Made by a program: the position numbers and the translations under genes. Below are positions 1-64,000 of a stretch of 64,000 nucleotides of DNA, in pieces. This DNA comes from Mycolicibacterium insubricum (GTDB taxonomy: Bacteria; Actinomycetota; Actinomycetes; Mycobacteriales; Mycobacteriaceae): NCBI RefSeq assembly GCF_010731615.1, contig NZ_AP022618.1:1116001-1180000 (forward strand). The letters are read 5' to 3'. The notes beneath the pieces were generated by a model, which was not told the DNA's origin, ran no database searches, and saw nothing but the letters and a program-made list of their open reading frames with translations. Each line of letters starts with the position of its first letter. The stretch's first letter is position 1.

Positions 1-2714
1 AACTTGATGTGCCCGAGCACCGGTACGTCGAGCTCCACCAGGGCCGACGACAGCACCGGTGCACCGAGCAGCACCGAGCCGACGGCGGTGCCCGCGGCCA
101 GGGACAGCCCGACGCCGAGGATCTTGCCGGCGTCCAGCGGCAGCGTCTCGCCAAGTTCGTAGCGACCGCCGGCCAGGTACCGCAGCACCAGCGCCAGCCC
201 GGCGGTCAGGCCGCCGGCGAACCCGCCGCCGGGGGTGTTGTGGCCACCGAAGAAGAAGTACACCGACAGCACCATGATCAGCGGGAAGATCAACCGGGTG
301 GCGACCTCCAGCACCAGGGAGCGAAAGCGCGGGTCGCGGTACTCGCTGCCGCGCAGCCAGGTGATGTCGCCGACGGCCGGGCTGTACGGTCCGGCCGACC
401 GGGCGATCGGACCGGTGTCGGTGTCGGTGATGCGCGGCGCGGTGCCGAACCGGTGGTGCCGGAACACCAGGGATGCCACCCCGGTGGCCGCCACCAGCAG
501 CACTGAGATCTCGCCCAGGGTGTCCCAGGCCCGGATGTCGACCAGGATGACGTTGACCGTGTTGGCGCCGTGCCCACGTGTGTAGGCCGCGTTCGGCAGC
601 AGTTCGGCGACGGTGTGACCGGTGCGGGCGGCCATCGCGAACGCGGCGATGCCGGTCATCATCGCGCCGACGGCCAAGGACAGCACCGCGCGCGGGAACC
701 GGTGCCGGCGACTGCGGATGTCGGTCTCGGCGGGCAGCGCGCGCAGCACCAGCACGAAGAACACCAGCGTCAGGGTTTCCACCAGGAACTGGGTCAGCGC
801 GAGATCGGGTGCACCGTGGAAGGCGAAGATGGTGCCGCAGCCGTAGCCGGTCACCCCGACCAGCAGCACCGACGCCAGCCGGTTGCGCATCACCACCGCG
901 CCGAGTGCCCCGGCCAGCATCAACGCGCCGACCACCGACTGCAGCGGCATATCCCACAGCTCGATATGCGGCCGGTTGCGGGCGCCGAGTGCCAGTACCG
1001 TGCTCGGCAGCACCACCAGCGTCGTCAGGATCACGGTCTGGGTGGCCGGCAGCGAACCGCGCTGGGTCGCGGCGGTCAGCTTGAACGAGATGAACTCGAT
1101 ACCGCGCAGGACGGCGTCGTAGATCCGGTCGGCGTTGCCCAGCGGGAGGTACACCGGCGTATCGATGCGGTCGCGCGCCGCGAACATCGCGGCACCGATG
1201 GCCAGGATGGCCACGGTCAGCAGCAGCGGCAGGTTGAGCCCGTGCCACAGGGCCAGGTGGTAGTCGGCCCCGGCCGGGGCGATGAGCCGTTCCAGCAGGC
1301 CCGGGACGAGCCCGAGAACCAGGCCGGCCGCGGCCAGGATGGCGGGGGCGGCCAGGAATCCGGCACTCGGGCGATGCATCTCGGCGACCCGGACGCTCGG
1401 TTCCCCGCGGCGTTTGCCGCCGAACGCGCCGAGGAAGAACCGCAGGCTGTAGACGGTGGTGAGGACCGAACCCAGCGTCACCCCGGCCAGCACCCACGGG
1501 GCCCAGTGCCCGAGTTCGGCGCTGTGCAGCAACGTGTCCAGGGCGGCTTCCTTGCCGATGAAACCGAGGAACGGCGGCAGGGCGGCCATGCTCGCCGTCG
1601 CCGCGGCCGCGACGGTCGCCAGCACGGGTGCCCGGCCGCCCAACCCGGCCAGTTTGCGGATGTCGCGGGTGCCGGTGGTGTGGTCGATGATGCCGACCAC
1701 CATGAACAGCGTCGCCTTGAACATCGCGTGCGCGCACAGCATGGTCAGCCCGGCCAGCATCGCGTCGGCGCCGCCGGTGCCGACCAGCAGGGTGATCAGG
1801 CCGAGCTGGCTGACGGTGCCGAACGCCAGGATGAGCTTGAGGTCGTATTCGCGGACGGCGCGCCAGCCGGCCAGCAGCATGGTGAGCAGGCCGAGGCCGA
1901 TGATCGTCGGCCGCCACCCGGGCGCGTCGGCGAAACCGGGGGCCAGCCGGGCGATCAGGTAGACGCCGGCCTTGACCATGGCGGCGGCGTGCAGGTACGC
2001 GCTGACCGGGGTGGGGGCGGCCATCGCGCCGGGCAGCCAGAAGTGCAGCGGCACGATGGCGGACTTGCTCAGCGCCCCGACCAGCACCAGGGTCAGCGCG
2101 ATGTCGACGGCGGTGCCCTGCGGGGGATGGGCGAGTAGCTCCGACAGCAGGTAGCTGCCGTCGTGCCCGAGGATGATGATCCCGACCAGCATGGCCAGCC
2201 CGCCGAAGGTGGTGACCAGCAGCGCCTGGGTGGCGGCGCGGCGACTGGCCGCACGTTCGGCGTAGTGCCCGACGAGCAGGAACGACAGCACCGACGTCAG
2301 CTCCCAGAACACGTACAGCAGCAGCGTGTTGTCGGCGGTGACCAGGCCGAACATGGTGCCGGCGAAGGCGACGAGTTCCGCGGCGAAGCTGGGCAGCCGC
2401 TTCTCGGTGCTGCCGTCGTGATGCTCGAAGTAGGCCGCGCAGTAGAACAGCACCAGCGCGCCGATGGCCAGCACCAGGACCGCCAGCACCGCCGACAGCG
2501 AGTCGAAGCGCAGGTCGAGGTTCATCGACAGCTCCGGCACCCAGGACAGGTGCACGGTTTCGGTGCGCGTTGCGGTGGGCCAGTGTGTGGCCACCCAGAC
2601 CAGCGAGATCAGCGGGACGAGTGCCAGCGGGTAGAAGGCCCGACGCCCCCACCGGCTCACCAACAGCGGCGCCACGGCCGCGGCGACGGCATGGGCGAAC
2701 AGGACGGTGAGCAT
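1..2714 (-). CDS. mrpA: Na+/H+ antiporter subunit A, MrpA/MrpB fusion (3' end outside window)
   Basis: Largest membrane subunit of a multisubunit Mrp cation/proton antiporter, related to complex I NuoL. About 904 codons are visible from an ATG at 2714; the C-terminus lies beyond the left edge. The N-terminal part is a chain of hydrophobic helices with the proton-antiporter core, including SKSAIVPLHFWLPGAMAAPT and LHAAAMVKAGVYL, where Lys and His residues line the proton path, and a later GFIGKEA segment. The last visible part (HNTPGGGFAGGL) matches the MrpB/MnhB domain, so A and B are fused, as is usual in actinobacteria. The remaining mrp genes should follow to the left. Roughly 200 bp with no gene separate it from desA3. 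Confidence 0.92.
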   Translation of the reverse strand, partial: MLTVLFAHAVAAAVAPLLVSRWGRRAFYPLALVPLISLVWVATHWPTATRTETVHLSWVPELSMNLDLRFDSLSAVLAVLVLAIGALVLFYCAAYFEHHDGSTEKRLPSFAAELVAFAGTMFGLVTADNTLLLYVFWELTSVLSFLLVGHYAERAASRRAATQALLVTTFGGLAMLVGIIILGHDGSYLLSELLAHPPQGTAVDIALTLVLVGALSKSAIVPLHFWLPGAMAAPTPVSAYLHAAAMVKAGVYLIARLAPGFADAPGWRPTIIGLGLLTMLLAGWRAVREYDLKLILAFGTVSQLGLITLLVGTGGADAMLAGLTMLCAHAMFKATLFMVVGIIDHTTGTRDIRKLAGLGGRAPVLATVAAAATASMAALPPFLGFIGKEAALDTLLHSAELGHWAPWVLAGVTLGSVLTTVYSLRFFLGAFGGKRRGEPSVRVAEMHRPSAGFLAAPAILAAAGLVLGLVPGLLERLIAPAGADYHLALWHGLNLPLLLTVAILAIGAAMFAARDRIDTPVYLPLGNADRIYDAVLRGIEFISFKLTAATQRGSLPATQTVILTTLVVLPSTVLALGARNRPHIELWDMPLQSVVGALMLAGALGAVVMRNRLASVLLVGVTGYGCGTIFAFHGAPDLALTQFLVETLTLVFFVLVLRALPAETDIRSRRHRFPRAVLSLAVGAMMTGIAAFAMAARTGHTVAELLPNAAYTRGHGANTVNVILVDIRAWDTLGEISVLLVAATGVASLVFRHHRFGTAPRITDTDTGPIARSAGPYSPAVGDITWLRGSEYRDPRFRSLVLEVATRLIFPLIMVLSVYFFFGGHNTPGGGFAGGLTAGLALVLRYLAGGRYELGETLPLDAGKILGVGLSLAAGTAVGSVLLGAPVLSSALVELDVPVLGHIK

Positions 2715-2865
2715 GGCACTCCAGGTTCTCAGCGGTGTCGCCGCTGGGCTCGGGGTGTCAGCCGGGCATGGCTCGGACTGCTTTCCAGCCTACTGGGGTG
2801 GGGTTCGGGCACGTCGGACCGGGGACACGCACGCCGGCCGGAAAAGGCGGACGCACGCCGGAAAA

Positions 2866-2904
2866 GGAGATGCCCCGGCCGCACGGGGCGGTCGGGGCAT
2901 CTCC
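2866..2904 (-). terminator. Intrinsic terminator of desA3
   Basis: Arms GGAGATGCCCC (2866-2876) and GGGGCATCTCC (2894-2904) form a perfect 11-bp stem. On the minus strand the stem is followed directly by TTTT (2862-2865), 12 bp after the desA3 stop. The rest of the 2715-2916 gap holds an imperfect repeat of ACGCACGCCGG with GGAAAAGG and presumably the mrpA promoter. Confidence 0.75.
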
Positions 2905-2916
2905 GGGTCGTTGCGG

Positions 2917-4218
2917 TTATCCGGCGGTGATCGCCTTCACCTGGTAGGGCTTGACCCAGGGCTCGCCCGGGTCGCGGGCGATCTGGCCGGCGACCTCGGC
3001 GGCCAGCTTGGCCTGGTACTCGGCGCGCACCTGCTTGCGGGACACCTTCCGGCGCTCGCGGCGCTCGCCGACGCCGCCCAGGCCCGGGGGCAGGGCCAGC
3101 TTGACGATCTTGGCGATCACCGAGCCGAACTGCTTGTGGATCGGGCCGGTGTTGTAGGGGATGCCGTATCGGCGGCAGATGTCCTGGACCTCTGAGGAGA
3201 TCTCCTCGTAGCGGTGGGCCGGCAGATCCGGGAACAGGTGGTGCTCGATCTGGAACGACAGGTTGCCGCTGAAGATGTGGAACCACTTGCCGCCGGAGAT
3301 GTTCGCCGAGCCGAGGACCTGGCGGAAGTACCAGTGGCCGCGGGACTCGTTGCGCGCCTCGTCCAGGCTGAACTCGCTCACCCCGGCGGGGAAGTGCCCG
3401 CAGAAGATGATGGTGTAGGACCACACGTTGCGGATCAGGTTCGCCACCATGTTGCCGGTGAACACCACCGGCGCGAACGGGCCGGCCAGCAGCGGGTAGG
3501 CGACGTAGTCCTTCTTGGTCTGCTTCTTGACCTTGCCCCAGATCTCCTTGATGACCTCGCGCTTGTCCATCCACTTGAGCTCACCGGCGCGGACCCGCTC
3601 GGTCTCCAGCTCGTGCAGCGCCACGCCGTACTGGAACAGCACCATCAGCAGGAAGGCGTAGACCGGGTTGCCCAGGAAGTAGGGCTCCCACGGCTGGTCC
3701 TTGCTCATCCGCAGCACGCCGTAGCCGACGTCGCGGTCCAGGTCGACGACGTTGGTGTAGGTGTGGTGCATGTAGTTGTGGGTGTAGCGCCACTGGTCCG
3801 ACGGGCAGGCGCTGTCCCACTCGAACTCCTGGCCGCGCAGGCCGGGATCGCCCATCCAGTCGTACTGGCCGTGCATGACGTTGTGGCCGATCTCCATGTT
3901 GTCGAGGATCTTCGACAACCCGAGCATGGCGGTGCCGGCCAGCCAGAACGGCGGCAGGATGCCGAGGAACAGCATGCCGCGACCGTAGACCTCCAGCTTG
4001 CGCTGCAGCTTCATGACGTCGCGGATGTAGCTGGCGTCCCGCTCGCCGAGGTCGGCGAGAACCCGGTTGCGGATGGCGTCGAGCTCACGGCCGAACTCGT
4101 CCATCTGGGTCTTGGTCAGCCGGACGGTCTTGTCGCCGACCTGCTTGGTGAAGACCTGTTCGGGCACGAGAACGTCGGCGGTGTCGTCGATGTAGACCGG
4201 TTCTGCGAGAGCAGTCAT
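2917..4218 (-). CDS. desA3: Membrane acyl-CoA delta-9 desaturase, DesA3 type
   Basis: 433 aa, close to the length of M. tuberculosis DesA3 (Rv3229c), which makes oleoyl-CoA from stearoyl-CoA. The three His boxes of membrane di-iron desaturases are visible: HNVMH, HNYMHH and QIEHHLFP. Hydrophobic stretches lie between them (for example LFLGILPPFWLAGTAMLG). The enzyme needs an electron donor, and the gene 55 bp upstream on the same strand encodes a flavin/iron-sulfur reductase, so the two are likely one operon. AAGGA about 8 bp before the ATG supports the start. A strong hairpin follows the stop. Confidence 0.93.
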   Translation of the reverse strand: MTALAEPVYIDDTADVLVPEQVFTKQVGDKTVRLTKTQMDEFGRELDAIRNRVLADLGERDASYIRDVMKLQRKLEVYGRGMLFLGILPPFWLAGTAMLGLSKILDNMEIGHNVMHGQYDWMGDPGLRGQEFEWDSACPSDQWRYTHNYMHHTYTNVVDLDRDVGYGVLRMSKDQPWEPYFLGNPVYAFLLMVLFQYGVALHELETERVRAGELKWMDKREVIKEIWGKVKKQTKKDYVAYPLLAGPFAPVVFTGNMVANLIRNVWSYTIIFCGHFPAGVSEFSLDEARNESRGHWYFRQVLGSANISGGKWFHIFSGNLSFQIEHHLFPDLPAHRYEEISSEVQDICRRYGIPYNTGPIHKQFGSVIAKIVKLALPPGLGGVGERRERRKVSRKQVRAEYQAKLAAEVAGQIARDPGEPWVKPYQVKAITAG

Positions 4219-4273
4219 GTCACGCGTCCTTTCGAAGAGTGTTTGTGGTGTGTGGTGTCTGAAGATCGTTTGG

Positions 4274-5350
4274 TCAGAGGTCCACGACGACGTCGCCGCA
4301 GGGCACCGTCACGCAGATCTGGATTTCTTCCTCCTCGGCCGAGGACACGGCTCCGGAGTTGATGTTGCGGACGATGCCGCTGGTCTTGAGGCGGGTGCAG
4401 CCGTGGCAGATGCCCATGCGGCAGCCGAATTCCGGCTTGAGGCCGGCGTTCTCGGCCTGCTCCAGCAGCGTCTTGCCGTCGTCGGAGACGAACTTGTCGC
4501 TGTCGGCGAAGGACACCAGGCCGCCGGAGGCCTCACCCGGGGTGTAGGTCGGGGCCACGAAGCTCTCCGAGCGGGCCTCGGGGTGGATCTCGCGGACGGC
4601 GTCGACCAGGGCGGCGGGGCCGCAGACGTAGACCGCGTCGGGGTCGGTCAGCGCGGTCGCCAGGTGCTCGGCGGAGACGTGACCGGTCAGGTCACCCGAG
4701 TCGTCGCGGGTGTAGGACAGCAGCACCCGAACACCCTGGGCGGCCAGTTCTCGCAGCTCGTGGGCGTAGCAGACGTCCTCGGAGGTGCGGGCGTAGTGCA
4801 CGAACGCGACCTCGCCGGTGTGGCCGGCGGCGCGCAGGGTGCGCAGCATGGACAGCACCGGGGTGATGCCGCTGCCGCCGGAGACCAGCAGGATGCGGGC
4901 CCCTGCGGTGTCGAGAACGAAGTCGCCGGCCGGGGCGCTGATCGCGACGACCATGCCGGGGCGGGCGTGCTGGTACAGGTGCTGCGACACCAGGCCGCCG
5001 TCGTGCAGGCCGATGGTCAGCTCGATGGCCTCGGCGCCCTCGGCGACGGTGGGCGAGTAGCAACGGGTGTGCCGACGGCCGTCGATCTCGACGCCGACGT
5101 TGATGTGCTGCCCGGCGCGGAAGGAACGGAACGACTGTGCTCCGAGTTCGTTGGGGCGGAGGGTGATGGTGACGCTGCGCGGGGTCTGCCAGCGCACGGT
5201 CGTAACCGTGGCGCGACCCTCCTTCAGGGTCCAGGCGGGGTCGACGACCTCGGTGTAGCTGTCCACGCCTTGCGGCCAGGTCAGCACCTTCATCAGGGAA
5301 GATTCGAGGACCCGTTCCCGGAGGCGGGGGCTAAGCATTTCGGTGAACAT
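4274..5350 (-). CDS. Ferredoxin reductase-type electron donor for DesA3 (Rv3230c-like)
   Basis: 358 aa from ATG 5350; an in-frame ATG at 5338 is an alternative and neither has a clear ribosome site. Order of domains: FNR-type FAD domain (RCYSPT flavin motif near residue 100), NAD(P)H domain (LLVSGGSGITPVLSML), then a plant-type [2Fe-2S] ferredoxin domain with CRMGICHGC (C-x4-C-x2-C) and a distal Cys in CVTVPCG. This is the layout of Rv3230c, which passes electrons from NADPH to DesA3. It lies directly upstream of desA3 and diverges from a TetR regulator. A perfect TGTGTACACA palindrome (5350-5359) abuts the start. Confidence 0.9.
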   Translation of the reverse strand: MFTEMLSPRLRERVLESSLMKVLTWPQGVDSYTEVVDPAWTLKEGRATVTTVRWQTPRSVTITLRPNELGAQSFRSFRAGQHINVGVEIDGRRHTRCYSPTVAEGAEAIELTIGLHDGGLVSQHLYQHARPGMVVAISAPAGDFVLDTAGARILLVSGGSGITPVLSMLRTLRAAGHTGEVAFVHYARTSEDVCYAHELRELAAQGVRVLLSYTRDDSGDLTGHVSAEHLATALTDPDAVYVCGPAALVDAVREIHPEARSESFVAPTYTPGEASGGLVSFADSDKFVSDDGKTLLEQAENAGLKPEFGCRMGICHGCTRLKTSGIVRNINSGAVSSAEEEEIQICVTVPCGDVVVDL

Positions 5351-5398
5351 GTGTACACAATGCGGCGCGGGGGCGGTCCTCGTCAATGGGAACGCGCC

Positions 5399-5420
5399 GA
5401 ATGTGTTAGCGTTCACATTC
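5399..5420. promoter_or_regulatory. Probable operator between desaturase operon and TetR regulator
   Basis: Inverted repeat GAATGTG-N8-CACATTC lies in the 71-bp divergent intergenic region and ends one base before the regulator's GTG start. Its centre contains TAGCGT (5407-5412), a TANNNT -10 element on the plus strand, so a bound repressor would block the regulator's own promoter. The assignment to the adjacent FabR-like protein is inference. Confidence 0.55.
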
Positions 5421-5421
5421 A

Positions 5422-6144
5422 GTGGACAGTCGTACACCGAGATCACATCAGAGCCGCGCGGCGCGCCTCAAAGAGGCGCGTGCGCGGTCGGATGCGCGCG
5501 TCCGCACGCCCAAGGCGTCCACCTCGCGCGATGAGCGCAAGGAGGCCACCCGGCGCTCCATCCTCGACGCCGCGCTGAACCTGCTGTCCGAGCGCAGTTT
5601 TTCCGCGCTGAGCCTGCGCGAGGTGGCCCGGGAGGCCGGCATCGCCCCGACGGCGTTCTACCGGCACTTCGATTCGATGGACGCCCTGGGCCTGGTGCTG
5701 ATCGACGAGTCCTTCCGGACCCTGCGCGACATGCTGCGCAGCGCCCGCACCGGCCAGCTCGACCCGAGCCGGATCATCGAGTCCTCCATCGACATCCTGA
5801 TCAAGGGGGTGCGCGACGACCCCGAACACTGGCGGTTCATCGCCCGGGAACGGCACAGCGGTGTGTCCACCCTGCGGCATGCCATCCGCAGCGAGATCCG
5901 GGTGATCACCTCCGAGCTGGCCGTCGACCTGGCCCGCATCCCGGGGCTGAACACCTGGACGCACGAGGATCTCAGCGTGCTGTCCAGCCTGATGGTGAAC
6001 TCGATGATCTCGATCGCCGAGGCCACCGAGGACGCATCGGACCCGGCGGCGATCGAGGACATCCGCCGCACCGCTGTGCGTCAGCTGCGGATGATCCTGA
6101 TCGGGGTGGTCAACTGGCGCAGCGGCGAACCGGCTGCGCAGTAG
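5422..6144 (+). CDS. TetR-family regulator, FabR/DesT-like
   Basis: 240 aa. The helix-turn-helix lies at about residues 45-90 (FSALSLREVAREAGIAPTAF followed by YRHF), closely resembling FabR/DesT-type repressors that sense the saturated/unsaturated acyl balance. A basic, disordered N-terminal tail of about 40 residues precedes it. GTG 5422 is the only start in frame upstream of the HTH. The gene is divergent from the reductase-desA3 operon, with an inverted repeat between them. I infer control of delta-9 desaturation and autoregulation; the ligand is not shown by the sequence. Confidence 0.85.
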   Translation: MDSRTPRSHQSRAARLKEARARSDARVRTPKASTSRDERKEATRRSILDAALNLLSERSFSALSLREVAREAGIAPTAFYRHFDSMDALGLVLIDESFRTLRDMLRSARTGQLDPSRIIESSIDILIKGVRDDPEHWRFIARERHSGVSTLRHAIRSEIRVITSELAVDLARIPGLNTWTHEDLSVLSSLMVNSMISIAEATEDASDPAAIEDIRRTAVRQLRMILIGVVNWRSGEPAAQ

Positions 6145-6153
6145 CGCGGCGGG

Positions 6154-7032
6154 CTACCGCCCCGGGCCGTTGGGCCACTTCAGCAGCGAGCCCGCATCGA
6201 CCCGGATGTGCTGCCCGGTGATGTAGCGGGCGTCGTCGCTGGCCAGGAACACACCGAGGTTGGCCATGTCCTCGGGCTCGACGTAGGGAATCGGCATCGC
6301 CTGGAACAGGGTGAACAGCGGCTCGGCGTCCTCGCGGTTGGCCTTCTTGCCGGCCTGGGTGAGGTCCGGCCGGAACATCGAGTACATCCCGTCGTTCTGC
6401 AATAGGGCGGTGTTGCAGTTGGTCGGATGGATGGCGTTGATCCGGATCATCCGGGGCGCCAGGTGCAGACACATCTCGTCGACGTACTCCATCACGATGC
6501 GCTTGCTCCAGCCGTAGCCGGCGCCGCCGGGTCCCATGTTCGGGTTGTCGGTGGTGCCGCGGATCATCCCGGCCGTCGAACCGGTGACGATGATCGAGGC
6601 GCCGTCGGGCAGGTGCGGGATGGTGACCGCGACGGTGTTCATCACGCCGAGCAGGTCGACGTCGGAGGCGTCGACGAACTGCATCGGGTCCGGGTTGCCC
6701 ATCGCCATCGGCAGGATGCCGGCGTTGGCCACCACGATGTCGATCCGGCCCAGGTCGGCGATCCCGGCCTCGACGGCGTCGCGCAGTTCGTTGCGCTCCC
6801 GGACGTCGACGACGCGGGCCAGTACGCGGCGACCCAGTTCCTTGACCGAGCGCTCGGTTTCGGCCAGGTCGTCGGGCGTGGCCAGCGGATAGGGGTTGGA
6901 CTCGATGTTGCGGCAGATGTCGACGGCGATGATGTCCGCGCCCTCGCGGGCCATCGCGATGGCGTGTGCGCGGCCCTGTCCGCGTGCGGCGCCGGTGATG
7001 AATGCGACCTTGCCCTCGAGCCGTCCCGTCAT
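6154..7032 (-). CDS. Mycofactocin-type SDR family oxidoreductase
   Basis: 292 aa short-chain dehydrogenase. TGAARGQG (nucleotide-binding glycine motif), NAGI, a catalytic Ser in TGSTAGM and YGWSK (Tyr-x3-Lys) are all present. The RGQGRAHA start and the long insert after VDICRN, containing PYPLATPDDL, are marks of the mycofactocin-associated SDR subfamily, whose members hold NAD(H) tightly and pass electrons to mycofactocin. No mycofactocin biosynthesis gene is in the window. The substrate is unknown. A 12-bp palindrome AACCCGCGGGTT (7061-7072) sits 28 bp upstream and could be an operator. Confidence 0.85.
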   Translation of the reverse strand: MTGRLEGKVAFITGAARGQGRAHAIAMAREGADIIAVDICRNIESNPYPLATPDDLAETERSVKELGRRVLARVVDVRERNELRDAVEAGIADLGRIDIVVANAGILPMAMGNPDPMQFVDASDVDLLGVMNTVAVTIPHLPDGASIIVTGSTAGMIRGTTDNPNMGPGGAGYGWSKRIVMEYVDEMCLHLAPRMIRINAIHPTNCNTALLQNDGMYSMFRPDLTQAGKKANREDAEPLFTLFQAMPIPYVEPEDMANLGVFLASDDARYITGQHIRVDAGSLLKWPNGPGR

Positions 7033-7250
7033 ATGCCTACTCCACTCGTCGCTGAAGATGAACCCGCGGGTTGATACCGGGCGGTTAATCCGAAACTAGG
7101 GGAGGGGCATCGGGAAATCAATAGTGCGGGACAAATATTAGGTTCTGGACCACGGGAGCGCACCCGGGAGTGCGGCTGCCTACTCGCTGTTTGGCTGTGA
7201 CGGTTCGAATCTCCTGGCAGGCCAACCAAATATTCGTTCTGGCATCCCGG

Positions 7251-9398
7251 TCAGCGGCCCGCGGAGAACTCCCGCAGGGATTCCACCTGCGCGGGGTCCA
7301 GCGACGGGCGCACCTTCTCCCGGGCCGCGGCGACGTCGGCGGCCGTCACGTCCGCGGCGTCGATCGAACGACGCATCGCCGTCAGCGCGGCCTCGCGCAG
7401 CAGGGCCACGCAGTCCGCCGCGCTGTACCCGTCCAGGTCCGCCGCCAGCGCGTCGAGGTCCACGTCGGGCGCCAGCGGCACCGAGCGGGCCGCCGACCGC
7501 AGGATGTCGCGCCGGGCGTCGGTATCCGGCGGCTCGACGAACACCAGCTTCTCCAGCCGGCCCGGCCGCAGCAACGCCGGATCGATCAGATCGGGTCGGT
7601 TGGTGGCACCGAGCACCACCACGTCGCGCAGCGGGTCGATGCCGTCGAGCTCGGTCAGCAGCGCGGCCACCACCCGGTCGGTCACCCCGGAATCCGTCGA
7701 CTGCCCGCGCCGCGGCGCCAGTGCGTCCAACTCGTCGAGGAACACCAGCGAGGGCGCGGAATCCCGGGCCCGCCGGAACAGCTCGCGGACCGCCTTCTCG
7801 CTGGCGCCGACCCACTTGTCCATCAGCTCGGCACCCTTGACGGCGTGCACACTCAGCCGACCCGACGACGCCAACGCCCGGACCACAAACGTCTTTCCGC
7901 AGCCCGGGGGCCCGTAGAGCAGCACGCCGCGAGGTGGGTCGACGCCGAGCCGGGCGAAGGTGTCCGGGTGCTGCAGCGGCCACAGCACCGCCTCGGTCAG
8001 CGCCTGCTTGGTCGCCACCATGTCGCCGACGTCGTCGAGGGTCACCGAGCCGACGGCGACCTCCTCGGTCGCCGAGCGCGACAGCGGCCGGATGACCGTC
8101 AGCGCGCCGGTCAGATCGTCCTGGCACAGTCGCGGCACACCGCCGTCGCTGCTGGCCCGGGCGGCGGCGCGCAGCGCGGCCTCCCGGATCAGCGCCGCGA
8201 TATCGGCGGCGACGAAACCCGGGGTCCGCTCGGCGATCGCCGTGAGGTCCAGCTCGTCGCACGGCACCCCGCGCAGCATGACCTCGAGCAGCTGGCGGCG
8301 GGTGGTGGCATCGGGCAGGCTCACCCCGAGATTGCGGTCGCACAGATCCGGGGCCCGCAGCCGCGGATCGAGGGTGTCCGGCAGCGCCGAGGTCGCCACG
8401 AACGCCGCTCCCGGGGTTGCCACCAGATCCCGCAGCTCGGCCAGGATCAGATTCGACACCGGTTCCCCGGGGCTGGGCAGCAGGGCCTCGACGTCGGCGA
8501 TCAGCAGCACCCCGCCGCCTGAGCGCACCGAGGACGCCGCGTCGCGGACCGCCGCCAGCCGCGCCTCGGGTGCCAGCGCACCGACCTCCGGACCGTCGAG
8601 CTCGACGAGGCGCCGCCCCGCGCAGACGGTACGCACCAGGGTGGTCTTGCCGACCCCGGCCGGGCCCACGACCAGCACACCGAGGTTGCTGCCCGCGCCC
8701 AGGCTGGTCAGCAGTTCCGGCTGGTCGAGGGACAGCTTGAGCCATTCGGTCAGCTTGGCGGCCGGGATGTGGCAGCCCTTGAGGTCGTCGAAGCTGACCG
8801 TGCGGTGCGGGTGCGCGGGAATGGGTGCCGCCGGCGCGGGTGCCGAGCCGGGTGCGGCCGCGGTTCCCCAGTTCACCGCGGTGTTCGGCTGGACGCTGAC
8901 CGGCCCGGCGGGGTCCACCGCCGCCACTGTCAGCAGCTCCGAGGTCCAGGTGATCCCGACCGCGGCCGCCAGCGCCGCACTCGCCGCCGAGGTGCCCGAT
9001 CCCAGGTCGCGCGGCAGCAGCGACACGGCGTCGCCGACGGTCAATACCTTGCCCAGCAGTGCCTGGCGCAGCGCGCCCGAGGACACCTGGGCCACCTTCG
9101 AACCGGTGACCGTCACCGACCGTGCCCCGTACACCGTCACGGGTGCCACGACGACGGTCGCGTCCTCGCGCAGCCCGGCGTTGGACAGTGTCACGTCGTC
9201 GAGCAACGCGGTGCCGGCCGGGACACCGGCGGGCGCGACGCCGACGACGGCGGCCGTCGTGCGTCCCCCGGTCAGCGAGACGGCGTCCCACTCGCGGATG
9301 CCGAGGGCGGCGATGGCCTCCGGATGCAGCCGGATCACGCCGCGACGGGAGTCCAGCGCCGCGGTGTTCAGCCGCGCGGTCAGGCTGAGCCCGGTCAC
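7251..9398 (-). CDS. Double-AAA ATPase, Cdc48/p97-like (Rv0435c homologue)
   Basis: 715 aa from GTG 9398, which overlaps the pssA stop as GTGA. An N-terminal Cdc48-like double-psi barrel domain (about 1-170) is followed by two AAA modules. Module 1 has Walker A VGPAGVGKTTL near residue 243 but a weak Walker B (LLIADVEALL) and no clear arginine fingers. Module 2 has Walker A YGPPGCGKTFV near residue 494, Walker B LVFLDELDAL and the second region of homology GATNRPDLIDPALLRPGR. Module 2 is therefore likely the working motor. The family acts as an unfoldase; the mycobacterial role is unknown. It is translationally coupled to pssA and psd. Confidence 0.92.
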   Translation of the reverse strand: MTGLSLTARLNTAALDSRRGVIRLHPEAIAALGIREWDAVSLTGGRTTAAVVGVAPAGVPAGTALLDDVTLSNAGLREDATVVVAPVTVYGARSVTVTGSKVAQVSSGALRQALLGKVLTVGDAVSLLPRDLGSGTSAASAALAAAVGITWTSELLTVAAVDPAGPVSVQPNTAVNWGTAAAPGSAPAPAAPIPAHPHRTVSFDDLKGCHIPAAKLTEWLKLSLDQPELLTSLGAGSNLGVLVVGPAGVGKTTLVRTVCAGRRLVELDGPEVGALAPEARLAAVRDAASSVRSGGGVLLIADVEALLPSPGEPVSNLILAELRDLVATPGAAFVATSALPDTLDPRLRAPDLCDRNLGVSLPDATTRRQLLEVMLRGVPCDELDLTAIAERTPGFVAADIAALIREAALRAAARASSDGGVPRLCQDDLTGALTVIRPLSRSATEEVAVGSVTLDDVGDMVATKQALTEAVLWPLQHPDTFARLGVDPPRGVLLYGPPGCGKTFVVRALASSGRLSVHAVKGAELMDKWVGASEKAVRELFRRARDSAPSLVFLDELDALAPRRGQSTDSGVTDRVVAALLTELDGIDPLRDVVVLGATNRPDLIDPALLRPGRLEKLVFVEPPDTDARRDILRSAARSVPLAPDVDLDALAADLDGYSAADCVALLREAALTAMRRSIDAADVTAADVAAAREKVRPSLDPAQVESLREFSAGR

Positions 9399-10306
9399 TG
9401 GCCGCCCGGTCGTCGCAATCCGAGGCGCCCGGCCGACCTGCGCACCACCCGGCGGTTGGGGTGCTGGGCGCGGCGGATGGCCCGCCTCGCCTGGCGCTGC
9501 TGCTTGGGTTTGTCGTCCCACACCTCGGGGTGATCGGCCAGCCAGGCCCGGGACCGCACGGCGAACGGGATGTGGATGACGTAGGCCGCGATGATCAACA
9601 GGATGACCAGGTAGCCGTACTGGATGGCCGCCGCGATGAACAGCGCCAGCAGCGCCAACAGCGGCACCGCCATCTGCCGGGGCACGGCGAAGGTGTGGAT
9701 CTTGCGCATCGGGATGGCGCTGACCACCAGCAGCGAGACGCCGATCATCCAGCCGGCCACCACCCACTGCGCGGTCGGGCTGGTCCACCAGTCGCCGGGG
9801 AACTGCAGCTTGGCGGCCAGCGGGCCGATCGCGCCGATCGCGCCGGCCGGGGCGGGCATGCCGGTGAAGAACTGCTGTTCGTAGGCGGGTTTGTCGCCGT
9901 GCAGCCGGGCGTTGAACCGGGCCAGCCGCAGCACGATGCACACCGCGTACAGCAGCGCGACCACCCAGCCGACCTGCGCCAGGCCGGTGCCGTTGAAGAT
10001 CGCCAGGTAGACGATGAACGCCGGTGCGACGCCGAAGTTCACCGCGTCGGCCAGCGAGTCGATCTCCTCGCCCATCTTCGAGGTGGCGTTCAGCATCCGG
10101 GCGGCCCGGCCGTCGAGCGCGTCCAGGATCGCGGCGACCGCGAGGAAGGCCATCGCCACCGTGTAGCGGCTCTCCTGGAACGCCTGGTCGCGGTTGATCG
10201 CGTCGACGCACAGCTTCACCGCCGAGAGCCCGAAGCAGATCGCCGCGACCGTCATCGCCGACGGCAGGATCCGCAGGCCGTCCTGGGGTTTGAGCCGCGG
10301 CTTCAC
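9395..10306 (-). CDS. pssA: CDP-diacylglycerol--serine O-phosphatidyltransferase
   Basis: 303 aa integral membrane enzyme making phosphatidylserine from CDP-diacylglycerol and serine. The CDP-alcohol phosphotransferase signature D-G-x2-A-R-x8-G-x3-D-x3-D is seen as [20 protein letters not shown] followed by LAD, near residues 80-105. Several hydrophobic helices follow, and the C-terminus is basic ([16 protein letters not shown]). GTG 10306 is chosen because it overlaps the psd stop (GTGA), the same coupling as at its own 3' end. Homologue of Rv0436c. Confidence 0.93.
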
Positions 10307-11001
10307 GGGCGGATCTCCGCCAGGATGGTTTCGCCGCCGACGGCCCGCTGCCCGAGGGCGACCTGCAGCTGCGTACCGGCGGGCAGGTAGGTGTCCAGCC
10401 GGGAGCCGAACCGGATCAGCCCGTAGGTGTCGCCGAGCCCGACGTGGTCTCCGGCGGCCACGTCGCACACGATCCGCCGGGCGACCAGGCCGGCGATCTG
10501 CACGGCGATCACCTCCGCGCCGTCAGGGGTGTGGATGACGATGCTGTTGCGCTCATTGGCCTCGGAGGCCTCGGGCAGATCCGCCGAAAGGAACCTGCCG
10601 GGCTGGTGGACGGCGGCGACCACCTGGCCGCCGATCGGGGCGCGCTGCACGTGGGCGTCCAGGATCGACAGGAAGATCGACACCCGCAGCCGCGGCTCGT
10701 CGGACAGGCCGAGTTCCACCGGCGGCGGTGCCATCTCGATTAGGCAGATCTCGCCGTCGGCCGGCGCGACCACGGCACCGGGTCGGGCCGGCGGGACCCG
10801 GGTGGGGTTGCGGAAGAACGCCGCGTTGGCGGCCGCGGCGACCAGGCCGGTGGTGCGGACCCAGCGGTGCTTGTAGCCGAGCGCGGCCACCGCGAGCCCG
10901 GCGCCGACGAACGGCCACCCGGCGCGGTGCATCGGGGGAATCTGGCTACGGATTAGGTCCGCCAGATGGGCTGCTTCGGCGGTGCGGGGGCGTCTGGCCA
11001 C
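10303..11001 (-). CDS. psd: Phosphatidylserine decarboxylase proenzyme
   Basis: 232 aa, the size of M. tuberculosis Psd (Rv0437c, about 231 aa). Converts phosphatidylserine to phosphatidylethanolamine using a pyruvoyl group made by self-cleavage. The cleavage motif is IRFGSR near residue 205, with Ser as the pyruvoyl precursor. Other family blocks are [10 protein letters not shown] and [15 protein letters not shown]. An N-terminal hydrophobic stretch fits membrane association. It is first in the psd-pssA-ATPase run, so PS synthesis and decarboxylation are encoded together. Confidence 0.93.
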
Positions 11002-11047
11002 CGCGTCAGTGTAGAGAAGCCACCGCGCCGGTGGGCCCGCGTGCCCG

Positions 11048-11959
11048 TCAGACCGGGTAGGTCACCCCGGTCAGTTCCTCCGAGACCTCCCACAGCCGCT
11101 GCCCGGCGGCGCGGTCGTGGGACTGGGCCGAGGAATTGACTCGCTTGGGGTGGCCCTGCAGTTCGCCGGGCCCGCCGGGGCCGTAGTACTGGCCGTTTTC
11201 GACCGCCGGGTCGGTGGCTGCCCGCAGTGTCGGCAGCGCACCGCGCTCGGCGTTCTGCGCCACCAGCGGCGCGACGAGGCGCCACCCGGGCTTGATCAGC
11301 GCGGGCAGATGCCGCATCAGCTCGGTGTCGGAGAACCCGGGGTGGGCGGCCACGGCGATGGTGTTGGTGCCGGCCAGCCGTCGGGCCAGTTCATAGGTGA
11401 ACAGCAGGTTGGCCAGCTTCGACTGGCCGTAGGCCGCGACCCGGTCGTAGTTGCGCTCGAACTGCAGGTCGTCGAAGTGGATCTTGGCGCGGATCCGGTG
11501 AGCCATGCTGGCGACGGTCACCACCCGGGAGCCCGGCACCGCCAGCAGGTTCTCCAGCAGCAGCCCGGTCAGTGCGAAATGGCCGAGGTGGTTGGTGCCG
11601 AACTGCTGCTCGAAGCCGTCGGCGGTGGTTTGGCGCGGCGACGGGTACATCACCCCGGCGTTGTTGATCAGCAGGTCGATGCGGGGATGGGCGGCGTTGA
11701 GTTCGGCGGCCGCGGTGCGCACCGACTCCAGCGAACCCAGGTCCAGGCGCTGCACGGACACGTCGGCGCCCGGTGCCAGTTCCCGGATCGCATCGGCGGC
11801 GGACGCGCCCTTGCCGGTGTCTCGGACGGCGAGCACCACCGCGGCACCGCGACAGGCCAGCACCCGTGCGGTTTCATAGCCCAGTCCGGTGTTGGCGCCG
11901 GTGACCACCGCCAGGCGTCCGGTCTCCTGGGGTACATCGGCCTCGGTCCATTTGCGCAT
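11048..11959 (-). CDS. Short-chain dehydrogenase/reductase (Rv0439c homologue)
   Basis: 303 aa. [16 protein letters not shown] nucleotide-binding motif, LINNAGVM, catalytic Ser in [10 protein letters not shown] and YGQSK (Tyr-x3-Lys) place it among retinol dehydrogenase/oxidoreductase-like SDRs. ATG 11959 is preferred over upstream in-frame ATGs because [15 protein letters not shown] aligns with the N-terminus I recall for the Rv0439c family. In M. tuberculosis moeA2 lies between psd and this gene; here only 46 bp separate them from psd's start, so moeA2 is absent. Substrate unknown. Confidence 0.88.
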
Positions 11960-12020
11960 GGCACCCAACATACGGCTGCCGTCGAGTTGCGGGACGCGCA
12001 CGGCGGCTTACTGTCGGTAG

Positions 12021-12827
12021 ATGGCGATCGGTGGCGTGCTGTTCGACATCGACGGCGTCCTGGTGACGTCGTGGCGTCCGATTGTCGGCGCCGCGGCGGC
12101 GCTCGCCGCGGTGGCCGACCGCGGGATTCCGCGGGTGTTTCTGACCAACACCACCACCGGCACCCGCACCCGGATCGCGCAGCGGCTCACCGAGGCCGGG
12201 CTGCCGGTGCGTGACGACGAGGTGTTCACCGCCGCCGCGCTGACCGCCGACCACATCCGCGACCGCTACCCGGGTGCCCGGTGCTTCCTGGTCAACAGCG
12301 GGGATATCGCCGGCGACCTGGCCGGGATCGACGTCGTCTCCGCCGCCGACGCCGCAGATTCCGAGCGTCCGGACGTGATCGTGCTCGGCGGCGCCGGTCC
12401 CGAGTACGACCACCGGACGCTGAGTCGGGTGTACGACTGGATGAGCCAGGGAGTCCCGGTGCTGGCCATGCACCGAAGCACCGCGTGGACGACCGCCGAC
12501 GGGCTGCGCATCGACACCGGCCTGTACCTGTCCGGGCTGGAGCAGGCGTCGGGCTACCGGGCCACCGCGGTCGGCAAACCGGCGCCGGAGGGCTTCCTGG
12601 CCGCGGCAGCGCGACTCGGCGTCGAGCCCGACGAGATGGTCGCCGTCGGCGATGATCTGCACACCGACGTGCTGGCCGCCCAGGTCGTCGGGATGACCGG
12701 GGTGCTGGTGCGCACCGGCAAGTTCCGTCAGCAGACCCTGGACCGGTGGACCGCCGACCAGTTCGCGATGGCCCCCAACCACGTCATCGACTCGGTTGCC
12801 GACCTACCGGAGTTGCTCGGCGCATAA
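12021..12827 (+). CDS. HAD-superfamily IIA phosphatase (LHPP/NagD-like)
   Basis: 268 aa. Motif I is LFDIDGVL (nucleophile and acid Asp), motif [12 protein letters not shown], motif III Lys in [10 protein letters not shown], motif [15 protein letters not shown]. The cap sits between motifs II and III (type IIA), as in NagD and LHPP. A small phosphorylated metabolite or phospho-amino acid is the likely substrate; the exact one is not visible. ATG 12021 gives MAIGGVLFD. It ends 10 bp before the cyclase gene, so the two are probably cotranscribed. Confidence 0.87.
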
Positions 12828-12837
12828 GGTGCAGCGC

Positions 12838-13686
12838 ATGGACGTCCCGGTGGGCTGGCTGATCGCGGCGGGGGTACTGGCCGTCGCGGCGGTGGCCGCG
12901 ATCATCACTTTGACCGTGCTGCTGAGCGTTTCCCGCGGCCAGCTCACCTCGACCCGTCGGGACCTGGCCGACCTGCGCGAGAGGCAGGGCAAGCGGCGCC
13001 GCAAACTCGGCGTCGCGCCGCTGGCCGTCCGCACCGTCTGGCAGACGGCCGATTCGCTGCTGAACAAGGGCATCGTGTCGACCGTCCGCAACTCCATCGA
13101 GGACCTGGCCGGCTGGGCCCAGGTGGAGCGGCCCGACCTGGCCCGGCTCACCGCCGACGGCGACGTGACCATCGCGTTCTCCGACATCGAGGGATCCACG
13201 CAGCTCAACGAGGCCCTCGGTGACCGGGAGTGGGTCAAGATCCTGGAGCGGCACAACAAACTGGTCGGCCGGTGCGTCGACGACCACGGCGGGCACATCG
13301 TCAAAAGCCAGGGCGACGGCTTCATGATGGCCTTCGGTGATCCGCGCGAGGCGCTGGAGTGCGCCGAGGAGATTCAGGCCGACCTGGGCAGTGACCGGGT
13401 GCTGGCCTCCGGCGAGCACCCGATCCGGGTGCGGATGGGCATCCACCACGGCCGGTCGGTGCGCCGCGGCGACGACCTGTTCGGCCGCAACGTCGCGATG
13501 GCCGCCCGGGTCGCCGCCCAGGCCCGCGGCGGCGAGATCCTGGTCAGCGCCGACGTGCACAACGCCGTCGCCGGCGACCCAGAGTTCCGTTTCGGCGCCC
13601 CGCGGGCCGTCACGCTCAAGGGCATCAGCGGTGAGCAGGAGCTGTTCCCGGTATTGATGCCCCGGGCGCTCGAGGCCGCCGAATGA
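12838..13686 (+). CDS. Membrane-anchored class III adenylate/guanylate cyclase
   Basis: 282 aa. One N-terminal membrane helix (residues 5-30, [20 protein letters not shown]) and a basic linker lead to a class III cyclase domain from about residue 105. The first metal-binding Asp is in AFSDIEGST, Lys and the second Asp in IVKSQGDGF, and the transition-state Asn and Arg in [14 protein letters not shown]. The full catalytic set suggests an active homodimeric cyclase making cyclic nucleotide in the cytosol. No sensor domain is visible. ATG 12838 is chosen over an upstream in-frame ATG inside the HAD gene. Its stop abuts the stop of the convergent helicase gene. Confidence 0.9.
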
Positions 13687-15390
13687 CTACAGCTCGCGGT
13701 TGAGCACCCGAACCGCGTCGATGCGGGCCCGCAGCTGGTCGCGGTTGGCGGCGGCGACCGGCGGACCGCCGCAGCGCCGGCGCAGCTCGTTGTGGATCCA
13801 GCCGTGCGGCTTGCCGGACTTGTGGTGGGTTGCCGACACCAGGGCGTTGAGTTCGCGGCGCAGATCGCGCAGTTGGCCGTGGGTGGAGGCCAGCTTCGGC
13901 AGGTCGCCGGAGGCGGTGCGTTTCTGCAGTTGCTCGTCCTGGCGGCGAGACAGCAGGTCGCGCATCTGCCCGGCGTCGAGCAGGCCCGGGATGCCCAGGT
14001 AGTCGGCCTCCTCGTCGGAGCCGGCCGGGGTGGCGGTGCCGAACGACGACCCGTCGAAGATCACCTGATCCAGCTCGGCGTCGGCGCCCAGGGACTCGAA
14101 ACCGTTGTCCTGCTCGCCTTTTTCGTCCTTGCGCTGTTCGGCCAGTTCGGCGTCGAGCGGATCCTCGTCGCCGGTGGATTCGCGGTGCGGTTTGCCTAGG
14201 ACGTGGTTGCGCTGTTCCTCCAGCTCGCTGGCCAGTTGCAGCAGGTTGGGCACCGAGGGCAGGAAGATGCTGGCGGTCTCGCCGGGGCGCCGGGAGCGGA
14301 CGAACCGGCCGATGGCCTGGGCGAAGAACAGCGGGGTCGACGCGCTGGTGGCGTACACGCCGACGGCGAGTCGGGGCACGTCGACGCCCTCGGAGACCAT
14401 CCGCACAGCCACCAGCCAGGTCGACGTCGACTCGGAGAACGCGCTGATCCGGTCCGAGGCGGTGGGGTCGTCGGAGAGCACGACGGTCGGCGTCTCGCCG
14501 GTGATTTTGCGCAGCAGGTCGGCGTAGGCGCGGGCGGAGGTCTGGTCCGAGGCCAGGATCATGCCGGCGGCGTCGGGGACGTGCTCGCGCTTCTGGGTCA
14601 GCCGCCGGTGGGCGGCGGCGATCACGGCGGGCATCCATTCGCCGGTCGGATCCAGCGCGGTGCGCCATGCGCGGGCGGTGTGCTCGGCGCTCAGCGGTTC
14701 GCCCAGGCGTGCGGAGTACTCTTCGCCCGCGCTGTCGCGCCAGCGGGCCTCACCGGAGTACGCCAGGAAGACCACCGGCCGCACGACGCCGTCGGCCAGG
14801 GCGTCGGAGTAGCCGTAGACGTGGTCGGCCTTGGAGCGCTGGAACCCGGCGGAGTCCGGTTCGTAGGTGACGAACGGGATGGGGCTGTCGTCGCTGCGGA
14901 ACGGGGTGCCGGTGAGCGCGAGGCGCCGGGTGGCGTCGTCGAAGGCTTCCCGGATGGCCTCGCCCCAGGTCTTGGCGTCGCCGCCGTGGTGGATCTCGTC
15001 GAAGATGACCAGCGTCTTGCGGTTCTCGGTGCGCACCCGGTGCCGCGTCGGGTGGCTGGCGACCTGGGCGTAGGTGACGGCCACGCCGTGGTAGTCCGAC
15101 GACGTCTGGGAGTCGGAGTTGGAGAACCGCGGGTCGATGGCGATGCCCATCCGCGCGGCGGCGTTGGCCCACTGCACCTTGAGGTGCTCGGTGGGGACGA
15201 CGACGGTGACCTGCTCGACGGCCCGTTCGGCCAGCAGCTCGGCGGCGATCCGCAGGGCGAAGGTGGTTTTGCCGGCGCCGGGGGTGGCCACGGCCAGGAA
15301 ATCGCGGGGCTTGGCGGCCAGGTACTTGACCAACGCTCGCCGCTGCCAGCCCCGCAAGCTCTGGGTGCTGGGCGCTAGATCAGCCGGCAC
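13687..15390 (-). CDS. DEAD/DEAH-box superfamily 2 helicase
   Basis: 567 aa from GTG 15390, which has AAGGAG seven bases upstream; longer in-frame starts lack this. The Q-like LRGWQRRAL is followed by motif I ATPGAGKTTFAL, motif Ia VVPTEHLKVQW, motif II DEIHH (DExH), motif III ALTGTP, then the second RecA domain with VSEGVDVPRL and motif VI QAIGRFVRS. The C-terminal 200 residues are charged and contain QLRDLRRELNALV. It resembles XPB/UvrB-like SF2 helicases of DNA repair; the exact role is unknown. It is the last gene before the exported repeat protein. Confidence 0.88.
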   Translation of the reverse strand: MPADLAPSTQSLRGWQRRALVKYLAAKPRDFLAVATPGAGKTTFALRIAAELLAERAVEQVTVVVPTEHLKVQWANAAARMGIAIDPRFSNSDSQTSSDYHGVAVTYAQVASHPTRHRVRTENRKTLVIFDEIHHGGDAKTWGEAIREAFDDATRRLALTGTPFRSDDSPIPFVTYEPDSAGFQRSKADHVYGYSDALADGVVRPVVFLAYSGEARWRDSAGEEYSARLGEPLSAEHTARAWRTALDPTGEWMPAVIAAAHRRLTQKREHVPDAAGMILASDQTSARAYADLLRKITGETPTVVLSDDPTASDRISAFSESTSTWLVAVRMVSEGVDVPRLAVGVYATSASTPLFFAQAIGRFVRSRRPGETASIFLPSVPNLLQLASELEEQRNHVLGKPHRESTGDEDPLDAELAEQRKDEKGEQDNGFESLGADAELDQVIFDGSSFGTATPAGSDEEADYLGIPGLLDAGQMRDLLSRRQDEQLQKRTASGDLPKLASTHGQLRDLRRELNALVSATHHKSGKPHGWIHNELRRRCGGPPVAAANRDQLRARIDAVRVLNREL

Positions 15391-15661
15391 CCCGAGACTC
15401 CTTCCGACAACGGATTGCAGCCTAGTGCAACGGAATCCGCGGACGCATTTCCCCGCGGCGTGTCCTGGGGGGACTCGGGCGTGGCGAGCGTCCACCTACT
15501 GCACGAGCGGCCAGTGGTGTCGCGTTTCCCGAGGACTGGGTCCGTGCAGGCGTACATGGTGGAGCGTTCGTGCAGTGGTTGGCCACTCGGTCTGGCCGCC
15601 TGCGGATGCAGGGGCGACGTTGAGCCGAGTGCGAACTTCGTTGGCGTTCGCGTGGTTGCCC
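15391..15661. other. Intergenic DNA without a recognisable gene
   Basis: Between the helicase start and the giant repeat gene. A CCGCGG inverted pair (15437-15442 and 15453-15458) lies in the likely helicase promoter region. A plus-strand reading frame (15415-15711) is open, but only its last 50 bp resemble a known protein (see the VapC relic). Confidence 0.5.
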
Positions 15662-15711
15662 TCTTGGGCCCGGGTTTCAACAGCTTCACCATCCTGCGCG
15701 CGGACGGCTGA
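15662..15711 (+). pseudogene. Relic of the 3' end of a vapC toxin gene
   Basis: 39 of 50 bases match the last 50 bases of the intact vapC (20281-20330) without gaps, down to the shared TGA. The relic reads LLGPGFNSFTILRADG against PLTPGFDSFVILPAGG. Upstream, NFV is the only further hint of VapC (compare NYVFTLDLRDF); the PIN active site is gone. The relic and the intact vapBC lie on opposite sides of the giant repeat gene in the same orientation. Confidence 0.7.
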
Positions 15712-15757
15712 ATCCTCGGCGCTGGCATGGGGTGGCGCTGATCGACGGCGGGAGGAG

Positions 15758-17599
15758 CTACATGCTGGTGCTCGGCTCCGCCACCCCGATCGCCCAGACT
15801 CCCCGGTCGGTCACCAAGTAGGTGGTGCCGTCGACGACGACGACGGGATTGGCAGTTGGTTTGCCTAGGAAGCCGTAGGCGTTGTTGACGGGGGTGGCCG
15901 TGCCGGTGGGATCGAGCGCCAGCGCGTAGGTCTGGTACTGGTATAGGGCGTCGCCGGTTGTGGTGATCAGATAGGTGGTTCCGTCGCTGGTGATGACGGG
16001 GGCACCGGACGGGCGGCCGGGGAGTGCCTTGCCGACCGTGGTGGCGGTGCCGTCGGCGTGCAGAGCGGTCACCCTGGTCTGCTCGGAGCTGGAGGCATTG
16101 TTGTGGCCCAGGGTGGTCACATAGGTGGTTTCGCCGACGACGATGGGGGCGGCAGCGAGGGGGCTGCCCGGAATGTCGCGGTAGGTCGTGGGGGTGCCGT
16201 CGGCGCGCAGGATGGTGACGGTCGTGGTGCCACTGTCGTCGGTGAGTACGTAGCGGGTGTTGCCGGTGCCCATGACGGACGGATTGCCGGGCCGTTCGCC
16301 GGGGAGCTGCGTGACGTTACCGTTTCCGTCGAGGGCCGTAATGTACGTTCCGGTTCCGTTTTTGCTGAGCAGGTATGTCTTTTCGCCGACGACTACAGGA
16401 GCGCCGTACGGAGTGCCGGTGAAGGGTTTGCTGGCGATGCCGCTCGGTCCGATGGCCGTCAGATTGGTCTTACTGGTGGTGCCGTCGTAGGTCGTCAGGT
16501 ACGTGGTGTCGCCGACGACGACGGGGCTACCAGTTCTGTAGCCGCTGATGTCACCGACGTCGGTCACGGCGCCGTTGGCGCCGACGGCCACGACGTGTGT
16601 CCGGGTGGTGTAGTCGGTTACGTTGTAGATCTCGGTGGTCAGGTAGGTGGTGTTGCCGACGACGACGGGGTCGCCGAATCGGTCGCCCTGGAGGTCCGAG
16701 ACGGGGGTGGTGCTGCCGTCCGGGTGGAGCGCCGTCACATGGGTCATATCGCCGGTGTCGGTCTGACTGCTCAGGTAGAGGGTGTCGCCCACGACCTTGG
16801 GGTTGCCTGTTCGGTCGCCGGACAGGTCGGTGAATGAGGTGGCGTGACCGTTGGCGTCGAGGACCATCACGTGGGTCGTCTGCCCGTCGGTGGTGCGGGC
16901 GACCAGGTAGCTTGTGTGCGTGCCACTGACCACGGTGAGGTTCTCGCCGGTGAGCGTGGACGTCGGGGTGGCGTTGCCGTTGGCATCGAGCGCGGTCACG
17001 TAGGTGGTGCCGCTGCCGGTTCGGGTCAACAGGTAGGTGGTGTTGCCGACGACGATGGGGGCACCGGCGCGGGTACCGGTGACCGCCGGTTTGCTGGTGA
17101 CGTTGCCGTTGGCATCGAGGACTGTCACACCGGTCGGACCTACGGCGGTGCCGTTGCTCTCAGAGGTCAGATAGACCTTGTCGCCGACCCGAATGGGGTC
17201 GCCGACCACCTTGCCGTCTGGGCCGTTGTGCGTGGTGACCTGGCTGTCCTGGCCGAGAACCGTGACGTAGGTCTTACTCGAACCGGCAGTGCCGTTACCC
17301 GAGTCGGTGGTCAGCAGGTAGGTGGTGCTGCCCACGACGAGCAGATTCCCGACGGGGTTGCCGGTGATGGCGGGTTGCGTGGTGGTGTTGCCGTTGGTGT
17401 CGAGGACTGAGACGTATGTGTTGCCGAAGGAGTTGGTGATCACATAGGTGGCGTTGCCGACGACGACGGGTGACCCATTTGGCGTTCCGGTCAGCGGTGT
17501 CTGACCGGTGCTGCTGGTGCCGTTGGGACGGACCGTCGTGATGTAGGTATTGCCGTCCTTGGTGCTCAGCACGTAGGCGTTGCCAGACCTCGCATCGAT
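15758..17599 (-). repeat. Array of 13-14 protein repeats of about 45 residues
   Basis: Each unit runs P-hydrophobic-VVG-x-TTYL-T, a variable loop, THVTALD-x-NGN-x-T, then a Gly-rich turn to the next P. The second strand often carries Tyr and the third ends in NGN or DG. The final unit (VVVVDGTTYLVTDRGVWAIG) is short, as expected if it closes a propeller with the first half-unit (DARSGNAYVLST). Confidence 0.7.
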
Positions 17600-19261
17600 G
17601 TAGGTCTGGCTTGGCTGGACCCCATCGGGCAGTGGTAGTGGCGCCGTCGCGATGCCGGTGATGTTTTCGTGAACGGTGACAGTTGTTCCGTCGCTGGCGG
17701 TGATGGTGAAGTCGGTCGTCTGGGGCACCTGGGAGGCCAGCAGAGCGGTGCGGGGCGTGGGGGTGAACGTCCAGATGCCGGTGGACTTCTCGAGTTCCAC
17801 GGCGCCCACGCTCGGCTTGGGCGGGGTCGTCAATTCATAGGTCACGGTTCCGTTGGGGTTGGCGACGGTCACGTGGCCCATGATGGCCCCGGTCGCCGGG
17901 TTGGGGTACCCGTCTACCAAGTAGGAAGGACGCTCCGCATTCACGGTGACGGTTTGGGTGCTGGTGTGGCCGGAGTCGCCGATCAGGCCGAAGGTGACGG
18001 CGTTGAGGAGTCCGCCGATGCCGTGGATGTGCCAGCCGGAGCTTTCGTCGCTGGTGGTGACGGCGAATGTGTCGCTTGCTGGTGCGGTGCCGTTCCATGA
18101 GGTGGCCGGTGTGTAGGTGGCATTGCCGCTGGTGTCGACGACCAGGGTGGCGTTGCTGCTCGATGAGGTGTAAGTGCCGGGCTGGTAGGTGACGGTGTCT
18201 CCGTCGCGGTCGGTGGCACCGGTGAGCGTGAACGGGGTGGCGGCCTGCCCCTGGTTCAGGCTGAGGTTGACCGATTGTGGTGTGTCGGTGGGGGATCCGT
18301 TGTCGAAGGTGCGGCGGACCCACTCCAGCACGCCGTTGAGCAGGGGGTTATCGGGTGCGACGCCATTGCTGTTGTTGTTGAACAGGGAGCCCAGGCCGAC
18401 GAGGGACAGCACCCGCTCGATCGGGTTGGAGCTCACCGTCGTCGTCGGGGTGGTCAGCGACGAGGAGGTCGTGGCCGGGGCGCTGTAGGAGGCGAACGAC
18501 GGGGCCGGGGTGATGCCGATGGGCGTGCTGTTGAGGCCCGCGTCGATCTCGTTGACCGCGGATTCGTTGACGGTGAACGCGGTGAGGTCGGGCAGGGCGC
18601 TGGAGCGTTCTTCGGAGTGGGCAGTCGGGTCCAGTCGGGAAGCGGCCAGGTTCTGCAGGCGATGCAGCGGAGCAGCGGCCAGAACGTCCGGGGCGGTACT
18701 CGGCAGCCGGAAGGCGCTGCGGTGCTGGGACTGTGGGGCGACCTCGACTGCGGCGAACGTCGCGGCTGCAGGATCCGGTTGAGGATCGACGACGGTTTGC
18801 GGTTCGCGGGTCGACTCGTCGGTGATGGGTTTCGGTTCGGTGAGCCCGCGGGTGCGGGTCAGGCGCGAAAGCACATGCTGCGGGGCGTCGAGGCCGAGGT
18901 GCTTGCGGACCCTCGGTGTGGTGTCGTCGGGGCCGCGGTTGGTCTCCTGCGCGGTATTGGTGTCGGTGGTTTCGGTGCGCTCCGAGTCGGTACCACCAGT
19001 CGTGGCGGTGGTGTGTCCGGTGCCGGGTGAGGGGTCATCCGGTGTGGCCGCGGCGTGACGCTGCCGTCCGGCTGCGGTGCCGATGCGGTGAGCGGGTGTG
19101 CTGTGCTCCTGGCCGCCGGGTTTGTCCGGCGTGTGTGAGCCCGTGCCGTCGTTCCCGCCGGAGGCCATGGCGACCGGGCATCCTTCGGCGACCGCGACGC
19201 CGATGCCTAGGGCCACGGCGAGCCCGCCGACCCGACCGATGAAACGACCGTATCCAGCCAT
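15758..19261 (-). CDS. Giant exported protein: Ig-like domains plus beta-propeller-type repeats
   Basis: 1167 aa from ATG 19261 (GGGGGG lies just upstream; TTG 19273 is a weaker alternative). Residues 1-33 form a signal peptide ending PVAMA. Residues 35-320 are Thr/Ser/Pro-rich and low complexity. Residues about 325-540 look like two Ig-like/cadherin-like beta domains (DRDGDTVTYQPGTY, DTFAVTTSDE, DFTITASDGTTVTV). From about 555 to the end come 13 and a partial 14th repeats of 40-50 residues with consensus PVVVGNTTYLLT...TYVTALDANGN, read as propeller blades. There is no lipobox or C-terminal anchor. Likely secreted or bound to the cell surface; function unknown. The repeats are diverged, so the array is not recent. 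Confidence 0.8.
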   Translation of the reverse strand: MAGYGRFIGRVGGLAVALGIGVAVAEGCPVAMASGGNDGTGSHTPDKPGGQEHSTPAHRIGTAAGRQRHAAATPDDPSPGTGHTTATTGGTDSERTETTDTNTAQETNRGPDDTTPRVRKHLGLDAPQHVLSRLTRTRGLTEPKPITDESTREPQTVVDPQPDPAAATFAAVEVAPQSQHRSAFRLPSTAPDVLAAAPLHRLQNLAASRLDPTAHSEERSSALPDLTAFTVNESAVNEIDAGLNSTPIGITPAPSFASYSAPATTSSSLTTPTTTVSSNPIERVLSLVGLGSLFNNNSNGVAPDNPLLNGVLEWVRRTFDNGSPTDTPQSVNLSLNQGQAATPFTLTGATDRDGDTVTYQPGTYTSSSSNATLVVDTSGNATYTPATSWNGTAPASDTFAVTTSDESSGWHIHGIGGLLNAVTFGLIGDSGHTSTQTVTVNAERPSYLVDGYPNPATGAIMGHVTVANPNGTVTYELTTPPKPSVGAVELEKSTGIWTFTPTPRTALLASQVPQTTDFTITASDGTTVTVHENITGIATAPLPLPDGVQPSQTYIDARSGNAYVLSTKDGNTYITTVRPNGTSSTGQTPLTGTPNGSPVVVGNATYVITNSFGNTYVSVLDTNGNTTTQPAITGNPVGNLLVVGSTTYLLTTDSGNGTAGSSKTYVTVLGQDSQVTTHNGPDGKVVGDPIRVGDKVYLTSESNGTAVGPTGVTVLDANGNVTSKPAVTGTRAGAPIVVGNTTYLLTRTGSGTTYVTALDANGNATPTSTLTGENLTVVSGTHTSYLVARTTDGQTTHVMVLDANGHATSFTDLSGDRTGNPKVVGDTLYLSSQTDTGDMTHVTALHPDGSTTPVSDLQGDRFGDPVVVGNTTYLTTEIYNVTDYTTRTHVVAVGANGAVTDVGDISGYRTGSPVVVGDTTYLTTYDGTTSKTNLTAIGPSGIASKPFTGTPYGAPVVVGEKTYLLSKNGTGTYITALDGNGNVTQLPGERPGNPSVMGTGNTRYVLTDDSGTTTVTILRADGTPTTYRDIPGSPLAAAPIVVGETTYVTTLGHNNASSSEQTRVTALHADGTATTVGKALPGRPSGAPVITSDGTTYLITTTGDALYQYQTYALALDPTGTATPVNNAYGFLGKPTANPVVVVDGTTYLVTDRGVWAIGVAEPSTSM

Positions 19262-19643
19262 GAGACCCCCCAAGGTCAGTGACGTTGCCGCCGATTGCGC
19301 CCGCGTCGGCGGGCCGCTCCTCAGCTAATTCTTATAGCCAGCTGAACGGTACCTCAGGAAAGCCTGTCCTCATAGGCATTGGCCGCCCGAAATTTCCACC
19401 CGCTGATCGATGAATACGTCAATTCGTTGAGATAGAGGGCTTGATATGCAGATTCGGCTTGCCTGGGCTGTCGCCGTCAAACGCTGCCAGCCTCGGCGCT
19501 CGCGTCATCAATCGAAGCCTTGGTGTGTATTCACAGCAAACTGACAGCAAAAGAATCTGGTGCGAAAGGGATGGCGCGCGGTACAGCGCTGCAGGGGTTG
19601 CGGGGTCGCTACTCTCGCAGCGCGCTGCCGACGAGACCGCAGG
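19262..19643. other. Intergenic DNA between giant repeat gene and vapBC
   Basis: About 380 bp without a supported gene. It holds the candidate promoter of the giant gene. An imperfect direct repeat, CAGCAAACTGA/CAGCAAAAGA, lies around 19536-19556. Reading frames here do not look like any protein I recognise. Confidence 0.5.
19331..19360 (-). promoter_or_regulatory. Candidate promoter of the giant repeat gene
   Basis: Minus strand: TTCCTG (19360-19355) as -35, an 18-bp spacer, TATAAG (19336-19331) as -10, about 70 bp before the ATG. TATAAG is unusually AT-rich for this region. The start of transcription is inferred, not shown. Confidence 0.35.
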
Positions 19644-19656
19644 TACCATATATGGC
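19644..19656 (+). promoter_or_regulatory. vapBC promoter and overlapping palindrome
   Basis: TACCAT (19644-19649) fits the mycobacterial TANNNT -10 and lies 7 bp before the A of the vapB ATG, the spacing of leaderless promoters; no ribosome site is visible. The perfect palindrome CCATATATGG (19646-19655) overlaps the -10 and could be the VapBC autorepression operator. Confidence 0.5.
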
Positions 19657-19899
19657 ATGAACAAGACGACGGTGTACCTGCCGGCCGCACTTGATCTGCG
19701 ACTGGAGGCCGAGGCGAAAGCTGAGGGAGTGAGCAAGGCGGAGCTGATCCGTCGGGGCATCACGAAGCTGCTGGATGAGAGTGACCGTCCGCGCAGGGCC
19801 AAGCCGCTGCCGGTGTTTCGCGGTGTGGGTGACCGCACGTTGGACGACCGCGATCGCGAGCTGACCGACGAGATCGCCGAGCGAGCGGCGCGGCGGTGA
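19657..19899 (+). CDS. vapB: VapB-type antitoxin (ribbon-helix-helix)
   Basis: 80 aa. MNKTTVYLPAALDLRLEAEA is the beta-strand and first helix of a ribbon-helix-helix DNA-binding fold, followed by GVSKAELIRRGI. The C-terminal half is charged and probably wraps the toxin. The next gene overlaps by 4 bp (GTGA) and encodes a PIN-domain toxin. ATG 19657 is chosen over longer frames because the conserved fold starts there and a leaderless promoter fits. Likely represses its own operon together with VapC. Confidence 0.85.
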   Translation: MNKTTVYLPAALDLRLEAEAKAEGVSKAELIRRGITKLLDESDRPRRAKPLPVFRGVGDRTLDDRDRELTDEIAERAARR

Positions 19900-20330
19900 T
19901 CGTCGTCGCTGACACCTCCGCGGTGCTGGCGGCATTCGACGCGAGCGAGGACGCCCACGCGCCCGCAAGGGCAGTGATGGACCTCGGGCAGTTGGTGATC
20001 TCGCCGATCGTGCTGGCCGAACTCGATCACCTGGTCCGCCGGAACTTTGGTTTCCGTGCCGCGTTGAACGCCGTGGAATCACTGACCGACCGGATTGCCG
20101 ACGGCGATTATGCGCTGGCTGCGGTTACCAACGACGATCTGATCGCCGCCGCGCAAATCCGGACTGCGTACGCGGGCCTGGAGTTGGACCTCGCCGACGG
20201 ACTTGGTGTCGTCATCGCCGATCGGTACCGGACCAACTATGTCTTCACGTTGGATCTGCGGGACTTCCGAGCTATCCGGCCCCTGACGCCGGGGTTCGAC
20301 AGCTTCGTCATCCTGCCCGCGGGCGGCTGA
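19896..20330 (+). CDS. vapC: VapC-type toxin, PIN-domain ribonuclease
   Basis: 144 aa from GTG 19896, overlapping vapB. PIN-domain acidic residues are visible: Asp in VVADTSAVLAAFD, Glu in SPIVLAELDHL, and Asp residues in DLADGLGVVIADR and FTLDLRDF. VapC toxins cut specific RNAs and stop translation unless bound by VapB. The C-terminal PLTPGFDSFVILPAGG is duplicated as a relic at 15662-15711. Confidence 0.88.
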   Translation: MIVVADTSAVLAAFDASEDAHAPARAVMDLGQLVISPIVLAELDHLVRRNFGFRAALNAVESLTDRIADGDYALAAVTNDDLIAAAQIRTAYAGLELDLADGLGVVIADRYRTNYVFTLDLRDFRAIRPLTPGFDSFVILPAGG

Positions 20331-20693
20331 AACCCTGCGTGGGCTCGACCTCGCGTCGCGAACGGGGTCGAGTCATGTGACTCTAGCGCGCAAAGTTCCT
20401 GGTCAGCTCTGCTATGTCAGACCCGTGGCGGCAGAAGCTTACGATCGCAAATATTTTGCGGATTGACCTTCGGCGCACTGGGGGACGGGGCTAACGTGGC
20501 CGTCGTCGCGGGGCCGGATTGTTGGAGGATCGGTGGAACGCCGCCGCGGAACCGTGGTCACCGATGCCTGTGGACGCTGAGATGACCACGGCCTCAACAG
20601 CCGGGACCGGGAACTGGCCGCGCTATACGAAGCGGCCGACGCGTCGCCGGACGGTTGCACAGGTAGCTCAGCCAAACCTAGGCCGGAAACGCG
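20331..20693. other. Intergenic DNA between vapC and the PGRS gene
   Basis: Contains palindrome copy A (20370-20383), a second inverted repeat CGCAAA-TAT-TTTGCG (20446-20460) in an AT-rich patch, and a broken small reading frame from 20533. No intact gene is supported. Confidence 0.5.
20370..20383. promoter_or_regulatory. Recurring palindrome, copy A
   Basis: GAGTCA-TG-TGACTC, a perfect 6+2+6 inverted repeat followed by TAGCG. It shares 19 of 20 bases with copy B over GTCGAGTCATGTG(A/T)CTCTAG. Its centre lies about 156 bp before the GTG of the decayed ORF at 20533. Confidence 0.6.
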
Positions 20694-20736
20694 GTTGGCC
20701 CCCTCCGAGGAGGGGGCCAACGCGCTCTTGAGGTGA
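20533..20736 (+). pseudogene. Possible decayed small gene
   Basis: A GTG with GGAGG just upstream opens MERRRGTVVTDACGR and then meets TGA (20578-20580). The same frame continues as DDHGLNSRDRELAALYEAAD with strongly G/C third positions, as in real genes here, and stays open to 20736 through the PGRS terminator. One base change from Arg or Trp to TGA could explain the break. The family is not recognised; a chance frame is possible. Confidence 0.3.
20694..20721 (-). terminator. Strong hairpin terminator of the PGRS gene
   Basis: GTTGGCCCCCTCC (20694-20706) and GGAGGGGGCCAAC (20709-20721) form a perfect 13-bp stem with almost no loop, 18 bp after the stop codon on the minus strand. There is no long U-tract, as is common in mycobacteria. 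Confidence 0.8.
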
Positions 20737-20739
20737 GGG

Positions 20740-23112
20740 TCAGGGTTGCTTGCCGTCGGTGCCCTTCGCGCCGTCGGCGCCCTTGGAGCCGGCGGTGCCG
20801 CTGGAGCTGCCGTTGGAGCCGGTGCCGGCTCGGCCCCCGCTACCACCCTTGCTCCCGTGGCCGCCCTTACCGGCAGTGCCGGTGCTGCCGGTAGTTCCGG
20901 CGCTGCCTTTGGGGCGAAGCAGACCGCCGAGACCGCCGGTGCCCCCCTTGCCCCCGACCGCCGCGGCACCGCCGTTGCCGCCGTTTCCGCCCCTGCCGCC
21001 GGTGCCGCCGTTGCCGGCCTTCGCTCCGCCCTCTGCACTGCCGCCGTTGCCACCGGTGGCGCCGTCGTTGGCGGCGTCGGCGCCGGTGCCGCCGCTGCCG
21101 CCGGCTCCGCCGTTGCCGCCGCCACCGGCGTTGCCGACCAACAAGCCACCGCGGCCGCCGTTGCCGCCGTTTCCGCCGATCGTGCCGGACTGTCCGTTGG
21201 CGCCGTTACCGGCGTTCCCGCCGTTCCCGCCGTTCCCGGCGGTACCCGCCGAGCCGTTGACGTTGCCGCCGTCGCCGCCGTTGCCGGGAGTACCCAGACC
21301 GCCGCCGTTTCCGCCGTCGCCGCCCTTGCCGCCGGTGACCGTGCCACCGGTCGCATTGCCGCCGTTTCCGCCGGCGGCGCCGTTTCCGCCGGTAAGCGTA
21401 CTGGCGGATCCGTTCCCGCCCCTGCCGCCGGCACCGCCGGTGGCGCTCATCCCGTCGGTGCTCACCACGTTCTGACCGTTGCCACCTTTGCCGCCGTTGG
21501 GGGAGGCGTTGTTACCGCCGGCTCCAGGGCCGCCTTGCGCGCCGATAATATTGCCGGCATCCTGCTTATCTGCGCCACCGGCTGCGCCAGCGGTGTTCGT
21601 GTTGCCGTTGGTGGGTGCCAAGTTGGCTCCGTTGAGTCCGTTGTAGCCCGCACCGCCCTGGCCGCCTTCGCCGCCGTTGCCGAAGAACATGCTGGCATTG
21701 CCGCCGTTACCACCGTTGCCGCCCGCCGTACCGGAACTCACGTTCCAAACCCCGGCAGCGCCTGCGCCGCCGTTCCCACCGCTGCCCAACAGCAGTCCGG
21801 AGTTGCCGCCGTTGCCGCCGTTGCGCAGTGCGGGCACATTGCTTCCTATGCCAGGCGCGCCGTCGCCCCCGTTGCCGAACAACAGGCCGCCCCGGCCGCC
21901 GTTGACGCTGGCATACGCCGAATTAGCGACGACGTCAGCCGCGGTGTAGCTGTAGCCGTTTCCGATGATCAGACCGGCGTTAGGGTTCGCGGCGGTGCCG
22001 TTGCCGACGAACACGCGGATGAATTGGGCGATCGGGTTGTCGGTGAGGCTCGAGCCCAGAACGCTGGTGGGCAGACCGAAGTTGGTTACGGCCGAGCTGA
22101 GATGATTTACCGGGGCGAGCAGTTGTCCAAGCTGAGGGGTCACGCCGCCGGACGCGAACAGCGACGACAGTGCGCTCGTGTCGGCGGACTCGGCCGGTGT
22201 GACGGCGTCCGCGAGCACGCCGGGCAGGTGGATCAGCGACGCGATGGGACCTGCGCCGGTGCCAGGGAACTTGAGCGTTTGGTACAGAGGTACACCGCCG
22301 ATGCTCCCGACTTGCATCTTGGTGTCGATGGCCAGCGCGTTGAACATCGACGTTCCCTGACTGAACACGCCGCCGAACTCGAGGTCGAGTTGAGTCGGGT
22401 TGACGAACTCGATCCCGAGCGTGTTGATCAGCGAGGTGACATTCAGGCTCTGACCTCCATTGAGGAAGGCATTGGTCATCTCGGCGGGGATGTCCAGCAA
22501 AGTCGCCAGGGCTGACTGCGCGTCGTCACCCTTGAGGGATTCGACGATGGTCTGGGCGTTGGCGATCAACACCAGGGCCGGGCCGATGACCGGACCGACG
22601 GCGCCGAGTAGCAGACCGCTGAGGGCGGTGCTGGTCAATGGCATCAGAGCGGCTGCAAGGTCGGACTTCGATGCCACGAGCATCGGGCTGTCCAACTGCG
22701 CCCAGATCCCGGCGTGAGATTTGTCGAGGGTGGTGACGTCCTCGGCGAATGGGGCGGCCACCGCGGCCTGCACGTTGGCAACCTGCTGGCGCACGATGGC
22801 CGGGATGTCGGGGAGTTGGGACAGATAGAGGAGTTGGTTGTTCAGGATCTGCCGGAAGAACGGGAAGGGATTCTCGAGCTGAGTGTCGGCGAGCCCGGTG
22901 AGGTTCGCGGCGGTGTTGTCAAATGCCACCTGCCAAGCGGCGAGGGGGTCGATTGAGGCTTTGAGGTCAATCGACCGGGACGCCGACGGGATGTTGTTGG
23001 CCGCAAAGGCGGTGGGAATGGCGGGCGGTGAAACGAGGAGAACGGACGTACCGACAATCGCCACTCCGGTGGTGACGTACGGGCGCAAATGTCGGCGCAA
23101 ATTCATCTTCAT
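20740..23112 (-). CDS. Exported GjpA-like porin-type protein with C-terminal PGRS domain
   Basis: 790 aa from ATG 23112 with GAGGAG upstream. Residues 1-37 are a signal peptide (VAIVGTSVLLVSPPAIPTAF). Residues 40-400 form a domain shared with the second porin-like gene at 26987: DPLAAWQVAFDNTAANL, AAPFAEDVTTL, STALSGLLLGAVGPVIGPAL and LDIPAEMTNAFLNGG. I recall this domain from proteins annotated as outer membrane porin GjpA, but the assignment is from memory. Residues 404-785 are Gly-Gly-x PGRS repeats starting GRGGLLFGNGGDGAPG. There is no PE domain, so it is not a PE_PGRS protein, although the PGRS part has the same style. Likely in the outer envelope. Confidence 0.8.
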   Translation of the reverse strand: MKMNLRRHLRPYVTTGVAIVGTSVLLVSPPAIPTAFAANNIPSASRSIDLKASIDPLAAWQVAFDNTAANLTGLADTQLENPFPFFRQILNNQLLYLSQLPDIPAIVRQQVANVQAAVAAPFAEDVTTLDKSHAGIWAQLDSPMLVASKSDLAAALMPLTSTALSGLLLGAVGPVIGPALVLIANAQTIVESLKGDDAQSALATLLDIPAEMTNAFLNGGQSLNVTSLINTLGIEFVNPTQLDLEFGGVFSQGTSMFNALAIDTKMQVGSIGGVPLYQTLKFPGTGAGPIASLIHLPGVLADAVTPAESADTSALSSLFASGGVTPQLGQLLAPVNHLSSAVTNFGLPTSVLGSSLTDNPIAQFIRVFVGNGTAANPNAGLIIGNGYSYTAADVVANSAYASVNGGRGGLLFGNGGDGAPGIGSNVPALRNGGNGGNSGLLLGSGGNGGAGAAGVWNVSSGTAGGNGGNGGNASMFFGNGGEGGQGGAGYNGLNGANLAPTNGNTNTAGAAGGADKQDAGNIIGAQGGPGAGGNNASPNGGKGGNGQNVVSTDGMSATGGAGGRGGNGSASTLTGGNGAAGGNGGNATGGTVTGGKGGDGGNGGGLGTPGNGGDGGNVNGSAGTAGNGGNGGNAGNGANGQSGTIGGNGGNGGRGGLLVGNAGGGGNGGAGGSGGTGADAANDGATGGNGGSAEGGAKAGNGGTGGRGGNGGNGGAAAVGGKGGTGGLGGLLRPKGSAGTTGSTGTAGKGGHGSKGGSGGRAGTGSNGSSSGTAGSKGADGAKGTDGKQP
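20755..21903 (-). repeat. PGRS (GGxGGx) repeat region
   Basis: About 380 codons of near-continuous Gly-Gly-Ala/Asn/Asp triplets, for example GGNGGNGGNA and GGAGGRGGNG. On the plus strand it reads as long spurious frames rich in Pro/Ala. The last 45 residues turn to GSTGTAGKGGHGSKGG and end KGTDGKQP. Confidence 0.88.
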
Positions 23113-23169
23113 TCATGCTCCTCAACGGGCTGTGGGTTTAGGTTCCGCTGGACGGTAACTGAAAGAAAG

Positions 23170-23184
23170 CTGAGTGTCACTCAG
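23170..23184. promoter_or_regulatory. Perfect 7+1+7 palindrome in PGRS-gene promoter region
   Basis: CTGAGTG-T-CACTCAG, 58-72 bp before the ATG. A TTGACG (-35-like, minus strand 23193-23188) lies just upstream, so the palindrome would fall in the -35/-10 spacer. No good -10 is seen. It is a different sequence from the TAGAGTCA palindrome. Confidence 0.4.
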
Positions 23185-23239
23185 ACTCGTCAAATTTTCT
23201 AACTCTGCTTATGGTCATTCGAATTGAGGAGAATAAGTC

Positions 23240-23253
23240 GAGTCATGTGTCTC
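23240..23253. promoter_or_regulatory. Recurring palindrome, copy B
   Basis: GAGTCA-TG-TGTCTC followed by TAGCG; one mismatch in the arms. Its centre lies about 135 bp before the PGRS gene's ATG. Confidence 0.6.
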
Positions 23254-23405
23254 TAGCGGCCCGTCTTTGGATCCGGTATTAGCCCTGTTTACCTGGGATA
23301 CCGAGCCCGCGAAGGGCGTCGGCGACGTTTTTGAGAGAGGCGGAGCGAGGAATTTATCCGTCGAGAGTCGCAACGTTGGGGATGGTTCGCCGGCATCTGA
23401 AAAAG

Positions 23406-23423
23406 TAGAGTCAACTGACTCTA
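23406..23423. promoter_or_regulatory. Recurring palindrome, copy C (perfect 8+2+8)
   Basis: TAGAGTCA-AC-TGACTCTA followed by GCG. It lies between the divergent PGRS gene and the small gene at 23610, about 195 bp from the latter's start. This is the best copy and defines the consensus. Confidence 0.65.
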
Positions 23424-23609
23424 GCGCTTTATCCTCAGGTTCCCCTTAGTGCCCTTTCCCCGCACCCATTCATTTCGCCGGACTGATCACGGCAATTACA
23501 GCGGCAATTCCGGAACCCGTTATGCTCCTCGGTCCGAGGCGGCCACGGAAAGCCGCATAGTGAACGGTTCGATGGCGCTGGTGATGCGCCGCTGACGGAG
23601 GGATCGCGA

Positions 23610-24098
23610 ATGATCGACGACCGAGCCGGAGCTGGCTTCAGGACCGGGCAACTGGCACTCGCGGTGGCGCTGGCGGCGGTAGGGCTGGCGGGCTGGGGAC
23701 TGTTACGTCCGCCCGTGCAGATGCCTCCGCCGTCGCAGCCGCAGCCCTCGGACCAGCAGATCGCCGACGCGAAGACCCGCGCCTGCACGGCGTTCGACAT
23801 GGTCGTTCGGGCGGTGTCGACACAGACGAACATTGACCTGGGGGCAGACCCCGTCGCGCAGCGCGCCGTCGCGGGAAATGCGCGACTCGCTACGTTCGCG
23901 GGCGGGGACTATCTGCGTAACAGCGTCGATGCAGCCACCGCGACCGAGCTGGCCGGCAAGCTCCGATCCTTCGCCGATCAACTGCAGACCGTGGGCATGT
24001 ATCAACTCCTCGAGGTGACCAACAGCGATGCCGCACAGGCTGGAAGGCTCGCCGAGGTGAGGGCCGCCAGCGTGGACCTCAGCAAACTCTGTCAGTGA
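23610..24098 (+). CDS. Single-span membrane-anchored protein of unknown function
   Basis: 162 aa from ATG 23610, with GGAGGG about 8 bp upstream. A membrane helix (residues 13-33, LALAVALAAVGLAGWGLL) is followed by a Pro-rich linker (PPVQMPPPSQPQP) and an outside domain of about 110 residues with RACTAFDMVVRAVSTQTN, two Cys (the second at LSKLCQ) and mostly helical sequence. It resembles small anchored proteins found beside mycobacterial export loci, but I do not recognise a named family. It lies between the PGRS gene and the LuxR regulator, facing the regulator. Confidence 0.7.
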   Translation: MIDDRAGAGFRTGQLALAVALAAVGLAGWGLLRPPVQMPPPSQPQPSDQQIADAKTRACTAFDMVVRAVSTQTNIDLGADPVAQRAVAGNARLATFAGGDYLRNSVDAATATELAGKLRSFADQLQTVGMYQLLEVTNSDAAQAGRLAEVRAASVDLSKLCQ

Positions 24099-24104
24099 CG
24101 GGCA

Positions 24105-24126
24105 CTCGTTGAACGAAGACAACGAG
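24105..24126. promoter_or_regulatory. Inverted repeat between small anchored-protein gene and LuxR gene
   Basis: CTCGTTG-N8-CAACGAG, 7 bp after the stop of the small gene and 37 bp before the LuxR ATG. It could be a weak terminator or an operator. Confidence 0.3.
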
Positions 24127-24162
24127 GCCGTCTGAGGGTCGTCGCGCGACGCACCGCGTAGC

Positions 24163-26937
24163 ATGCCGAGGAAGGGGGCCGAGTTCTTGCGTGGAGGTGT
24201 GGTGGACCGGCGGTCCCACTCTGGCCTCGGCACCCCTAGTTGGGTGGTCGGCCGGGCACAGGAACTGGCAGCGCTGAACGCGGCGATCGACGTCGAGTCG
24301 CGCGGTGACGCGATTCTGATCTCCGGGCCGCCGGGAATCGGGCGCAGCACCCTGCTCGGCCTCGCCCGCGACCGGGCCCGGGTGCTCGGCCGACTGGTGC
24401 TCAGCGTCTCCGGCGTGCCGCAGGAGCGTGCGACGCCGTTCGGTGGGGTCCACCAACTGCTGTGCGCGCTGGCCGACGAACACGGCGTCGCCCTGGCACC
24501 CCGGGACGTACTTGCCGAGCGCGCCGATGTCGCGACGGTGGCCACCGCATTGCTGGAGCTACTCGCTGGGCTGGATCGCTCGGTGCTGCTGAGCGTCGAT
24601 GACCCGCGTTGGCTCGATCGCCGGACCCGCGACGTCCTGCAATTCGTGGCCCGACGCAGCGCCGGGCGCCGGCTCACCATCGTGGCCGCGCTGCCTCAAG
24701 CAGCCGGCCGTGAGCTGCTGGACCGGGACCGGGTCACCGATATCGCGCTGGGACCGCTGGACCGCGCGGGCGCCGAGGAACTCCTGGATCGCCGACCTGG
24801 CGCGCCGTCTGGGATGCGACGCGAGCGGCTACTGCTGCAGGCCGCCGGAAACCCTGGGGCGCTGGTCGAATTCTGCTCGGCGCTCGCCGACGAACCCGGA
24901 TTCGCTCCGGTGTCGGAGCCGCTGCCGCTTCCCGCGGACCGTCTCGCTGTCTACCGTCGCCTACTCGAGGATCTGCCGCCGGCCACCCGGAGCGCGCTGG
25001 CGGTGCTGGCGGCTGCCTCCGACGACGACCTGTCCTGCCTGGCGGTCGGCGCGGTGGTTGACCTGGGTGCGCTCGCGCCCGCCGAATCGGCCGGGCTGGT
25101 GCGGATCGACGGCGACCGGCTGTGTCCCCTGAACCCGCTGATCCGTTCGGCTGCGTACCACTGCGCCCCATTGACCGAACGACTGGACGCCCACCGCGCA
25201 TTCGTCGAACACCTGGTGGCTCAGCCCTACCGGGCCGCCTGGCACCGGGCGAAGGTGGTCAACACCGACGTGGAGCTGGCCGACTGGATCGACGGCGCGG
25301 CACCCGTGCTTCAGGCCTGGGGCGGCCAACTCGCGGCAGCGTCGCTGCTGCGCCGGGCCGCGCTGCTGAGCGCCGACGGCGACCTGATCACGGGCCGCCT
25401 GATCAAGGCGGCTCGATGCGCCCGATATGGCGGAGACCCGTTGTGGGCGAGGGAACTCGCCGATCGTGCGTTGCACGGAGCGGGTACCGAACGCCTGCAG
25501 GTGCAAGCGCTGAGCGAACGCGCCCTGGCGAGTACCTGGGACGTCGACCTGCCGCGGACGATCGGGGTGCTGTGCTCCGTGGCCGAGGAAGCCGTCGCGA
25601 TCGACCCGGTGCTGGGCTGGGAGCCGATCCGGGCGGCGGCCACCGCGACGTTCCTCGGCGGCGACGTCGGTGCGCGCGCGGCGCTGGCCCGAGGGTTGCG
25701 CCTGCTAACGGCTGCCGATCCGAGCCCGTCGCTGCAGGCAGCGGTGTCGCGGGTATGGGTCCGGGCGGTGTCGGATCCCGTGTCTGCCCAAGCCGATGCC
25801 GCCGAGATCAGCCGGCTGGCTGAGCAAGCCGAGGAGCCCGAAGACCTGGAGGTCCTCGGTGCCACCGCCTGGCTGGCAGGCGAGCCGGGGACCGCGCTCG
25901 GCTGCCTGCTGCGTGCGCTGCCGGCCGAAACCTCCGACGGCTCGCCGCCGGGCACCCCGCTGGTATTGATGGCATTGTCCTGGATCTACCTCGGCACCGC
26001 TCGATGGCACGAGGCGCTACGCACCGCCGAGGACATGTCCCGGCTCGCCAGGTATTCCCGTCAGCCGCTCGTCGGCGCGGTCGCCGAACTGATCCGCGCC
26101 GCCGTTTTGGCCAGACGAGGCGAAAGTGCGGCCGCCCGAGCCCATCTCGACTCCGCGACCGGAATGGCCGATTGCCAGGGCGCTTCGGCGCTGGCGGCAT
26201 GCGCGCATCTGGTGCTCGGTACGGTCGCGCTCAACGAGGATCGCCCGGAGGCCGCGTACGCGGAGTTTGGCGCGTTGTTCACCGGGCTCGGGGAACCATC
26301 GCACGGGCACTTCTCTTATCTCGGCGTGCCGGATTGGGCGGCTGCCGCGGTTCGGCTCGGGGACACCGCCGAGGCCGTCCGGCAACTGGATGCCATCGTG
26401 GGCCTGTTGCCTGAGCGGCGATCGGCACGCACCGATCAGCTGGTCGCCCATGCGCGAACGCTGCTGCAGCCCGCTGAGCCGATCGCCGACGCCGTCGAAA
26501 CGTTGGCCGATCCACGCGGCGAGACCTGGCAGTTCGAGCGGGCCAAATTCCGGCTCACCGTTGCAGGCTGGTTTCGTCGTAACTACCGTCGAACTGAGGC
26601 GCGTCGTGAGTTCTCCACCGCGTTAGCGGTTTTGGAGCGTTTAGGCGCGCGGCTGTGGATTGATGCCGGGACCAAGGAGTTGCGCGCGACGGGTATCCGA
26701 CGCCCAGCCGACAAGACCGGCGTAGTCAAGCTGAGTCCCCAGGAACATCAGGTTGTTTACCTGGCCAGCCAGGGCATGACCAACCGGCAGATCGGATCGC
26801 TGCTGAACGTGTCGGCGCGCACCGTGTCCGGGCACCTTTACCGCGCGTTTCCGAAGCTGGGTGTCACCAACCGTCGGCAGCTCAGAGACATCGAACCGCC
26901 AACAGGATTGTCCGGCAGCGTGACCCGTGTCAGGTGA
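24163..26937 (+). CDS. Large LuxR-type (LAL) transcriptional regulator with ATPase domain
   Basis: 924 aa. The N-terminal STAND-type ATPase has Walker A ISGPPGIGRSTLLGL near residue 45-60, where the usual Lys is Arg, and Walker B LLSVDDPRWLD. A long helical middle (about 300-830) looks TPR-like. The C-terminal LuxR helix-turn-helix (about 850-905) reads KLSPQEHQVVYLASQGMTNR, IGSLLNVSARTVSGHLYRAF. LAL regulators usually activate nearby genes. ATG 24163 has no ribosome site; GTG 24202 has GGAGG four bases upstream but that is too close. It sits between the two porin-like genes, whose upstream regions share a palindrome, so it is a candidate to control them. Confidence 0.88.
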   Translation: MPRKGAEFLRGGVVDRRSHSGLGTPSWVVGRAQELAALNAAIDVESRGDAILISGPPGIGRSTLLGLARDRARVLGRLVLSVSGVPQERATPFGGVHQLLCALADEHGVALAPRDVLAERADVATVATALLELLAGLDRSVLLSVDDPRWLDRRTRDVLQFVARRSAGRRLTIVAALPQAAGRELLDRDRVTDIALGPLDRAGAEELLDRRPGAPSGMRRERLLLQAAGNPGALVEFCSALADEPGFAPVSEPLPLPADRLAVYRRLLEDLPPATRSALAVLAAASDDDLSCLAVGAVVDLGALAPAESAGLVRIDGDRLCPLNPLIRSAAYHCAPLTERLDAHRAFVEHLVAQPYRAAWHRAKVVNTDVELADWIDGAAPVLQAWGGQLAAASLLRRAALLSADGDLITGRLIKAARCARYGGDPLWARELADRALHGAGTERLQVQALSERALASTWDVDLPRTIGVLCSVAEEAVAIDPVLGWEPIRAAATATFLGGDVGARAALARGLRLLTAADPSPSLQAAVSRVWVRAVSDPVSAQADAAEISRLAEQAEEPEDLEVLGATAWLAGEPGTALGCLLRALPAETSDGSPPGTPLVLMALSWIYLGTARWHEALRTAEDMSRLARYSRQPLVGAVAELIRAAVLARRGESAAARAHLDSATGMADCQGASALAACAHLVLGTVALNEDRPEAAYAEFGALFTGLGEPSHGHFSYLGVPDWAAAAVRLGDTAEAVRQLDAIVGLLPERRSARTDQLVAHARTLLQPAEPIADAVETLADPRGETWQFERAKFRLTVAGWFRRNYRRTEARREFSTALAVLERLGARLWIDAGTKELRATGIRRPADKTGVVKLSPQEHQVVYLASQGMTNRQIGSLLNVSARTVSGHLYRAFPKLGVTNRRQLRDIEPPTGLSGSVTRVR

Positions 26938-26942
26938 AAAGT

Positions 26943-26975
26943 CGTGTGCCCCCGCTGGATTGGCGAGGGCGCACG
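26943..26975. terminator. Bidirectional hairpin between LuxR gene and second porin-like gene
   Basis: CGTGTGCCCCCGC (26943-26955) and GCGAGGGCGCACG (26963-26975) pair over 13 bp with one mismatch and one G-T pair. It fills the 49-bp gap between two convergent stops. Confidence 0.6.
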
Positions 26976-26986
26976 GTCTCCTCCGG

Positions 26987-28267
26987 CTATTTCGTGGTTG
27001 ACGCCTTCGTCTTCTTGATGCCGGCCGCCGTCAGCCCGTGGTTAATGTCCTTCTTCAGCCGGTCCGCGCGCTTTTGGAGGTTGTTGCCGATTTGGTTCAC
27101 GGCCGCGGTGATATCGCCCGTCTTGAGCTTGTCGGTGACCAGCTTTCGGTTGCCCTGGATCTTTGTGAGACTGCGCTCAGCCTTGCTGAGCGGCTTGTTC
27201 AGGGCGCCAAGGCCGCTAGAGTCCGACACCGCGCCGAGCGGATCCTTTAACAGTGCTTTGGCATTCTGTTGCACCTGGCCGATGTTCAGGCTTGTGGAGG
27301 TGCTCGGGGTTTTCGACCGGATCAGCGCGGAACCCGTTGGTGCGCTCAGAGTCGTCGATCCGGGCCTGATGGCTTCGGAGATTTCTTGGCTGAGGTGCAT
27401 GGCCGAGGCAAGGGCGCCGGGGGGTGTGCCTGTGATGACAAACGGAGGCGAGAAGGTGATCCCCTGCCACAGTGAGGTGCCTTGGCTCAGAACTCCTCCC
27501 AACACCAGGTTGGTTTTCGTAGAGGCGAGCGAACCGGCCAGATTTATCCCGAGCAGGCTCAGAAGTGGGTTGAGCGGAAGTGAGGGGCCGCCATTGAGGA
27601 AAGCGCCCGTCATATTGGCCGGGATGTCGATCACTGTCTCCAGGGCTTTTGTCAGCTCACCGGAGGAGATCTCGCCGACGGATTTCCCTAGGTTGTCGGC
27701 CAATGACACCACCGGACCCAGCGCTGGCCCGGCGAGTCCGAGGAGGAGGCCGGTGGTCGATGTCGTGGTGAACTCGAGCAGGCTCTTTTGCCAATCCTGC
27801 AGTGGTGGATCGGTGACGCCGGTGGTGTTCAGCACAGTGTTGAGGACGAGGATCTGAGCAAAGGTCAGGTTTGAATCGTCGCGGGCGAACGGTGCCGACA
27901 CCCCCGCGCTCAAGTTGGTCCACATCGAGCTGGCGATGCCCAACACGTCGGGCAGCATCGCCAGGTGGTCCAGCTGGTTGGCAGCGATGGCCTGACCCAG
28001 GGTGAACGGTCCCTGACCGAGGGAGTTCGCCAGCCCGTTGAGGTTGGCCCCGGCATTGCTGAAGACGGACTGCCAGGCGTCGATCGGGTTGTAGGAGGCG
28101 GTCAGCGCGTAGGAGGTGCTGGACACGGGGACGGTGGCGGCGGCGTGGGCGACCGGCGGGCTGACCGGGGCGAGTGCCACGGCACCGGCTGTTGCCACAG
28201 CCGCGGTGTAGAGAATGGTGGACCGGGTTGCCCGCCTGAGTGCGGATCGACGGACTACTTCGGACAT
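26987..28267 (-). CDS. Exported GjpA-like porin-type protein, second copy
   Basis: 426 aa from ATG 28267, with purine-rich GGGAGAGGGAGA upstream. Signal peptide 1-42 ends PPVAHA. The domain up to about residue 290 is shared with the PGRS gene: NPIDAWQSVFSNAGANLNGL, SAPFARDDSNL, STTGLLLGLAGPALGPVV, IDIPANMTGAFLNGG. Instead of a PGRS tail it ends in a Lys-rich, mostly helical segment (RADRLKKDINHG, GIKKTKASTTK). The porin label rests on memory of GjpA annotations. Upstream lie a CRP-type site and palindrome copy D. Confidence 0.75.
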   Translation of the reverse strand: MSEVVRRSALRRATRSTILYTAAVATAGAVALAPVSPPVAHAAATVPVSSTSYALTASYNPIDAWQSVFSNAGANLNGLANSLGQGPFTLGQAIAANQLDHLAMLPDVLGIASSMWTNLSAGVSAPFARDDSNLTFAQILVLNTVLNTTGVTDPPLQDWQKSLLEFTTTSTTGLLLGLAGPALGPVVSLADNLGKSVGEISSGELTKALETVIDIPANMTGAFLNGGPSLPLNPLLSLLGINLAGSLASTKTNLVLGGVLSQGTSLWQGITFSPPFVITGTPPGALASAMHLSQEISEAIRPGSTTLSAPTGSALIRSKTPSTSTSLNIGQVQQNAKALLKDPLGAVSDSSGLGALNKPLSKAERSLTKIQGNRKLVTDKLKTGDITAAVNQIGNNLQKRADRLKKDINHGLTAAGIKKTKASTTK

Positions 28268-28342
28268 GGTGGTCTCCCTCTCCCTCTCCCGCCACCGACT
28301 ACCGGTTGCGGACCCTGCATGTCGCCGACCGCCCCGGGGAAA

Positions 28343-28358
28343 CGTGATCCACATCACG
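28343..28358. promoter_or_regulatory. CRP-type binding site
   Basis: CGTGAT-CCAC-ATCACG is a perfect 6+4+6 palindrome and fits the CRP/GlxR-type consensus TGTGA-N6-TCACA at GTGA-N6-TCAC. It lies 76-91 bp before the second porin-like gene, a usual place for cyclic-AMP receptor control. Confidence 0.55.
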
Positions 28359-28399
28359 GCTAGCGTCCCTAGAGTCTGAGACGCGGCTAAGTCGTTTGA

Positions 28400-28417
28400 T
28401 AGAGACAGATGACTCTA
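28400..28417. promoter_or_regulatory. Recurring palindrome, copy D
   Basis: TAGAGACA-GA-TGACTCTA, 8+2+8 with one mismatch, centred about 141 bp before the second porin-like gene's ATG. That matches the 135-bp distance of copy B from the PGRS gene. Confidence 0.62.
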
Positions 28418-28644
28418 TTTTCGGCTCTTTGACCTGCTGTTAGCCGTGTTCGCAAAGTCCGTGGGAGAAGCTGGACGTCGCGCTGAGACTGAGAATTAGA
28501 TGAGGTGAACCTGAGAATAGGAGGGCCCGTCGATGGTCATCCCGGTGGCGCATCGTCGGCCGCGGCCGCCCGTGGGCCATGTTTTCAACGTTCTGTCAGC
28601 GCGTACACAGCTCCGGGGCCTTGTGGCCCTCATACGCTTCCCAG

Positions 28645-29424
28645 ATGCACTCCCGACGGCGGTTCCTCACCCTTGCGGCCGGCACCGCGCTGGGAGTGGC
28701 GGTCGCCGGCGCCCCGCGCGGCTGGGCGGACCCGGCTCCGACCCTGGCGGCCGGCCTGGCCGGGCGCGCACCGACCGCGTGGGGGACGGCGATGCCGGGC
28801 ATCGTCTCGTGGTTCAAACCCGACGGCAAGCAGATCGCGCTGACCTTCGACCTCTGCCCGGGTGGCTACGACGACGCCTTGGTCAGAACGCTCGTCGCCA
28901 ACAAGATCCCGGCCGTGCTGTTTCTCAACAGCCGGTGGATCGACAAGCACTTCGGCCAGGCCACCGAACTGGCCGCCAACCCGCTGTTCGAGATCGGCAA
29001 CCACGGCACACGGCATGTGCCGCTGTCGGTCACCGGCCGGTCGGCCTACGGCATCGCCGGGACGCGTTCGGTCAACGAGGTGGTCGACGAGGTGTGGACC
29101 AACCACCAGAAGATCACCGCACTGACCGGCAAGGCGCCGACCTGGTTCCGTACCGGAACGGCCCACTACGACGACGTCGCCGTGGCCATCGTCAAACAGC
29201 TCGGTGAGACGCCGCTGGGCTTTACCGTCAACGGCGACGGCGGGGCCACGCTGAAGCCGCCCGCCGTCGCGGGGAACCTGACCGCGGCGGCACCCGGGTC
29301 GATCGTCATCTCCCACATGAACCACCCCGAGGCGGGCACCGGCGCGGGCTACGCCCTGGCGATCCCGAAGATGCTCGCCGCCGGCTGGCAGTTCGTGGCG
29401 GTCAGTGCCGTCGCCGGGCGGTAG
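28645..29424 (+). CDS. Tat-exported polysaccharide deacetylase family protein
   Basis: 259 aa from ATG 28645. The N-terminus HSRRRFLTLAAGTALGVAVA is a twin-arginine signal ending near GWADP. The NodB-like domain shows IALTFDLCPGG, a variant of the usual TFDDGP metal motif, then EIGNHGTRHVPL for the His pair (H-x3-H) and WFRTGTAHYDDV. It probably removes acetyl groups from a cell-wall or surface glycan outside the membrane; the substrate is unknown. The missing second Asp in motif 1 (FDL in place of FDD) may change the metal site. Confidence 0.85.
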   Translation: MHSRRRFLTLAAGTALGVAVAGAPRGWADPAPTLAAGLAGRAPTAWGTAMPGIVSWFKPDGKQIALTFDLCPGGYDDALVRTLVANKIPAVLFLNSRWIDKHFGQATELAANPLFEIGNHGTRHVPLSVTGRSAYGIAGTRSVNEVVDEVWTNHQKITALTGKAPTWFRTGTAHYDDVAVAIVKQLGETPLGFTVNGDGGATLKPPAVAGNLTAAAPGSIVISHMNHPEAGTGAGYALAIPKMLAAGWQFVAVSAVAGR

Positions 29425-29479
29425 CCGCGGCCCGAAATTGCCGTCCGGGCGCGACCTGCGGCGCATTTAGCCTCGAAGA

Positions 29480-30046
29480 ATGGACTCCGATCGCCGCCCG
29501 CGCGTCGGGCGGCGCTGGTGGCTCATCCCGCTGGTCGCCGTGGCGGCGTCGCTGACGGCCTTCGTGCTCGCGATCGCCGGGTACTTCACCTGGGCACTGC
29601 TAAACCTCGAAGACGCCGTCGGCTACCAGCCGATCGACGAGAAGACCGCCGCCCGCGCCATGAAGAACCGCAAGGTCGGCATCCCGGACGGTTTCGCGTT
29701 CGTCGACGGCGCCGCCTACTACGTGTTCTCCGGCGCCGACAGCTACTGGGCGCGCTACCGCGCCCCGGGAGACTTCGCCGACGCCAAGTCTGCGGTCGCC
29801 AAGGCCAATCCGCACTTCCCGGCGCTGCGCGACATACCCTGCGACGACCACTACCTGCATAGTTTCGGCGAGCACGCCAAGCTGAGCTGCACCCCGACCA
29901 CCCGGACGGCTGTCGTCGTCGCCTACGCCGGGGACCATCCGAAACCGGTGACGGACAAATACCCCGGCGCCTCCGACGTCGAATCGCTGCTGGTCGTCGA
30001 CACCGGCGCCGGCGTCCTGCTACTTGTCTCGTCCGCCGGGCACTGA
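29480..30046 (+). CDS. Single-span membrane-anchored hypothetical protein
   Basis: 188 aa. A basic N-terminus (DSDRRPRVGRRWW) leads to one membrane helix (residues 15-42) and an outside domain of about 145 residues with two Cys (IPCDDHY, KLSCTPT) that could form a disulfide, plus AYYVFSGADSYWARY. No named family is recognised. It lies 55 bp after the deacetylase gene on the same strand and may be cotranscribed. Its stop is 4 bp from that of the convergent reductase gene. Confidence 0.7.
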   Translation: MDSDRRPRVGRRWWLIPLVAVAASLTAFVLAIAGYFTWALLNLEDAVGYQPIDEKTAARAMKNRKVGIPDGFAFVDGAAYYVFSGADSYWARYRAPGDFADAKSAVAKANPHFPALRDIPCDDHYLHSFGEHAKLSCTPTTRTAVVVAYAGDHPKPVTDKYPGASDVESLLVVDTGAGVLLLVSSAGH

Positions 30047-30050
30047 CGCG

Positions 30051-31391
30051 TCAGCATCGTCCAGAGGCGATCATCTCCTCGCGGTCGACGACCTTGATCC
30101 GCTCCCGGCTCTCGGCCTGACCGAGCGCCGTCTCGTGGGCATCCAGGGCTTCCCACTCGGACCAGGTCGTGTAGTCGACCCCGCTGCCGCGCAGCTGCTC
30201 GAAGATGGACTCGGGATCGGCGATCTCGGGGGCCGCGATGTCCGCCAGGTCGGCGAGCAGGCTGTGCACGGTCTCCGACGCGTCGGATTTGGTGTGCCCG
30301 ATGAGTCCGATCGGCCCGCGTTTGATCCAGCCGGTTACGTAGACGCCGGGCACCTGCCCGTCCATGTCCTGCACCCGGCCGGCCTCGTTGGGGATGACGC
30401 CGTCGTGGTGGTCGAACGGTACGTCGGCCAGCGGCGAGGACAGGTAGCCCACCGCGCGGTACACCGCTTCCACCGGCCAGTCCTTGTACTCGCCGGTGCC
30501 GCGCACGGTACCGTCACCGGTCAGTTCGGTGACCTCGGTGCGCAGCCCGACGACCTTGCCGTCCTCGCTGAGGATCGCCACCGGCGCCTGACACAGGTGG
30601 ATGTGAATCCGGTGCGGCGCCCCGGTCGGCTCCTGGTCCAAGTACTTCATCATGGTGTCGACGACGAGCTTGATCGACTTGGTCTTGTTGATCGCCTGCT
30701 GGCTGCCCTCATCGATTTCGAAGCCCTCCGGGTGCACGATCACGTCGATGCTCGGGGAGTGCGACAGCTCGCGGAACTCCATGGGGCTGAACTTGATCTG
30801 CGCCGGGCCGCGGCGGGCGAACACGTGCACGTCGGTGGCCTGGTTGGCGGCCAGCCCGCGATAGACGTTGTCGGGGATGTCGGTGGTCAGCTGTTCGTCG
30901 GCGGGCTTGGCCAGCATGCGCGCGACGTCGAGGGCGACGTTGCCCGCGCCCAGGACGGCGACATGGCGGGCCTGCAGCGGCCAGTCGCGCGGCACGTCTG
31001 GGTGCCCGTCGTACCAGGACACGAAATCGGCGGCGCCGTGGCTCCCGGGCAGATCGATGCCCGGAATGTCCAGCGGCCGGTCTTTGCGGGCGCCGGTGGC
31101 GAAGATAACCGCGTCGTAGTGACGGCGCAGGTCGGTCAACTTGATGTCGGCGCCGTAGTTGACGTTGCCGATGAAGCGGATCTCTTCGCGCGAGAGCACC
31201 CGGCGGAGCGCCTTGATGATCTCCTTGATCCGGGGATGGTCGGGCGCGACGCCGTAGCGGACCAGGCCGTAGGGCGCCGGCAACCTGTCGAAGACGTCGA
31301 TGCGGGCCCCGGGATGTTCGTTGGCGAGGATGTCAGCGGCGTAGATGCCGGCCGGCCCGGCCCCGATGACTGCGACGCGGATAGACCGCAT
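30051..31391 (-). CDS. fprA: Ferredoxin/adrenodoxin-type NADP+ reductase, FprA-like
   Basis: 446 aa from ATG 31391, with AAGGAG seven bases upstream. FAD motif VAVIGAGPAGIYAADIL at the N-terminus, NADPH motif VAVLGAGNVALDVARML near residue 155, and the closing FAD motif GWIKRGPIGLIGHTKSDA near 365-385. This is the adrenodoxin-reductase family, as in M. tuberculosis FprA (Rv3106), which supplies electrons to ferredoxins and so to P450s and other enzymes. No ferredoxin or P450 gene is adjacent. An IdeR-like box sits just upstream. Confidence 0.9.
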   Translation of the reverse strand: MRSIRVAVIGAGPAGIYAADILANEHPGARIDVFDRLPAPYGLVRYGVAPDHPRIKEIIKALRRVLSREEIRFIGNVNYGADIKLTDLRRHYDAVIFATGARKDRPLDIPGIDLPGSHGAADFVSWYDGHPDVPRDWPLQARHVAVLGAGNVALDVARMLAKPADEQLTTDIPDNVYRGLAANQATDVHVFARRGPAQIKFSPMEFRELSHSPSIDVIVHPEGFEIDEGSQQAINKTKSIKLVVDTMMKYLDQEPTGAPHRIHIHLCQAPVAILSEDGKVVGLRTEVTELTGDGTVRGTGEYKDWPVEAVYRAVGYLSSPLADVPFDHHDGVIPNEAGRVQDMDGQVPGVYVTGWIKRGPIGLIGHTKSDASETVHSLLADLADIAAPEIADPESIFEQLRGSGVDYTTWSEWEALDAHETALGQAESRERIKVVDREEMIASGRC

Positions 31392-31407
31392 GAACACGCT
31401 CCTTGCT

Positions 31408-31426
31408 ATGAGTAAGCCAAGCCTAA
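31408..31426 (-). promoter_or_regulatory. Candidate IdeR iron box before fprA
   Basis: Minus strand TTAGGCTTGGCTTACTCAT matches the IdeR consensus TTAGGTTAGGCTAACCTAA at 13 of 19 bases, 17 bp before the ATG. Binding there would repress fprA when iron is ample. Confidence 0.35.
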
Positions 31427-31641
31427 GTAGTGGGGATCGTTATGTGCGTGCCACGTGTTGAGATCCCTGTCACGCCGCCCCCGCGGCGAAAGTGATGGCC
31501 CACCCTACCGGCCAGTAGCTAACTTTTTCCACTCGTGCCGGTGGCCTGCGGCGGAGTCCGGCGAGAGGTCACCTCACGAGCGCCTATCCAGTAGCATTCG
31601 GCCCAGGGGTGCGGGGAGCGCCCGGATATCGAGGGGGAGAC

Positions 31642-32019
31642 ATGGCGAAACTGCTGCTGACGGTCAAGATGATGGCGGTCGGGGCCGCGGTCGGTGCGGC
31701 ACTGGCCGGCATGCCGATCGCCGCCGCCGACGACGACACCGACGGCAACCCACCTGTGGAGGCCGGCGCCGCTGCCGACAACGGCGGGACGCCCGACGAG
31801 CAGGGGCAGGGCAACCCGGTTCCCAAGGTCAGCATTCCGGATTACAGCAAGTATGGCGATTTCTATCAGAAGCCCGGCCAGCAGCCGGGGCAGTACAAGC
31901 TGGTGAACCCGAGCCAGGGCGCTTTCTGGGCCTGCTACAACGGGGTGCTGAGCTACCTATACGCCGGCAACCCGATGCTGCCGGGTGCGGTGATGTCCGA
32001 CCCGTCGACGTGCGCGTAG
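31642..32019 (+). CDS. Small exported protein of unknown function
   Basis: 125 aa from ATG 31642, with GAGGGGGAG upstream. Residues 1-30 form a signal peptide ending PIAAA. An acidic, Gly/Pro-rich stretch (DDDTDGNPPVEAGAAADNGG) precedes a C-terminal part rich in Tyr and Pro (YSKYGDFYQKPGQQPGQYKL, ACYNGVLSYLY) with two Cys that may pair. Not recognised as a named family. It precedes groEL2 on the same strand, but the CIRCE-controlled promoter lies between them. Confidence 0.7.
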   Translation: MAKLLLTVKMMAVGAAVGAALAGMPIAAADDDTDGNPPVEAGAAADNGGTPDEQGQGNPVPKVSIPDYSKYGDFYQKPGQQPGQYKLVNPSQGAFWACYNGVLSYLYAGNPMLPGAVMSDPSTCA

Positions 32020-32071
32020 CCGTCGTCGTCGTACGCCTTGGGTGAAATCCTTCCGGGTGCCACGCCGTGTC

Positions 32072-32098
32072 CTTGCACTCTCCGATGGCGAGTGCTAA
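32072..32098. promoter_or_regulatory. CIRCE element 1 (HrcA operator)
   Basis: CTTGCACTC-N9-GAGTGCTAA matches the CIRCE consensus TTAGCACTC-N9-GAGTGCTAA closely. HrcA binding represses groEL2 at normal temperature. Confidence 0.85.
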
Positions 32099-32106
32099 GA
32101 ATGCAG

Positions 32107-32133
32107 TTGGCACTCGCCATTGGTGAGTGCTAG
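32107..32133. promoter_or_regulatory. CIRCE element 2 (HrcA operator)
   Basis: TTGGCACTC-N9-GAGTGCTAG starts 8 bp after the first element, giving tandem HrcA sites about 105 bp before the groEL2 start. Confidence 0.85.
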
Positions 32134-32202
32134 GTCGGGACGGTGAGGCCGGGCCCCTAATGCCCATAGCCGTCCGTCGCGGGCACTGCACCCGGCCGGT
32201 GA

Positions 32203-33864
<1,662 letters not shown>

Positions 33865-33879
33865 GTCCGCATTGCTCGG

Positions 33880-33913
33880 GAAGGCCCGGTCTGCTTCGGC
33901 AGGCCGGGCCTTC
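33880..33913 (+). terminator. Terminator of groEL2
   Basis: GAAGGCCCGGTCTGC, loop TTCG, GCAGGCCGGGCCTTC: a 15-bp stem with one G-T pair and a stable UUCG tetraloop, 16 bp after the stop. Confidence 0.85.
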
Positions 33914-33997
33914 TGCATGGCTGGGGGTCGCTCGGGCTGCATTTTCCGCCCGAATTGGTGCCCCGAGGGGTGCTGGAGCGCAACTAGCGTTGCAGCT

Positions 33998-34525
33998 GTG
34001 ACCGTGCCGACCGAGCCCGCGCGTAATTCCGGGCTCGACGGCTTCACCCGCACAGTCTTCGACCGGATGCCGCTGCTCAACGCCGCACTGCTGCTGTGGG
34101 TACTCGTCAGCAGTGCGGTTGCCGGCGCGGTGATCGCGGCGTGGTTTCGCGCCCCTGTGGTGTTGGTCGAAGGCGGTCTGGCTCTGACGCTGACCACCGT
34201 GCTCGCTCGACGGCAGCCGCCGGGCCGGCCGCGCTGGTTGCTGACCGTCGAGGCGGTGACGCAGGTCGTGCTGTGGTTGGCGATGGCGGTGTTCGGCGCC
34301 GCCGTCGTCGACAACCCCGCTCTCCTGGACCCCATCCCCGAAGAGGACACGTCGGTGCTGGTCAGGATCTTCGGTCGCGGTGCGCTTGAGGTGAGCAATC
34401 GGCTCTCCGAGTGGGCGTATGTCATCGCATGTGGGTCGTGGCTGGTCTTGCTTGTCACGCTGGTGGTCGCTCGATGGATCCCCGCCGTCGGCGTGCCCGG
34501 TACGTCGGACGAACCGACTCGCTGA
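33998..34525 (+). CDS. Four-helix membrane protein of unknown function
   Basis: 175 aa from GTG 33998, chosen because upstream codons run into the groEL2 terminator. Four hydrophobic segments are visible: ALLLWVLVSSAVAGAVIAAW, VVLVEGGLALTLTTVL, VTQVVLWLAMAVFGAAVV and CGSWLVLLVTLVVARW. A polar loop between the third and fourth (DPIPEEDTSVLVRIFGRG) is conserved-looking. No family is recognised. Confidence 0.65.
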   Translation: MTVPTEPARNSGLDGFTRTVFDRMPLLNAALLLWVLVSSAVAGAVIAAWFRAPVVLVEGGLALTLTTVLARRQPPGRPRWLLTVEAVTQVVLWLAMAVFGAAVVDNPALLDPIPEEDTSVLVRIFGRGALEVSNRLSEWAYVIACGSWLVLLVTLVVARWIPAVGVPGTSDEPTR

Positions 34526-34556
34526 TGCGAACCCGCAGGGTGGGTAGCGTGAGGTG

Positions 34557-34943
34557 ATGATCGATCACGTCGGCATCAACTGTGGCGATTGGGTTACTGC
34601 CCAAAGGTTCTACGACACCGTGCTCGGTGTGCTGGGTTACACCCGGCAGATGGATCACGGCGTCGCGATCGGCTACGGCCGCGACGGGCACCCGAGTTTC
34701 TGGATCGCCGACGCCGCCGCCGGTGAGGCCAACGGGCCCAATCGTGAGGTGCATCTGGCGTTCCAGGCCTCCGACATCGCCGCAGTCGACGCGTTCTACG
34801 ACACCGCGATGCAGCTCGGCGCAGAGTCGCTGCACATGCCCCGGCGCTGGCCGGAGTACCACCCCGGCTATTACGGCGCCTTTGTTCGCGATCCCGACGG
34901 CAACAACGTGGAGGCCGTCTTCCACGGTGCTCCCGCGGAGTAA
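34557..34943 (+). CDS. VOC-family protein (glyoxalase/dioxygenase fold)
   Basis: 128 aa from ATG 34557. Two beta-alpha-beta-beta-beta units are visible, starting IDHVGINCGDWVTAQRFYDT and VHLAFQASDIAAVDAFYDTA. Metal ligands are likely His in IDHVGI and in EVHLAF and Glu in NNVEAVFHG, following the family's H/E pattern. Substrates of this fold vary (glyoxals, thiol conjugates, aromatics), so no specific reaction is claimed. The convergent amidohydrolase ends 3 bp away. Confidence 0.8.
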   Translation: MIDHVGINCGDWVTAQRFYDTVLGVLGYTRQMDHGVAIGYGRDGHPSFWIADAAAGEANGPNREVHLAFQASDIAAVDAFYDTAMQLGAESLHMPRRWPEYHPGYYGAFVRDPDGNNVEAVFHGAPAE

Positions 34944-34946
34944 ACC

Positions 34947-36668
34947 CTACGCCGGAGCGGACTGGCGGCCGCGGATCAGTTTCCCCGGACGGGCCGTCGT
35001 CGGGACCCCGTTCTCGGCGATGACCTCGCCGGAGACCACCGTCGCCACATACCCGTCGGCACTTTGGTCCAGCCGTCGTCCGCCCCCGGGCAGATCATGG
35101 ACGACGACGGGCCGGTGCAGCCGCAGGCCGTCGGCGTCGAGCACATTGAGATCGGCCTTGTAGCCCACCGCGATTCGGCCGCGGTCGGCCAGGCCGGCAA
35201 CGCGCGCGGGTACCGATGTCAGCTCGCGCACGGCAGCCGGCAGCGACAGTCGCCCCGACGGTCGGTCGCGCACCCAGTGCGTCAGCAGGTACGTCGGGAA
35301 CGAGGCGTCGCAGATCATCCCGTAGTGGGCGCCACCGTCGCCGAGTCCCAGCACCACGTCGTCGCGGCCGATCAGCTCTGCGACGGTGTCCAGCGAGTTG
35401 TCCCGGAAGTTGGCCAGCGTCACCAGCAGCATGGCGTGGCCGTCGTCGTCGAGCAGCCGGTCGTAGGCCTCCTCCAACGGACTGACGCCGCGCGCCCGGG
35501 CCCGGGCGGCGATCGACTCCGACGCCGCCGGTTCATAGTCGGGTGACTCGCCGAGTGGGAACATGTAGTCGAAGGCCTGCGACGCGAACATCAACGGGTG
35601 CCCGTCGGCGCTCGGTGTATCGGTCAGAATGCGTTGCCGCACTTCCGGTTTGTGCATCAATGCAACGCGTTCGGCCAGCGGTAGGTCGGCGATCTGCCGG
35701 TAGCTCGGGTAGGTGATGAACGGATTCCCGGACAGCTGCAGGCCCAGCACCAGTCCGATCGGCCGCGGGAAGATCTGCCCGGTCACGTTACCGCCGTTGG
35801 CATTTGCCTTCTCCACCATGGCCAGCGCATCCAGGTACAGCGGGGGACCGGCATTGCCGATCGCCATGGTGAACGTCACCGGCAGCCCGACCTCGGCGGC
35901 GACGTCGAACACCGCCGACAGTGCGCCCTCGTAGTCCTCGGCCAGCAGGTCCGGCACGAACTGGATCAGTCCGCCGCCGGCGTCTTCGACGCCACGGGCG
36001 ATCGCCTCGATCTCCGCATACGACGCCTCGTAGCTCGGGATAGGTTGTCCACCAGAGGTTTTGTGCAGGGTCAGCCGCGACGACGCAAAGCCCAGCGCGC
36101 CGGCGGCCACCGCCTCGGCGGCCAGCTTGCGCATCATCGCCAGGTCCTCGGGGGTGGCGACCTCGCGATCCACCCCGCGTTGCCCCATCACGTACACCCG
36201 AAGCGGCGAATGCGGCAGGAACGCCGCCACGTCGATGTCACGGCGCCGCGAATCCAGCGCATCGAGGAACTCCGGGAAACTCTCCCAGTGCCACGGCAGG
36301 CCGTCGACCATCACCACGCCCGGGATGTCCTCGACGCCGGCCATCACGTCGACCAGCACCTCGTGGTCCTCGGTGCGGCACGGCGCAAACCCCACCCCAC
36401 AGTTGCCCATCACCACGGTGGTCACCCCGTGCGCCGACGACGGGTTGAGTCGCTCGCTCCAGATCGCCTGCCCGTCGTAGTGGGTGTGCAGGTCGACGAA
36501 GCCGGGGGTGACCAGCAACCCTGTCGCGTCGATCTCCCGGCGGCCGATGCCCGTCACCGCCCCGACCTCAACGATGACCCCGTCGCGGACCGCGACATCG
36601 GCGGTCACCGGTGGGTTGCCCAGGCCGTCGACGACGGTGCCGTTGCGGATGACGAGATCGAAGGTCAT
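34947..36668 (-). CDS. N-acyl-D-amino-acid deacylase-type amidohydrolase
   Basis: 573 aa from ATG 36668; the open frame extends upstream but the fold starts at MTFDLVIRNGTVVDGLG. Metal motif VDLHTHYDGQ near residue 60-70, and VVMGNCGVGFAPC with the Cys typical of D-aminoacylases. Later LGLGDGGAHYGMICD carries the catalytic Asp region. The closest M. tuberculosis relative I recall is Rv2913c. It would hydrolyse N-acyl-D-amino acids or similar amides in the cytosol. It diverges from a PAP2 phosphatase gene. Confidence 0.85.
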   Translation of the reverse strand: MTFDLVIRNGTVVDGLGNPPVTADVAVRDGVIVEVGAVTGIGRREIDATGLLVTPGFVDLHTHYDGQAIWSERLNPSSAHGVTTVVMGNCGVGFAPCRTEDHEVLVDVMAGVEDIPGVVMVDGLPWHWESFPEFLDALDSRRRDIDVAAFLPHSPLRVYVMGQRGVDREVATPEDLAMMRKLAAEAVAAGALGFASSRLTLHKTSGGQPIPSYEASYAEIEAIARGVEDAGGGLIQFVPDLLAEDYEGALSAVFDVAAEVGLPVTFTMAIGNAGPPLYLDALAMVEKANANGGNVTGQIFPRPIGLVLGLQLSGNPFITYPSYRQIADLPLAERVALMHKPEVRQRILTDTPSADGHPLMFASQAFDYMFPLGESPDYEPAASESIAARARARGVSPLEEAYDRLLDDDGHAMLLVTLANFRDNSLDTVAELIGRDDVVLGLGDGGAHYGMICDASFPTYLLTHWVRDRPSGRLSLPAAVRELTSVPARVAGLADRGRIAVGYKADLNVLDADGLRLHRPVVVHDLPGGGRRLDQSADGYVATVVSGEVIAENGVPTTARPGKLIRGRQSAPA

Positions 36669-36716
36669 ACCGACGAATCTACGACTGTCGATCCGGCGCC
36701 GGTAGCGTGTGCGGCC

Positions 36717-37298
36717 ATGCGATTGCTGTTCCGTTGGTGGCCGGTGATCGGGCTGCTGTTGATGATCGGCCTCGGCCGCTGGGTGGGCCGGGGCCCGACG
36801 GCGGTGGACCGCTACTTCCTGCGCGACAACACCGCCATCTACGACTGGCGGCTGGTGCTGCTGGTGTTCACCGACGTCCGAGTGGTTACCGCGGCCTGGG
36901 TAGTGGGTATCGCGGTGACGTTCTGGCAAAGGCGCTGGCGGCCGGCGCTGACCATCGCCGTCACCGCGCCCGCCGCCACCTTCCTGGTGGCTGCCTGCAA
37001 ACAGGCCTTCGGCCGGACCAAGGGCGCCACCTTGGCGTATCCCAGCGGCCACACCACGATGCTGGTGGTCGTTCTCGGGTTGCTGGTGATGGCCGCGGGC
37101 TGGGCGGCGTGGACGCTGGTCGCCGCGTCGGTGGTGACCGCACTCGGCATGGCGGGCCAGGCGCTGACCTACCACTATTTCACCGACACCGTCGGCGGTC
37201 TGCTGCTGGGCACCGCCGTGGTCGCCGCGGCGGCGGTCGTGGCCGGCTGCCCACCGGAATCCGTCGAGCCTCGCCGAACCGCCGGCGTGCCAGACTGA
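36717..37298 (+). CDS. PAP2-family membrane phosphatase
   Basis: 193 aa from ATG 36717. The phosphatase signature is seen as KQAFGRTKGA (variant of KxxxxxxRP), YPSGHTTM (PSGH) and a late YHYFTDTVGG with the His-x3-Asp pair. Five or six membrane helices surround it. Likely removes phosphate from a lipid carrier such as decaprenyl diphosphate or phosphatidic acid at the outer face; which one is not visible. The next gene starts 5 bp after its stop, so they form an operon. Confidence 0.85.
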   Translation: MRLLFRWWPVIGLLLMIGLGRWVGRGPTAVDRYFLRDNTAIYDWRLVLLVFTDVRVVTAAWVVGIAVTFWQRRWRPALTIAVTAPAATFLVAACKQAFGRTKGATLAYPSGHTTMLVVVLGLLVMAAGWAAWTLVAASVVTALGMAGQALTYHYFTDTVGGLLLGTAVVAAAAVVAGCPPESVEPRRTAGVPD

Positions 37299-37303
37299 CA
37301 CGC

Positions 37304-38152
37304 GTGCGAACCATTCTGACCGGCCTGCTCTGGCTGCTGACGACGCTGACCCTGGCTGTCGCCGTACCGGCCGGCTGGGCGCAGCAGAACCTGATCCGCG
37401 CCGACGGCTACGCCGCGCTGGCCCAACGTGCGGCTTCCGACCAGCAACTGCAGGCCGCGGTCGCCGGCCAGCTCAGCACTCAGATCGTCAACCTGGCCGG
37501 TACCGAATCCGACATCAAGCCGGCGGTGATCCGAGTGGTCGCCACCAGCTACACCCGCAGCTCGGCGTTCCCGGCCCAGTTCGCCCAGGCCAACCGGTAC
37601 GCACACCGCTGGCTGTTCACCAACACCATCTGCTCCGACGTCGATGAACGCGGCCGCTGGGTGATCGACCTGGCGCCCATGCTGGCCGACTCCGCGTTCC
37701 AGCAGACCCTGACCGACTACAACATCACCGTGCCGACCACCGTGCCGGTGCCACTGACCGAGAACGCGCCGTCAGCGTTGCGTCCCGGCGCGCTGCGCTC
37801 GGCCGCGGTGTGGGGACCGTGGATCTCCATCGGCGCGGGGGTACTGGCTGCCGTGTTCGCGGTGCTGATGCTGTGGTCGTCCCGACGGCTGGGCCGCGGG
37901 CTCACTGCCCTCGGGCTGTCCGGACTGCTGGTCGGCGGCGCGGGCTGGGCGGCCCTGGAGATCGGCCGCGGCAAGGTCGAGAACGCCCTCAACCAGTCCG
38001 CGCCCGACGTCCGCCAGGCCGCCGACGCGGTGGTCGCGACGGTGACCGCCAGCACCCATCAGTGGTTGAACCTCGCGCTGGTCATCGGCGGCGGGCTGGT
38101 GGTGGTTGGGGTCATCCTCACCCTGCTCGGCGGCCTGCGCCGCGCTCACTGA
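37304..38152 (+). CDS. Membrane protein with large outside loop, unknown function
   Basis: 282 aa from GTG 37304. One N-terminal membrane helix (ILTGLLWLLTTLTLAVAVPA), an outside region of about 140 residues with one Cys (NTICSDVDER), then three C-terminal helices (ISIGAGVLAAVFAVLMLWSS, ALGLSGLLVGGAGWAALEI, LALVIGGGLVVVGVILTLLG). It resembles conserved mycobacterial transmembrane proteins of the Rv2843 kind, a comparison from memory. Coupled to the PAP2 gene. Confidence 0.7.
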   Translation: MRTILTGLLWLLTTLTLAVAVPAGWAQQNLIRADGYAALAQRAASDQQLQAAVAGQLSTQIVNLAGTESDIKPAVIRVVATSYTRSSAFPAQFAQANRYAHRWLFTNTICSDVDERGRWVIDLAPMLADSAFQQTLTDYNITVPTTVPVPLTENAPSALRPGALRSAAVWGPWISIGAGVLAAVFAVLMLWSSRRLGRGLTALGLSGLLVGGAGWAALEIGRGKVENALNQSAPDVRQAADAVVATVTASTHQWLNLALVIGGGLVVVGVILTLLGGLRRAH

Positions 38153-38322
38153 GGACCGGCCACGCCCCCTGAGTACAAAACGTTGACCGTGGGCGGCCGA
38201 CACATGGACTATCCAGTTGTCGCGCCCCACACGTGAACATTCGGTACTGCTACGCGGGGTGGTCGTCTCGGGTGGCTCGAGTCAGGCTCCGGTTGAAGCA
38301 GCCCGACCTCTCCTCGCGGAAA

Positions 38323-38916
38323 CTACACCGCTCGTCGAGTCAGGCTGGGCAACATCACCTGGTCCACCAGGTCGATCACCGTCTGATCGCTGGGGGGAGT
38401 GCGCGGCAGCAGATGCCGGAACACCAGATAGCCGGGCAATACATCCCAGAGGTCGTCGTTGATCACCGCCACGTCGATCTCACCCCGGGCGACGGCCGCG
38501 TCGAGCACCGCGGTGATCAGCGCCCGTCGCTGGGCGAAGAAGGTCTGCAGCGCCGCGCCGAGCTCGGGGGTGCGGGCGATCTCGGTCAGCACCGCGCGCA
38601 CGTTGGCGGAGTGCTCACCGGCCTGGTCGCACACCTGGTGCCCAATCGCGATCAGATCCCCGCGCAGCGATCCGGTATTCGGCAGCGTGGCGTAGGAACG
38701 GGTCCCCTCGATGAACGCGGCCACCACCAGATCGGCCTTCGACGGCCAGCGCCGGTAGATGGTGGCCTTGGAGGCCTTGGCCTCGGCGGCCACCTCATCG
38801 ATGGTGAGGCCGTCGTAGCCGTGCTCCTGCAGCAGGCGCAGCGTGACGCCGAGGAATTCCACCTCCCGCTCCGACCACGGCGACGGCGGCGGGATGGTTG
38901 CGACCGGGGTACCCAC
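38323..38916 (-). CDS. TetR-family repressor of the mmpS-mmpL operon
   Basis: 197 aa. The HTH spans about residues 35-65 (GLTIDEVAAEAKASKATIYR RWPSK). The C-terminal ligand domain is helical and ends MLPSLTRRAV. It is divergent from mmpS with 72 bp between starts, which contain a perfect 11+5+11 inverted repeat. This arrangement is known for several mycobacterial MmpS/MmpL pumps, where the TetR repressor sets export or efflux level. The ligand is unknown. Confidence 0.85.
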   Translation of the reverse strand: MGTPVATIPPPSPWSEREVEFLGVTLRLLQEHGYDGLTIDEVAAEAKASKATIYRRWPSKADLVVAAFIEGTRSYATLPNTGSLRGDLIAIGHQVCDQAGEHSANVRAVLTEIARTPELGAALQTFFAQRRALITAVLDAAVARGEIDVAVINDDLWDVLPGYLVFRHLLPRTPPSDQTVIDLVDQVMLPSLTRRAV

Positions 38917-38954
38917 CCCCCGACCATAGCGCCGCGGCTGCCCGTCCGGGCTTG

Positions 38955-38981
38955 AACAGTACGGTTCAGTACCGTACTGTT
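38955..38981. promoter_or_regulatory. TetR operator overlapping the mmpS promoter
   Basis: AACAGTACGGT-N5-ACCGTACTGTT is a perfect 11+5+11 inverted repeat. TACTGT (38975-38980) inside its right arm fits the TANNNT -10 element and lies 8 bp before the A of the mmpS ATG at 38989, so mmpS mRNA is probably leaderless and the operator covers its -10. Confidence 0.75.
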
Positions 38982-38988
38982 ACCGACC

Positions 38989-39432
38989 ATGCGCAGGCGA
39001 CTTTGGGCCACCCTGCGGCGCCACTGGACACTGGTCGTGCTGGTCGTCGTGGTTGCCGTGGTCGGACTGACCGTGTCCCGGCTGCACGGCATCTTCGGCT
39101 CCAACAACCGGATCTCCGCGCCCAGCGTGGAATCCATCGACAACGCCGACTTCAATCCCAAGCGGGTGACCCTGGAGGTGTTCGGCTCGCCGGGCTCCAC
39201 CGCGACGGTCAACTTCCTCGACGAGCAGGCCCAGCCGCACCGCGTCGACGACGTGACCCTGCCGTGGAGCCACGAGCTTGTCACCAACGACCCGACCCTG
39301 TTTGCCGACCTGCGAGCGCACGGCGGCACCGGCTCCATCGGATGTCGCATCATCGTCGACGGAATCCTCAAGGACGAGCGGTCCGTGGACCTCGCCGGTG
39401 GCTATGTCTCCTGTCTGGACAAGACGGCATGA
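38989..39432 (+). CDS. mmpS: MmpS-family membrane accessory protein
   Basis: 147 aa. One N-terminal membrane helix (LVVLVVVVAVVGLTVSRLHG) and an outside beta-rich domain with VTLEVFGSPGSTATVNFLDE and a Cys pair (GCRIIVDG, VSCLDK). This is the MmpS pattern; the protein works with the partner MmpL in lipid export, siderophore export or drug efflux. It overlaps mmpL by 4 bp (ATGA). No ribosome site is seen, consistent with a leaderless start. Confidence 0.9.
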   Translation: MRRRLWATLRRHWTLVVLVVVVAVVGLTVSRLHGIFGSNNRISAPSVESIDNADFNPKRVTLEVFGSPGSTATVNFLDEQAQPHRVDDVTLPWSHELVTNDPTLFADLRAHGGTGSIGCRIIVDGILKDERSVDLAGGYVSCLDKTA

Positions 39433-42341
39433 GCGACACCACCGTCACCGACGAACGACCCGAGCCCGACGCCCACGCGCTGCCGGCGCGGCACTCCCGG
39501 CCCGCCCAGCTGATCCGCCGGCTGGCGGTGCCGATCCTGCTGATCTGGGTCGCCATCGCCGCGGCCACCAACGCGCTCACCCCCCAACTGGAGGTTGTCG
39601 GCGAGGCCCGCTCGGTGCCGATGAACGCCCACGACGCGCCGTCGATCCAGGCCATGCTGCACATCGGCAAGGTGTTCAACGAGTTTCACTCGGACTCCTC
39701 GGCCATGGTGGTGCTGGAAAGCGACGAGCCCCTCGGCGATGCCGCCCACGCCTACTATGCGCAACTGGTGAAGTCCCTGCGCGCCGATGAGCATCATGTC
39801 GAGCACGTCCAGGACTTCTGGGGCGACCCGCTGACCGCCGGCGGTTCGCAGAGCAAGGACGGCAAGGCGTCCTACGTCCAGGTGTACCTGTCCGGGAACC
39901 AGGGCGAGGCGCTGGCCAACGAGTCCGTCAACGCGATCCGCAAGATCGTCGCCGACAGCAACCCGCCGGAGGGCCTGCGCGTCTACGTCACCGGGGCGGC
40001 GCCGCTGCTCGCCGACGAGTTCGAGATCGGCAGTGAAGGAACCGAAAAGGTCACCGGGCTGACGTTCGGCGTCATCGCCGTGATGCTGCTGGTGGTGTAC
40101 CGCTCGCTCGCCACCTCGCTCATCATGCTGGCGACGGTTCTCGTCGAGCTGGCCGCCGCCCGCGGCATCGTCTCGACACTGGCCAACTCCGGCATCATCG
40201 GCCTGTCCACCTATTCGACCAACCTGCTGACCCTGCTGGCCATCGCGGCCGGAACGGACTGGGCAATCTTCCTGGTGGGCCGCTATCAGGAGGCCCGCGG
40301 CGCGGGTGAGGACCGAGAACAGGCCTACTACACGGCCTTTGCGGGCACGCTGCACGTCATCGTCGGATCCGGATTGACCATCGCCGGCGCGGTGATGTGC
40401 CTGAGCTTCGCCCGGCTGCCCTACTTCCAGACCCTGGGCCTGCCCGCCGCGCTCGGTGTGCTGATCGTACTCATCGGCGCGTTGACCCTGGGCCCCGCCG
40501 CGCTGGCGATCGCATCCGGATTCGGTCTGATCGATCCCAAACGCGCCATGCGCACTCGCGGCTGGCGCCGGATCGGGACGGCGATCGTGCGCTGGCCCGG
40601 ACCAATTCTGGTGGTATCGCTGATCATTGCGTTCATCGGCCTGCTCGCGCTGCCCGGCTACAAGACCAACTACGACGTGCGGCCCTACCAACCCGAGTGG
40701 GGCCCGGCCAATATCGGCTATGTCGCCGCCGAACGGCACTTCTCCGCCGCCCGGCTCAACCCCGAATTGCTGATGATCGAGGGCGACACCGATCTGCGCA
40801 CCCCGGCAGGCATGCTGCTGCTGGAACGTGTCGCCAAGTCGGTGCTGCACACCCGCGGTATCGCGCTGGTGCAGTCCATCACCCGGCCGCTGGGCACGCC
40901 GATCACCCACACCTCGATCCCGTTCCAGCTCAGCGCGCAAAGCGCGGGCCAGATCATGAACCTGTCGGCGCAGACAGCCCAGTCCTCTGATCTGCTCAGC
41001 CAGGCCGGAGAGATCAAGAAGACCATCAACATCCTCGACCAGCAGCTGAATCTGCAGACGCAGAGCGCCGATGCGACCCACGAGCAGGTCCAGGCCTTCC
41101 ACGACACCGTCACCACCGTGCGCAACCTGCGCGACAAGATGGCCGACTTCGACGATTTCCTGCGCCCGATGCGCAACTACTTCTACTGGGAACCGCACTG
41201 TTTCGACACTCCCGCCTGCGCGGCGATCCGCTCGATCTTCGACGCGCTCGACGGCATCTCGGAGCTGTCCGACCGCTTCGACGCGATCACCTCCAGCCTG
41301 GACAAGCTCGACAAACTGCAGCCGCAGCTGGTGGCGCTGCTGACACCGCAGATCGAATCGCAGAAGCGCAATCTTGAGCTTTCTCTGTCGAATTACGCGC
41401 TGACCAGCGGTATGACGGCGCAGGCGAGTGAGGCGACGAAGAACGCCACCGCGTTGGGTCAGGCCTACGACGAGGCCAAGAACGACGACTCGTTCTACCT
41501 GCCCCCGGAGGCGTTCGACAACCCGTCGTTCAAACGCGGTCTGGAGATGTTCCTGTCGCCCGACGGCAAAGCCGCCCGGATGATCATCACGCACGAGGGT
41601 GATCCCGCCACGCCGGAGGGGATTTCGCACGTCGACGCGATCCGCGACGCGGCCTTCGATGCGGTCAAGGCGACACCGCTGGCCGACGCCAAGATCTACA
41701 TCGCCGGAACCGCGTCGACCTACAAGGACGTGGCCGACGGTGCCCGCTACGACCTGCTGATGTCCGCGCTGTCGGCACTCGCGCTGATCCTGGTGGTGAT
41801 GATGTTCGTGACCCGCAGCCTGGTAGCCGCGCTGGTCATCGTCGGCACCGTCGTGCTGTCACTGGGTGCGTCGTTCGGATTATCGGTCCTGGTGTGGCAG
41901 TACATCTTCGGTATCCACCTGTTTTGGATCGTGCAGGCGCTGGCCATCATCCTGCTGCTGGCCGTCGGTGCCGACTACAATCTGTTGCTGATATCGCGGT
42001 TCCGCGAGGAGGTGCACGCCGGACTCAACACCGGGATCATCCGTGCCATGGGCGGCACCGGTGCGGTGGTGACCGCGGCTGGGCTGGTGTTCGCGGTGAC
42101 CATGTGCTCGTTCATCGTCAGTGACCTACGGGTGCTCGGCCAGATCGGTACGACCATCGGGCTCGGTCTGCTGTTCGACACGCTGATCGTCCGGTCGTTC
42201 ATGACGCCGTCGATGGCGGCCAAGCTGGGCGTCTGGTTCTGGTGGCCGCTGCGGGTGCGCCCGCGCCCGGCCAGCACCATGCTGCGCCCCTACGGGCCGC
42301 GGACGGCCGTCCGGGAACTGTTGGGGATCAAGGGTTCCTAG
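39429..42341 (+). CDS. mmpL: MmpL-family RND transporter
   Basis: 970 aa from ATG 39429. Twelve membrane helices in two halves, each after a large outside loop. The proton-relay Asp residues lie in AAGTDWAIFLVGRYQEAR (TM4) and AVGADYNLLLISRFREE (TM10). The second outside loop (about 400-720) is long and helical with coiled-coil-like stretches (LSQAGEIKKTINILDQQLNL). It pairs with MmpS. The substrate is not visible; candidates are a lipid, a siderophore or a drug. Its stop overlaps that of the convergent peptidase gene by 4 bp. Confidence 0.93.
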   Translation: MSDTTVTDERPEPDAHALPARHSRPAQLIRRLAVPILLIWVAIAAATNALTPQLEVVGEARSVPMNAHDAPSIQAMLHIGKVFNEFHSDSSAMVVLESDEPLGDAAHAYYAQLVKSLRADEHHVEHVQDFWGDPLTAGGSQSKDGKASYVQVYLSGNQGEALANESVNAIRKIVADSNPPEGLRVYVTGAAPLLADEFEIGSEGTEKVTGLTFGVIAVMLLVVYRSLATSLIMLATVLVELAAARGIVSTLANSGIIGLSTYSTNLLTLLAIAAGTDWAIFLVGRYQEARGAGEDREQAYYTAFAGTLHVIVGSGLTIAGAVMCLSFARLPYFQTLGLPAALGVLIVLIGALTLGPAALAIASGFGLIDPKRAMRTRGWRRIGTAIVRWPGPILVVSLIIAFIGLLALPGYKTNYDVRPYQPEWGPANIGYVAAERHFSAARLNPELLMIEGDTDLRTPAGMLLLERVAKSVLHTRGIALVQSITRPLGTPITHTSIPFQLSAQSAGQIMNLSAQTAQSSDLLSQAGEIKKTINILDQQLNLQTQSADATHEQVQAFHDTVTTVRNLRDKMADFDDFLRPMRNYFYWEPHCFDTPACAAIRSIFDALDGISELSDRFDAITSSLDKLDKLQPQLVALLTPQIESQKRNLELSLSNYALTSGMTAQASEATKNATALGQAYDEAKNDDSFYLPPEAFDNPSFKRGLEMFLSPDGKAARMIITHEGDPATPEGISHVDAIRDAAFDAVKATPLADAKIYIAGTASTYKDVADGARYDLLMSALSALALILVVMMFVTRSLVAALVIVGTVVLSLGASFGLSVLVWQYIFGIHLFWIVQALAIILLLAVGADYNLLLISRFREEVHAGLNTGIIRAMGGTGAVVTAAGLVFAVTMCSFIVSDLRVLGQIGTTIGLGLLFDTLIVRSFMTPSMAAKLGVWFWWPLRVRPRPASTMLRPYGPRTAVRELLGIKGS

Positions 42342-44365
42342 GCCAGCTCCTGGTGCAGGAACCGGTAGGTCAGGGCCGCCTTGAACGCCGCCTGGGAGTT
42401 GTCGGCCGCCCCGGCGTGCCCGCCCTCGATGTTCTCGTAGTAGCGCACCCGGTGTCCGGCGACCTCCAGGGCCGCCGTCATCTTCCGGGCGTGTCCCGGA
42501 TGTACCCGGTCGTCACGGGTCGATGTGGTCATCAGCAGTGCCGGGTAGCGCGCATCGGAGGAAATGTTCTGGTACGGAGAGTATTCGGAGATGAAGCTCC
42601 ACTCCTCAGGGTCGTCGGGATCGCCGTACTCGGCCATCCAGGAGGCTCCGGCCAGCAGCTTGTGGTAGCGGCGCATGTCCAGCAGCGGCACGCTGCACAC
42701 CAGCGCCCCGAAGAGCTGCGGGTACTTGGTCAACATGATGCCCATCAACAGGCCGCCGTTGCTACCACCCTGGGCCCCCAGTAGCTCGACGGTGGTGATG
42801 CCGCGATCCACCAGATCCCTTGCCACGGCGGCGAAGTCCTCGGCCACCAGATGTCTGCCCGATCGCTGTGCCTGGGTGTGCCAGCGGGGCCCGTACTCCC
42901 CGCCGCCGCGGATGTTGGCCAGGGCGTAGGTGCCGCCGCGCGCCAGCCACAGCCGGCCCAGCACCCCCGCGTAACTCGGCAGCGACGAATTCTCGAAACC
43001 GCCGTACCCGCCCAGCAGTGTCTTTTGCGGGCCGGTCCGTCCGCGGTGACCCACCACGAAATACGGCACCCGGGTGCCGTCGTCGGAGGTGGCGAAATGC
43101 TGCTCGACGGACAGGTCGTCAGCGTCGAACATTGCCGGGGCGCTTTTGATCTCGGTCAGCTCGCCGTCCACCGGTCCGCACAGCAGACGGGACGGCCGGT
43201 CGAAACCGCAGGTGTCCAGGAAGACCTCGTCGCCGAGATGGTCGGCGGCCACGATCACCGTCGTCGAGTTCGGCGGCACGCCCGCGATGTCGCGGCGCTC
43301 CCAGGTGCCCGGGGTGACCACCTGGACGTGCTGGATCACGTCGCGCAGCGTGACCAGCAGCATCCGGTCGCGGGTCCACACCGCGCTGGACAGGAAGGTG
43401 TGCTCGTCCGGGGTGAACACCGGATCCAGATTCGTCACCCCGGAAAGGAATTCGTCGTAGCGTGCGGCCAGCAAAGACCCCGCCGGGTAGGTGTGATCGC
43501 CGACCGTCCAATCCGAGCGTGGCCGGATCAGCAGCCAGTTGCGGTGAACGCCGATGCCGGCGTCGGTAGGAACGTCGAGGCGGACCAGTTCGTCGCCGTC
43601 GTCGTCGCCGGAGACGAGCCGATACCGCTCGCTGTTGTAGAAGTCCAGCGCGCGGACCACCTGGGTCTCCTCGAAGCCGGGTGTGCGATCGCACCAGGCC
43701 GACACGCTGACATCGGTTGCCGCGCCGCTGAACAGCGTCACGGCCTGCTCCAACGACTCGCCCCGGCGCCACCGCTTGACCACGCGCGGGTATCCGGAAT
43801 CGGTCAGCGATCCCGGGCCGAAATCGGTGCCGATCAACACGGTGTCCTCGTCGACCCAGGCGATATCGGTCTTGGCCTCCGGGACGCTGAATCCGTCGGG
43901 CACGAATTGCCGGGTGGCCATGTCGAATTCCCGGATGACGACGGCGTCCGACCCGCCGCGCGACAACGCGACCAGCGCCCGGGTCAGCTCCGGTTCGATG
44001 ACGTCGGCACCGGCCCACACCCAGTTCTCGTCCTCCGCGGCGGCCAGCGCGTCGAGGTCCAGCAGCACGTCCCAGTCCGGGTTCTCGGTGCGGTAGGACT
44101 CCAGCGTGGTGCGCCGCCACAGTCCCCGGGGGTTGGCGCCGTCGCGCCAGTAGTTGTAGAGCAGTTCGCCGCGGCGGCGCACGTACGGGATGCGGGCGTC
44201 GGTGTCGAGGACCTCCAGCGCCTCGCTGCGCATCTGCTCGAACTTGTCGTCGCACAGCTCGTCGAGGGTGGGCTGGTTGTGCGCCCGCACCCAGTCCAGG
44301 GCGGCGTCCCCGGTGATGTCCTCGAGCCAGAGGTGGGGGTCGTTGTGATCGGCCATGGCAGCCAT
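42338..44365 (-). CDS. Prolyl oligopeptidase family serine peptidase (Rv0457c homologue)
   Basis: 675 aa (or 672 from ATG 44356), matching the length of Rv0457c. An N-terminal seven-bladed propeller region (about 75-420) precedes the alpha/beta-hydrolase domain. The catalytic Ser is in GAQGGSNGGLL near residue 535, Asp in TTSTRDDRVHPGHA and His in NIEGGHAGAA. It cleaves short peptides, often after proline, in the cytosol. No export signal is visible. Sequence before the start lacks a ribosome site. Confidence 0.92.
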   Translation of the reverse strand: MAAMADHNDPHLWLEDITGDAALDWVRAHNQPTLDELCDDKFEQMRSEALEVLDTDARIPYVRRRGELLYNYWRDGANPRGLWRRTTLESYRTENPDWDVLLDLDALAAAEDENWVWAGADVIEPELTRALVALSRGGSDAVVIREFDMATRQFVPDGFSVPEAKTDIAWVDEDTVLIGTDFGPGSLTDSGYPRVVKRWRRGESLEQAVTLFSGAATDVSVSAWCDRTPGFEETQVVRALDFYNSERYRLVSGDDDGDELVRLDVPTDAGIGVHRNWLLIRPRSDWTVGDHTYPAGSLLAARYDEFLSGVTNLDPVFTPDEHTFLSSAVWTRDRMLLVTLRDVIQHVQVVTPGTWERRDIAGVPPNSTTVIVAADHLGDEVFLDTCGFDRPSRLLCGPVDGELTEIKSAPAMFDADDLSVEQHFATSDDGTRVPYFVVGHRGRTGPQKTLLGGYGGFENSSLPSYAGVLGRLWLARGGTYALANIRGGGEYGPRWHTQAQRSGRHLVAEDFAAVARDLVDRGITTVELLGAQGGSNGGLLMGIMLTKYPQLFGALVCSVPLLDMRRYHKLLAGASWMAEYGDPDDPEEWSFISEYSPYQNISSDARYPALLMTTSTRDDRVHPGHARKMTAALEVAGHRVRYYENIEGGHAGAADNSQAAFKAALTYRFLHQELA

Positions 44366-44437
44366 TGTGGCCGGTGCCGGTCAATCCGCGCCGCGCCGCT
44401 CCCGGGCAACGGGGGAGAACACACGTACTGTCGAAGG

Positions 44438-44719
44438 ATGATTCCGCTTCCGCGGGCACCCATGCTGGCCGCTGCGATGCTGGTGGGCGTCGCGGTCGGA
44501 ATCCTGTGCGCGGTGCTCGCCTCGCTGCTCGTGCATGCCCCGGTGCGCGCCGATCTGGTGGTCGCTCTGGTGCTCGGGGTGCCCACCGGGCTGGGGGTGC
44601 TGACCCTGTTGGTGTCGGGCCGGCGCTGGGTGACCGCGGCCGGCGCATTCCTGCTGTCGATCGCGCCGGGCTGGTTCGCGGTCCTGGCGCTGATTCAGGT
44701 GACCCATGGCGGCGGGTAG
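44438..44719 (+). CDS. Small hydrophobic membrane protein (Rv0460 homologue)
   Basis: 93 aa from ATG 44438 with GAAGGA just upstream. Three membrane helices: MLAAAMLVGVAVGILCAVLA, LVVALVLGVPTGLGVLTLLV and AGAFLLSIAPGWFAVLALIQ. Function unknown. It overlaps the next gene by 14 bp and keeps the order Rv0460-Rv0461-Rv0462. Confidence 0.8.
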   Translation: MIPLPRAPMLAAAMLVGVAVGILCAVLASLLVHAPVRADLVVALVLGVPTGLGVLTLLVSGRRWVTAAGAFLLSIAPGWFAVLALIQVTHGGG

Positions 44720-45503
44720 TTCGGAGGCCGGCGCCGAGGCCCCGGAGAGCACCGAGGACGTCAAGAGCGGGGACGCCACGACCGGGACCACCGAAAACAC
44801 CGACACCGGCGCGCTGCCCTACACCGAGCCGCACCCGGCGCCCATCTTCGACACCGGCCCACACCCGCAGTCGCTGCTGGGCGACGACGCGATCCCGGGA
44901 ACCGGGGCGTCGGCGGCGGTGGAACCCGCCTCGGTCCCGGTGGCCTCTGCCTGGGCGTTCTCCGACGAACCCCTGCAGTGGCGGGCACCCGAGCCGTTGC
45001 CCGAAGCCAGCGAGGTCGCCGACGACCCCGCGCCGGCCAGCGGCCGGCACGCCAAACCCGACTCCGGCCCGCTGGCCGCCGAGAGCCTGTCCACCGATCC
45101 GGACGAGGGCGCCCTGACCCCGCGGCCGGCGCGCGAGGACACCGGCGCACTGGCGGCGCGCCCGCGAGCCGCCGCGGTGCCCGTCGTCGTCCCGGGCAGC
45201 TATCAGAGCCTGCGCTACTGGCAACTCGCGGTGACCCTGGCCGGAGTGTGGCTGTTGGCCGCGGGCATCGGCGTCGGGCTGGCCTACTGGTGGGTCCACG
45301 ACCAGGACAAGACCTGGCCGGTGTTCACCGTGCTCGGCTACACCGTCGCCGCCGTGGTCGCCGCGCTGGTGGTGTCGATGAACGAAGCGCGCCGGGTGTG
45401 GATCCGTGCGCTGGGGCTGGCGCTGATGACCGCGCCGTTCGCCGCCGGAGCCGGTGGCGGGCTGTTGATCGGCGCCTACCTGTGGCACTGGCTCACACCC
45501 TGA
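44706..45503 (+). CDS. Acidic N-terminus plus membrane domain protein (Rv0461 homologue)
   Basis: 265 aa from ATG 44706. The first 160 residues are acidic, Pro/Ala-rich and disordered (SSEAGAEAPESTEDVKSGDA). Three membrane helices follow: LAVTLAGVWLLAAGIGVGLA, VFTVLGYTVAAVVAALVV and LGLALMTAPFAAGAGGGLLI. Rv0461 is shorter (about 174 aa) and lacks most of the disordered part, as I recall it. Role unknown; cotranscribed with the preceding small gene. Confidence 0.8.
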   Translation: MAAGSSEAGAEAPESTEDVKSGDATTGTTENTDTGALPYTEPHPAPIFDTGPHPQSLLGDDAIPGTGASAAVEPASVPVASAWAFSDEPLQWRAPEPLPEASEVADDPAPASGRHAKPDSGPLAAESLSTDPDEGALTPRPAREDTGALAARPRAAAVPVVVPGSYQSLRYWQLAVTLAGVWLLAAGIGVGLAYWWVHDQDKTWPVFTVLGYTVAAVVAALVVSMNEARRVWIRALGLALMTAPFAAGAGGGLLIGAYLWHWLTP

Positions 45504-45555
45504 CCGAGGTCACGGTCCCGTAGCCGTGGCGGGCCTCGGCCGATAGGGTTAGCGC

Positions 45556-46949
<1,394 letters not shown>

Positions 46950-46950
<1 letters not shown>

Positions 46951-47837
46951 TGCGGTGGCTGGTGGCGGTCGCGACGTTGGGGCTGCTGACCCTGGCCTCG
47001 GCGACCGCATACGCCACACCCGCGGCGCCGGACGTCTCGACGCTGCCGACGGTGCCCGACGAGGGGTTCCGCGACAGCGTCGGCAACCTGTACTTTCAGA
47101 CGCCCGGCGGTCTGCTCTGCGCGATTCTGACCACCGAGCGGACGGCCGGCTGCAGCGGCCGGCTGCCGTCTGCGCCCGACGGCGCCAACGAGGTGACCCT
47201 GACCGGCACCGGCGCCACGTTCGAGGTGGCCGACGCCCCCCGCTTCGTGCGGGCATCCGGGCCGGCCGCACCGGTGCTCACCGAGGGACACCGACTCGTC
47301 GACGGCGACCTCACCTGCGCGGTGACGACGGGCACCACCAGCTGCGTCACCGGTTCACCCGCCGCGCACTGGTTCGTGCTGTCGGCCGACGGCAGTGGAA
47401 TCGGCCCGTCGACACCCGGGCTGCCCGCCGGTTTCCCGGACCCGCAGAACTTCGTCGTCGCCGACGGCAACTACATCGTCGGCCAGGGCGCCAAGAACAT
47501 CTTCCCGACGTTCCACGTCGGCAACGGCCTGACCTGCCAGATCCGCACGTTCAGCGGCGGTTTCGTCGGCTGCAGCGGGCCGCTGCCGGCCGCCGCGGGC
47601 GGCAAGCGGACCGTCGAGTTCGAGCTCACCGGTTCGACTCGGTTCGTCGACGGTGAGCGCTACGCCAAGCCGGACTATCCCGGTGAGATCGAGACCCTGC
47701 CGGCGGGGCAGTCGGTCAGCGGCACCGGCGGCGGCACCTGCATGGCGCTGGCCGACGGCGTCGCCTGCTACGCCGTCCTGGCCGACAAGTTCACCGGTTT
47801 CGTGGTGGACAGCTCCGGAGTGCGCACCTACCCCTGA
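46950..47837 (+). CDS. Exported protein of unknown function
   Basis: 295 aa from ATG 46950, sharing one base with the lpdC stop (TGATG). Signal peptide 1-23 (WLVAVATLGLLTLASATAYA). The mature part has two similar halves: each has a Cys-containing block (NLYFQTPGGLLCAILTTERT with TAGCSGRLP; FHVGNGLTCQIRTFSGGFVG with CSGPLPAA) that suggests an internal duplication. Six or more Cys may form disulfides. Not recognised as a named family. Probably translationally coupled to lpdC. Confidence 0.75.
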
Positions 47838-47878
47838 GTGGTGCAGCGAGACCCCACCCGTCGTCCCAGCCGGGGCGC

Positions 47879-48430
47879 CTAGTCCGGGAAGTCCAGCGGG
47901 ATCTTGAGGGTGTTCATGGTGGCCGAGAGGCCGTCGTACTGGGCGGCGAGCAGACAGAATTCGATCTGCTGGCGGGTGTCCAGGTGCTTGGTCAGCTCGG
48001 CCCAGGTGGGTGCGGAGATTTCCCGGTTGAGGATGAACTCGTCGGTGGCGCGCAGCAGCGCCCGCTGCCGATCGGTCAGGCCGGCGGCGTCCGGACCGGC
48101 GAAGATCCGCTCCTGCAGTTCGGCATCCACGCCGCGGGAACGGGCCAGCCGGCGGTGCTGCTGCAATTCGTATTCGCAGTCCCGCAGCGCACCGACTCGC
48201 AGGATCACCGTCTCGGCATCCGGGCGGGGCAGCCTGCCCCAGTACAGCAGCACGCCGGAGAACGGGAGCCAGCTCCAGAACAGCAGCGAATGCCGGGACA
48301 GCACGTTGAACAGCTGGAACTGCGGCGCCCGGATGCCGCGCGCACCCAGGCGGCAGATCAGCCAGTTGATCGGTCCGACGTCGCGCAGACCGCTGGAGAC
48401 CGGCACCCGAGCCGGTTCGATGTCGCTCAT
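47879..48430 (-). CDS. Carboxymuconolactone decarboxylase/AhpD-fold protein (Rv0464c homologue)
   Basis: 183 aa from ATG 48430. Helical AhpD-like fold, with LLRATDEFILNREISAPTWA and QQIEFCLLAAQYDGLSATMN as the family segments. The Cys-x2-Cys redox pair of AhpD is not present, so peroxidase activity is doubtful. Position next to ramB matches Rv0464c. Function unknown. Confidence 0.8.
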   Translation of the reverse strand: MSDIEPARVPVSSGLRDVGPINWLICRLGARGIRAPQFQLFNVLSRHSLLFWSWLPFSGVLLYWGRLPRPDAETVILRVGALRDCEYELQQHRRLARSRGVDAELQERIFAGPDAAGLTDRQRALLRATDEFILNREISAPTWAELTKHLDTRQQIEFCLLAAQYDGLSATMNTLKIPLDFPD

Positions 48431-48510
48431 CAGGGCAGTCTGGCACAGGTCCGGTGCGGCAAACATCCGCGTCGACCGGGTACCTGCTGCCCGGCTCCGG
48501 GAGCCGGGTC

Positions 48511-49950
48511 TCAACGACGGCCGTCGGGGTCTTTGACCAGGTACGGCGACACCGTGGAACGGTGCTCGTCGAGGTCCAGGGCGCGGCCCAATGCGGGGAA
48601 GGCGCGCTGGGCGCAGTTGTCGCGCTCGCACACCCGGCAGCCCGCCCCGATCGGGGTGGCAACAGCGGCCGACTGGTCACCGGAGAGGTCCAGGCCCTCG
48701 GAGTAGATCAGCCGGTGGGCGTGGCGGACCTCGCAGCCCAGCCCGATGGCGAAGGTCTTGCCGGGCTGGCCGTAGCGCGCCGGGCGCCGCTCCACGGTGC
48801 GCGCCACCCACATGTAGTGCCGGCCGTCGGGCATGGCGGCGATCTGCACCAGGATCTTGCCCGGGTTGCCGAACGTCTCGTAGACGTTCCACAGTGGGCA
48901 GGTGCCGCCGGCCGAGGAGAAATGGAAACCGGTGGCGGACTGGCGTTTCGACATGTTCCCGGCGCGGTCCACCCGGACGAACGAAAACGGCACTCCGCGC
49001 ATCGACGGGCGCTGCAGGGTGGACAGCCGGTGGCAGATGGTCTCGTAGGACACCTGGTAGAAGGCCGCCAGCCGCTCCACGTCGTAGCGGAAGTTCTCGG
49101 CGATGTCGTGGAACTGCCGGTAGGGCAGCACCGTGGCGGCGGCGAAATAGTTGGCCAGCCCGAGCCGGGCCAGCGTGCGCGACTCCTCGGAGGTGAACTT
49201 GCCCTCGGTCGCGTACCGGTCGATCAGCGCGCCGTACTCCAGGTAGGCGAGCTCGGCGGCCAGCTTGAACACCTGCTGGCCCCCGGACAGGTGCCCGTTG
49301 AGCTCCAGCGTCTTGGTCTCCGGGTCGTAGTGGTGCAGCAGGTTGTCGCCCAGGTCGAAGCGCCGCACGATCCGCACCCCGTGCATCTGGGTGAGTCGCT
49401 GCGACAGGTCGCCGGCGAGGTCCCCGCGGTGCATCCGCATCCGCGCCGTCAGTTCCTCGGCGGCGGTGTCGAGGTCGTGCAGATAGTTCTGCCGCTCGTA
49501 GAAGAAGTCGCGGACCTCCTCGTGCGGCATGGAGATGGCACCGGTGCCGCTGCCGTCGTTGTACCGGGCCTCGGTAGCGGCGGCGAGTTGCGCGGTGGTC
49601 AGCCGGTAGCGCCGGTGCAGGTTGACCATGGCCCGGGCCAGCGACGGGTGCGCCGACACCATCTCCGCGATCTCGGCGACGTCGACCTCGGCGTCGATAT
49701 CGCGATCCAGCGTGACCTCGCGCAGCTCGGCCACCAGCCGGGTGTCGTCCTGGGAGGAGAAGAAGGTGGCGTCGACGCCGAACACGTCGGTGATGCGCAG
49801 CAGCACCGGCACGGTCAGCGGCCGCACATCGTGCTCGATCTGGTTGAGGTAACTGGGGGAGATGCCGAGCTTCGCGGCCAGCGCGGCCTGGCTGTAGCCG
49901 CGTTCGCCGCGCAGTCCACGCACGCGGGAGCCGACGAACGTTTTGGGCAC
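48511..49950 (-). CDS. ramB: Transcriptional regulator RamB
   Basis: 479 aa. N-terminal XRE-type HTH (SQAALAAKLGISPSYLNQIE, residues 20-40), an ImmA/IrrE-like middle (FKLAAELAYLEYGALIDRYA) and a C-terminal domain with Cys residues (GAGCRVCERDNCAQRAFP) that can bind metal. Homologue of Rv0465c, which represses isocitrate lyase genes and its own gene during growth on glucose. It is near icl1, and RamB-like motifs lie before icl1. Confidence 0.93.
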   Translation of the reverse strand: MPKTFVGSRVRGLRGERGYSQAALAAKLGISPSYLNQIEHDVRPLTVPVLLRITDVFGVDATFFSSQDDTRLVAELREVTLDRDIDAEVDVAEIAEMVSAHPSLARAMVNLHRRYRLTTAQLAAATEARYNDGSGTGAISMPHEEVRDFFYERQNYLHDLDTAAEELTARMRMHRGDLAGDLSQRLTQMHGVRIVRRFDLGDNLLHHYDPETKTLELNGHLSGGQQVFKLAAELAYLEYGALIDRYATEGKFTSEESRTLARLGLANYFAAATVLPYRQFHDIAENFRYDVERLAAFYQVSYETICHRLSTLQRPSMRGVPFSFVRVDRAGNMSKRQSATGFHFSSAGGTCPLWNVYETFGNPGKILVQIAAMPDGRHYMWVARTVERRPARYGQPGKTFAIGLGCEVRHAHRLIYSEGLDLSGDQSAAVATPIGAGCRVCERDNCAQRAFPALGRALDLDEHRSTVSPYLVKDPDGRR

Positions 49951-50074
49951 GGTGCCAGCCTACGTCGGTATCGGTGCTGGTGAACGCCGGTGCGGCCGAC
50001 CACCGGGCGCGGACCCCGCGACTTTTGGCATGATCGCCGAGGTTGGGTCGACGAGTGGAGACGAGGTTGCGACG

Positions 50075-50887
50075 ATGAGCGAGCAGAGTGGATCCGGACT
50101 GGGCAAGACGCTGATGCCGGTGCCCGAGGGCCATCCCGACGTCTTCGAGCGGAGCTGGCCGCTGCGGGTCGCCGACATCGACCGCACCGGCCGCCTGCGG
50201 TTCGACGCCGCCTGCCGCCATATCCAGGACATCGGGTCGGATCATCTGCGGGAACTCGGCTACGAGGCGACCCACCCGCTGTGGATCGTCCGGCGCACCA
50301 TGATCGACCTGATCGCCCCGATCGATTTCACCGACACCCTGCGGGTACGGCGCTGGTGTTCGGGCACCTCGACCCGCTGGTGCGAGATGCGGGTGCGCAT
50401 CGACGGCCGCAAGGGCGGCCGGATGGAGTCCGAGGCGTTCTGGCTCAACATCAGCCGGGAAACCCAGGGCCCGGCGCGGATCTCCGACGACTTCCTGGCC
50501 GGGCTGCGGCGCACCACCGACGTCGACCGGCTGCGGTGGAAGTCCTATCTGAGTGCGGGTGCGCGCGAGGATGCCGTCGAGGTCAGGCCCTATCCGGTCC
50601 GGGTGTCCGATATCGACCTGTTCGACCACATGAACAACTCGGTGTACTGGTCGGTGGTCGAGGACCATCTGTATCGCCACCCGGAGCTGCTGGAGCGGCC
50701 GCTGCGGGTGGTCATCGAGCACGACGCGGCGGTGGCGCTGGGCGACGATCTGGAGATCCTCACCCATGTGCACGAGCCCGGTTCCACCGATCGGTTCGGC
50801 GACGGGCTCGGTGATCGCCCTGTTAAAACGCTCACATATGTCGTCGGAGCCGACGTCAAGGCGATCGCCGCCCTGCTTCCGCTTTAA
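50075..50887 (+). CDS. Acyl-ACP thioesterase family protein (Rv0466 homologue)
   Basis: 270 aa from ATG 50075; an in-frame ATG at 50030 is possible. Two hotdog domains: the first begins SWPLRVADIDRTGRLRFDAA, the second YPVRVSDIDLFDHMNNSVYW with the conserved Asp-x3-His-Met-Asn-Asn motif. It hydrolyses acyl thioesters, so may set fatty acid release or recycling. Length is close to Rv0466 (264 aa). Confidence 0.9.
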   Translation: MSEQSGSGLGKTLMPVPEGHPDVFERSWPLRVADIDRTGRLRFDAACRHIQDIGSDHLRELGYEATHPLWIVRRTMIDLIAPIDFTDTLRVRRWCSGTSTRWCEMRVRIDGRKGGRMESEAFWLNISRETQGPARISDDFLAGLRRTTDVDRLRWKSYLSAGAREDAVEVRPYPVRVSDIDLFDHMNNSVYWSVVEDHLYRHPELLERPLRVVIEHDAAVALGDDLEILTHVHEPGSTDRFGDGLGDRPVKTLTYVVGADVKAIAALLPL

Positions 50888-50982
50888 CAGTACGTTTGTC
50901 CGGTATTTCTCCGCACTGACCTGCGTAGACCTTGTTACCAATCGGTAGCTACTGGAACGGTTAAGCGGCGACTTTCTTCGCA

Positions 50983-51023
50983 GAGTTAGCAAACTGGTCC
51001 GCCGAGCTTGCCAAAGTTGGCAA
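50983..51023. promoter_or_regulatory. Candidate RamB sites before icl1
   Basis: GAGTTAGCAAAC (50983-50994) and the perfect palindrome TTGCCAA-AG-TTGGCAA (51008-51023) both resemble the RamB core AACTTTGCAAA recalled from Corynebacterium; the palindrome's other strand reads AACTTTGGCAA. They lie 150-190 bp before the icl1 GTG. Confidence 0.45.
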
Positions 51024-51171
51024 TGTCAGGGGGTGGACCTGCGCATATGCGACGTGGCACTCTCTTAGCAGCGCACCAAAGACGTTGCAGGGGTGTTAGC
51101 AAGCCGGCGATCCCGGCAACACCCAAGCGACAGGCAGTCAAGAAGCACAGTCCGTCGAAGGAGTACCGCAA

Positions 51172-52458
51172 GTGTCCACCGTTGGCACCCCCAAATCCGC
51201 CGAGCAGATCCAGCACGACTGGGACCACAACCCCCGCTGGAAGGGCATCACCCGCAGCTACACCCCCGCCGACGTCGTCGCCCTGCAGGGCACCGTCGTC
51301 GAGGAGCACACCCTGGCCCGTCGCGGCGCCGAAGTCCTCTGGGACCAGCTGCACGACATGGACTTCGTCAACGCCCTCGGTGCGTTGACCGGCAACATGG
51401 CGGTCCAGCAGGTCCGCGCCGGCCTGAAGGCCATCTACCTGTCCGGTTGGCAGGTCGCCGGTGACGCCAACCTGGCCAGCCAGACCTACCCGGACCAGAG
51501 CCTGTACCCGGCCAACTCGGTGCCGCACGTCGTGCGCCGGATCAACAACGCCTTGCTGCGCGCCGACGAGATCGCCAAGGTCGAGGGTGACACCTCGGTG
51601 GAGAACTGGCTGGCCCCGATCGTGGCCGACGGCGAAGCCGGCTTCGGTGGCGCCCTCAACGTCTACGAGCTGCAGAAGGCGATGATCGCCGCCGGTGTCG
51701 CGGGTTCGCACTGGGAGGACCAGCTGGCTTCGGAGAAGAAGTGTGGTCACCTCGGTGGCAAGGTGCTGATCCCGACCCAGCAGCACATCCGCACCCTGAC
51801 CTCCGCGCGCCTGGCCGCTGACGTCTCCGACGTCCCGACCGTTGTCATCGCCCGCACCGATGCCGAGGCCGCCACCCTGATCACCAGCGACGTCGACGAG
51901 CGCGATCAGCCGTTCATCACCGGTGAGCGCACCGCCGAGGGCTTCTACCACGTGAAGAACGGCCTGGAGCCGTGCATCGCCCGCGCCAAGGCCTACGCCC
52001 CGTACTCCGATCTGATCTGGATGGAGACCGGCACCCCGGACCTGGCGCTGGCCAAGAAGTTCGCCGAGGGCGTCAAGAGCGAGTTCCCGGACCAGATGCT
52101 GGCCTACAACTGCTCGCCGTCGTTCAACTGGCGCCAGCACCTGGACGACGACACCATCGCCAAGTTCCAGCGCGAGCTGGGCGCGATGGGCTTCAAGTTC
52201 CAGTTCATCACGCTGGCCGGCTTCCACGCCCTCAACTACTCGATGTTCGACCTGGCCTACGGCTACGCCCGCGAGCAGATGAAGGCCTACGTCGAGCTGC
52301 AGGAGCGCGAGTTCGCCGCCGAGGAGCGGGGCTACACCGCCACCAAGCACCAGCGCGAGGTCGGTGCCGGCTACTTCGACAAGATCGCCACCACCGTGGA
52401 CCCGAACAGCTCGACCACCGCGCTGTCCGGTTCGACCGAAGAGGGTCAGTTCCACTAA
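51172..52458 (+). CDS. icl1: Isocitrate lyase
   Basis: 428 aa from GTG 51172 with GAAGGAG ten bases upstream; same length as M. tuberculosis Icl1 (Rv0467). The catalytic loop [17 protein letters not shown] has the Cys at residue 191, the same position as in Icl1. Splits isocitrate to succinate and glyoxylate (glyoxylate shunt) and also acts as methylisocitrate lyase in mycobacteria. Placed with ramB and fadB2, fitting fatty acid use. Confidence 0.97.
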
Positions 52459-52471
52459 TTCGATATGCATG

Positions 52472-52505
52472 CAGGCCCCGCCCGGCCCGTTCTGGGCGGG
52501 GCCTG
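52472..52505 (+). terminator. Terminator of icl1
   Basis: CAGGCCCCGCCC (52472-52483) and GGGCGGGGCCTG (52494-52505), a perfect 12-bp stem with a 10-base loop, 14 bp after the stop. Confidence 0.85.
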
Positions 52506-52588
52506 TCGCATAATCTCCGCCGACCGACCGGCGACGAAACTTTCTAGCGACGAAATTTCAAGCTGCGAGAACAAGGGATGGGAACGAC

Positions 52589-53452
52589 GTGACAACGAAA
52601 GCGATCGAGCGGGTCGGCATCGTCGGTGCCGGGCAGATGGGTTCCGGTATCGCCGAGGTCTGCGCCCGGGCCGGAGCCAACGTCAAGGTCTACGACACCA
52701 CCGAGGCGTTCGTGACCGCCGGCCGCACCCGGATCACCAAGTCGCTGGAGCGCGGGGTGAGCGCGGGCAAGATCACCGAGCGGGAACGCGACCGGGCCCT
52801 GGACGGACTGTCGTTCACCACCGACCTCGCCGACCTGGCCGACCGCCAGCTCGTCGTCGAGGCCGTCATCGAGGACGACGCCGTCAAGGCGAAGATCTTC
52901 GCCGAGCTCGACGCCCTGATCACCGACCCCGACGCGGTGCTCGCCTCGAACACCTCCAGTATCCCGATCATGAAGATCGCCGCCGCCACCAAGAACCCGT
53001 CGCGGGTGATCGGTCTGCACTTCTTCAACCCGGTGCCGGTGCTGCCGCTGGTGGAGCTGGTCAGCACGCTGGTCACCGACCCCGCCGCCGCGGACCGCGC
53101 CGAGGCGTTCGCCGACGGCGTGCTGGGCAAGCAGGTCGTCCGCTGCTCGGACCGGTCCGGCTTCGTCGTCAACGCGCTGCTGGTGCCGTTCCTGCTGTCG
53201 GCCATCCGGATGCGGGAGGCGGGTTTTGCCAGCGTCGAGGACATCGACAAGGCGGTGGTGGCCGGGCTGTCGCACCCGATGGGCCCGCTGCGGCTGAGCG
53301 ACCTCGTCGGCCTGGACACCCTCAAGCTGATCGCCGACAAGATGTACGCCGAGTTCAAGGACCCGTTCTACGGATGCCCGCCGTTGCTGGAGCGCATGGT
53401 CGAAGCAGGGATGCTGGGCAAGAAGTCCGGCCAGGGATTTTATCGCTACTAG
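52589..53452 (+). CDS. fadB2: 3-hydroxybutyryl-CoA dehydrogenase
   Basis: 287 aa from GTG 52589. NAD-binding GIVGAGQMGSGIAEVCARAG at the N-terminus, the catalytic His in GLHFFNPVPVLPLVELV with Glu, and the C-terminal dimer domain GPLRLSDLVGLDTLKLIADK. Homologue of Rv0468. Oxidises (or in reverse reduces) 3-hydroxyacyl-CoA in beta-oxidation and butyryl metabolism. The icl1 terminator lies upstream, so it likely has its own promoter. Confidence 0.95.
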   Translation: MTTKAIERVGIVGAGQMGSGIAEVCARAGANVKVYDTTEAFVTAGRTRITKSLERGVSAGKITERERDRALDGLSFTTDLADLADRQLVVEAVIEDDAVKAKIFAELDALITDPDAVLASNTSSIPIMKIAAATKNPSRVIGLHFFNPVPVLPLVELVSTLVTDPAAADRAEAFADGVLGKQVVRCSDRSGFVVNALLVPFLLSAIRMREAGFASVEDIDKAVVAGLSHPMGPLRLSDLVGLDTLKLIADKMYAEFKDPFYGCPPLLERMVEAGMLGKKSGQGFYRY

Positions 53453-53520
53453 GCGGCTACTGCTGGGTAGGAAATCGAAATCTCACAGGCACCTGTTCTA
53501 TTGTGGGATGAAATAAGTGA

Positions 53521-54453
<933 letters not shown>

Positions 54454-54481
54454 CGCCCACCGGCCGAGCAGACCCGAGAAG

Positions 54482-54520
54482 GCGCCTGAGGATCCGCTAC
54501 GCGGAGGCCAGGCGCTTTTT
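54482..54520 (+). terminator. Terminator of umaA
   Basis: GCGCCTG (54482-54488) and CAGGCGC (54509-54515) enclose a second stem CCGC-TAC-GCGG, followed by TTTTT. It overlaps the stop region of convergent ppk2. Confidence 0.75.
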
Positions 54521-55366
54521 CTCTGCCTCGACGTCGAAGTCGGCCGGCGGCCAGGACAGCTGCATACCGTGCAGGGCCTCGATGAGCAGCTCGGTCACCG
54601 CCAGCCGGGCGTACCACTTGCGGTCGCAGGGCACCACGTGCCAGGGCGCGTACTCGGTGGATGTGCGGTCCAGCACGGTCTGGTAGGCGTCCTGGTAGGC
54701 CGGCCACAGCGCGCGTTCGTCCAGATCGCCCGGGTTGTACTTCCAGTACTTGTCGGGCCGCTCCAGCCGCTCGGCCAGCCGGCGTTTCTGCTCGTCGAGG
54801 GAGACGAACATGGCCACCTTGACGATGGCGGTGCCGGCGTCGGTCAGCTCCTTCTCGAAGGCGTTGATCTCGTCGTAGCGCGCGCCCCACACGTCGGGCG
54901 GGACCAGTTCGTGCACCCGGACCACCAGCACGTCCTCGTAATGGCTGCGGTCGAACACCCCGATCTTCCCCGGCCCGGGCAGCGCGTTGCGGATGCGCCA
55001 CAGGTAGTGGTGTGCGCGTTCCTCGGCCGTCGGGACACCGAAGCTGGTGTACCGGATGCCCATCGGGTTCCCGGCGCCGACCACGTGCTCGACGATGCCG
55101 CCCTTGCCGGCGGTGTCCATGCCTTGGAGCACCAGCAGGACGCTGCGGCTGTCGGTGCCGGTCTTGCCGCACGCGTAGAGCTGTTCCTGCAGCGCGGCAA
55201 ACACCCCGTTGCGCTCGGCCTGCAGGTCCGGGGCGTCGGACTTCTCGCCGGAGAAGCCGGGGGTGGCGTTAGTGTCGATATCGGCGACTCGGGTGCCCGG
55301 GCGGAAGGTGAGTACCGAACGCGGTTTGTGGGTCCAGAGGTCGGGCAGCGCTGACATGGCAGCCAT
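54497..55366 (-). CDS. ppk2: Polyphosphate kinase 2 family enzyme
   Basis: 289 aa (ATG 55366; ATG 55357 also possible). Walker A is LQGMDTAGKGGIVEHV; Walker B and lid region FDRSHYEDVLVVRVHELVP. Other PPK2 blocks are FGVPTAEERAHHYLWRI and RPDKYWKYNPGDLDERALWP. One-domain PPK2 enzymes use polyphosphate to phosphorylate nucleotides or the reverse. Length fits M. tuberculosis Rv3232c, which lies near desA3 there but not here. It starts 4 bp after the TetR stop, so the two are cotranscribed. Confidence 0.92.
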   Translation of the reverse strand: MAAMSALPDLWTHKPRSVLTFRPGTRVADIDTNATPGFSGEKSDAPDLQAERNGVFAALQEQLYACGKTGTDSRSVLLVLQGMDTAGKGGIVEHVVGAGNPMGIRYTSFGVPTAEERAHHYLWRIRNALPGPGKIGVFDRSHYEDVLVVRVHELVPPDVWGARYDEINAFEKELTDAGTAIVKVAMFVSLDEQKRRLAERLERPDKYWKYNPGDLDERALWPAYQDAYQTVLDRTSTEYAPWHVVPCDRKWYARLAVTELLIEALHGMQLSWPPADFDVEAEKKRLASA

Positions 55367-55370
55367 TAGA

Positions 55371-56078
55371 TCAGGCGGGGTCGACCTTCGGGGGCAGCAC
55401 GGGGGAGGGGTGTTCGGTGTTGCGGAACACCTCGAGCGAGCCGCCGACCTCGACGATCCCGCACAGCGAGCTCCACGCCATCATCGTCAGGTAGTCGATC
55501 AGCTCGTCGGAGCTCATCCGCCGGTGTGACATCCAGGAGTGGGTGGCCAGCTGGACGCCGCCGACGATCATGTACGCCCAGGGCTCGACACCTTTGGTGT
55601 CCATGCCGAAATCCTGCATCCGCCGACGGAACATCACGGTCAGCATCCCGGCGATGATCCGTTCGCTGTCGGCGATCACCTTGCTTTTGCTGGCGGAGCT
55701 GTTCGCGAAGACAAACGGGTAGATCTCGGGCTCGGCGGCGACGGTCTCCACGTAGACCCGGATGATCTCCCGGACGAGGTCGTAGCCGTCCAGATGCGCC
55801 GACAGCGCGGCGGCCATGTTCGGGATCAGCGTGGTCTGGGCGAACCGCATCATCACGGCCGTGGTGAGGTCGTTCTTGTCGACGAAGTAGCGGTACAGGA
55901 CGGTCTTGGAAACGCCGATCTCAGCGGCGATTTCATCCATGCTGACGTCGCGTCCGCGCTGCCGGATGGCCTCCAGGGTGCCGTCCACCAACTCGTTGCG
56001 CCGGTCCACCTTGTGTTGGTGCCAGCGACGTTTGCGGCCGTCGATCTTGACGACGCCGGGCTGCGGCTGCTGGGTCAC
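55371..56078 (-). CDS. madR: TetR-family regulator, MadR (Rv0472c) homologue
   Basis: 235 aa. HTH at about residues 45-75 (VSMDEIAAEIGVSKTVLYRY F). The ligand domain contains EPEIYPFVFANSS and GVQLATHSWMSHRRMSSDEL. By order (before the Rv0473 homologue) it corresponds to Rv0472c, named MadR, an acyl-CoA-responsive regulator of the desA1/desA2 mycolate desaturases. Those targets are not in this window. Cotranscribed with ppk2 and divergent from the DUF445 gene. Confidence 0.82.
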   Translation of the reverse strand: MTQQPQPGVVKIDGRKRRWHQHKVDRRNELVDGTLEAIRQRGRDVSMDEIAAEIGVSKTVLYRYFVDKNDLTTAVMMRFAQTTLIPNMAAALSAHLDGYDLVREIIRVYVETVAAEPEIYPFVFANSSASKSKVIADSERIIAGMLTVMFRRRMQDFGMDTKGVEPWAYMIVGGVQLATHSWMSHRRMSSDELIDYLTMMAWSSLCGIVEVGGSLEVFRNTEHPSPVLPPKVDPA

Positions 56079-56232
56079 GATTGGTGGTTTCCGTTCGGTG
56101 AGTCTGTCCCCAGTCTACGGGGTGGCGCTGCCGGGCGTGGTGTCACACGCCCCGTCGCGGCCTGCGGCGGTCACAGTAACTGGGTCGGTGAGGAACGCTG
56201 GGTTCCACGAACCCGGCTGCAATGATGAACCT

Positions 56233-57537
56233 GTGACGCGTGCAGCTCTGACCGACTCGTTGGCCGAATCCTTCGCGGGTGCGGATGTGGAGGCCGACGC
56301 CGAGCGGCGCCGGGGGTTGCGCCGGATGAAGGCTGTCGCGCTGGGATTCCTGATCGGCGCGACGCTGATCTTCGGTGTCTGCACCTGGATCGAGTCTCTC
56401 GGCGAGCCGCCGGCATGGGTCGGCTACGTGAGCGCGGCCGCCGAGGCGGGCATGGTCGGTGCGCTGGCCGATTGGTTCGCCGTCACCGCGCTGTTCAAGC
56501 ACCCTCTCGGCCTGCCGATCCCGCACACCGCGATCATCCGGCGTAAGAAGGACCAGCTCGGCGAGGGGCTGGGCACCTTCGTCCGGGAGAACTTCCTGTC
56601 CCCACAGGTCGTCGAGACCAAGATCCGCGACGCCGACATCCCGGCGCGCCTCGGTGACTGGCTGATCGACCCGGGGCACGCCATGCGGGTGGCCACCGAG
56701 ACCGCGACGGTGCTGCGGGTGGCGGTGGAATTGCTCAACGACGACGACGTGCAGCAGGTCATCGACCGGATGATCGTGCGCCGGATCGCCGAGCCGCAGT
56801 GGGGCCCGCCGGTGGGCCGGGTGCTCTCCACGCTGCTGGCCGAGCGGCGCCAGGAGGCGTTGCTGCAGCTGTTGGCCGACCGGGCGTTCGAGTGGGCCCT
56901 CGCTGCCGGCGACACCATCGACCGGGTGGTCACCCGGGATTCGCCGAGCTGGAGCCCGCGCTTCGTCGATCACCTGGTCGGTGACCGGATCCACCGGGAG
57001 CTGATGGATTTCACCGACAAGGTGCGCCGCGATCCCAACCACGAGTTGCGTCGGTCGGCCACCCGGTTCCTGTTCGAGTTCGCCGAGGACCTGCAGAACG
57101 ATCCGATGACGATCGCCAAGGCTGAGGCGGTCAAGGAACAGCTGATGGGCCGCGACGAGGTCACCCGGGCCGCCGAGACGGCCTGGCGGACGCTCAAGAC
57201 GCTGGTGCTCGACGGGGTCGAGGACCCGTCGAGCACGCTGCGGCTGCGGATCGCCGATTCGGTGATCGGCATCGGCGAGTCGTTGCAGGCGGAGCCCGAG
57301 ACCCGGGCCAAGGTTGAGGACTGGATCGTGCGCGGGGCCAAACATCTCGTCGCGCAGTACGGGGTGGAGATCACCTCGATCATCACCGAGACCATCGAGC
57401 GGTGGGACGCCGACGACGCCAGCCGGCGGATCGAGTTGCACGTCGGCCGGGATCTGCAGTTCATCCGGATCAACGGCACCGTGGTGGGGTCGCTGGCCGG
57501 GCTGGTCATCTATACAGTGGCGCAGATCATATTCTGA
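56233..57537 (+). CDS. DUF445-family membrane protein (Rv0473 homologue)
   Basis: 434 aa from GTG 56233. One helix near the N-terminus (AVALGFLIGATLIFGVCTWI) and a conserved block GYVSAAAEAGMVGALADWFA that is the DUF445 signature, followed by FKHPLGLPIPHTAIIRRKKD. A long helical middle and a C-terminal hydrophobic tail (GSLAGLVIYTVAQIIF) complete it. Function unknown; the family also includes YjiN/YheB proteins. Confidence 0.88.
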   Translation: MTRAALTDSLAESFAGADVEADAERRRGLRRMKAVALGFLIGATLIFGVCTWIESLGEPPAWVGYVSAAAEAGMVGALADWFAVTALFKHPLGLPIPHTAIIRRKKDQLGEGLGTFVRENFLSPQVVETKIRDADIPARLGDWLIDPGHAMRVATETATVLRVAVELLNDDDVQQVIDRMIVRRIAEPQWGPPVGRVLSTLLAERRQEALLQLLADRAFEWALAAGDTIDRVVTRDSPSWSPRFVDHLVGDRIHRELMDFTDKVRRDPNHELRRSATRFLFEFAEDLQNDPMTIAKAEAVKEQLMGRDEVTRAAETAWRTLKTLVLDGVEDPSSTLRLRIADSVIGIGESLQAEPETRAKVEDWIVRGAKHLVAQYGVEITSIITETIERWDADDASRRIELHVGRDLQFIRINGTVVGSLAGLVIYTVAQIIF

Positions 57538-57623
57538 CCTGCGCTAACTAGTGCTTGCAATTGCTAGCGGGGTGGCGTAATGTCGGTGTTACCGGACAGT
57601 AATACCGACAGGAGGTGAGCACC

Positions 57624-58082
57624 GTGACCCAGGACGAGAACCTGGCCACCGTGGTCACCGCCGCCGCGTCCGACATCGGCGAGTTCATCAAGTCGCAGCG
57701 CGAGGCGGCCCAGGTCTCGATCCGCCAGCTCGCCGCCCGAGCGGGGGTGAGCAACCCGTACCTGAGCCAGATCGAGCGCGGATTGCGCAAGCCGTCGGCG
57801 GAGGTGCTCGGCCAGATCGCCAAGGCCCTGCGCGTCTCGGCCGAGGTGCTCTACATCCGCGCCGGCATCCTGGAACCGGCCGAGAGCAACGCCGTGCGCG
57901 ACGCGGTGATCAACGACATCGCCATCACCGAACGGCAGAAGCAGTCCCTGCTGGACATCTACGCATCGTTCCTGCGGCAGAACGAACTCGACCAGCTCGA
58001 GTCCGCGCCCGCCGAACCACCGCCGCCACCGCCGCCACCGGCTCTGCCGTTGGCCGTCGTTGAGGAGCCAACCACTGACTGA
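57624..58082 (+). CDS. XRE-family transcriptional regulator (Rv0474 homologue)
   Basis: 152 aa from GTG 57624; GGAGG (57611-57615) is 8 bp upstream, while GTG 57615 overlaps it and is less likely. HTH at about 35-55 (SIRQLAARAGVSNPYLSQIE RGLRKPS). The middle (DIAITERQKQSLLDIYASFL) is helical and the tail holds eight consecutive prolines. It precedes hbhA by 57 bp on the same strand and may regulate it; this is inference. Confidence 0.88.
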   Translation: MTQDENLATVVTAAASDIGEFIKSQREAAQVSIRQLAARAGVSNPYLSQIERGLRKPSAEVLGQIAKALRVSAEVLYIRAGILEPAESNAVRDAVINDIAITERQKQSLLDIYASFLRQNELDQLESAPAEPPPPPPPPALPLAVVEEPTTD

Positions 58083-58139
58083 TCCCCAGAACCCGTCCAT
58101 CCACCAACCGACATCCATCTGATTCAGGAGGAAAAGAAA

Positions 58140-58808
58140 ATGGCTGAGAACACTGTTGAAGAACTGAAGGCCCCGCTGCTGGCCGCCGTCGGCGCTGCCG
58201 ACCTGGCCCTGGCGACCGTCAACGAGATCGTCGCGACCCTTCGCGAGCGTGCCGGCGAGGCCGGCGAGCGCGCCGGTGAGGCCCGTGAGCGCCTCACCTC
58301 GGGCCGCGAAGAGGCCCGTGACCGGCTGACCAAGCTGCAGGAAGAGCTGCCCGAGCAGCTCGGTGAGCTGCGCGAGAAGCTGACCGCCGACGAGCTGCGC
58401 AAGGTCGCCGAGGGCTACGCCGAGTCCGCCCAGGCCACCTACTCGAAGCTGGTCGAGCGCGGCGAGGCCGCCCTTGAGCGCCTGCGCAACCAGCCCGCCA
58501 TCGAGCAGGTCACCGACCGCGCCGAGGGCTACGTGGACCAGGCCGTCGAGCTGACCCAGGACGCCCTGGGCAACGTGGCCGCGCAGACCCGCGCCGTGGG
58601 TGAGCGTGCCGCCAAGCTGGTCGGCGTCGAGCTGCCCAAGAAGGTCGACGAGGCCGTGCTGGACGCCGAGGTCAAGGTCGAGGGTGCCGCCGCCGCGGTG
58701 AAGAAGGCCCCGGCCAAGAAGGCTCCGGCCAAGAAGGCCGCCCCGGCCGCCGCCAAGAAGGCCGCCCCGGCCAAGAAGGCTCCGGCCAAGAAGGTCACCC
58801 AGAAGTAA
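58140..58808 (+). CDS. hbhA: Heparin-binding hemagglutinin HBHA
   Basis: 222 aa from ATG 58140 with AGGAGGAAAAGAAA before it. The N-terminal half is a long coiled coil ([40 protein letters not shown]). The C-terminus is made of KKAPAKKA and KKAAPAA repeats, the heparin-binding tail known to be methylated on lysines. It is longer than the 199 aa of M. tuberculosis HBHA. An adhesin and lipid-droplet protein on the cell surface, without a signal peptide. Confidence 0.95.
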
Positions 58809-58824
58809 TTCCGTCACCACGGCG

Positions 58825-58854
58825 AGGCCGGACCGGTTCACACCGGTCCGGCCT
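58825..58854 (+). terminator. Terminator of hbhA
   Basis: AGGCCGGACCGGT, loop TCAC, ACCGGTCCGGCCT: perfect 13-bp stem, 16 bp after the stop. Confidence 0.85.
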
Positions 58855-58907
58855 TTGCTGTGTGCGATGAGTTCGACGGCGTGCCCGTGCGTGTTTAGGG
58901 TGGAGCG

Positions 58908-59210
58908 GTGCTGAAGACGATCCTGTACGACGTGATGTTCTATCTCGTGTTCGTGCTGGCCCTCGCGGTGCTGGTGATGGCGGGATACGCGGCCGTACAT
59001 GCCGGGCTGCAGCGCCCGGACGCCTATACCGCGGTCGGGAAGCTGACCAAGCCGGTGTGGCTGCTCATCCTGGTGGCGGCCGTCGGGCTGGCGGTGCTAG
59101 GCGTGCTCTACCACTCGATCACCGGCATCGCGATCGCCGCGTGCGCGTCCGGGGTGTACCTGGCCGACGTGCGCCCCAAACTCCTGGAAATCCAGGGAAA
59201 GTCACGCTGA
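58908..59210 (+). CDS. Small membrane protein, DUF2516 family (Rv0476 homologue)
   Basis: 100 aa from GTG 58908. Three helices: [39 protein letters not shown] and [18 protein letters not shown]. The middle loop [19 protein letters not shown] is the family block. Function unknown. The next gene begins 3 bp after its stop. Confidence 0.83.
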
Positions 59211-59213
59211 GAT

Positions 59214-59627
59214 ATGCGTATCGCCGCTGTCGTGCTGACCGCCGGTCTGGCATTGGCCGCCCTGGTCTCCCCGGCTCAGGCGGAGGCCGACGTCGACATC
59301 GCGCCGCCCTATATCGACCACACCGAATGGACGTCCTGGGACGGCAAGGCCAGCCTGCGGGTCTACCCGACGCCGGCCGGGCGGGCCGCCGCGACGGCGC
59401 CGGGCGGATCGCTGCTGACCGGTGAGGCCTGGTCGGAGGTGCTGGCGCTGCAACCCGACGCCGACACCGCCGGCATGGCCGACCAGTTCAGCTGCCACTG
59501 GCACTGGGCGGAGTTCGCCGAGCCCGGCAAGTCCAGCTGGAACTTGGAACCGTGGCGGCCCGTCGTCACCGGCTCGCAGATGCTGGCCGCCCACTGCAAC
59601 CCCGGCGGCCCGGAGGAGCGGCTCTAG
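59214..59627 (+). CDS. Exported DUF2599-type protein (Rv0477 homologue)
   Basis: 137 aa. Signal peptide 1-25 (VVLTAGLALAALVSPAQAEA). The mature part has HTEWTSWDGKASLRVYPTPA, FSCHWHWAEFAEPGKSSWNL and AHCNPGG, with two Cys likely paired. Secreted to the envelope; function unknown. It overlaps the convergent gene's stop by 4 bp. The deoC gene expected after it is missing. Confidence 0.85.
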   Translation: MRIAAVVLTAGLALAALVSPAQAEADVDIAPPYIDHTEWTSWDGKASLRVYPTPAGRAAATAPGGSLLTGEAWSEVLALQPDADTAGMADQFSCHWHWAEFAEPGKSSWNLEPWRPVVTGSQMLAAHCNPGGPEERL

Positions 59628-60616
59628 ATCCCCTGGAAGCAGGGGTCGTTGCCGCTCTTGGGGATGGTCGCGTTCTGCGCGGACAGCTGGGTGCGCACAC
59701 CGGAGTCGGTGACCGTCACGCTGTCGGCCTTGATACCCATCGGGTAGTCCTTGGTCAGATCCGCGGTCGCGGCGTCCAGCAGCGGCTGCACGGTCTCCTT
59801 CGGCAGCATCAGCCCGAGCCCGGTCAGGCTGACCACCTGCAGAGACAGTGCGCCGTTGACGACGGTGGGGCGGGCGACGATGGTGGCCAGGCCGGCGTCG
59901 ACGGTGATGGTGCCGGCGCTGGGGTTGGTGGTCACCGAGGACACCATCGAACCGACCAGCGGCAGGGCGTTCTGCACGGTCGTCTTGATGCCGGAGGTGG
60001 CCCAGTCCACGTTGGCGACCACCGATCCGATGGTGCCGGCGGAATCGCCGCTGTCGGACAGCGACACGTCGCGCAGCTCGAGGTTCAGCTTCATCCCGCT
60101 GGCGTCGCGGATCTGATTGCCCGCGGTCTCGACGCTGATCTCGGAGTAGTCGCGGGTGAAGTGCTGCCACAGGAACGGGGGCATCGCGCCGAACGACGCG
60201 GTGGCGTCGTCCTTGACCACGCACGCGACGATGGCGCTGACGATCTGGTCGGCGCGGTGCCGGGAGTACAGCTCACCGCCGATCAGCCCGGCGAAGCCGA
60301 GCGCGACGACGATGACGATGACCAGGCCGACCGACAGCGGGTCCGACAGCAGGCGGCGGATCTTCCCGGGTTCGGACTCCGCCGGCATCTCGGCCGCCGG
60401 GACCGCGGCGGGCGTCGCCCGGGCTGCAGCCGGCTGCGGCGCGGCGGCCTGGGATGTCGCCTGCTGGATGGCGATGGTGGCGTCGGGATCCTGGCGGGGG
60501 ATCTGCACCGTCGGCTCGACCGGGGGCTGCTGCGGCGGAACCGGTGGCTGCTGCGGCGGGCGCTGCGCCCATTGCGCGTCGTCGGGAGCACCGGGGCCCT
60601 GCGGCGGATTCGTCAC
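59624..60616 (-). CDS. Membrane-anchored DUF2993/LmeA-like lipid-binding protein (Rv0479c homologue)
   Basis: 330 aa. A Pro/Gln/Ala-rich cytosolic N-terminus (RPPQQPPVPPQQPPVEPTVQ), one membrane helix near residues 95-118 (LSVGLVIVIVVALGFAGLIG), then an outside beta-rich domain with LELRDVSLSDSGDSAGTI and AGTITVDAGLATI typical of DUF2993. LmeA of this family binds phospholipid and supports lipomannan elongation. Two Cys (IVACVVKDD, DPCFQGI) may pair. Confidence 0.82.
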   Translation of the reverse strand: MTNPPQGPGAPDDAQWAQRPPQQPPVPPQQPPVEPTVQIPRQDPDATIAIQQATSQAAAPQPAAARATPAAVPAAEMPAESEPGKIRRLLSDPLSVGLVIVIVVALGFAGLIGGELYSRHRADQIVSAIVACVVKDDATASFGAMPPFLWQHFTRDYSEISVETAGNQIRDASGMKLNLELRDVSLSDSGDSAGTIGSVVANVDWATSGIKTTVQNALPLVGSMVSSVTTNPSAGTITVDAGLATIVARPTVVNGALSLQVVSLTGLGLMLPKETVQPLLDAATADLTKDYPMGIKADSVTVTDSGVRTQLSAQNATIPKSGNDPCFQGI

Positions 60617-60675
60617 CTGGGCGATTCTGCCTTATCCGGCTGTGGGACCGCAGCAGGCGTTTCCAGCCCAGCGGT

Positions 60676-61461
60676 TCAGCGGTGGTTGCGGGCGGTCAGC
60701 ACGCCCAGGGTCTCCCGGGCGGTGACGGCCACCGCCGGGTCGATGTCGCACATCAGCAACGACGGCTCGGCACCCGCGGTGACCAGCGGCTCACCCCACG
60801 GCGAGGCCAGCAGGCTGGCGCCGACGCCCGTCGGGCCCAGCTTCGCGATCTCGGCACCGGGATAGGCCTGGTCGACGGCGGCGACGTAGCCGCCGACGTC
60901 GAGTGCCCGGGCCCGGGCCAGCAGGGTCCACTGCTCGGCCTTGCCCGGGCCGGCGCCCCACGACGCGCTGACGGTGATCAGCGTCGTGCCGCGGCGCGCC
61001 AACTCGACGTACAGCTCGGGGAACCGGATGTCGTAGCAGGTGGTCAGGCCGACGGTGACACCGTCGACCTCGATCAGCACCGCCCGGTCACCCGGGGCGA
61101 CGGTGCGCGACTCGGTGAACCCGAATGCGTCGTAGAGGTGGATCTTGTCGTAGCGGGCCGCCACCCCGCCGCCGGTGGCCAGCAGCGTGTTGGTGATCCG
61201 GCCGTCACCGGCCGGGCAGAACATCCCGGCGACGACGGTGACGCCGTGCTCGTCGGCCACCGCCCGCACGCCGTCGGCCCACCGCCCGTCGAACGGTTCG
61301 GCGATCTCCCGCAGTGAGGTGCCGAACCGGCACATGGTGGCCTCCGGGAACACCACCAGCCGTGCCCCGTCCGCGGCGGCCCGCGCGGTGTGCTCGGCGA
61401 CCGTCGCCAGATTGACGTCCGGGTCGGTGCCGGCGGCGATCTGGGCCAGGGCGATCCGCAT
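60676..61461 (-). CDS. Carbon-nitrogen hydrolase, nitrilase superfamily (Rv0480c homologue)
   Basis: 261 aa. The catalytic triad is visible: Glu in VVFPEATM, Lys in YDKIHLYDAFG and Cys in LTTCYDIRFPEL. It resembles Nit2/omega-amidase and deaminated-glutathione amidase types. Cytosolic. It starts 3 bp after the stop of the methyltransferase gene, so they form an operon. Confidence 0.9.
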   Translation of the reverse strand: MRIALAQIAAGTDPDVNLATVAEHTARAAADGARLVVFPEATMCRFGTSLREIAEPFDGRWADGVRAVADEHGVTVVAGMFCPAGDGRITNTLLATGGGVAARYDKIHLYDAFGFTESRTVAPGDRAVLIEVDGVTVGLTTCYDIRFPELYVELARRGTTLITVSASWGAGPGKAEQWTLLARARALDVGGYVAAVDQAYPGAEIAKLGPTGVGASLLASPWGEPLVTAGAEPSLLMCDIDPAVAVTARETLGVLTARNHR

Positions 61462-61463
61462 GG

Positions 61464-62276
61464 TTACAGACTAGGACCGGCAGCCGGTGCGACGAACTCC
61501 CACGGAACCGTCAGTATCCCGTCGCGCAGCCGGCGCCGCGGTTGCTCGACGGGCACCCCGGTGGCGGCCAACCGCTCGAGCATGGCCCGCCAGCGCACCC
61601 GCGGCCCGAACACCGACTGCCCGGCGGCTGACGCCCACGCGGCGTCGGCGGCGGTCAGCAGGTCGTGGATCGGCTCGCCGGGGATGTTGTGGTGAATCAG
61701 CGCCTTGGGTAGTCGTTCGGCCAGGTCCGAGGGCACTTCGATGCGGCGCGGATCGCACGCCAGGGTCAGGCTGACCGGCCCGCCGGCGTCCAGCAGCACC
61801 CAGCAGCAGCGCCGGCCCAGCTCGTCGCAGGTCCCGTCGACGATCAGCCCGTCACCGGTGATGCCGGCCCGCAGCCGCTGCCACGCCGCGGGCACCTCGG
61901 CCTCCGGGTACTGGCGCAGTACGTTGAACGCCCGCACCAGCACCGGGCGCAGCCCGGCCAGTTCGAACCCGCCGCGGGCGAACTCCACCCCGGCGCCGGC
62001 CGACGGGGCCGCGGCGGCCACCCGCGCCGGGTCGATCTCCAGCCCGGTCACCCGGACGTCGGCGCGCAGCCGGCGCAACCGGGCCGCCAGCTCCAGGGTC
62101 GTCACCGGCAGGGCGCCGTAGCCCAGATCCACCACCAGCGGGTCGGAGGCCTCGGCGAGCACGCGTTGTACCCGGGGGTGGTGCACCAGCCACCGGTCGC
62201 TGCGCCGCAGCCGGTTGCGGCCGGTGGTGCCGCGGGTGATGACACCGAGGGGTTTGGCACCGAGTGGTTTGGACAT
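61464..62276 (-). CDS. Class I SAM-dependent methyltransferase-like protein
   Basis: 270 aa. Rossmann motif I is LVVDLGYGALPVTTLELAAR and motif II VTGLEIDPARVAAA. Middle block FNVLRQYPEAEVPAAWQRLR and the C-terminal HNIPGEPIHDLLTAADAAWA are conserved-looking but not specific. The substrate is unknown. It lies between the Rv0480c and Rv0481c homologues; whether M. tuberculosis has it here I cannot recall. Confidence 0.72.
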   Translation of the reverse strand: MSKPLGAKPLGVITRGTTGRNRLRRSDRWLVHHPRVQRVLAEASDPLVVDLGYGALPVTTLELAARLRRLRADVRVTGLEIDPARVAAAAPSAGAGVEFARGGFELAGLRPVLVRAFNVLRQYPEAEVPAAWQRLRAGITGDGLIVDGTCDELGRRCCWVLLDAGGPVSLTLACDPRRIEVPSDLAERLPKALIHHNIPGEPIHDLLTAADAAWASAAGQSVFGPRVRWRAMLERLAATGVPVEQPRRRLRDGILTVPWEFVAPAAGPSL

Positions 62277-62283
62277 CAGCGCC

Positions 62284-62793
62284 TCAGCGCCGGCCGGCGA
62301 TCCACTCGGTGGTGAAGCGCTGCTCGATCTGCATCAGTTCGGTGAGCTGCCCGCCGAGCATCTTCTCGATCTTGCTGCCGACCAGCGGCACCCGGACGTC
62401 GACGCTGGCCCGCAGCACCAGCCGCGCCGAGCCGACATCGAGCGGCGCCAGCAACGCGTCGCCGTTCAGCGACACCGGGGCGCCGGGGATGGCGCCGGAG
62501 ACGGTGGCCCCGGCGGTGCCGTCGGACACCGCGCTCCACTGTTCGCGGCGGGTGATCCGCAGGTCGCCCCGGTGGAACTGGGCGACCACCCCGGGCAGCT
62601 TGTTGCGGTGCAGCACCTGCGTGGTGCGGACCAGGATCGCGCCGTCGGCGCCCACCACCAACTCGTCGAGGATCGCCTCGTCGGCGCCGGATTCGGCGAG
62701 GCGGGTGAGCCAGTACTGCTCGTCGGCGAATGCCGCCAGTACGACCTCGACACTGCTGTCATAGGCAGCGGTGATGTCGAATGAACGCGGCAT
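62284..62793 (-). CDS. DUF2505 protein, START/SRPBCC-like (Rv0481c homologue)
   Basis: 169 aa. MPRSFDITAAYDSSVEVVLA opens a SRPBCC-like beta-helix-grip fold, with a C-terminal helix GSKIEKMLGGQLTELMQIEQ. Such domains bind hydrophobic ligands; no function is assigned. It is divergent from murB and precedes the methyltransferase gene by 7 bp. Confidence 0.82.
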   Translation of the reverse strand: MPRSFDITAAYDSSVEVVLAAFADEQYWLTRLAESGADEAILDELVVGADGAILVRTTQVLHRNKLPGVVAQFHRGDLRITRREQWSAVSDGTAGATVSGAIPGAPVSLNGDALLAPLDVGSARLVLRASVDVRVPLVGSKIEKMLGGQLTELMQIEQRFTTEWIAGRR

Positions 62794-62819
62794 AGCTGGT
62801 CAGGCTACCGTTGTGCTCC

Positions 62820-63878
62820 GTGACCGGTGCACGCTACGCGGGCGCGGCGGTGGCCGAGCAGGTGCCGCTGGCGTCGCTGACGACGCTGCGCACCGGACCG
62901 GTCGCCCGACGGGTGATCACCTGCGCGGACGCCGCCCAGGCCGTCGCCGTGGTGCGGGCCCTCGACGCCGACGGGACCGACGCGCTGCTGCTGGCCGGCG
63001 GATCCAATGTGGTGCTCGGCGACGAGTGCGCGGAGCTGACGGTGATCCGGCTGGCCGGCCCCGGTATCGAGATCGACGGGAACCGGGTGCGCGCCTACGC
63101 CGGAGCGACGTGGGACGACGTCGTCGTCGCGGCGCTGGCCGCCGGACTGGGTGGGCTGGAATGCCTGTCCGGGATCCCCGGGTCGGCCGGCGCGACCCCG
63201 GTGCAGAACGTCGGCGCCTACGGTGTCGAGGTCTCCGACACCCTGACCTGCGTCCGGTTGCTGGACCGCCGCACCGGCGGGGTGGACTGGGTGGCCGCCG
63301 ACCGCCTCGGGCTGGCCTACCGGACCAGCGTGCTCAAGGGCTCCGCCGAGGCGGTCGTGCTGGACGTGGAGTTCGCCCTGGACGCCGGCGGGCGCAGCGC
63401 GCCGCTGCGCTACGGCGAACTGAGTCGCGCGGTGGGCGTGCAGCCGGGGGAGCGCACCGACCCGGTGCGGGTCCGCGACGCCGTGCTGGCGCTGCGCCGC
63501 GGCAAGGGCATGGTGCTCGACACGTACGACCACGACACCTGGAGCGTCGGATCGTTTTTTACCAACCCGGTGGTGACGGAGGCGCAGTACCGGGCGGTGT
63601 GCGCGACGGTCGACGGCCCGGTGCCGAACTATCCCGCCGGTGACCGGGTGAAACTGGCCGCCGGCTGGCTGGTCGAGCAGGCCGGGTTCGGCAAGGGCTT
63701 CCCGGGGCCCGGTGCCCCGGCCCGGCTGTCCACCAAGCACGCGCTGGCGCTGACCAACCGCGGCGACGCGACGACCGCCGACATCGTGGCCCTGGCCCGC
63801 GCCGTCCGCGACGGCGTCGTTGCCCGCTTCGGTATCCGGCTGGAACCCGAACCTGTGCTGGTCGGCGTGGTGATCTGA
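62820..63878 (+). CDS. murB: UDP-N-acetylenolpyruvoylglucosamine reductase
   Basis: 352 aa from GTG 62820; TTG 62811 is a less likely start. FAD-binding [14 protein letters not shown] and [20 protein letters not shown], catalytic Ser in [12 protein letters not shown] and Arg in [10 protein letters not shown]. Uses NADPH to make UDP-MurNAc for peptidoglycan in the cytosol. Homologue of Rv0482. No ribosome site is seen; TACCGT (62805-62810) could be the -10 of a leaderless transcript. Confidence 0.95.
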
Positions 63879-63950
63879 GTCTCGCCCGAGACGGTGATCT
63901 CAGTCCCAGGATTTCGGTTCTGTCACGGCGGTTCCGTATCCTGTGAACCA

Positions 63951-64000
63951 GTGAATCCGGACCGAAATACCCTGCACACGCCGCCGTCATCTGCGGCGGG
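63951..64000 (+). CDS. First codons of a gene cut by the window edge (possibly lprQ, Rv0483)
   Basis: GTG 63951 opens MNPDRNTLHTPPSSAA and runs off the right edge. TATCCT (63937-63942) lies 8 bp upstream as a -10, so the transcript may be leaderless. Only the order after murB suggests the L,D-transpeptidase lipoprotein LprQ; too little sequence is visible to identify it. Confidence 0.35.
   Translation, partial: MNPDRNTLHTPPSSAA

What the first reader, a model, noticed from the sequence alone, without database searches (positions are those of the whole stretch)
20370..28417. A recurring palindrome TAGAGTCA-N2-TGACTCTA marks a local regulon around two porin-like genes
Four copies occur in non-coding DNA: 20370-20383, 23240-23253, 23406-23423 (perfect 8+2+8) and 28400-28417, with a half-site at 28370-28376. 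Three are centred about 135, 141 and 156 bp before, respectively, the PGRS porin-like gene, the second porin-like gene and a decayed ORF. Copies A, B and C also share a TAGCG flank. The paralogous exported proteins, an anchored protein and a LuxR/LAL regulator lie inside the same 8 kb. Same-sequence sites at similar distance point to one regulator; the LAL protein at 24163 is one candidate, though LAL binding sites are not usually this long and symmetric.
Basis: partly seen in the sequence, partly recalled or inferred. Interest (0 to 1): 0.75.

Follow-up and report, generated by a model that had tools for sequence, protein, structure and literature searches.

The report
Local operator of a LAL regulator
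Four copies of one 18-letter mirror-image DNA site, found nowhere else in this mycobacterial genome, surround a large ATP-binding regulator and two exported porin-like genes, and comparison with relatives indicates that the regulator reads these sites.

Summary
TAGAGTCA-NN-TGACTCTA occurs four times in the window with 0-2 mismatches (shuffles expect 0.02). At up to 3 mismatches these are the only four matches in the 4.58-Mb genome, all within 8 kb. The LAL candidate is now well supported. In 11 of 11 other loci whose LAL groups with the window's, a site with at most 3 mismatches lies 95-132 bp before an ORF related to the two porin-like genes. Between two such lineages the site is identical (18/18) while 60-bp flanks match 15 and 13 of 60. 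The sister LAL clade has another palindrome with the same core, CATCAGTCA-NN-TGACTGATG: 18 of 18 loci, 0 of 58 others. A third clade has an unrelated palindrome beside its LAL: 8 of 9 loci, 0 of 67 others. Best reading: each LAL binds its own dyad and controls a dedicated local regulon. Binding, direction of control and signal are inferred. The target of site A is unresolved. 'Porin' rests on matches below the family cut-off. The core AGTCA-NN-TGACT is not exclusive to LALs.

The parts
20368..20385 (.). site A, TCGAGTCATGTGACTCTA; starts 37 bp behind the PIN gene; no supported target
23238..23255 (.). site B; 125 bp between site and start of GjpA-like gene 1
23406..23423 (.). site C, perfect 8+2+8 palindrome, between GjpA-like gene 1 and the exported-protein/LAL genes
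28400..28417 (.). site D; 132 bp between site and start of GjpA-like gene 2; the copy with syntenic counterparts in five relatives
28370..28376 (+). half-site TAGAGTC
   Evidence: read directly; not tested further
20740..23112 (-). GjpA-like gene 1 with glycine-rich (PGRS-like) tail; NCBIfam GjpA 94.1 bits, cut-off 100
23610..24098 (+). small exported or anchored protein; no family match; homologues near the LAL in L051 and L056
24163..26937 (+). LAL regulator: AAA_16 ATPase at residues 28-173, GerE helix-turn-helix at 856-907
26987..28267 (-). GjpA-like gene 2; NCBIfam GjpA 64.6 bits, cut-off 100
28633..29424 (+). polysaccharide deacetylase; syntenic marker beyond site D, perhaps not part of the regulon

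Best explanation
The palindrome is the operator of the LAL regulator encoded in the same cluster. When the sensor/ATPase part meets its signal (unknown), the protein assembles and its LuxR-type helix-turn-helix pair sits on the two halves of the 18-bp dyad. It switches on the two GjpA-like exported proteins (sites B and D) and probably acts at the exported-protein/LAL genes (site C). The regulon is dedicated and confined to about 8 kb. Shown by sequence: the sites, their confinement, their conservation beside LAL genes and before homologous ORFs, and the matched change of LAL helix type and palindrome between clades. Inferred: direct binding, dimer geometry, activation, autoregulation, signal.
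For: Four sites within 8 kb and none elsewhere in the genome at up to 3 mismatches. Site present in 12 of 12 W-type LAL loci (window included) against 3 of 64 others. Synteny with five relatives at site D. Across lineages a and G255 the site is 18/18 identical, flanks 15/60 and 13/60. An HMM built from the relatives' downstream ORFs hits only the two GjpA-like genes among 303 window ORF segments. The sister clade has its own palindrome in 18 of 18 loci against 0 of 58, and a genome not used for that class (G223) had a Y-type LAL between its two sites. A third clade has another palindrome, 8 of 9 against 0 of 67.
Against: No binding data. W loci are few lineages: window, five near-copies (a), G255, five of type b. 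Classes were drawn. One search warns of long branches meeting, the window among them. The raw pattern at up to 2 mismatches is rarer in the genus than its backward-read control (9 against 31 of 297 genomes, the 31 by hand count). A TetR operator shares the core. Three sites, in G216, G096 and G041, have no LAL near. A census on the W clade alone does not pick up the site, since its copies are imperfect palindromes. The target of site A is unknown.
Confidence: 0.82

Rival explanations
1. Another regulator (a TetR, or the ribbon-helix-helix antitoxin next to the PIN gene) binds the palindrome and the LAL is only a neighbour.
For: A site with the same core and other outer letters stands between a TetR and a TauD gene in L135. 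A CopG-type protein is encoded at 19657-19899 near site A.
Against: Among the 25 largest gene clusters listed, only the LAL (28 of 31 gene-called loci) and the ubiquitous short-chain dehydrogenases (17 of 31) occur in W, Y and T loci. LAL clade and palindrome change together.
Confidence: 0.1
2. The LAL binds the site but represses the targets until a ligand releases it.
For: Distances from site to gene start do not decide the direction, and no promoter near the sites was recognised.
Against: LAL/MalT-type ATPases are mainly activators (recalled). IniR, a mycobacterial regulator of similar build, activates iniBAC (PMC5760070, abstract and passages).
Confidence: 0.18
3. The palindromes are transcription terminators or RNA hairpins, not protein sites.
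For: The consensus scan lists site C on the minus strand and a stem overlapping D among its terminator-like hits.
Against: 7 terminator-like hits against 5.6 in shuffles; no Rfam family in the region; sites lie before genes; outer letters follow the LAL clade.
Confidence: 0.03
4. The copies are a small mobile or duplicated repeat without regulatory role.
For: A and B share a near-identical stretch of about 22 bp. Site A has no target.
Against: Conserved at the same place across lineages with diverged flanks; confined to LAL loci in the own genome.
Confidence: 0.03

Closest known systems
IniR (Rv0339c / MMAR_0612), regulator of iniBAC in mycobacteria (PMC5760070; abstract and passages seen)
   Same: Large ATPase with a LuxR-like DNA-binding end, encoded beside its target; the abstract says RNA-seq showed it exclusively involved in iniBAC
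   Different: The passages I saw give no operator; the genes controlled differ; the window LAL was not compared with IniR by sequence
MalT-type and other LAL regulators
   Same: Domain order AAA_16 ... GerE
   Different: MalT boxes are short and not of this dyad type (recalled); here 18-20-bp dyads
DevR/DosR and other LuxR/NarL-type response regulators
   Same: LuxR-type helix-turn-helix on two-fold symmetric sites of about 20 bp (recalled)
   Different: Different half-site (recalled) and no receiver domain found in the window protein
GjpA, outer membrane porin family NF033942
   Same: Both target genes match the model over about 240-280 residues
   Different: Both score below the curated cut-off; no fold obtained

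Membership tests
LAL (large ATP-binding LuxR-family) regulators | N-terminal ATPase of the AAA_16 type | tested here: met
   PF13191 43.1 bits, cut-off 32.6, residues 28-173
LAL (large ATP-binding LuxR-family) regulators | C-terminal GerE/LuxR helix-turn-helix | tested here: met
   PF00196 48.5 bits, cut-off 23.5, residues 856-907
LAL (large ATP-binding LuxR-family) regulators | Length of about 900 residues | tested here: met
   924 aa ORF
LAL (large ATP-binding LuxR-family) regulators | ATP- or ligand-dependent DNA binding | not testable with these tools
   needs purified protein
Dedicated local regulon (as IniR) | Operator copies only near the regulator gene | tested here: met
   4 of 4 sites within 8 kb at up to 3 mismatches
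GjpA porin | Score above the NCBIfam cut-off | tested here: not met
   94.1 and 64.6 against 100 bits
GjpA porin | Channel activity or barrel fold | not tested
Intrinsic terminator | More hits than chance, G+C-rich stem and T run | tested here: not met
   7 hits against 5.6 in shuffles; stem at site C has 3 G-C pairs of 7

The most novel reading that the evidence does not exclude
Clades of mycobacterial LAL regulators each carry a private dyad operator beside their own gene, and operator letters and recognition-helix residues change together. The window clade and its sister share the core AGTCA-NN-TGACT and differ in the outer letters (TAG/TTG versus ATC) and at helix residues 889, 890, 894 and 896; a more distant clade uses an unrelated dyad. 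Each regulator keeps a local regulon: porin-like exports in one clade, Rieske-flavin and molybdenum oxidoreductase clusters in its sister. If so, operators and targets of orphan LALs can be predicted from sequence alone.
Probability: 0.6. Interest if true: 0.68.

Novelty: new member of a known kind. Interest (0 to 1): 0.57.

Why it matters
Proteins with a match to this LAL occur in 388 of 396 genomes of the genus searched (weak and partial matches included), yet ten searches of the open-access library turned up no operator for a mycobacterial one. This locus gives a short, testable operator, its regulator and its targets at once, ties an export gene family to a dedicated switch, and offers a comparison of sister clades from which the DNA-reading residues can be tested.

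Tried and rejected
Terminators or RNA families as the explanation. A decayed LAL gene behind site A: 42-nt match, blastn E 0.023, not supported by tblastn. The raw pattern in the genus as evidence by itself: rarer than its backward-read control. The core AGTCA-NN-TGACT as a LAL signature by itself: a TetR/TauD locus has it too. The per-clade palindrome census: it fails on the W clade, whose copies are imperfect; for the YHL and AAHLYK clades I followed nothing up; for the GAHLYR clade it gave a candidate that bore out. Search of 148 'relatives': matches in the own genome, G041 and G406; the G406 locus (L123) was not examined. The search for related loci on genome contigs gave one distant locus. 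Relatives of window proteins exist in protein collections, but their DNA was not fetched. PDB sequence searches gave one weak helix-turn-helix match for the LAL and one weak match for the GjpA-like protein. Alignment A1 served a fold that did not run.

Full report
1. Observation. I read 20000-29000. TAGAGTCANNTGACTCTA matches at 20368 (1 mismatch), 23238 (2), 23406 (0) and 28400 (1); shuffled windows give 0.02 on average. In the whole 4,577,045-base genome at up to 3 mismatches these four are the only matches and the backward-read control has none. All four lie outside the genes called. The genes at 20740-23112 and 26987-28267 match NCBIfam GjpA below its cut-off (94.1 and 64.6 against 100 bits) and each other at 34%. 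The gene at 24163 has AAA_16 and GerE domains and so is a LAL.

2. Relatives. A scan of 297 genomes of the genus at up to 2 mismatches found the own genome and 8 others, with 9 sites outside the own genome. A protein search of 396 genomes for the LAL put G157, G223, G381, G333, G206 and G255 on top, 37-45% identity. The four of these that were in the 297-genome scan (G157, G223, G206, G255) all have a site. Of the 9 sites, 6 lie beside a LAL gene (G157, G223, G206, G255, G113 and one of two in G216) and 3 do not (the other in G216, G096, G041). The backward-read pattern matched 31 of the 297 genomes (my hand count), so the raw pattern is not enriched in the genus. What informs is where it lies.

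3. Anatomy in relatives. In five genomes (lineage a) the order deacetylase, site, target gene, LAL is that of the window around site D. Lineage a and G255 have the same 18-mer, TTGAGTCATTTGTCTCTA; a second locus type (lineage b: G149, G333, G206, G157, G324) has TAGAGTCATTCGTCGCTA. Bases between site and gene start: B 125, D 132, lineage a 130-132, G255 95, lineage b 95-96, taking the start shared within a lineage. In G324 only a 98-residue ORF follows the site, and its LAL match covers residues 651-915 only. An HMM from the relatives' downstream ORFs, window left out, hits two of 303 window ORF segments: the two GjpA-like genes (E 1.4e-13 and 1.8e-10). Direct pairwise similarity is weak (22-38%).

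4. Footprint. Ungapped comparison, site / upstream 60 / downstream 60: a versus G255 18, 15, 13; D versus a 16, 16, 12; D versus G255 16, 19, 20; G255 versus b 15, 15, 30. Within lineage a 18 of 18 site columns are invariant, against 9 of 80 upstream and 56 of 60 downstream; within b 18 of 18, 10 of 80 and 40 of 60. So upstream conservation stops at the site, but downstream it continues within a lineage. Site B is the weakest: 11-14 of 18 against the other six sites compared.

5. Sister clade. I fetched up to 15 kb around 60 more LALs, taken in order of LAL score; hints of a second palindrome had already shown. In 63 LAL loci (60 of these plus L052, L053 and L062) a census of all perfect palindromes with arms of 5 or 6 and spacers of 0-8 gave CAGTCA-NN-TGACTG in 17 loci with 0.027 sites expected by composition. 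By the floored ratio used there, GTCGA-N5 ranked first (33 loci, 0.96 expected), which I take to be codon-driven. The full site is CATCAGTCA-NN-TGACTGATG: 18 of 18 loci with a Y-type LAL helix, 0 of 58 others. The window-type site at up to 3 mismatches: 12 of 12 W loci, 3 of 64 others, namely L058 and L060 (class T, a terpene-type cluster with TTGAGTCATTTGACTCAA) and L071. The classes were drawn after I had seen. A maximum-likelihood tree with labels set by rule gives W (12 rows) and Y (18 rows) as clades, each 100/99, joined at 93/86; the program warns that long branches meet, the window among them, and near-copies inflate the counts.

6. Tests beyond the first set. In 59 genomes (own included) the Y site at up to 2 mismatches is in all 18 Y genomes, 36 of 41 sites within about 9 kb of the Y LAL (my count), in 4 of 41 others (G223, G110, G007, G047), and its control in none. 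G223 had not been classed as Y; the 20 kb around its perfect site hold a Y-type LAL between two sites. Of 26 Y sites listed, 25 lie outside my called genes (the exception is in L117). Eleven genes next to Y sites were typed: 4 Rieske/glutamate-synthase-like, 3 FAD monooxygenase-like, 2 molybdenum hydroxylase subunits, 1 XdhC protein, 1 pyruvate oxidase type. Among the 25 largest gene clusters listed, only the LAL (28 of 31 gene-called loci) and short-chain dehydrogenases (17) occur in W, Y and T loci; L065 was not gene-called, and in L046 and L048 my gene caller took the wrong strand over the LAL. A third clade (GAHLYR type) has TGCAATATATTGCA or a one-mismatch form in 8 of 9 loci and in 0 of the other 67, in most of them just before the LAL gene. 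That palindrome has nothing in common with AGTCA-NN-TGACT: LAL-side palindromes recur, but one shared core does not.

7. Against. CTGTAGTCA-NN-TGACTACAG, with the same core, is in six loci fetched for it (L135, L136, L137, L138, L140, L141), none with a LAL helix-turn-helix; in L135, the only one typed, it stands between a TetR and a TauD gene. So the core alone proves nothing. The AAHLYK and YHL clades have no palindrome that I followed up. L052, nearest to W plus Y in the tree, has neither site.

8. Mechanism. W and Y helices differ without overlap at 11 of 56 positions compared, four of them (889, 890, 894, 896) in or next to the recognition helix as I place it (placement recalled). Arg894 may read the G of GAGTCA where the sister clade has C; class T also has Arg894 and GAGTCA, but 15 of the 44 other LALs have Arg894 too, and only L071 among the 44 has a window-type site. 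This is a guess. LAL proteins are mostly ligand-gated activators (recalled); IniR, of similar build, activates the operon beside it and responds to trehalose (PMC5760070, abstract and passages). I take the window LAL to be a dedicated local activator of the two GjpA-like genes, with C placed for control of its own operon. Site A starts 37 bp behind the PIN gene, beyond the end of GjpA-like gene 1, with no target I could support; it may be a relic.

9. Literature. Ten searches of the open-access library showed no operator for a mycobacterial LAL and nothing on control of GjpA genes. I saw listings and abstract starts, and passages of PMC5760070 and PMC13413693. Most subscription papers are not held.

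Noticed in passing
L135 6992, L136 6967 and 7000, L137 6988, L138 7020, L140 7019, L141 6980: A third palindrome, (C/A)TGTAGTCA-NN-TGACTACA(G/T), in 9 of 11 genomes; in L135 it lies between a TetR and a TauD dioxygenase gene. Some loci have two copies 33 bp apart.
   Followed up: partly
L072, L080, L082, L086, L090, L104, L106, L110: TGCRATATATTGCA close to the 5' end of GAHLYR-type LAL genes in 8 of 9 loci, with a second copy on the far side of the LAL in several: a candidate operator of another LAL clade.
   Followed up: partly
window 23170-23184 and 28343-28358; L049 and L050 promoters: A second perfect palindrome 42-56 bp behind the LAL site in several target promoters; the one at 28343-28358 looks like a CRP-type GTGA-N6-TCAC site (CRP likeness recalled).
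   Followed up: no
L057 8964-8981 (G216): A one-mismatch window-type site before a PE-PGRS gene and behind a trehalose-phosphate-synthase-type gene (GT20), with no LAL found in 17.5 kb.
   Followed up: partly
L058 and L060 (G216, G113): Three palindromes mixing the half-sites of the two clades around a LAL, a P450 and a prenyl synthase of encapsulin-cargo type.
   Followed up: partly
window 19657-20330: A ribbon-helix-helix/PIN pair, like a VapBC toxin-antitoxin.
   Followed up: no
window 20694-20721: A perfect 12-bp-arm G+C-rich hairpin behind GjpA-like gene 1, perhaps its transcription end; read by eye, not flagged.
   Followed up: no
L065 (G324): Window-type site kept although the ORF after it is only 98 residues and the LAL match is partial: a locus that seems to be decaying.
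   Followed up: no
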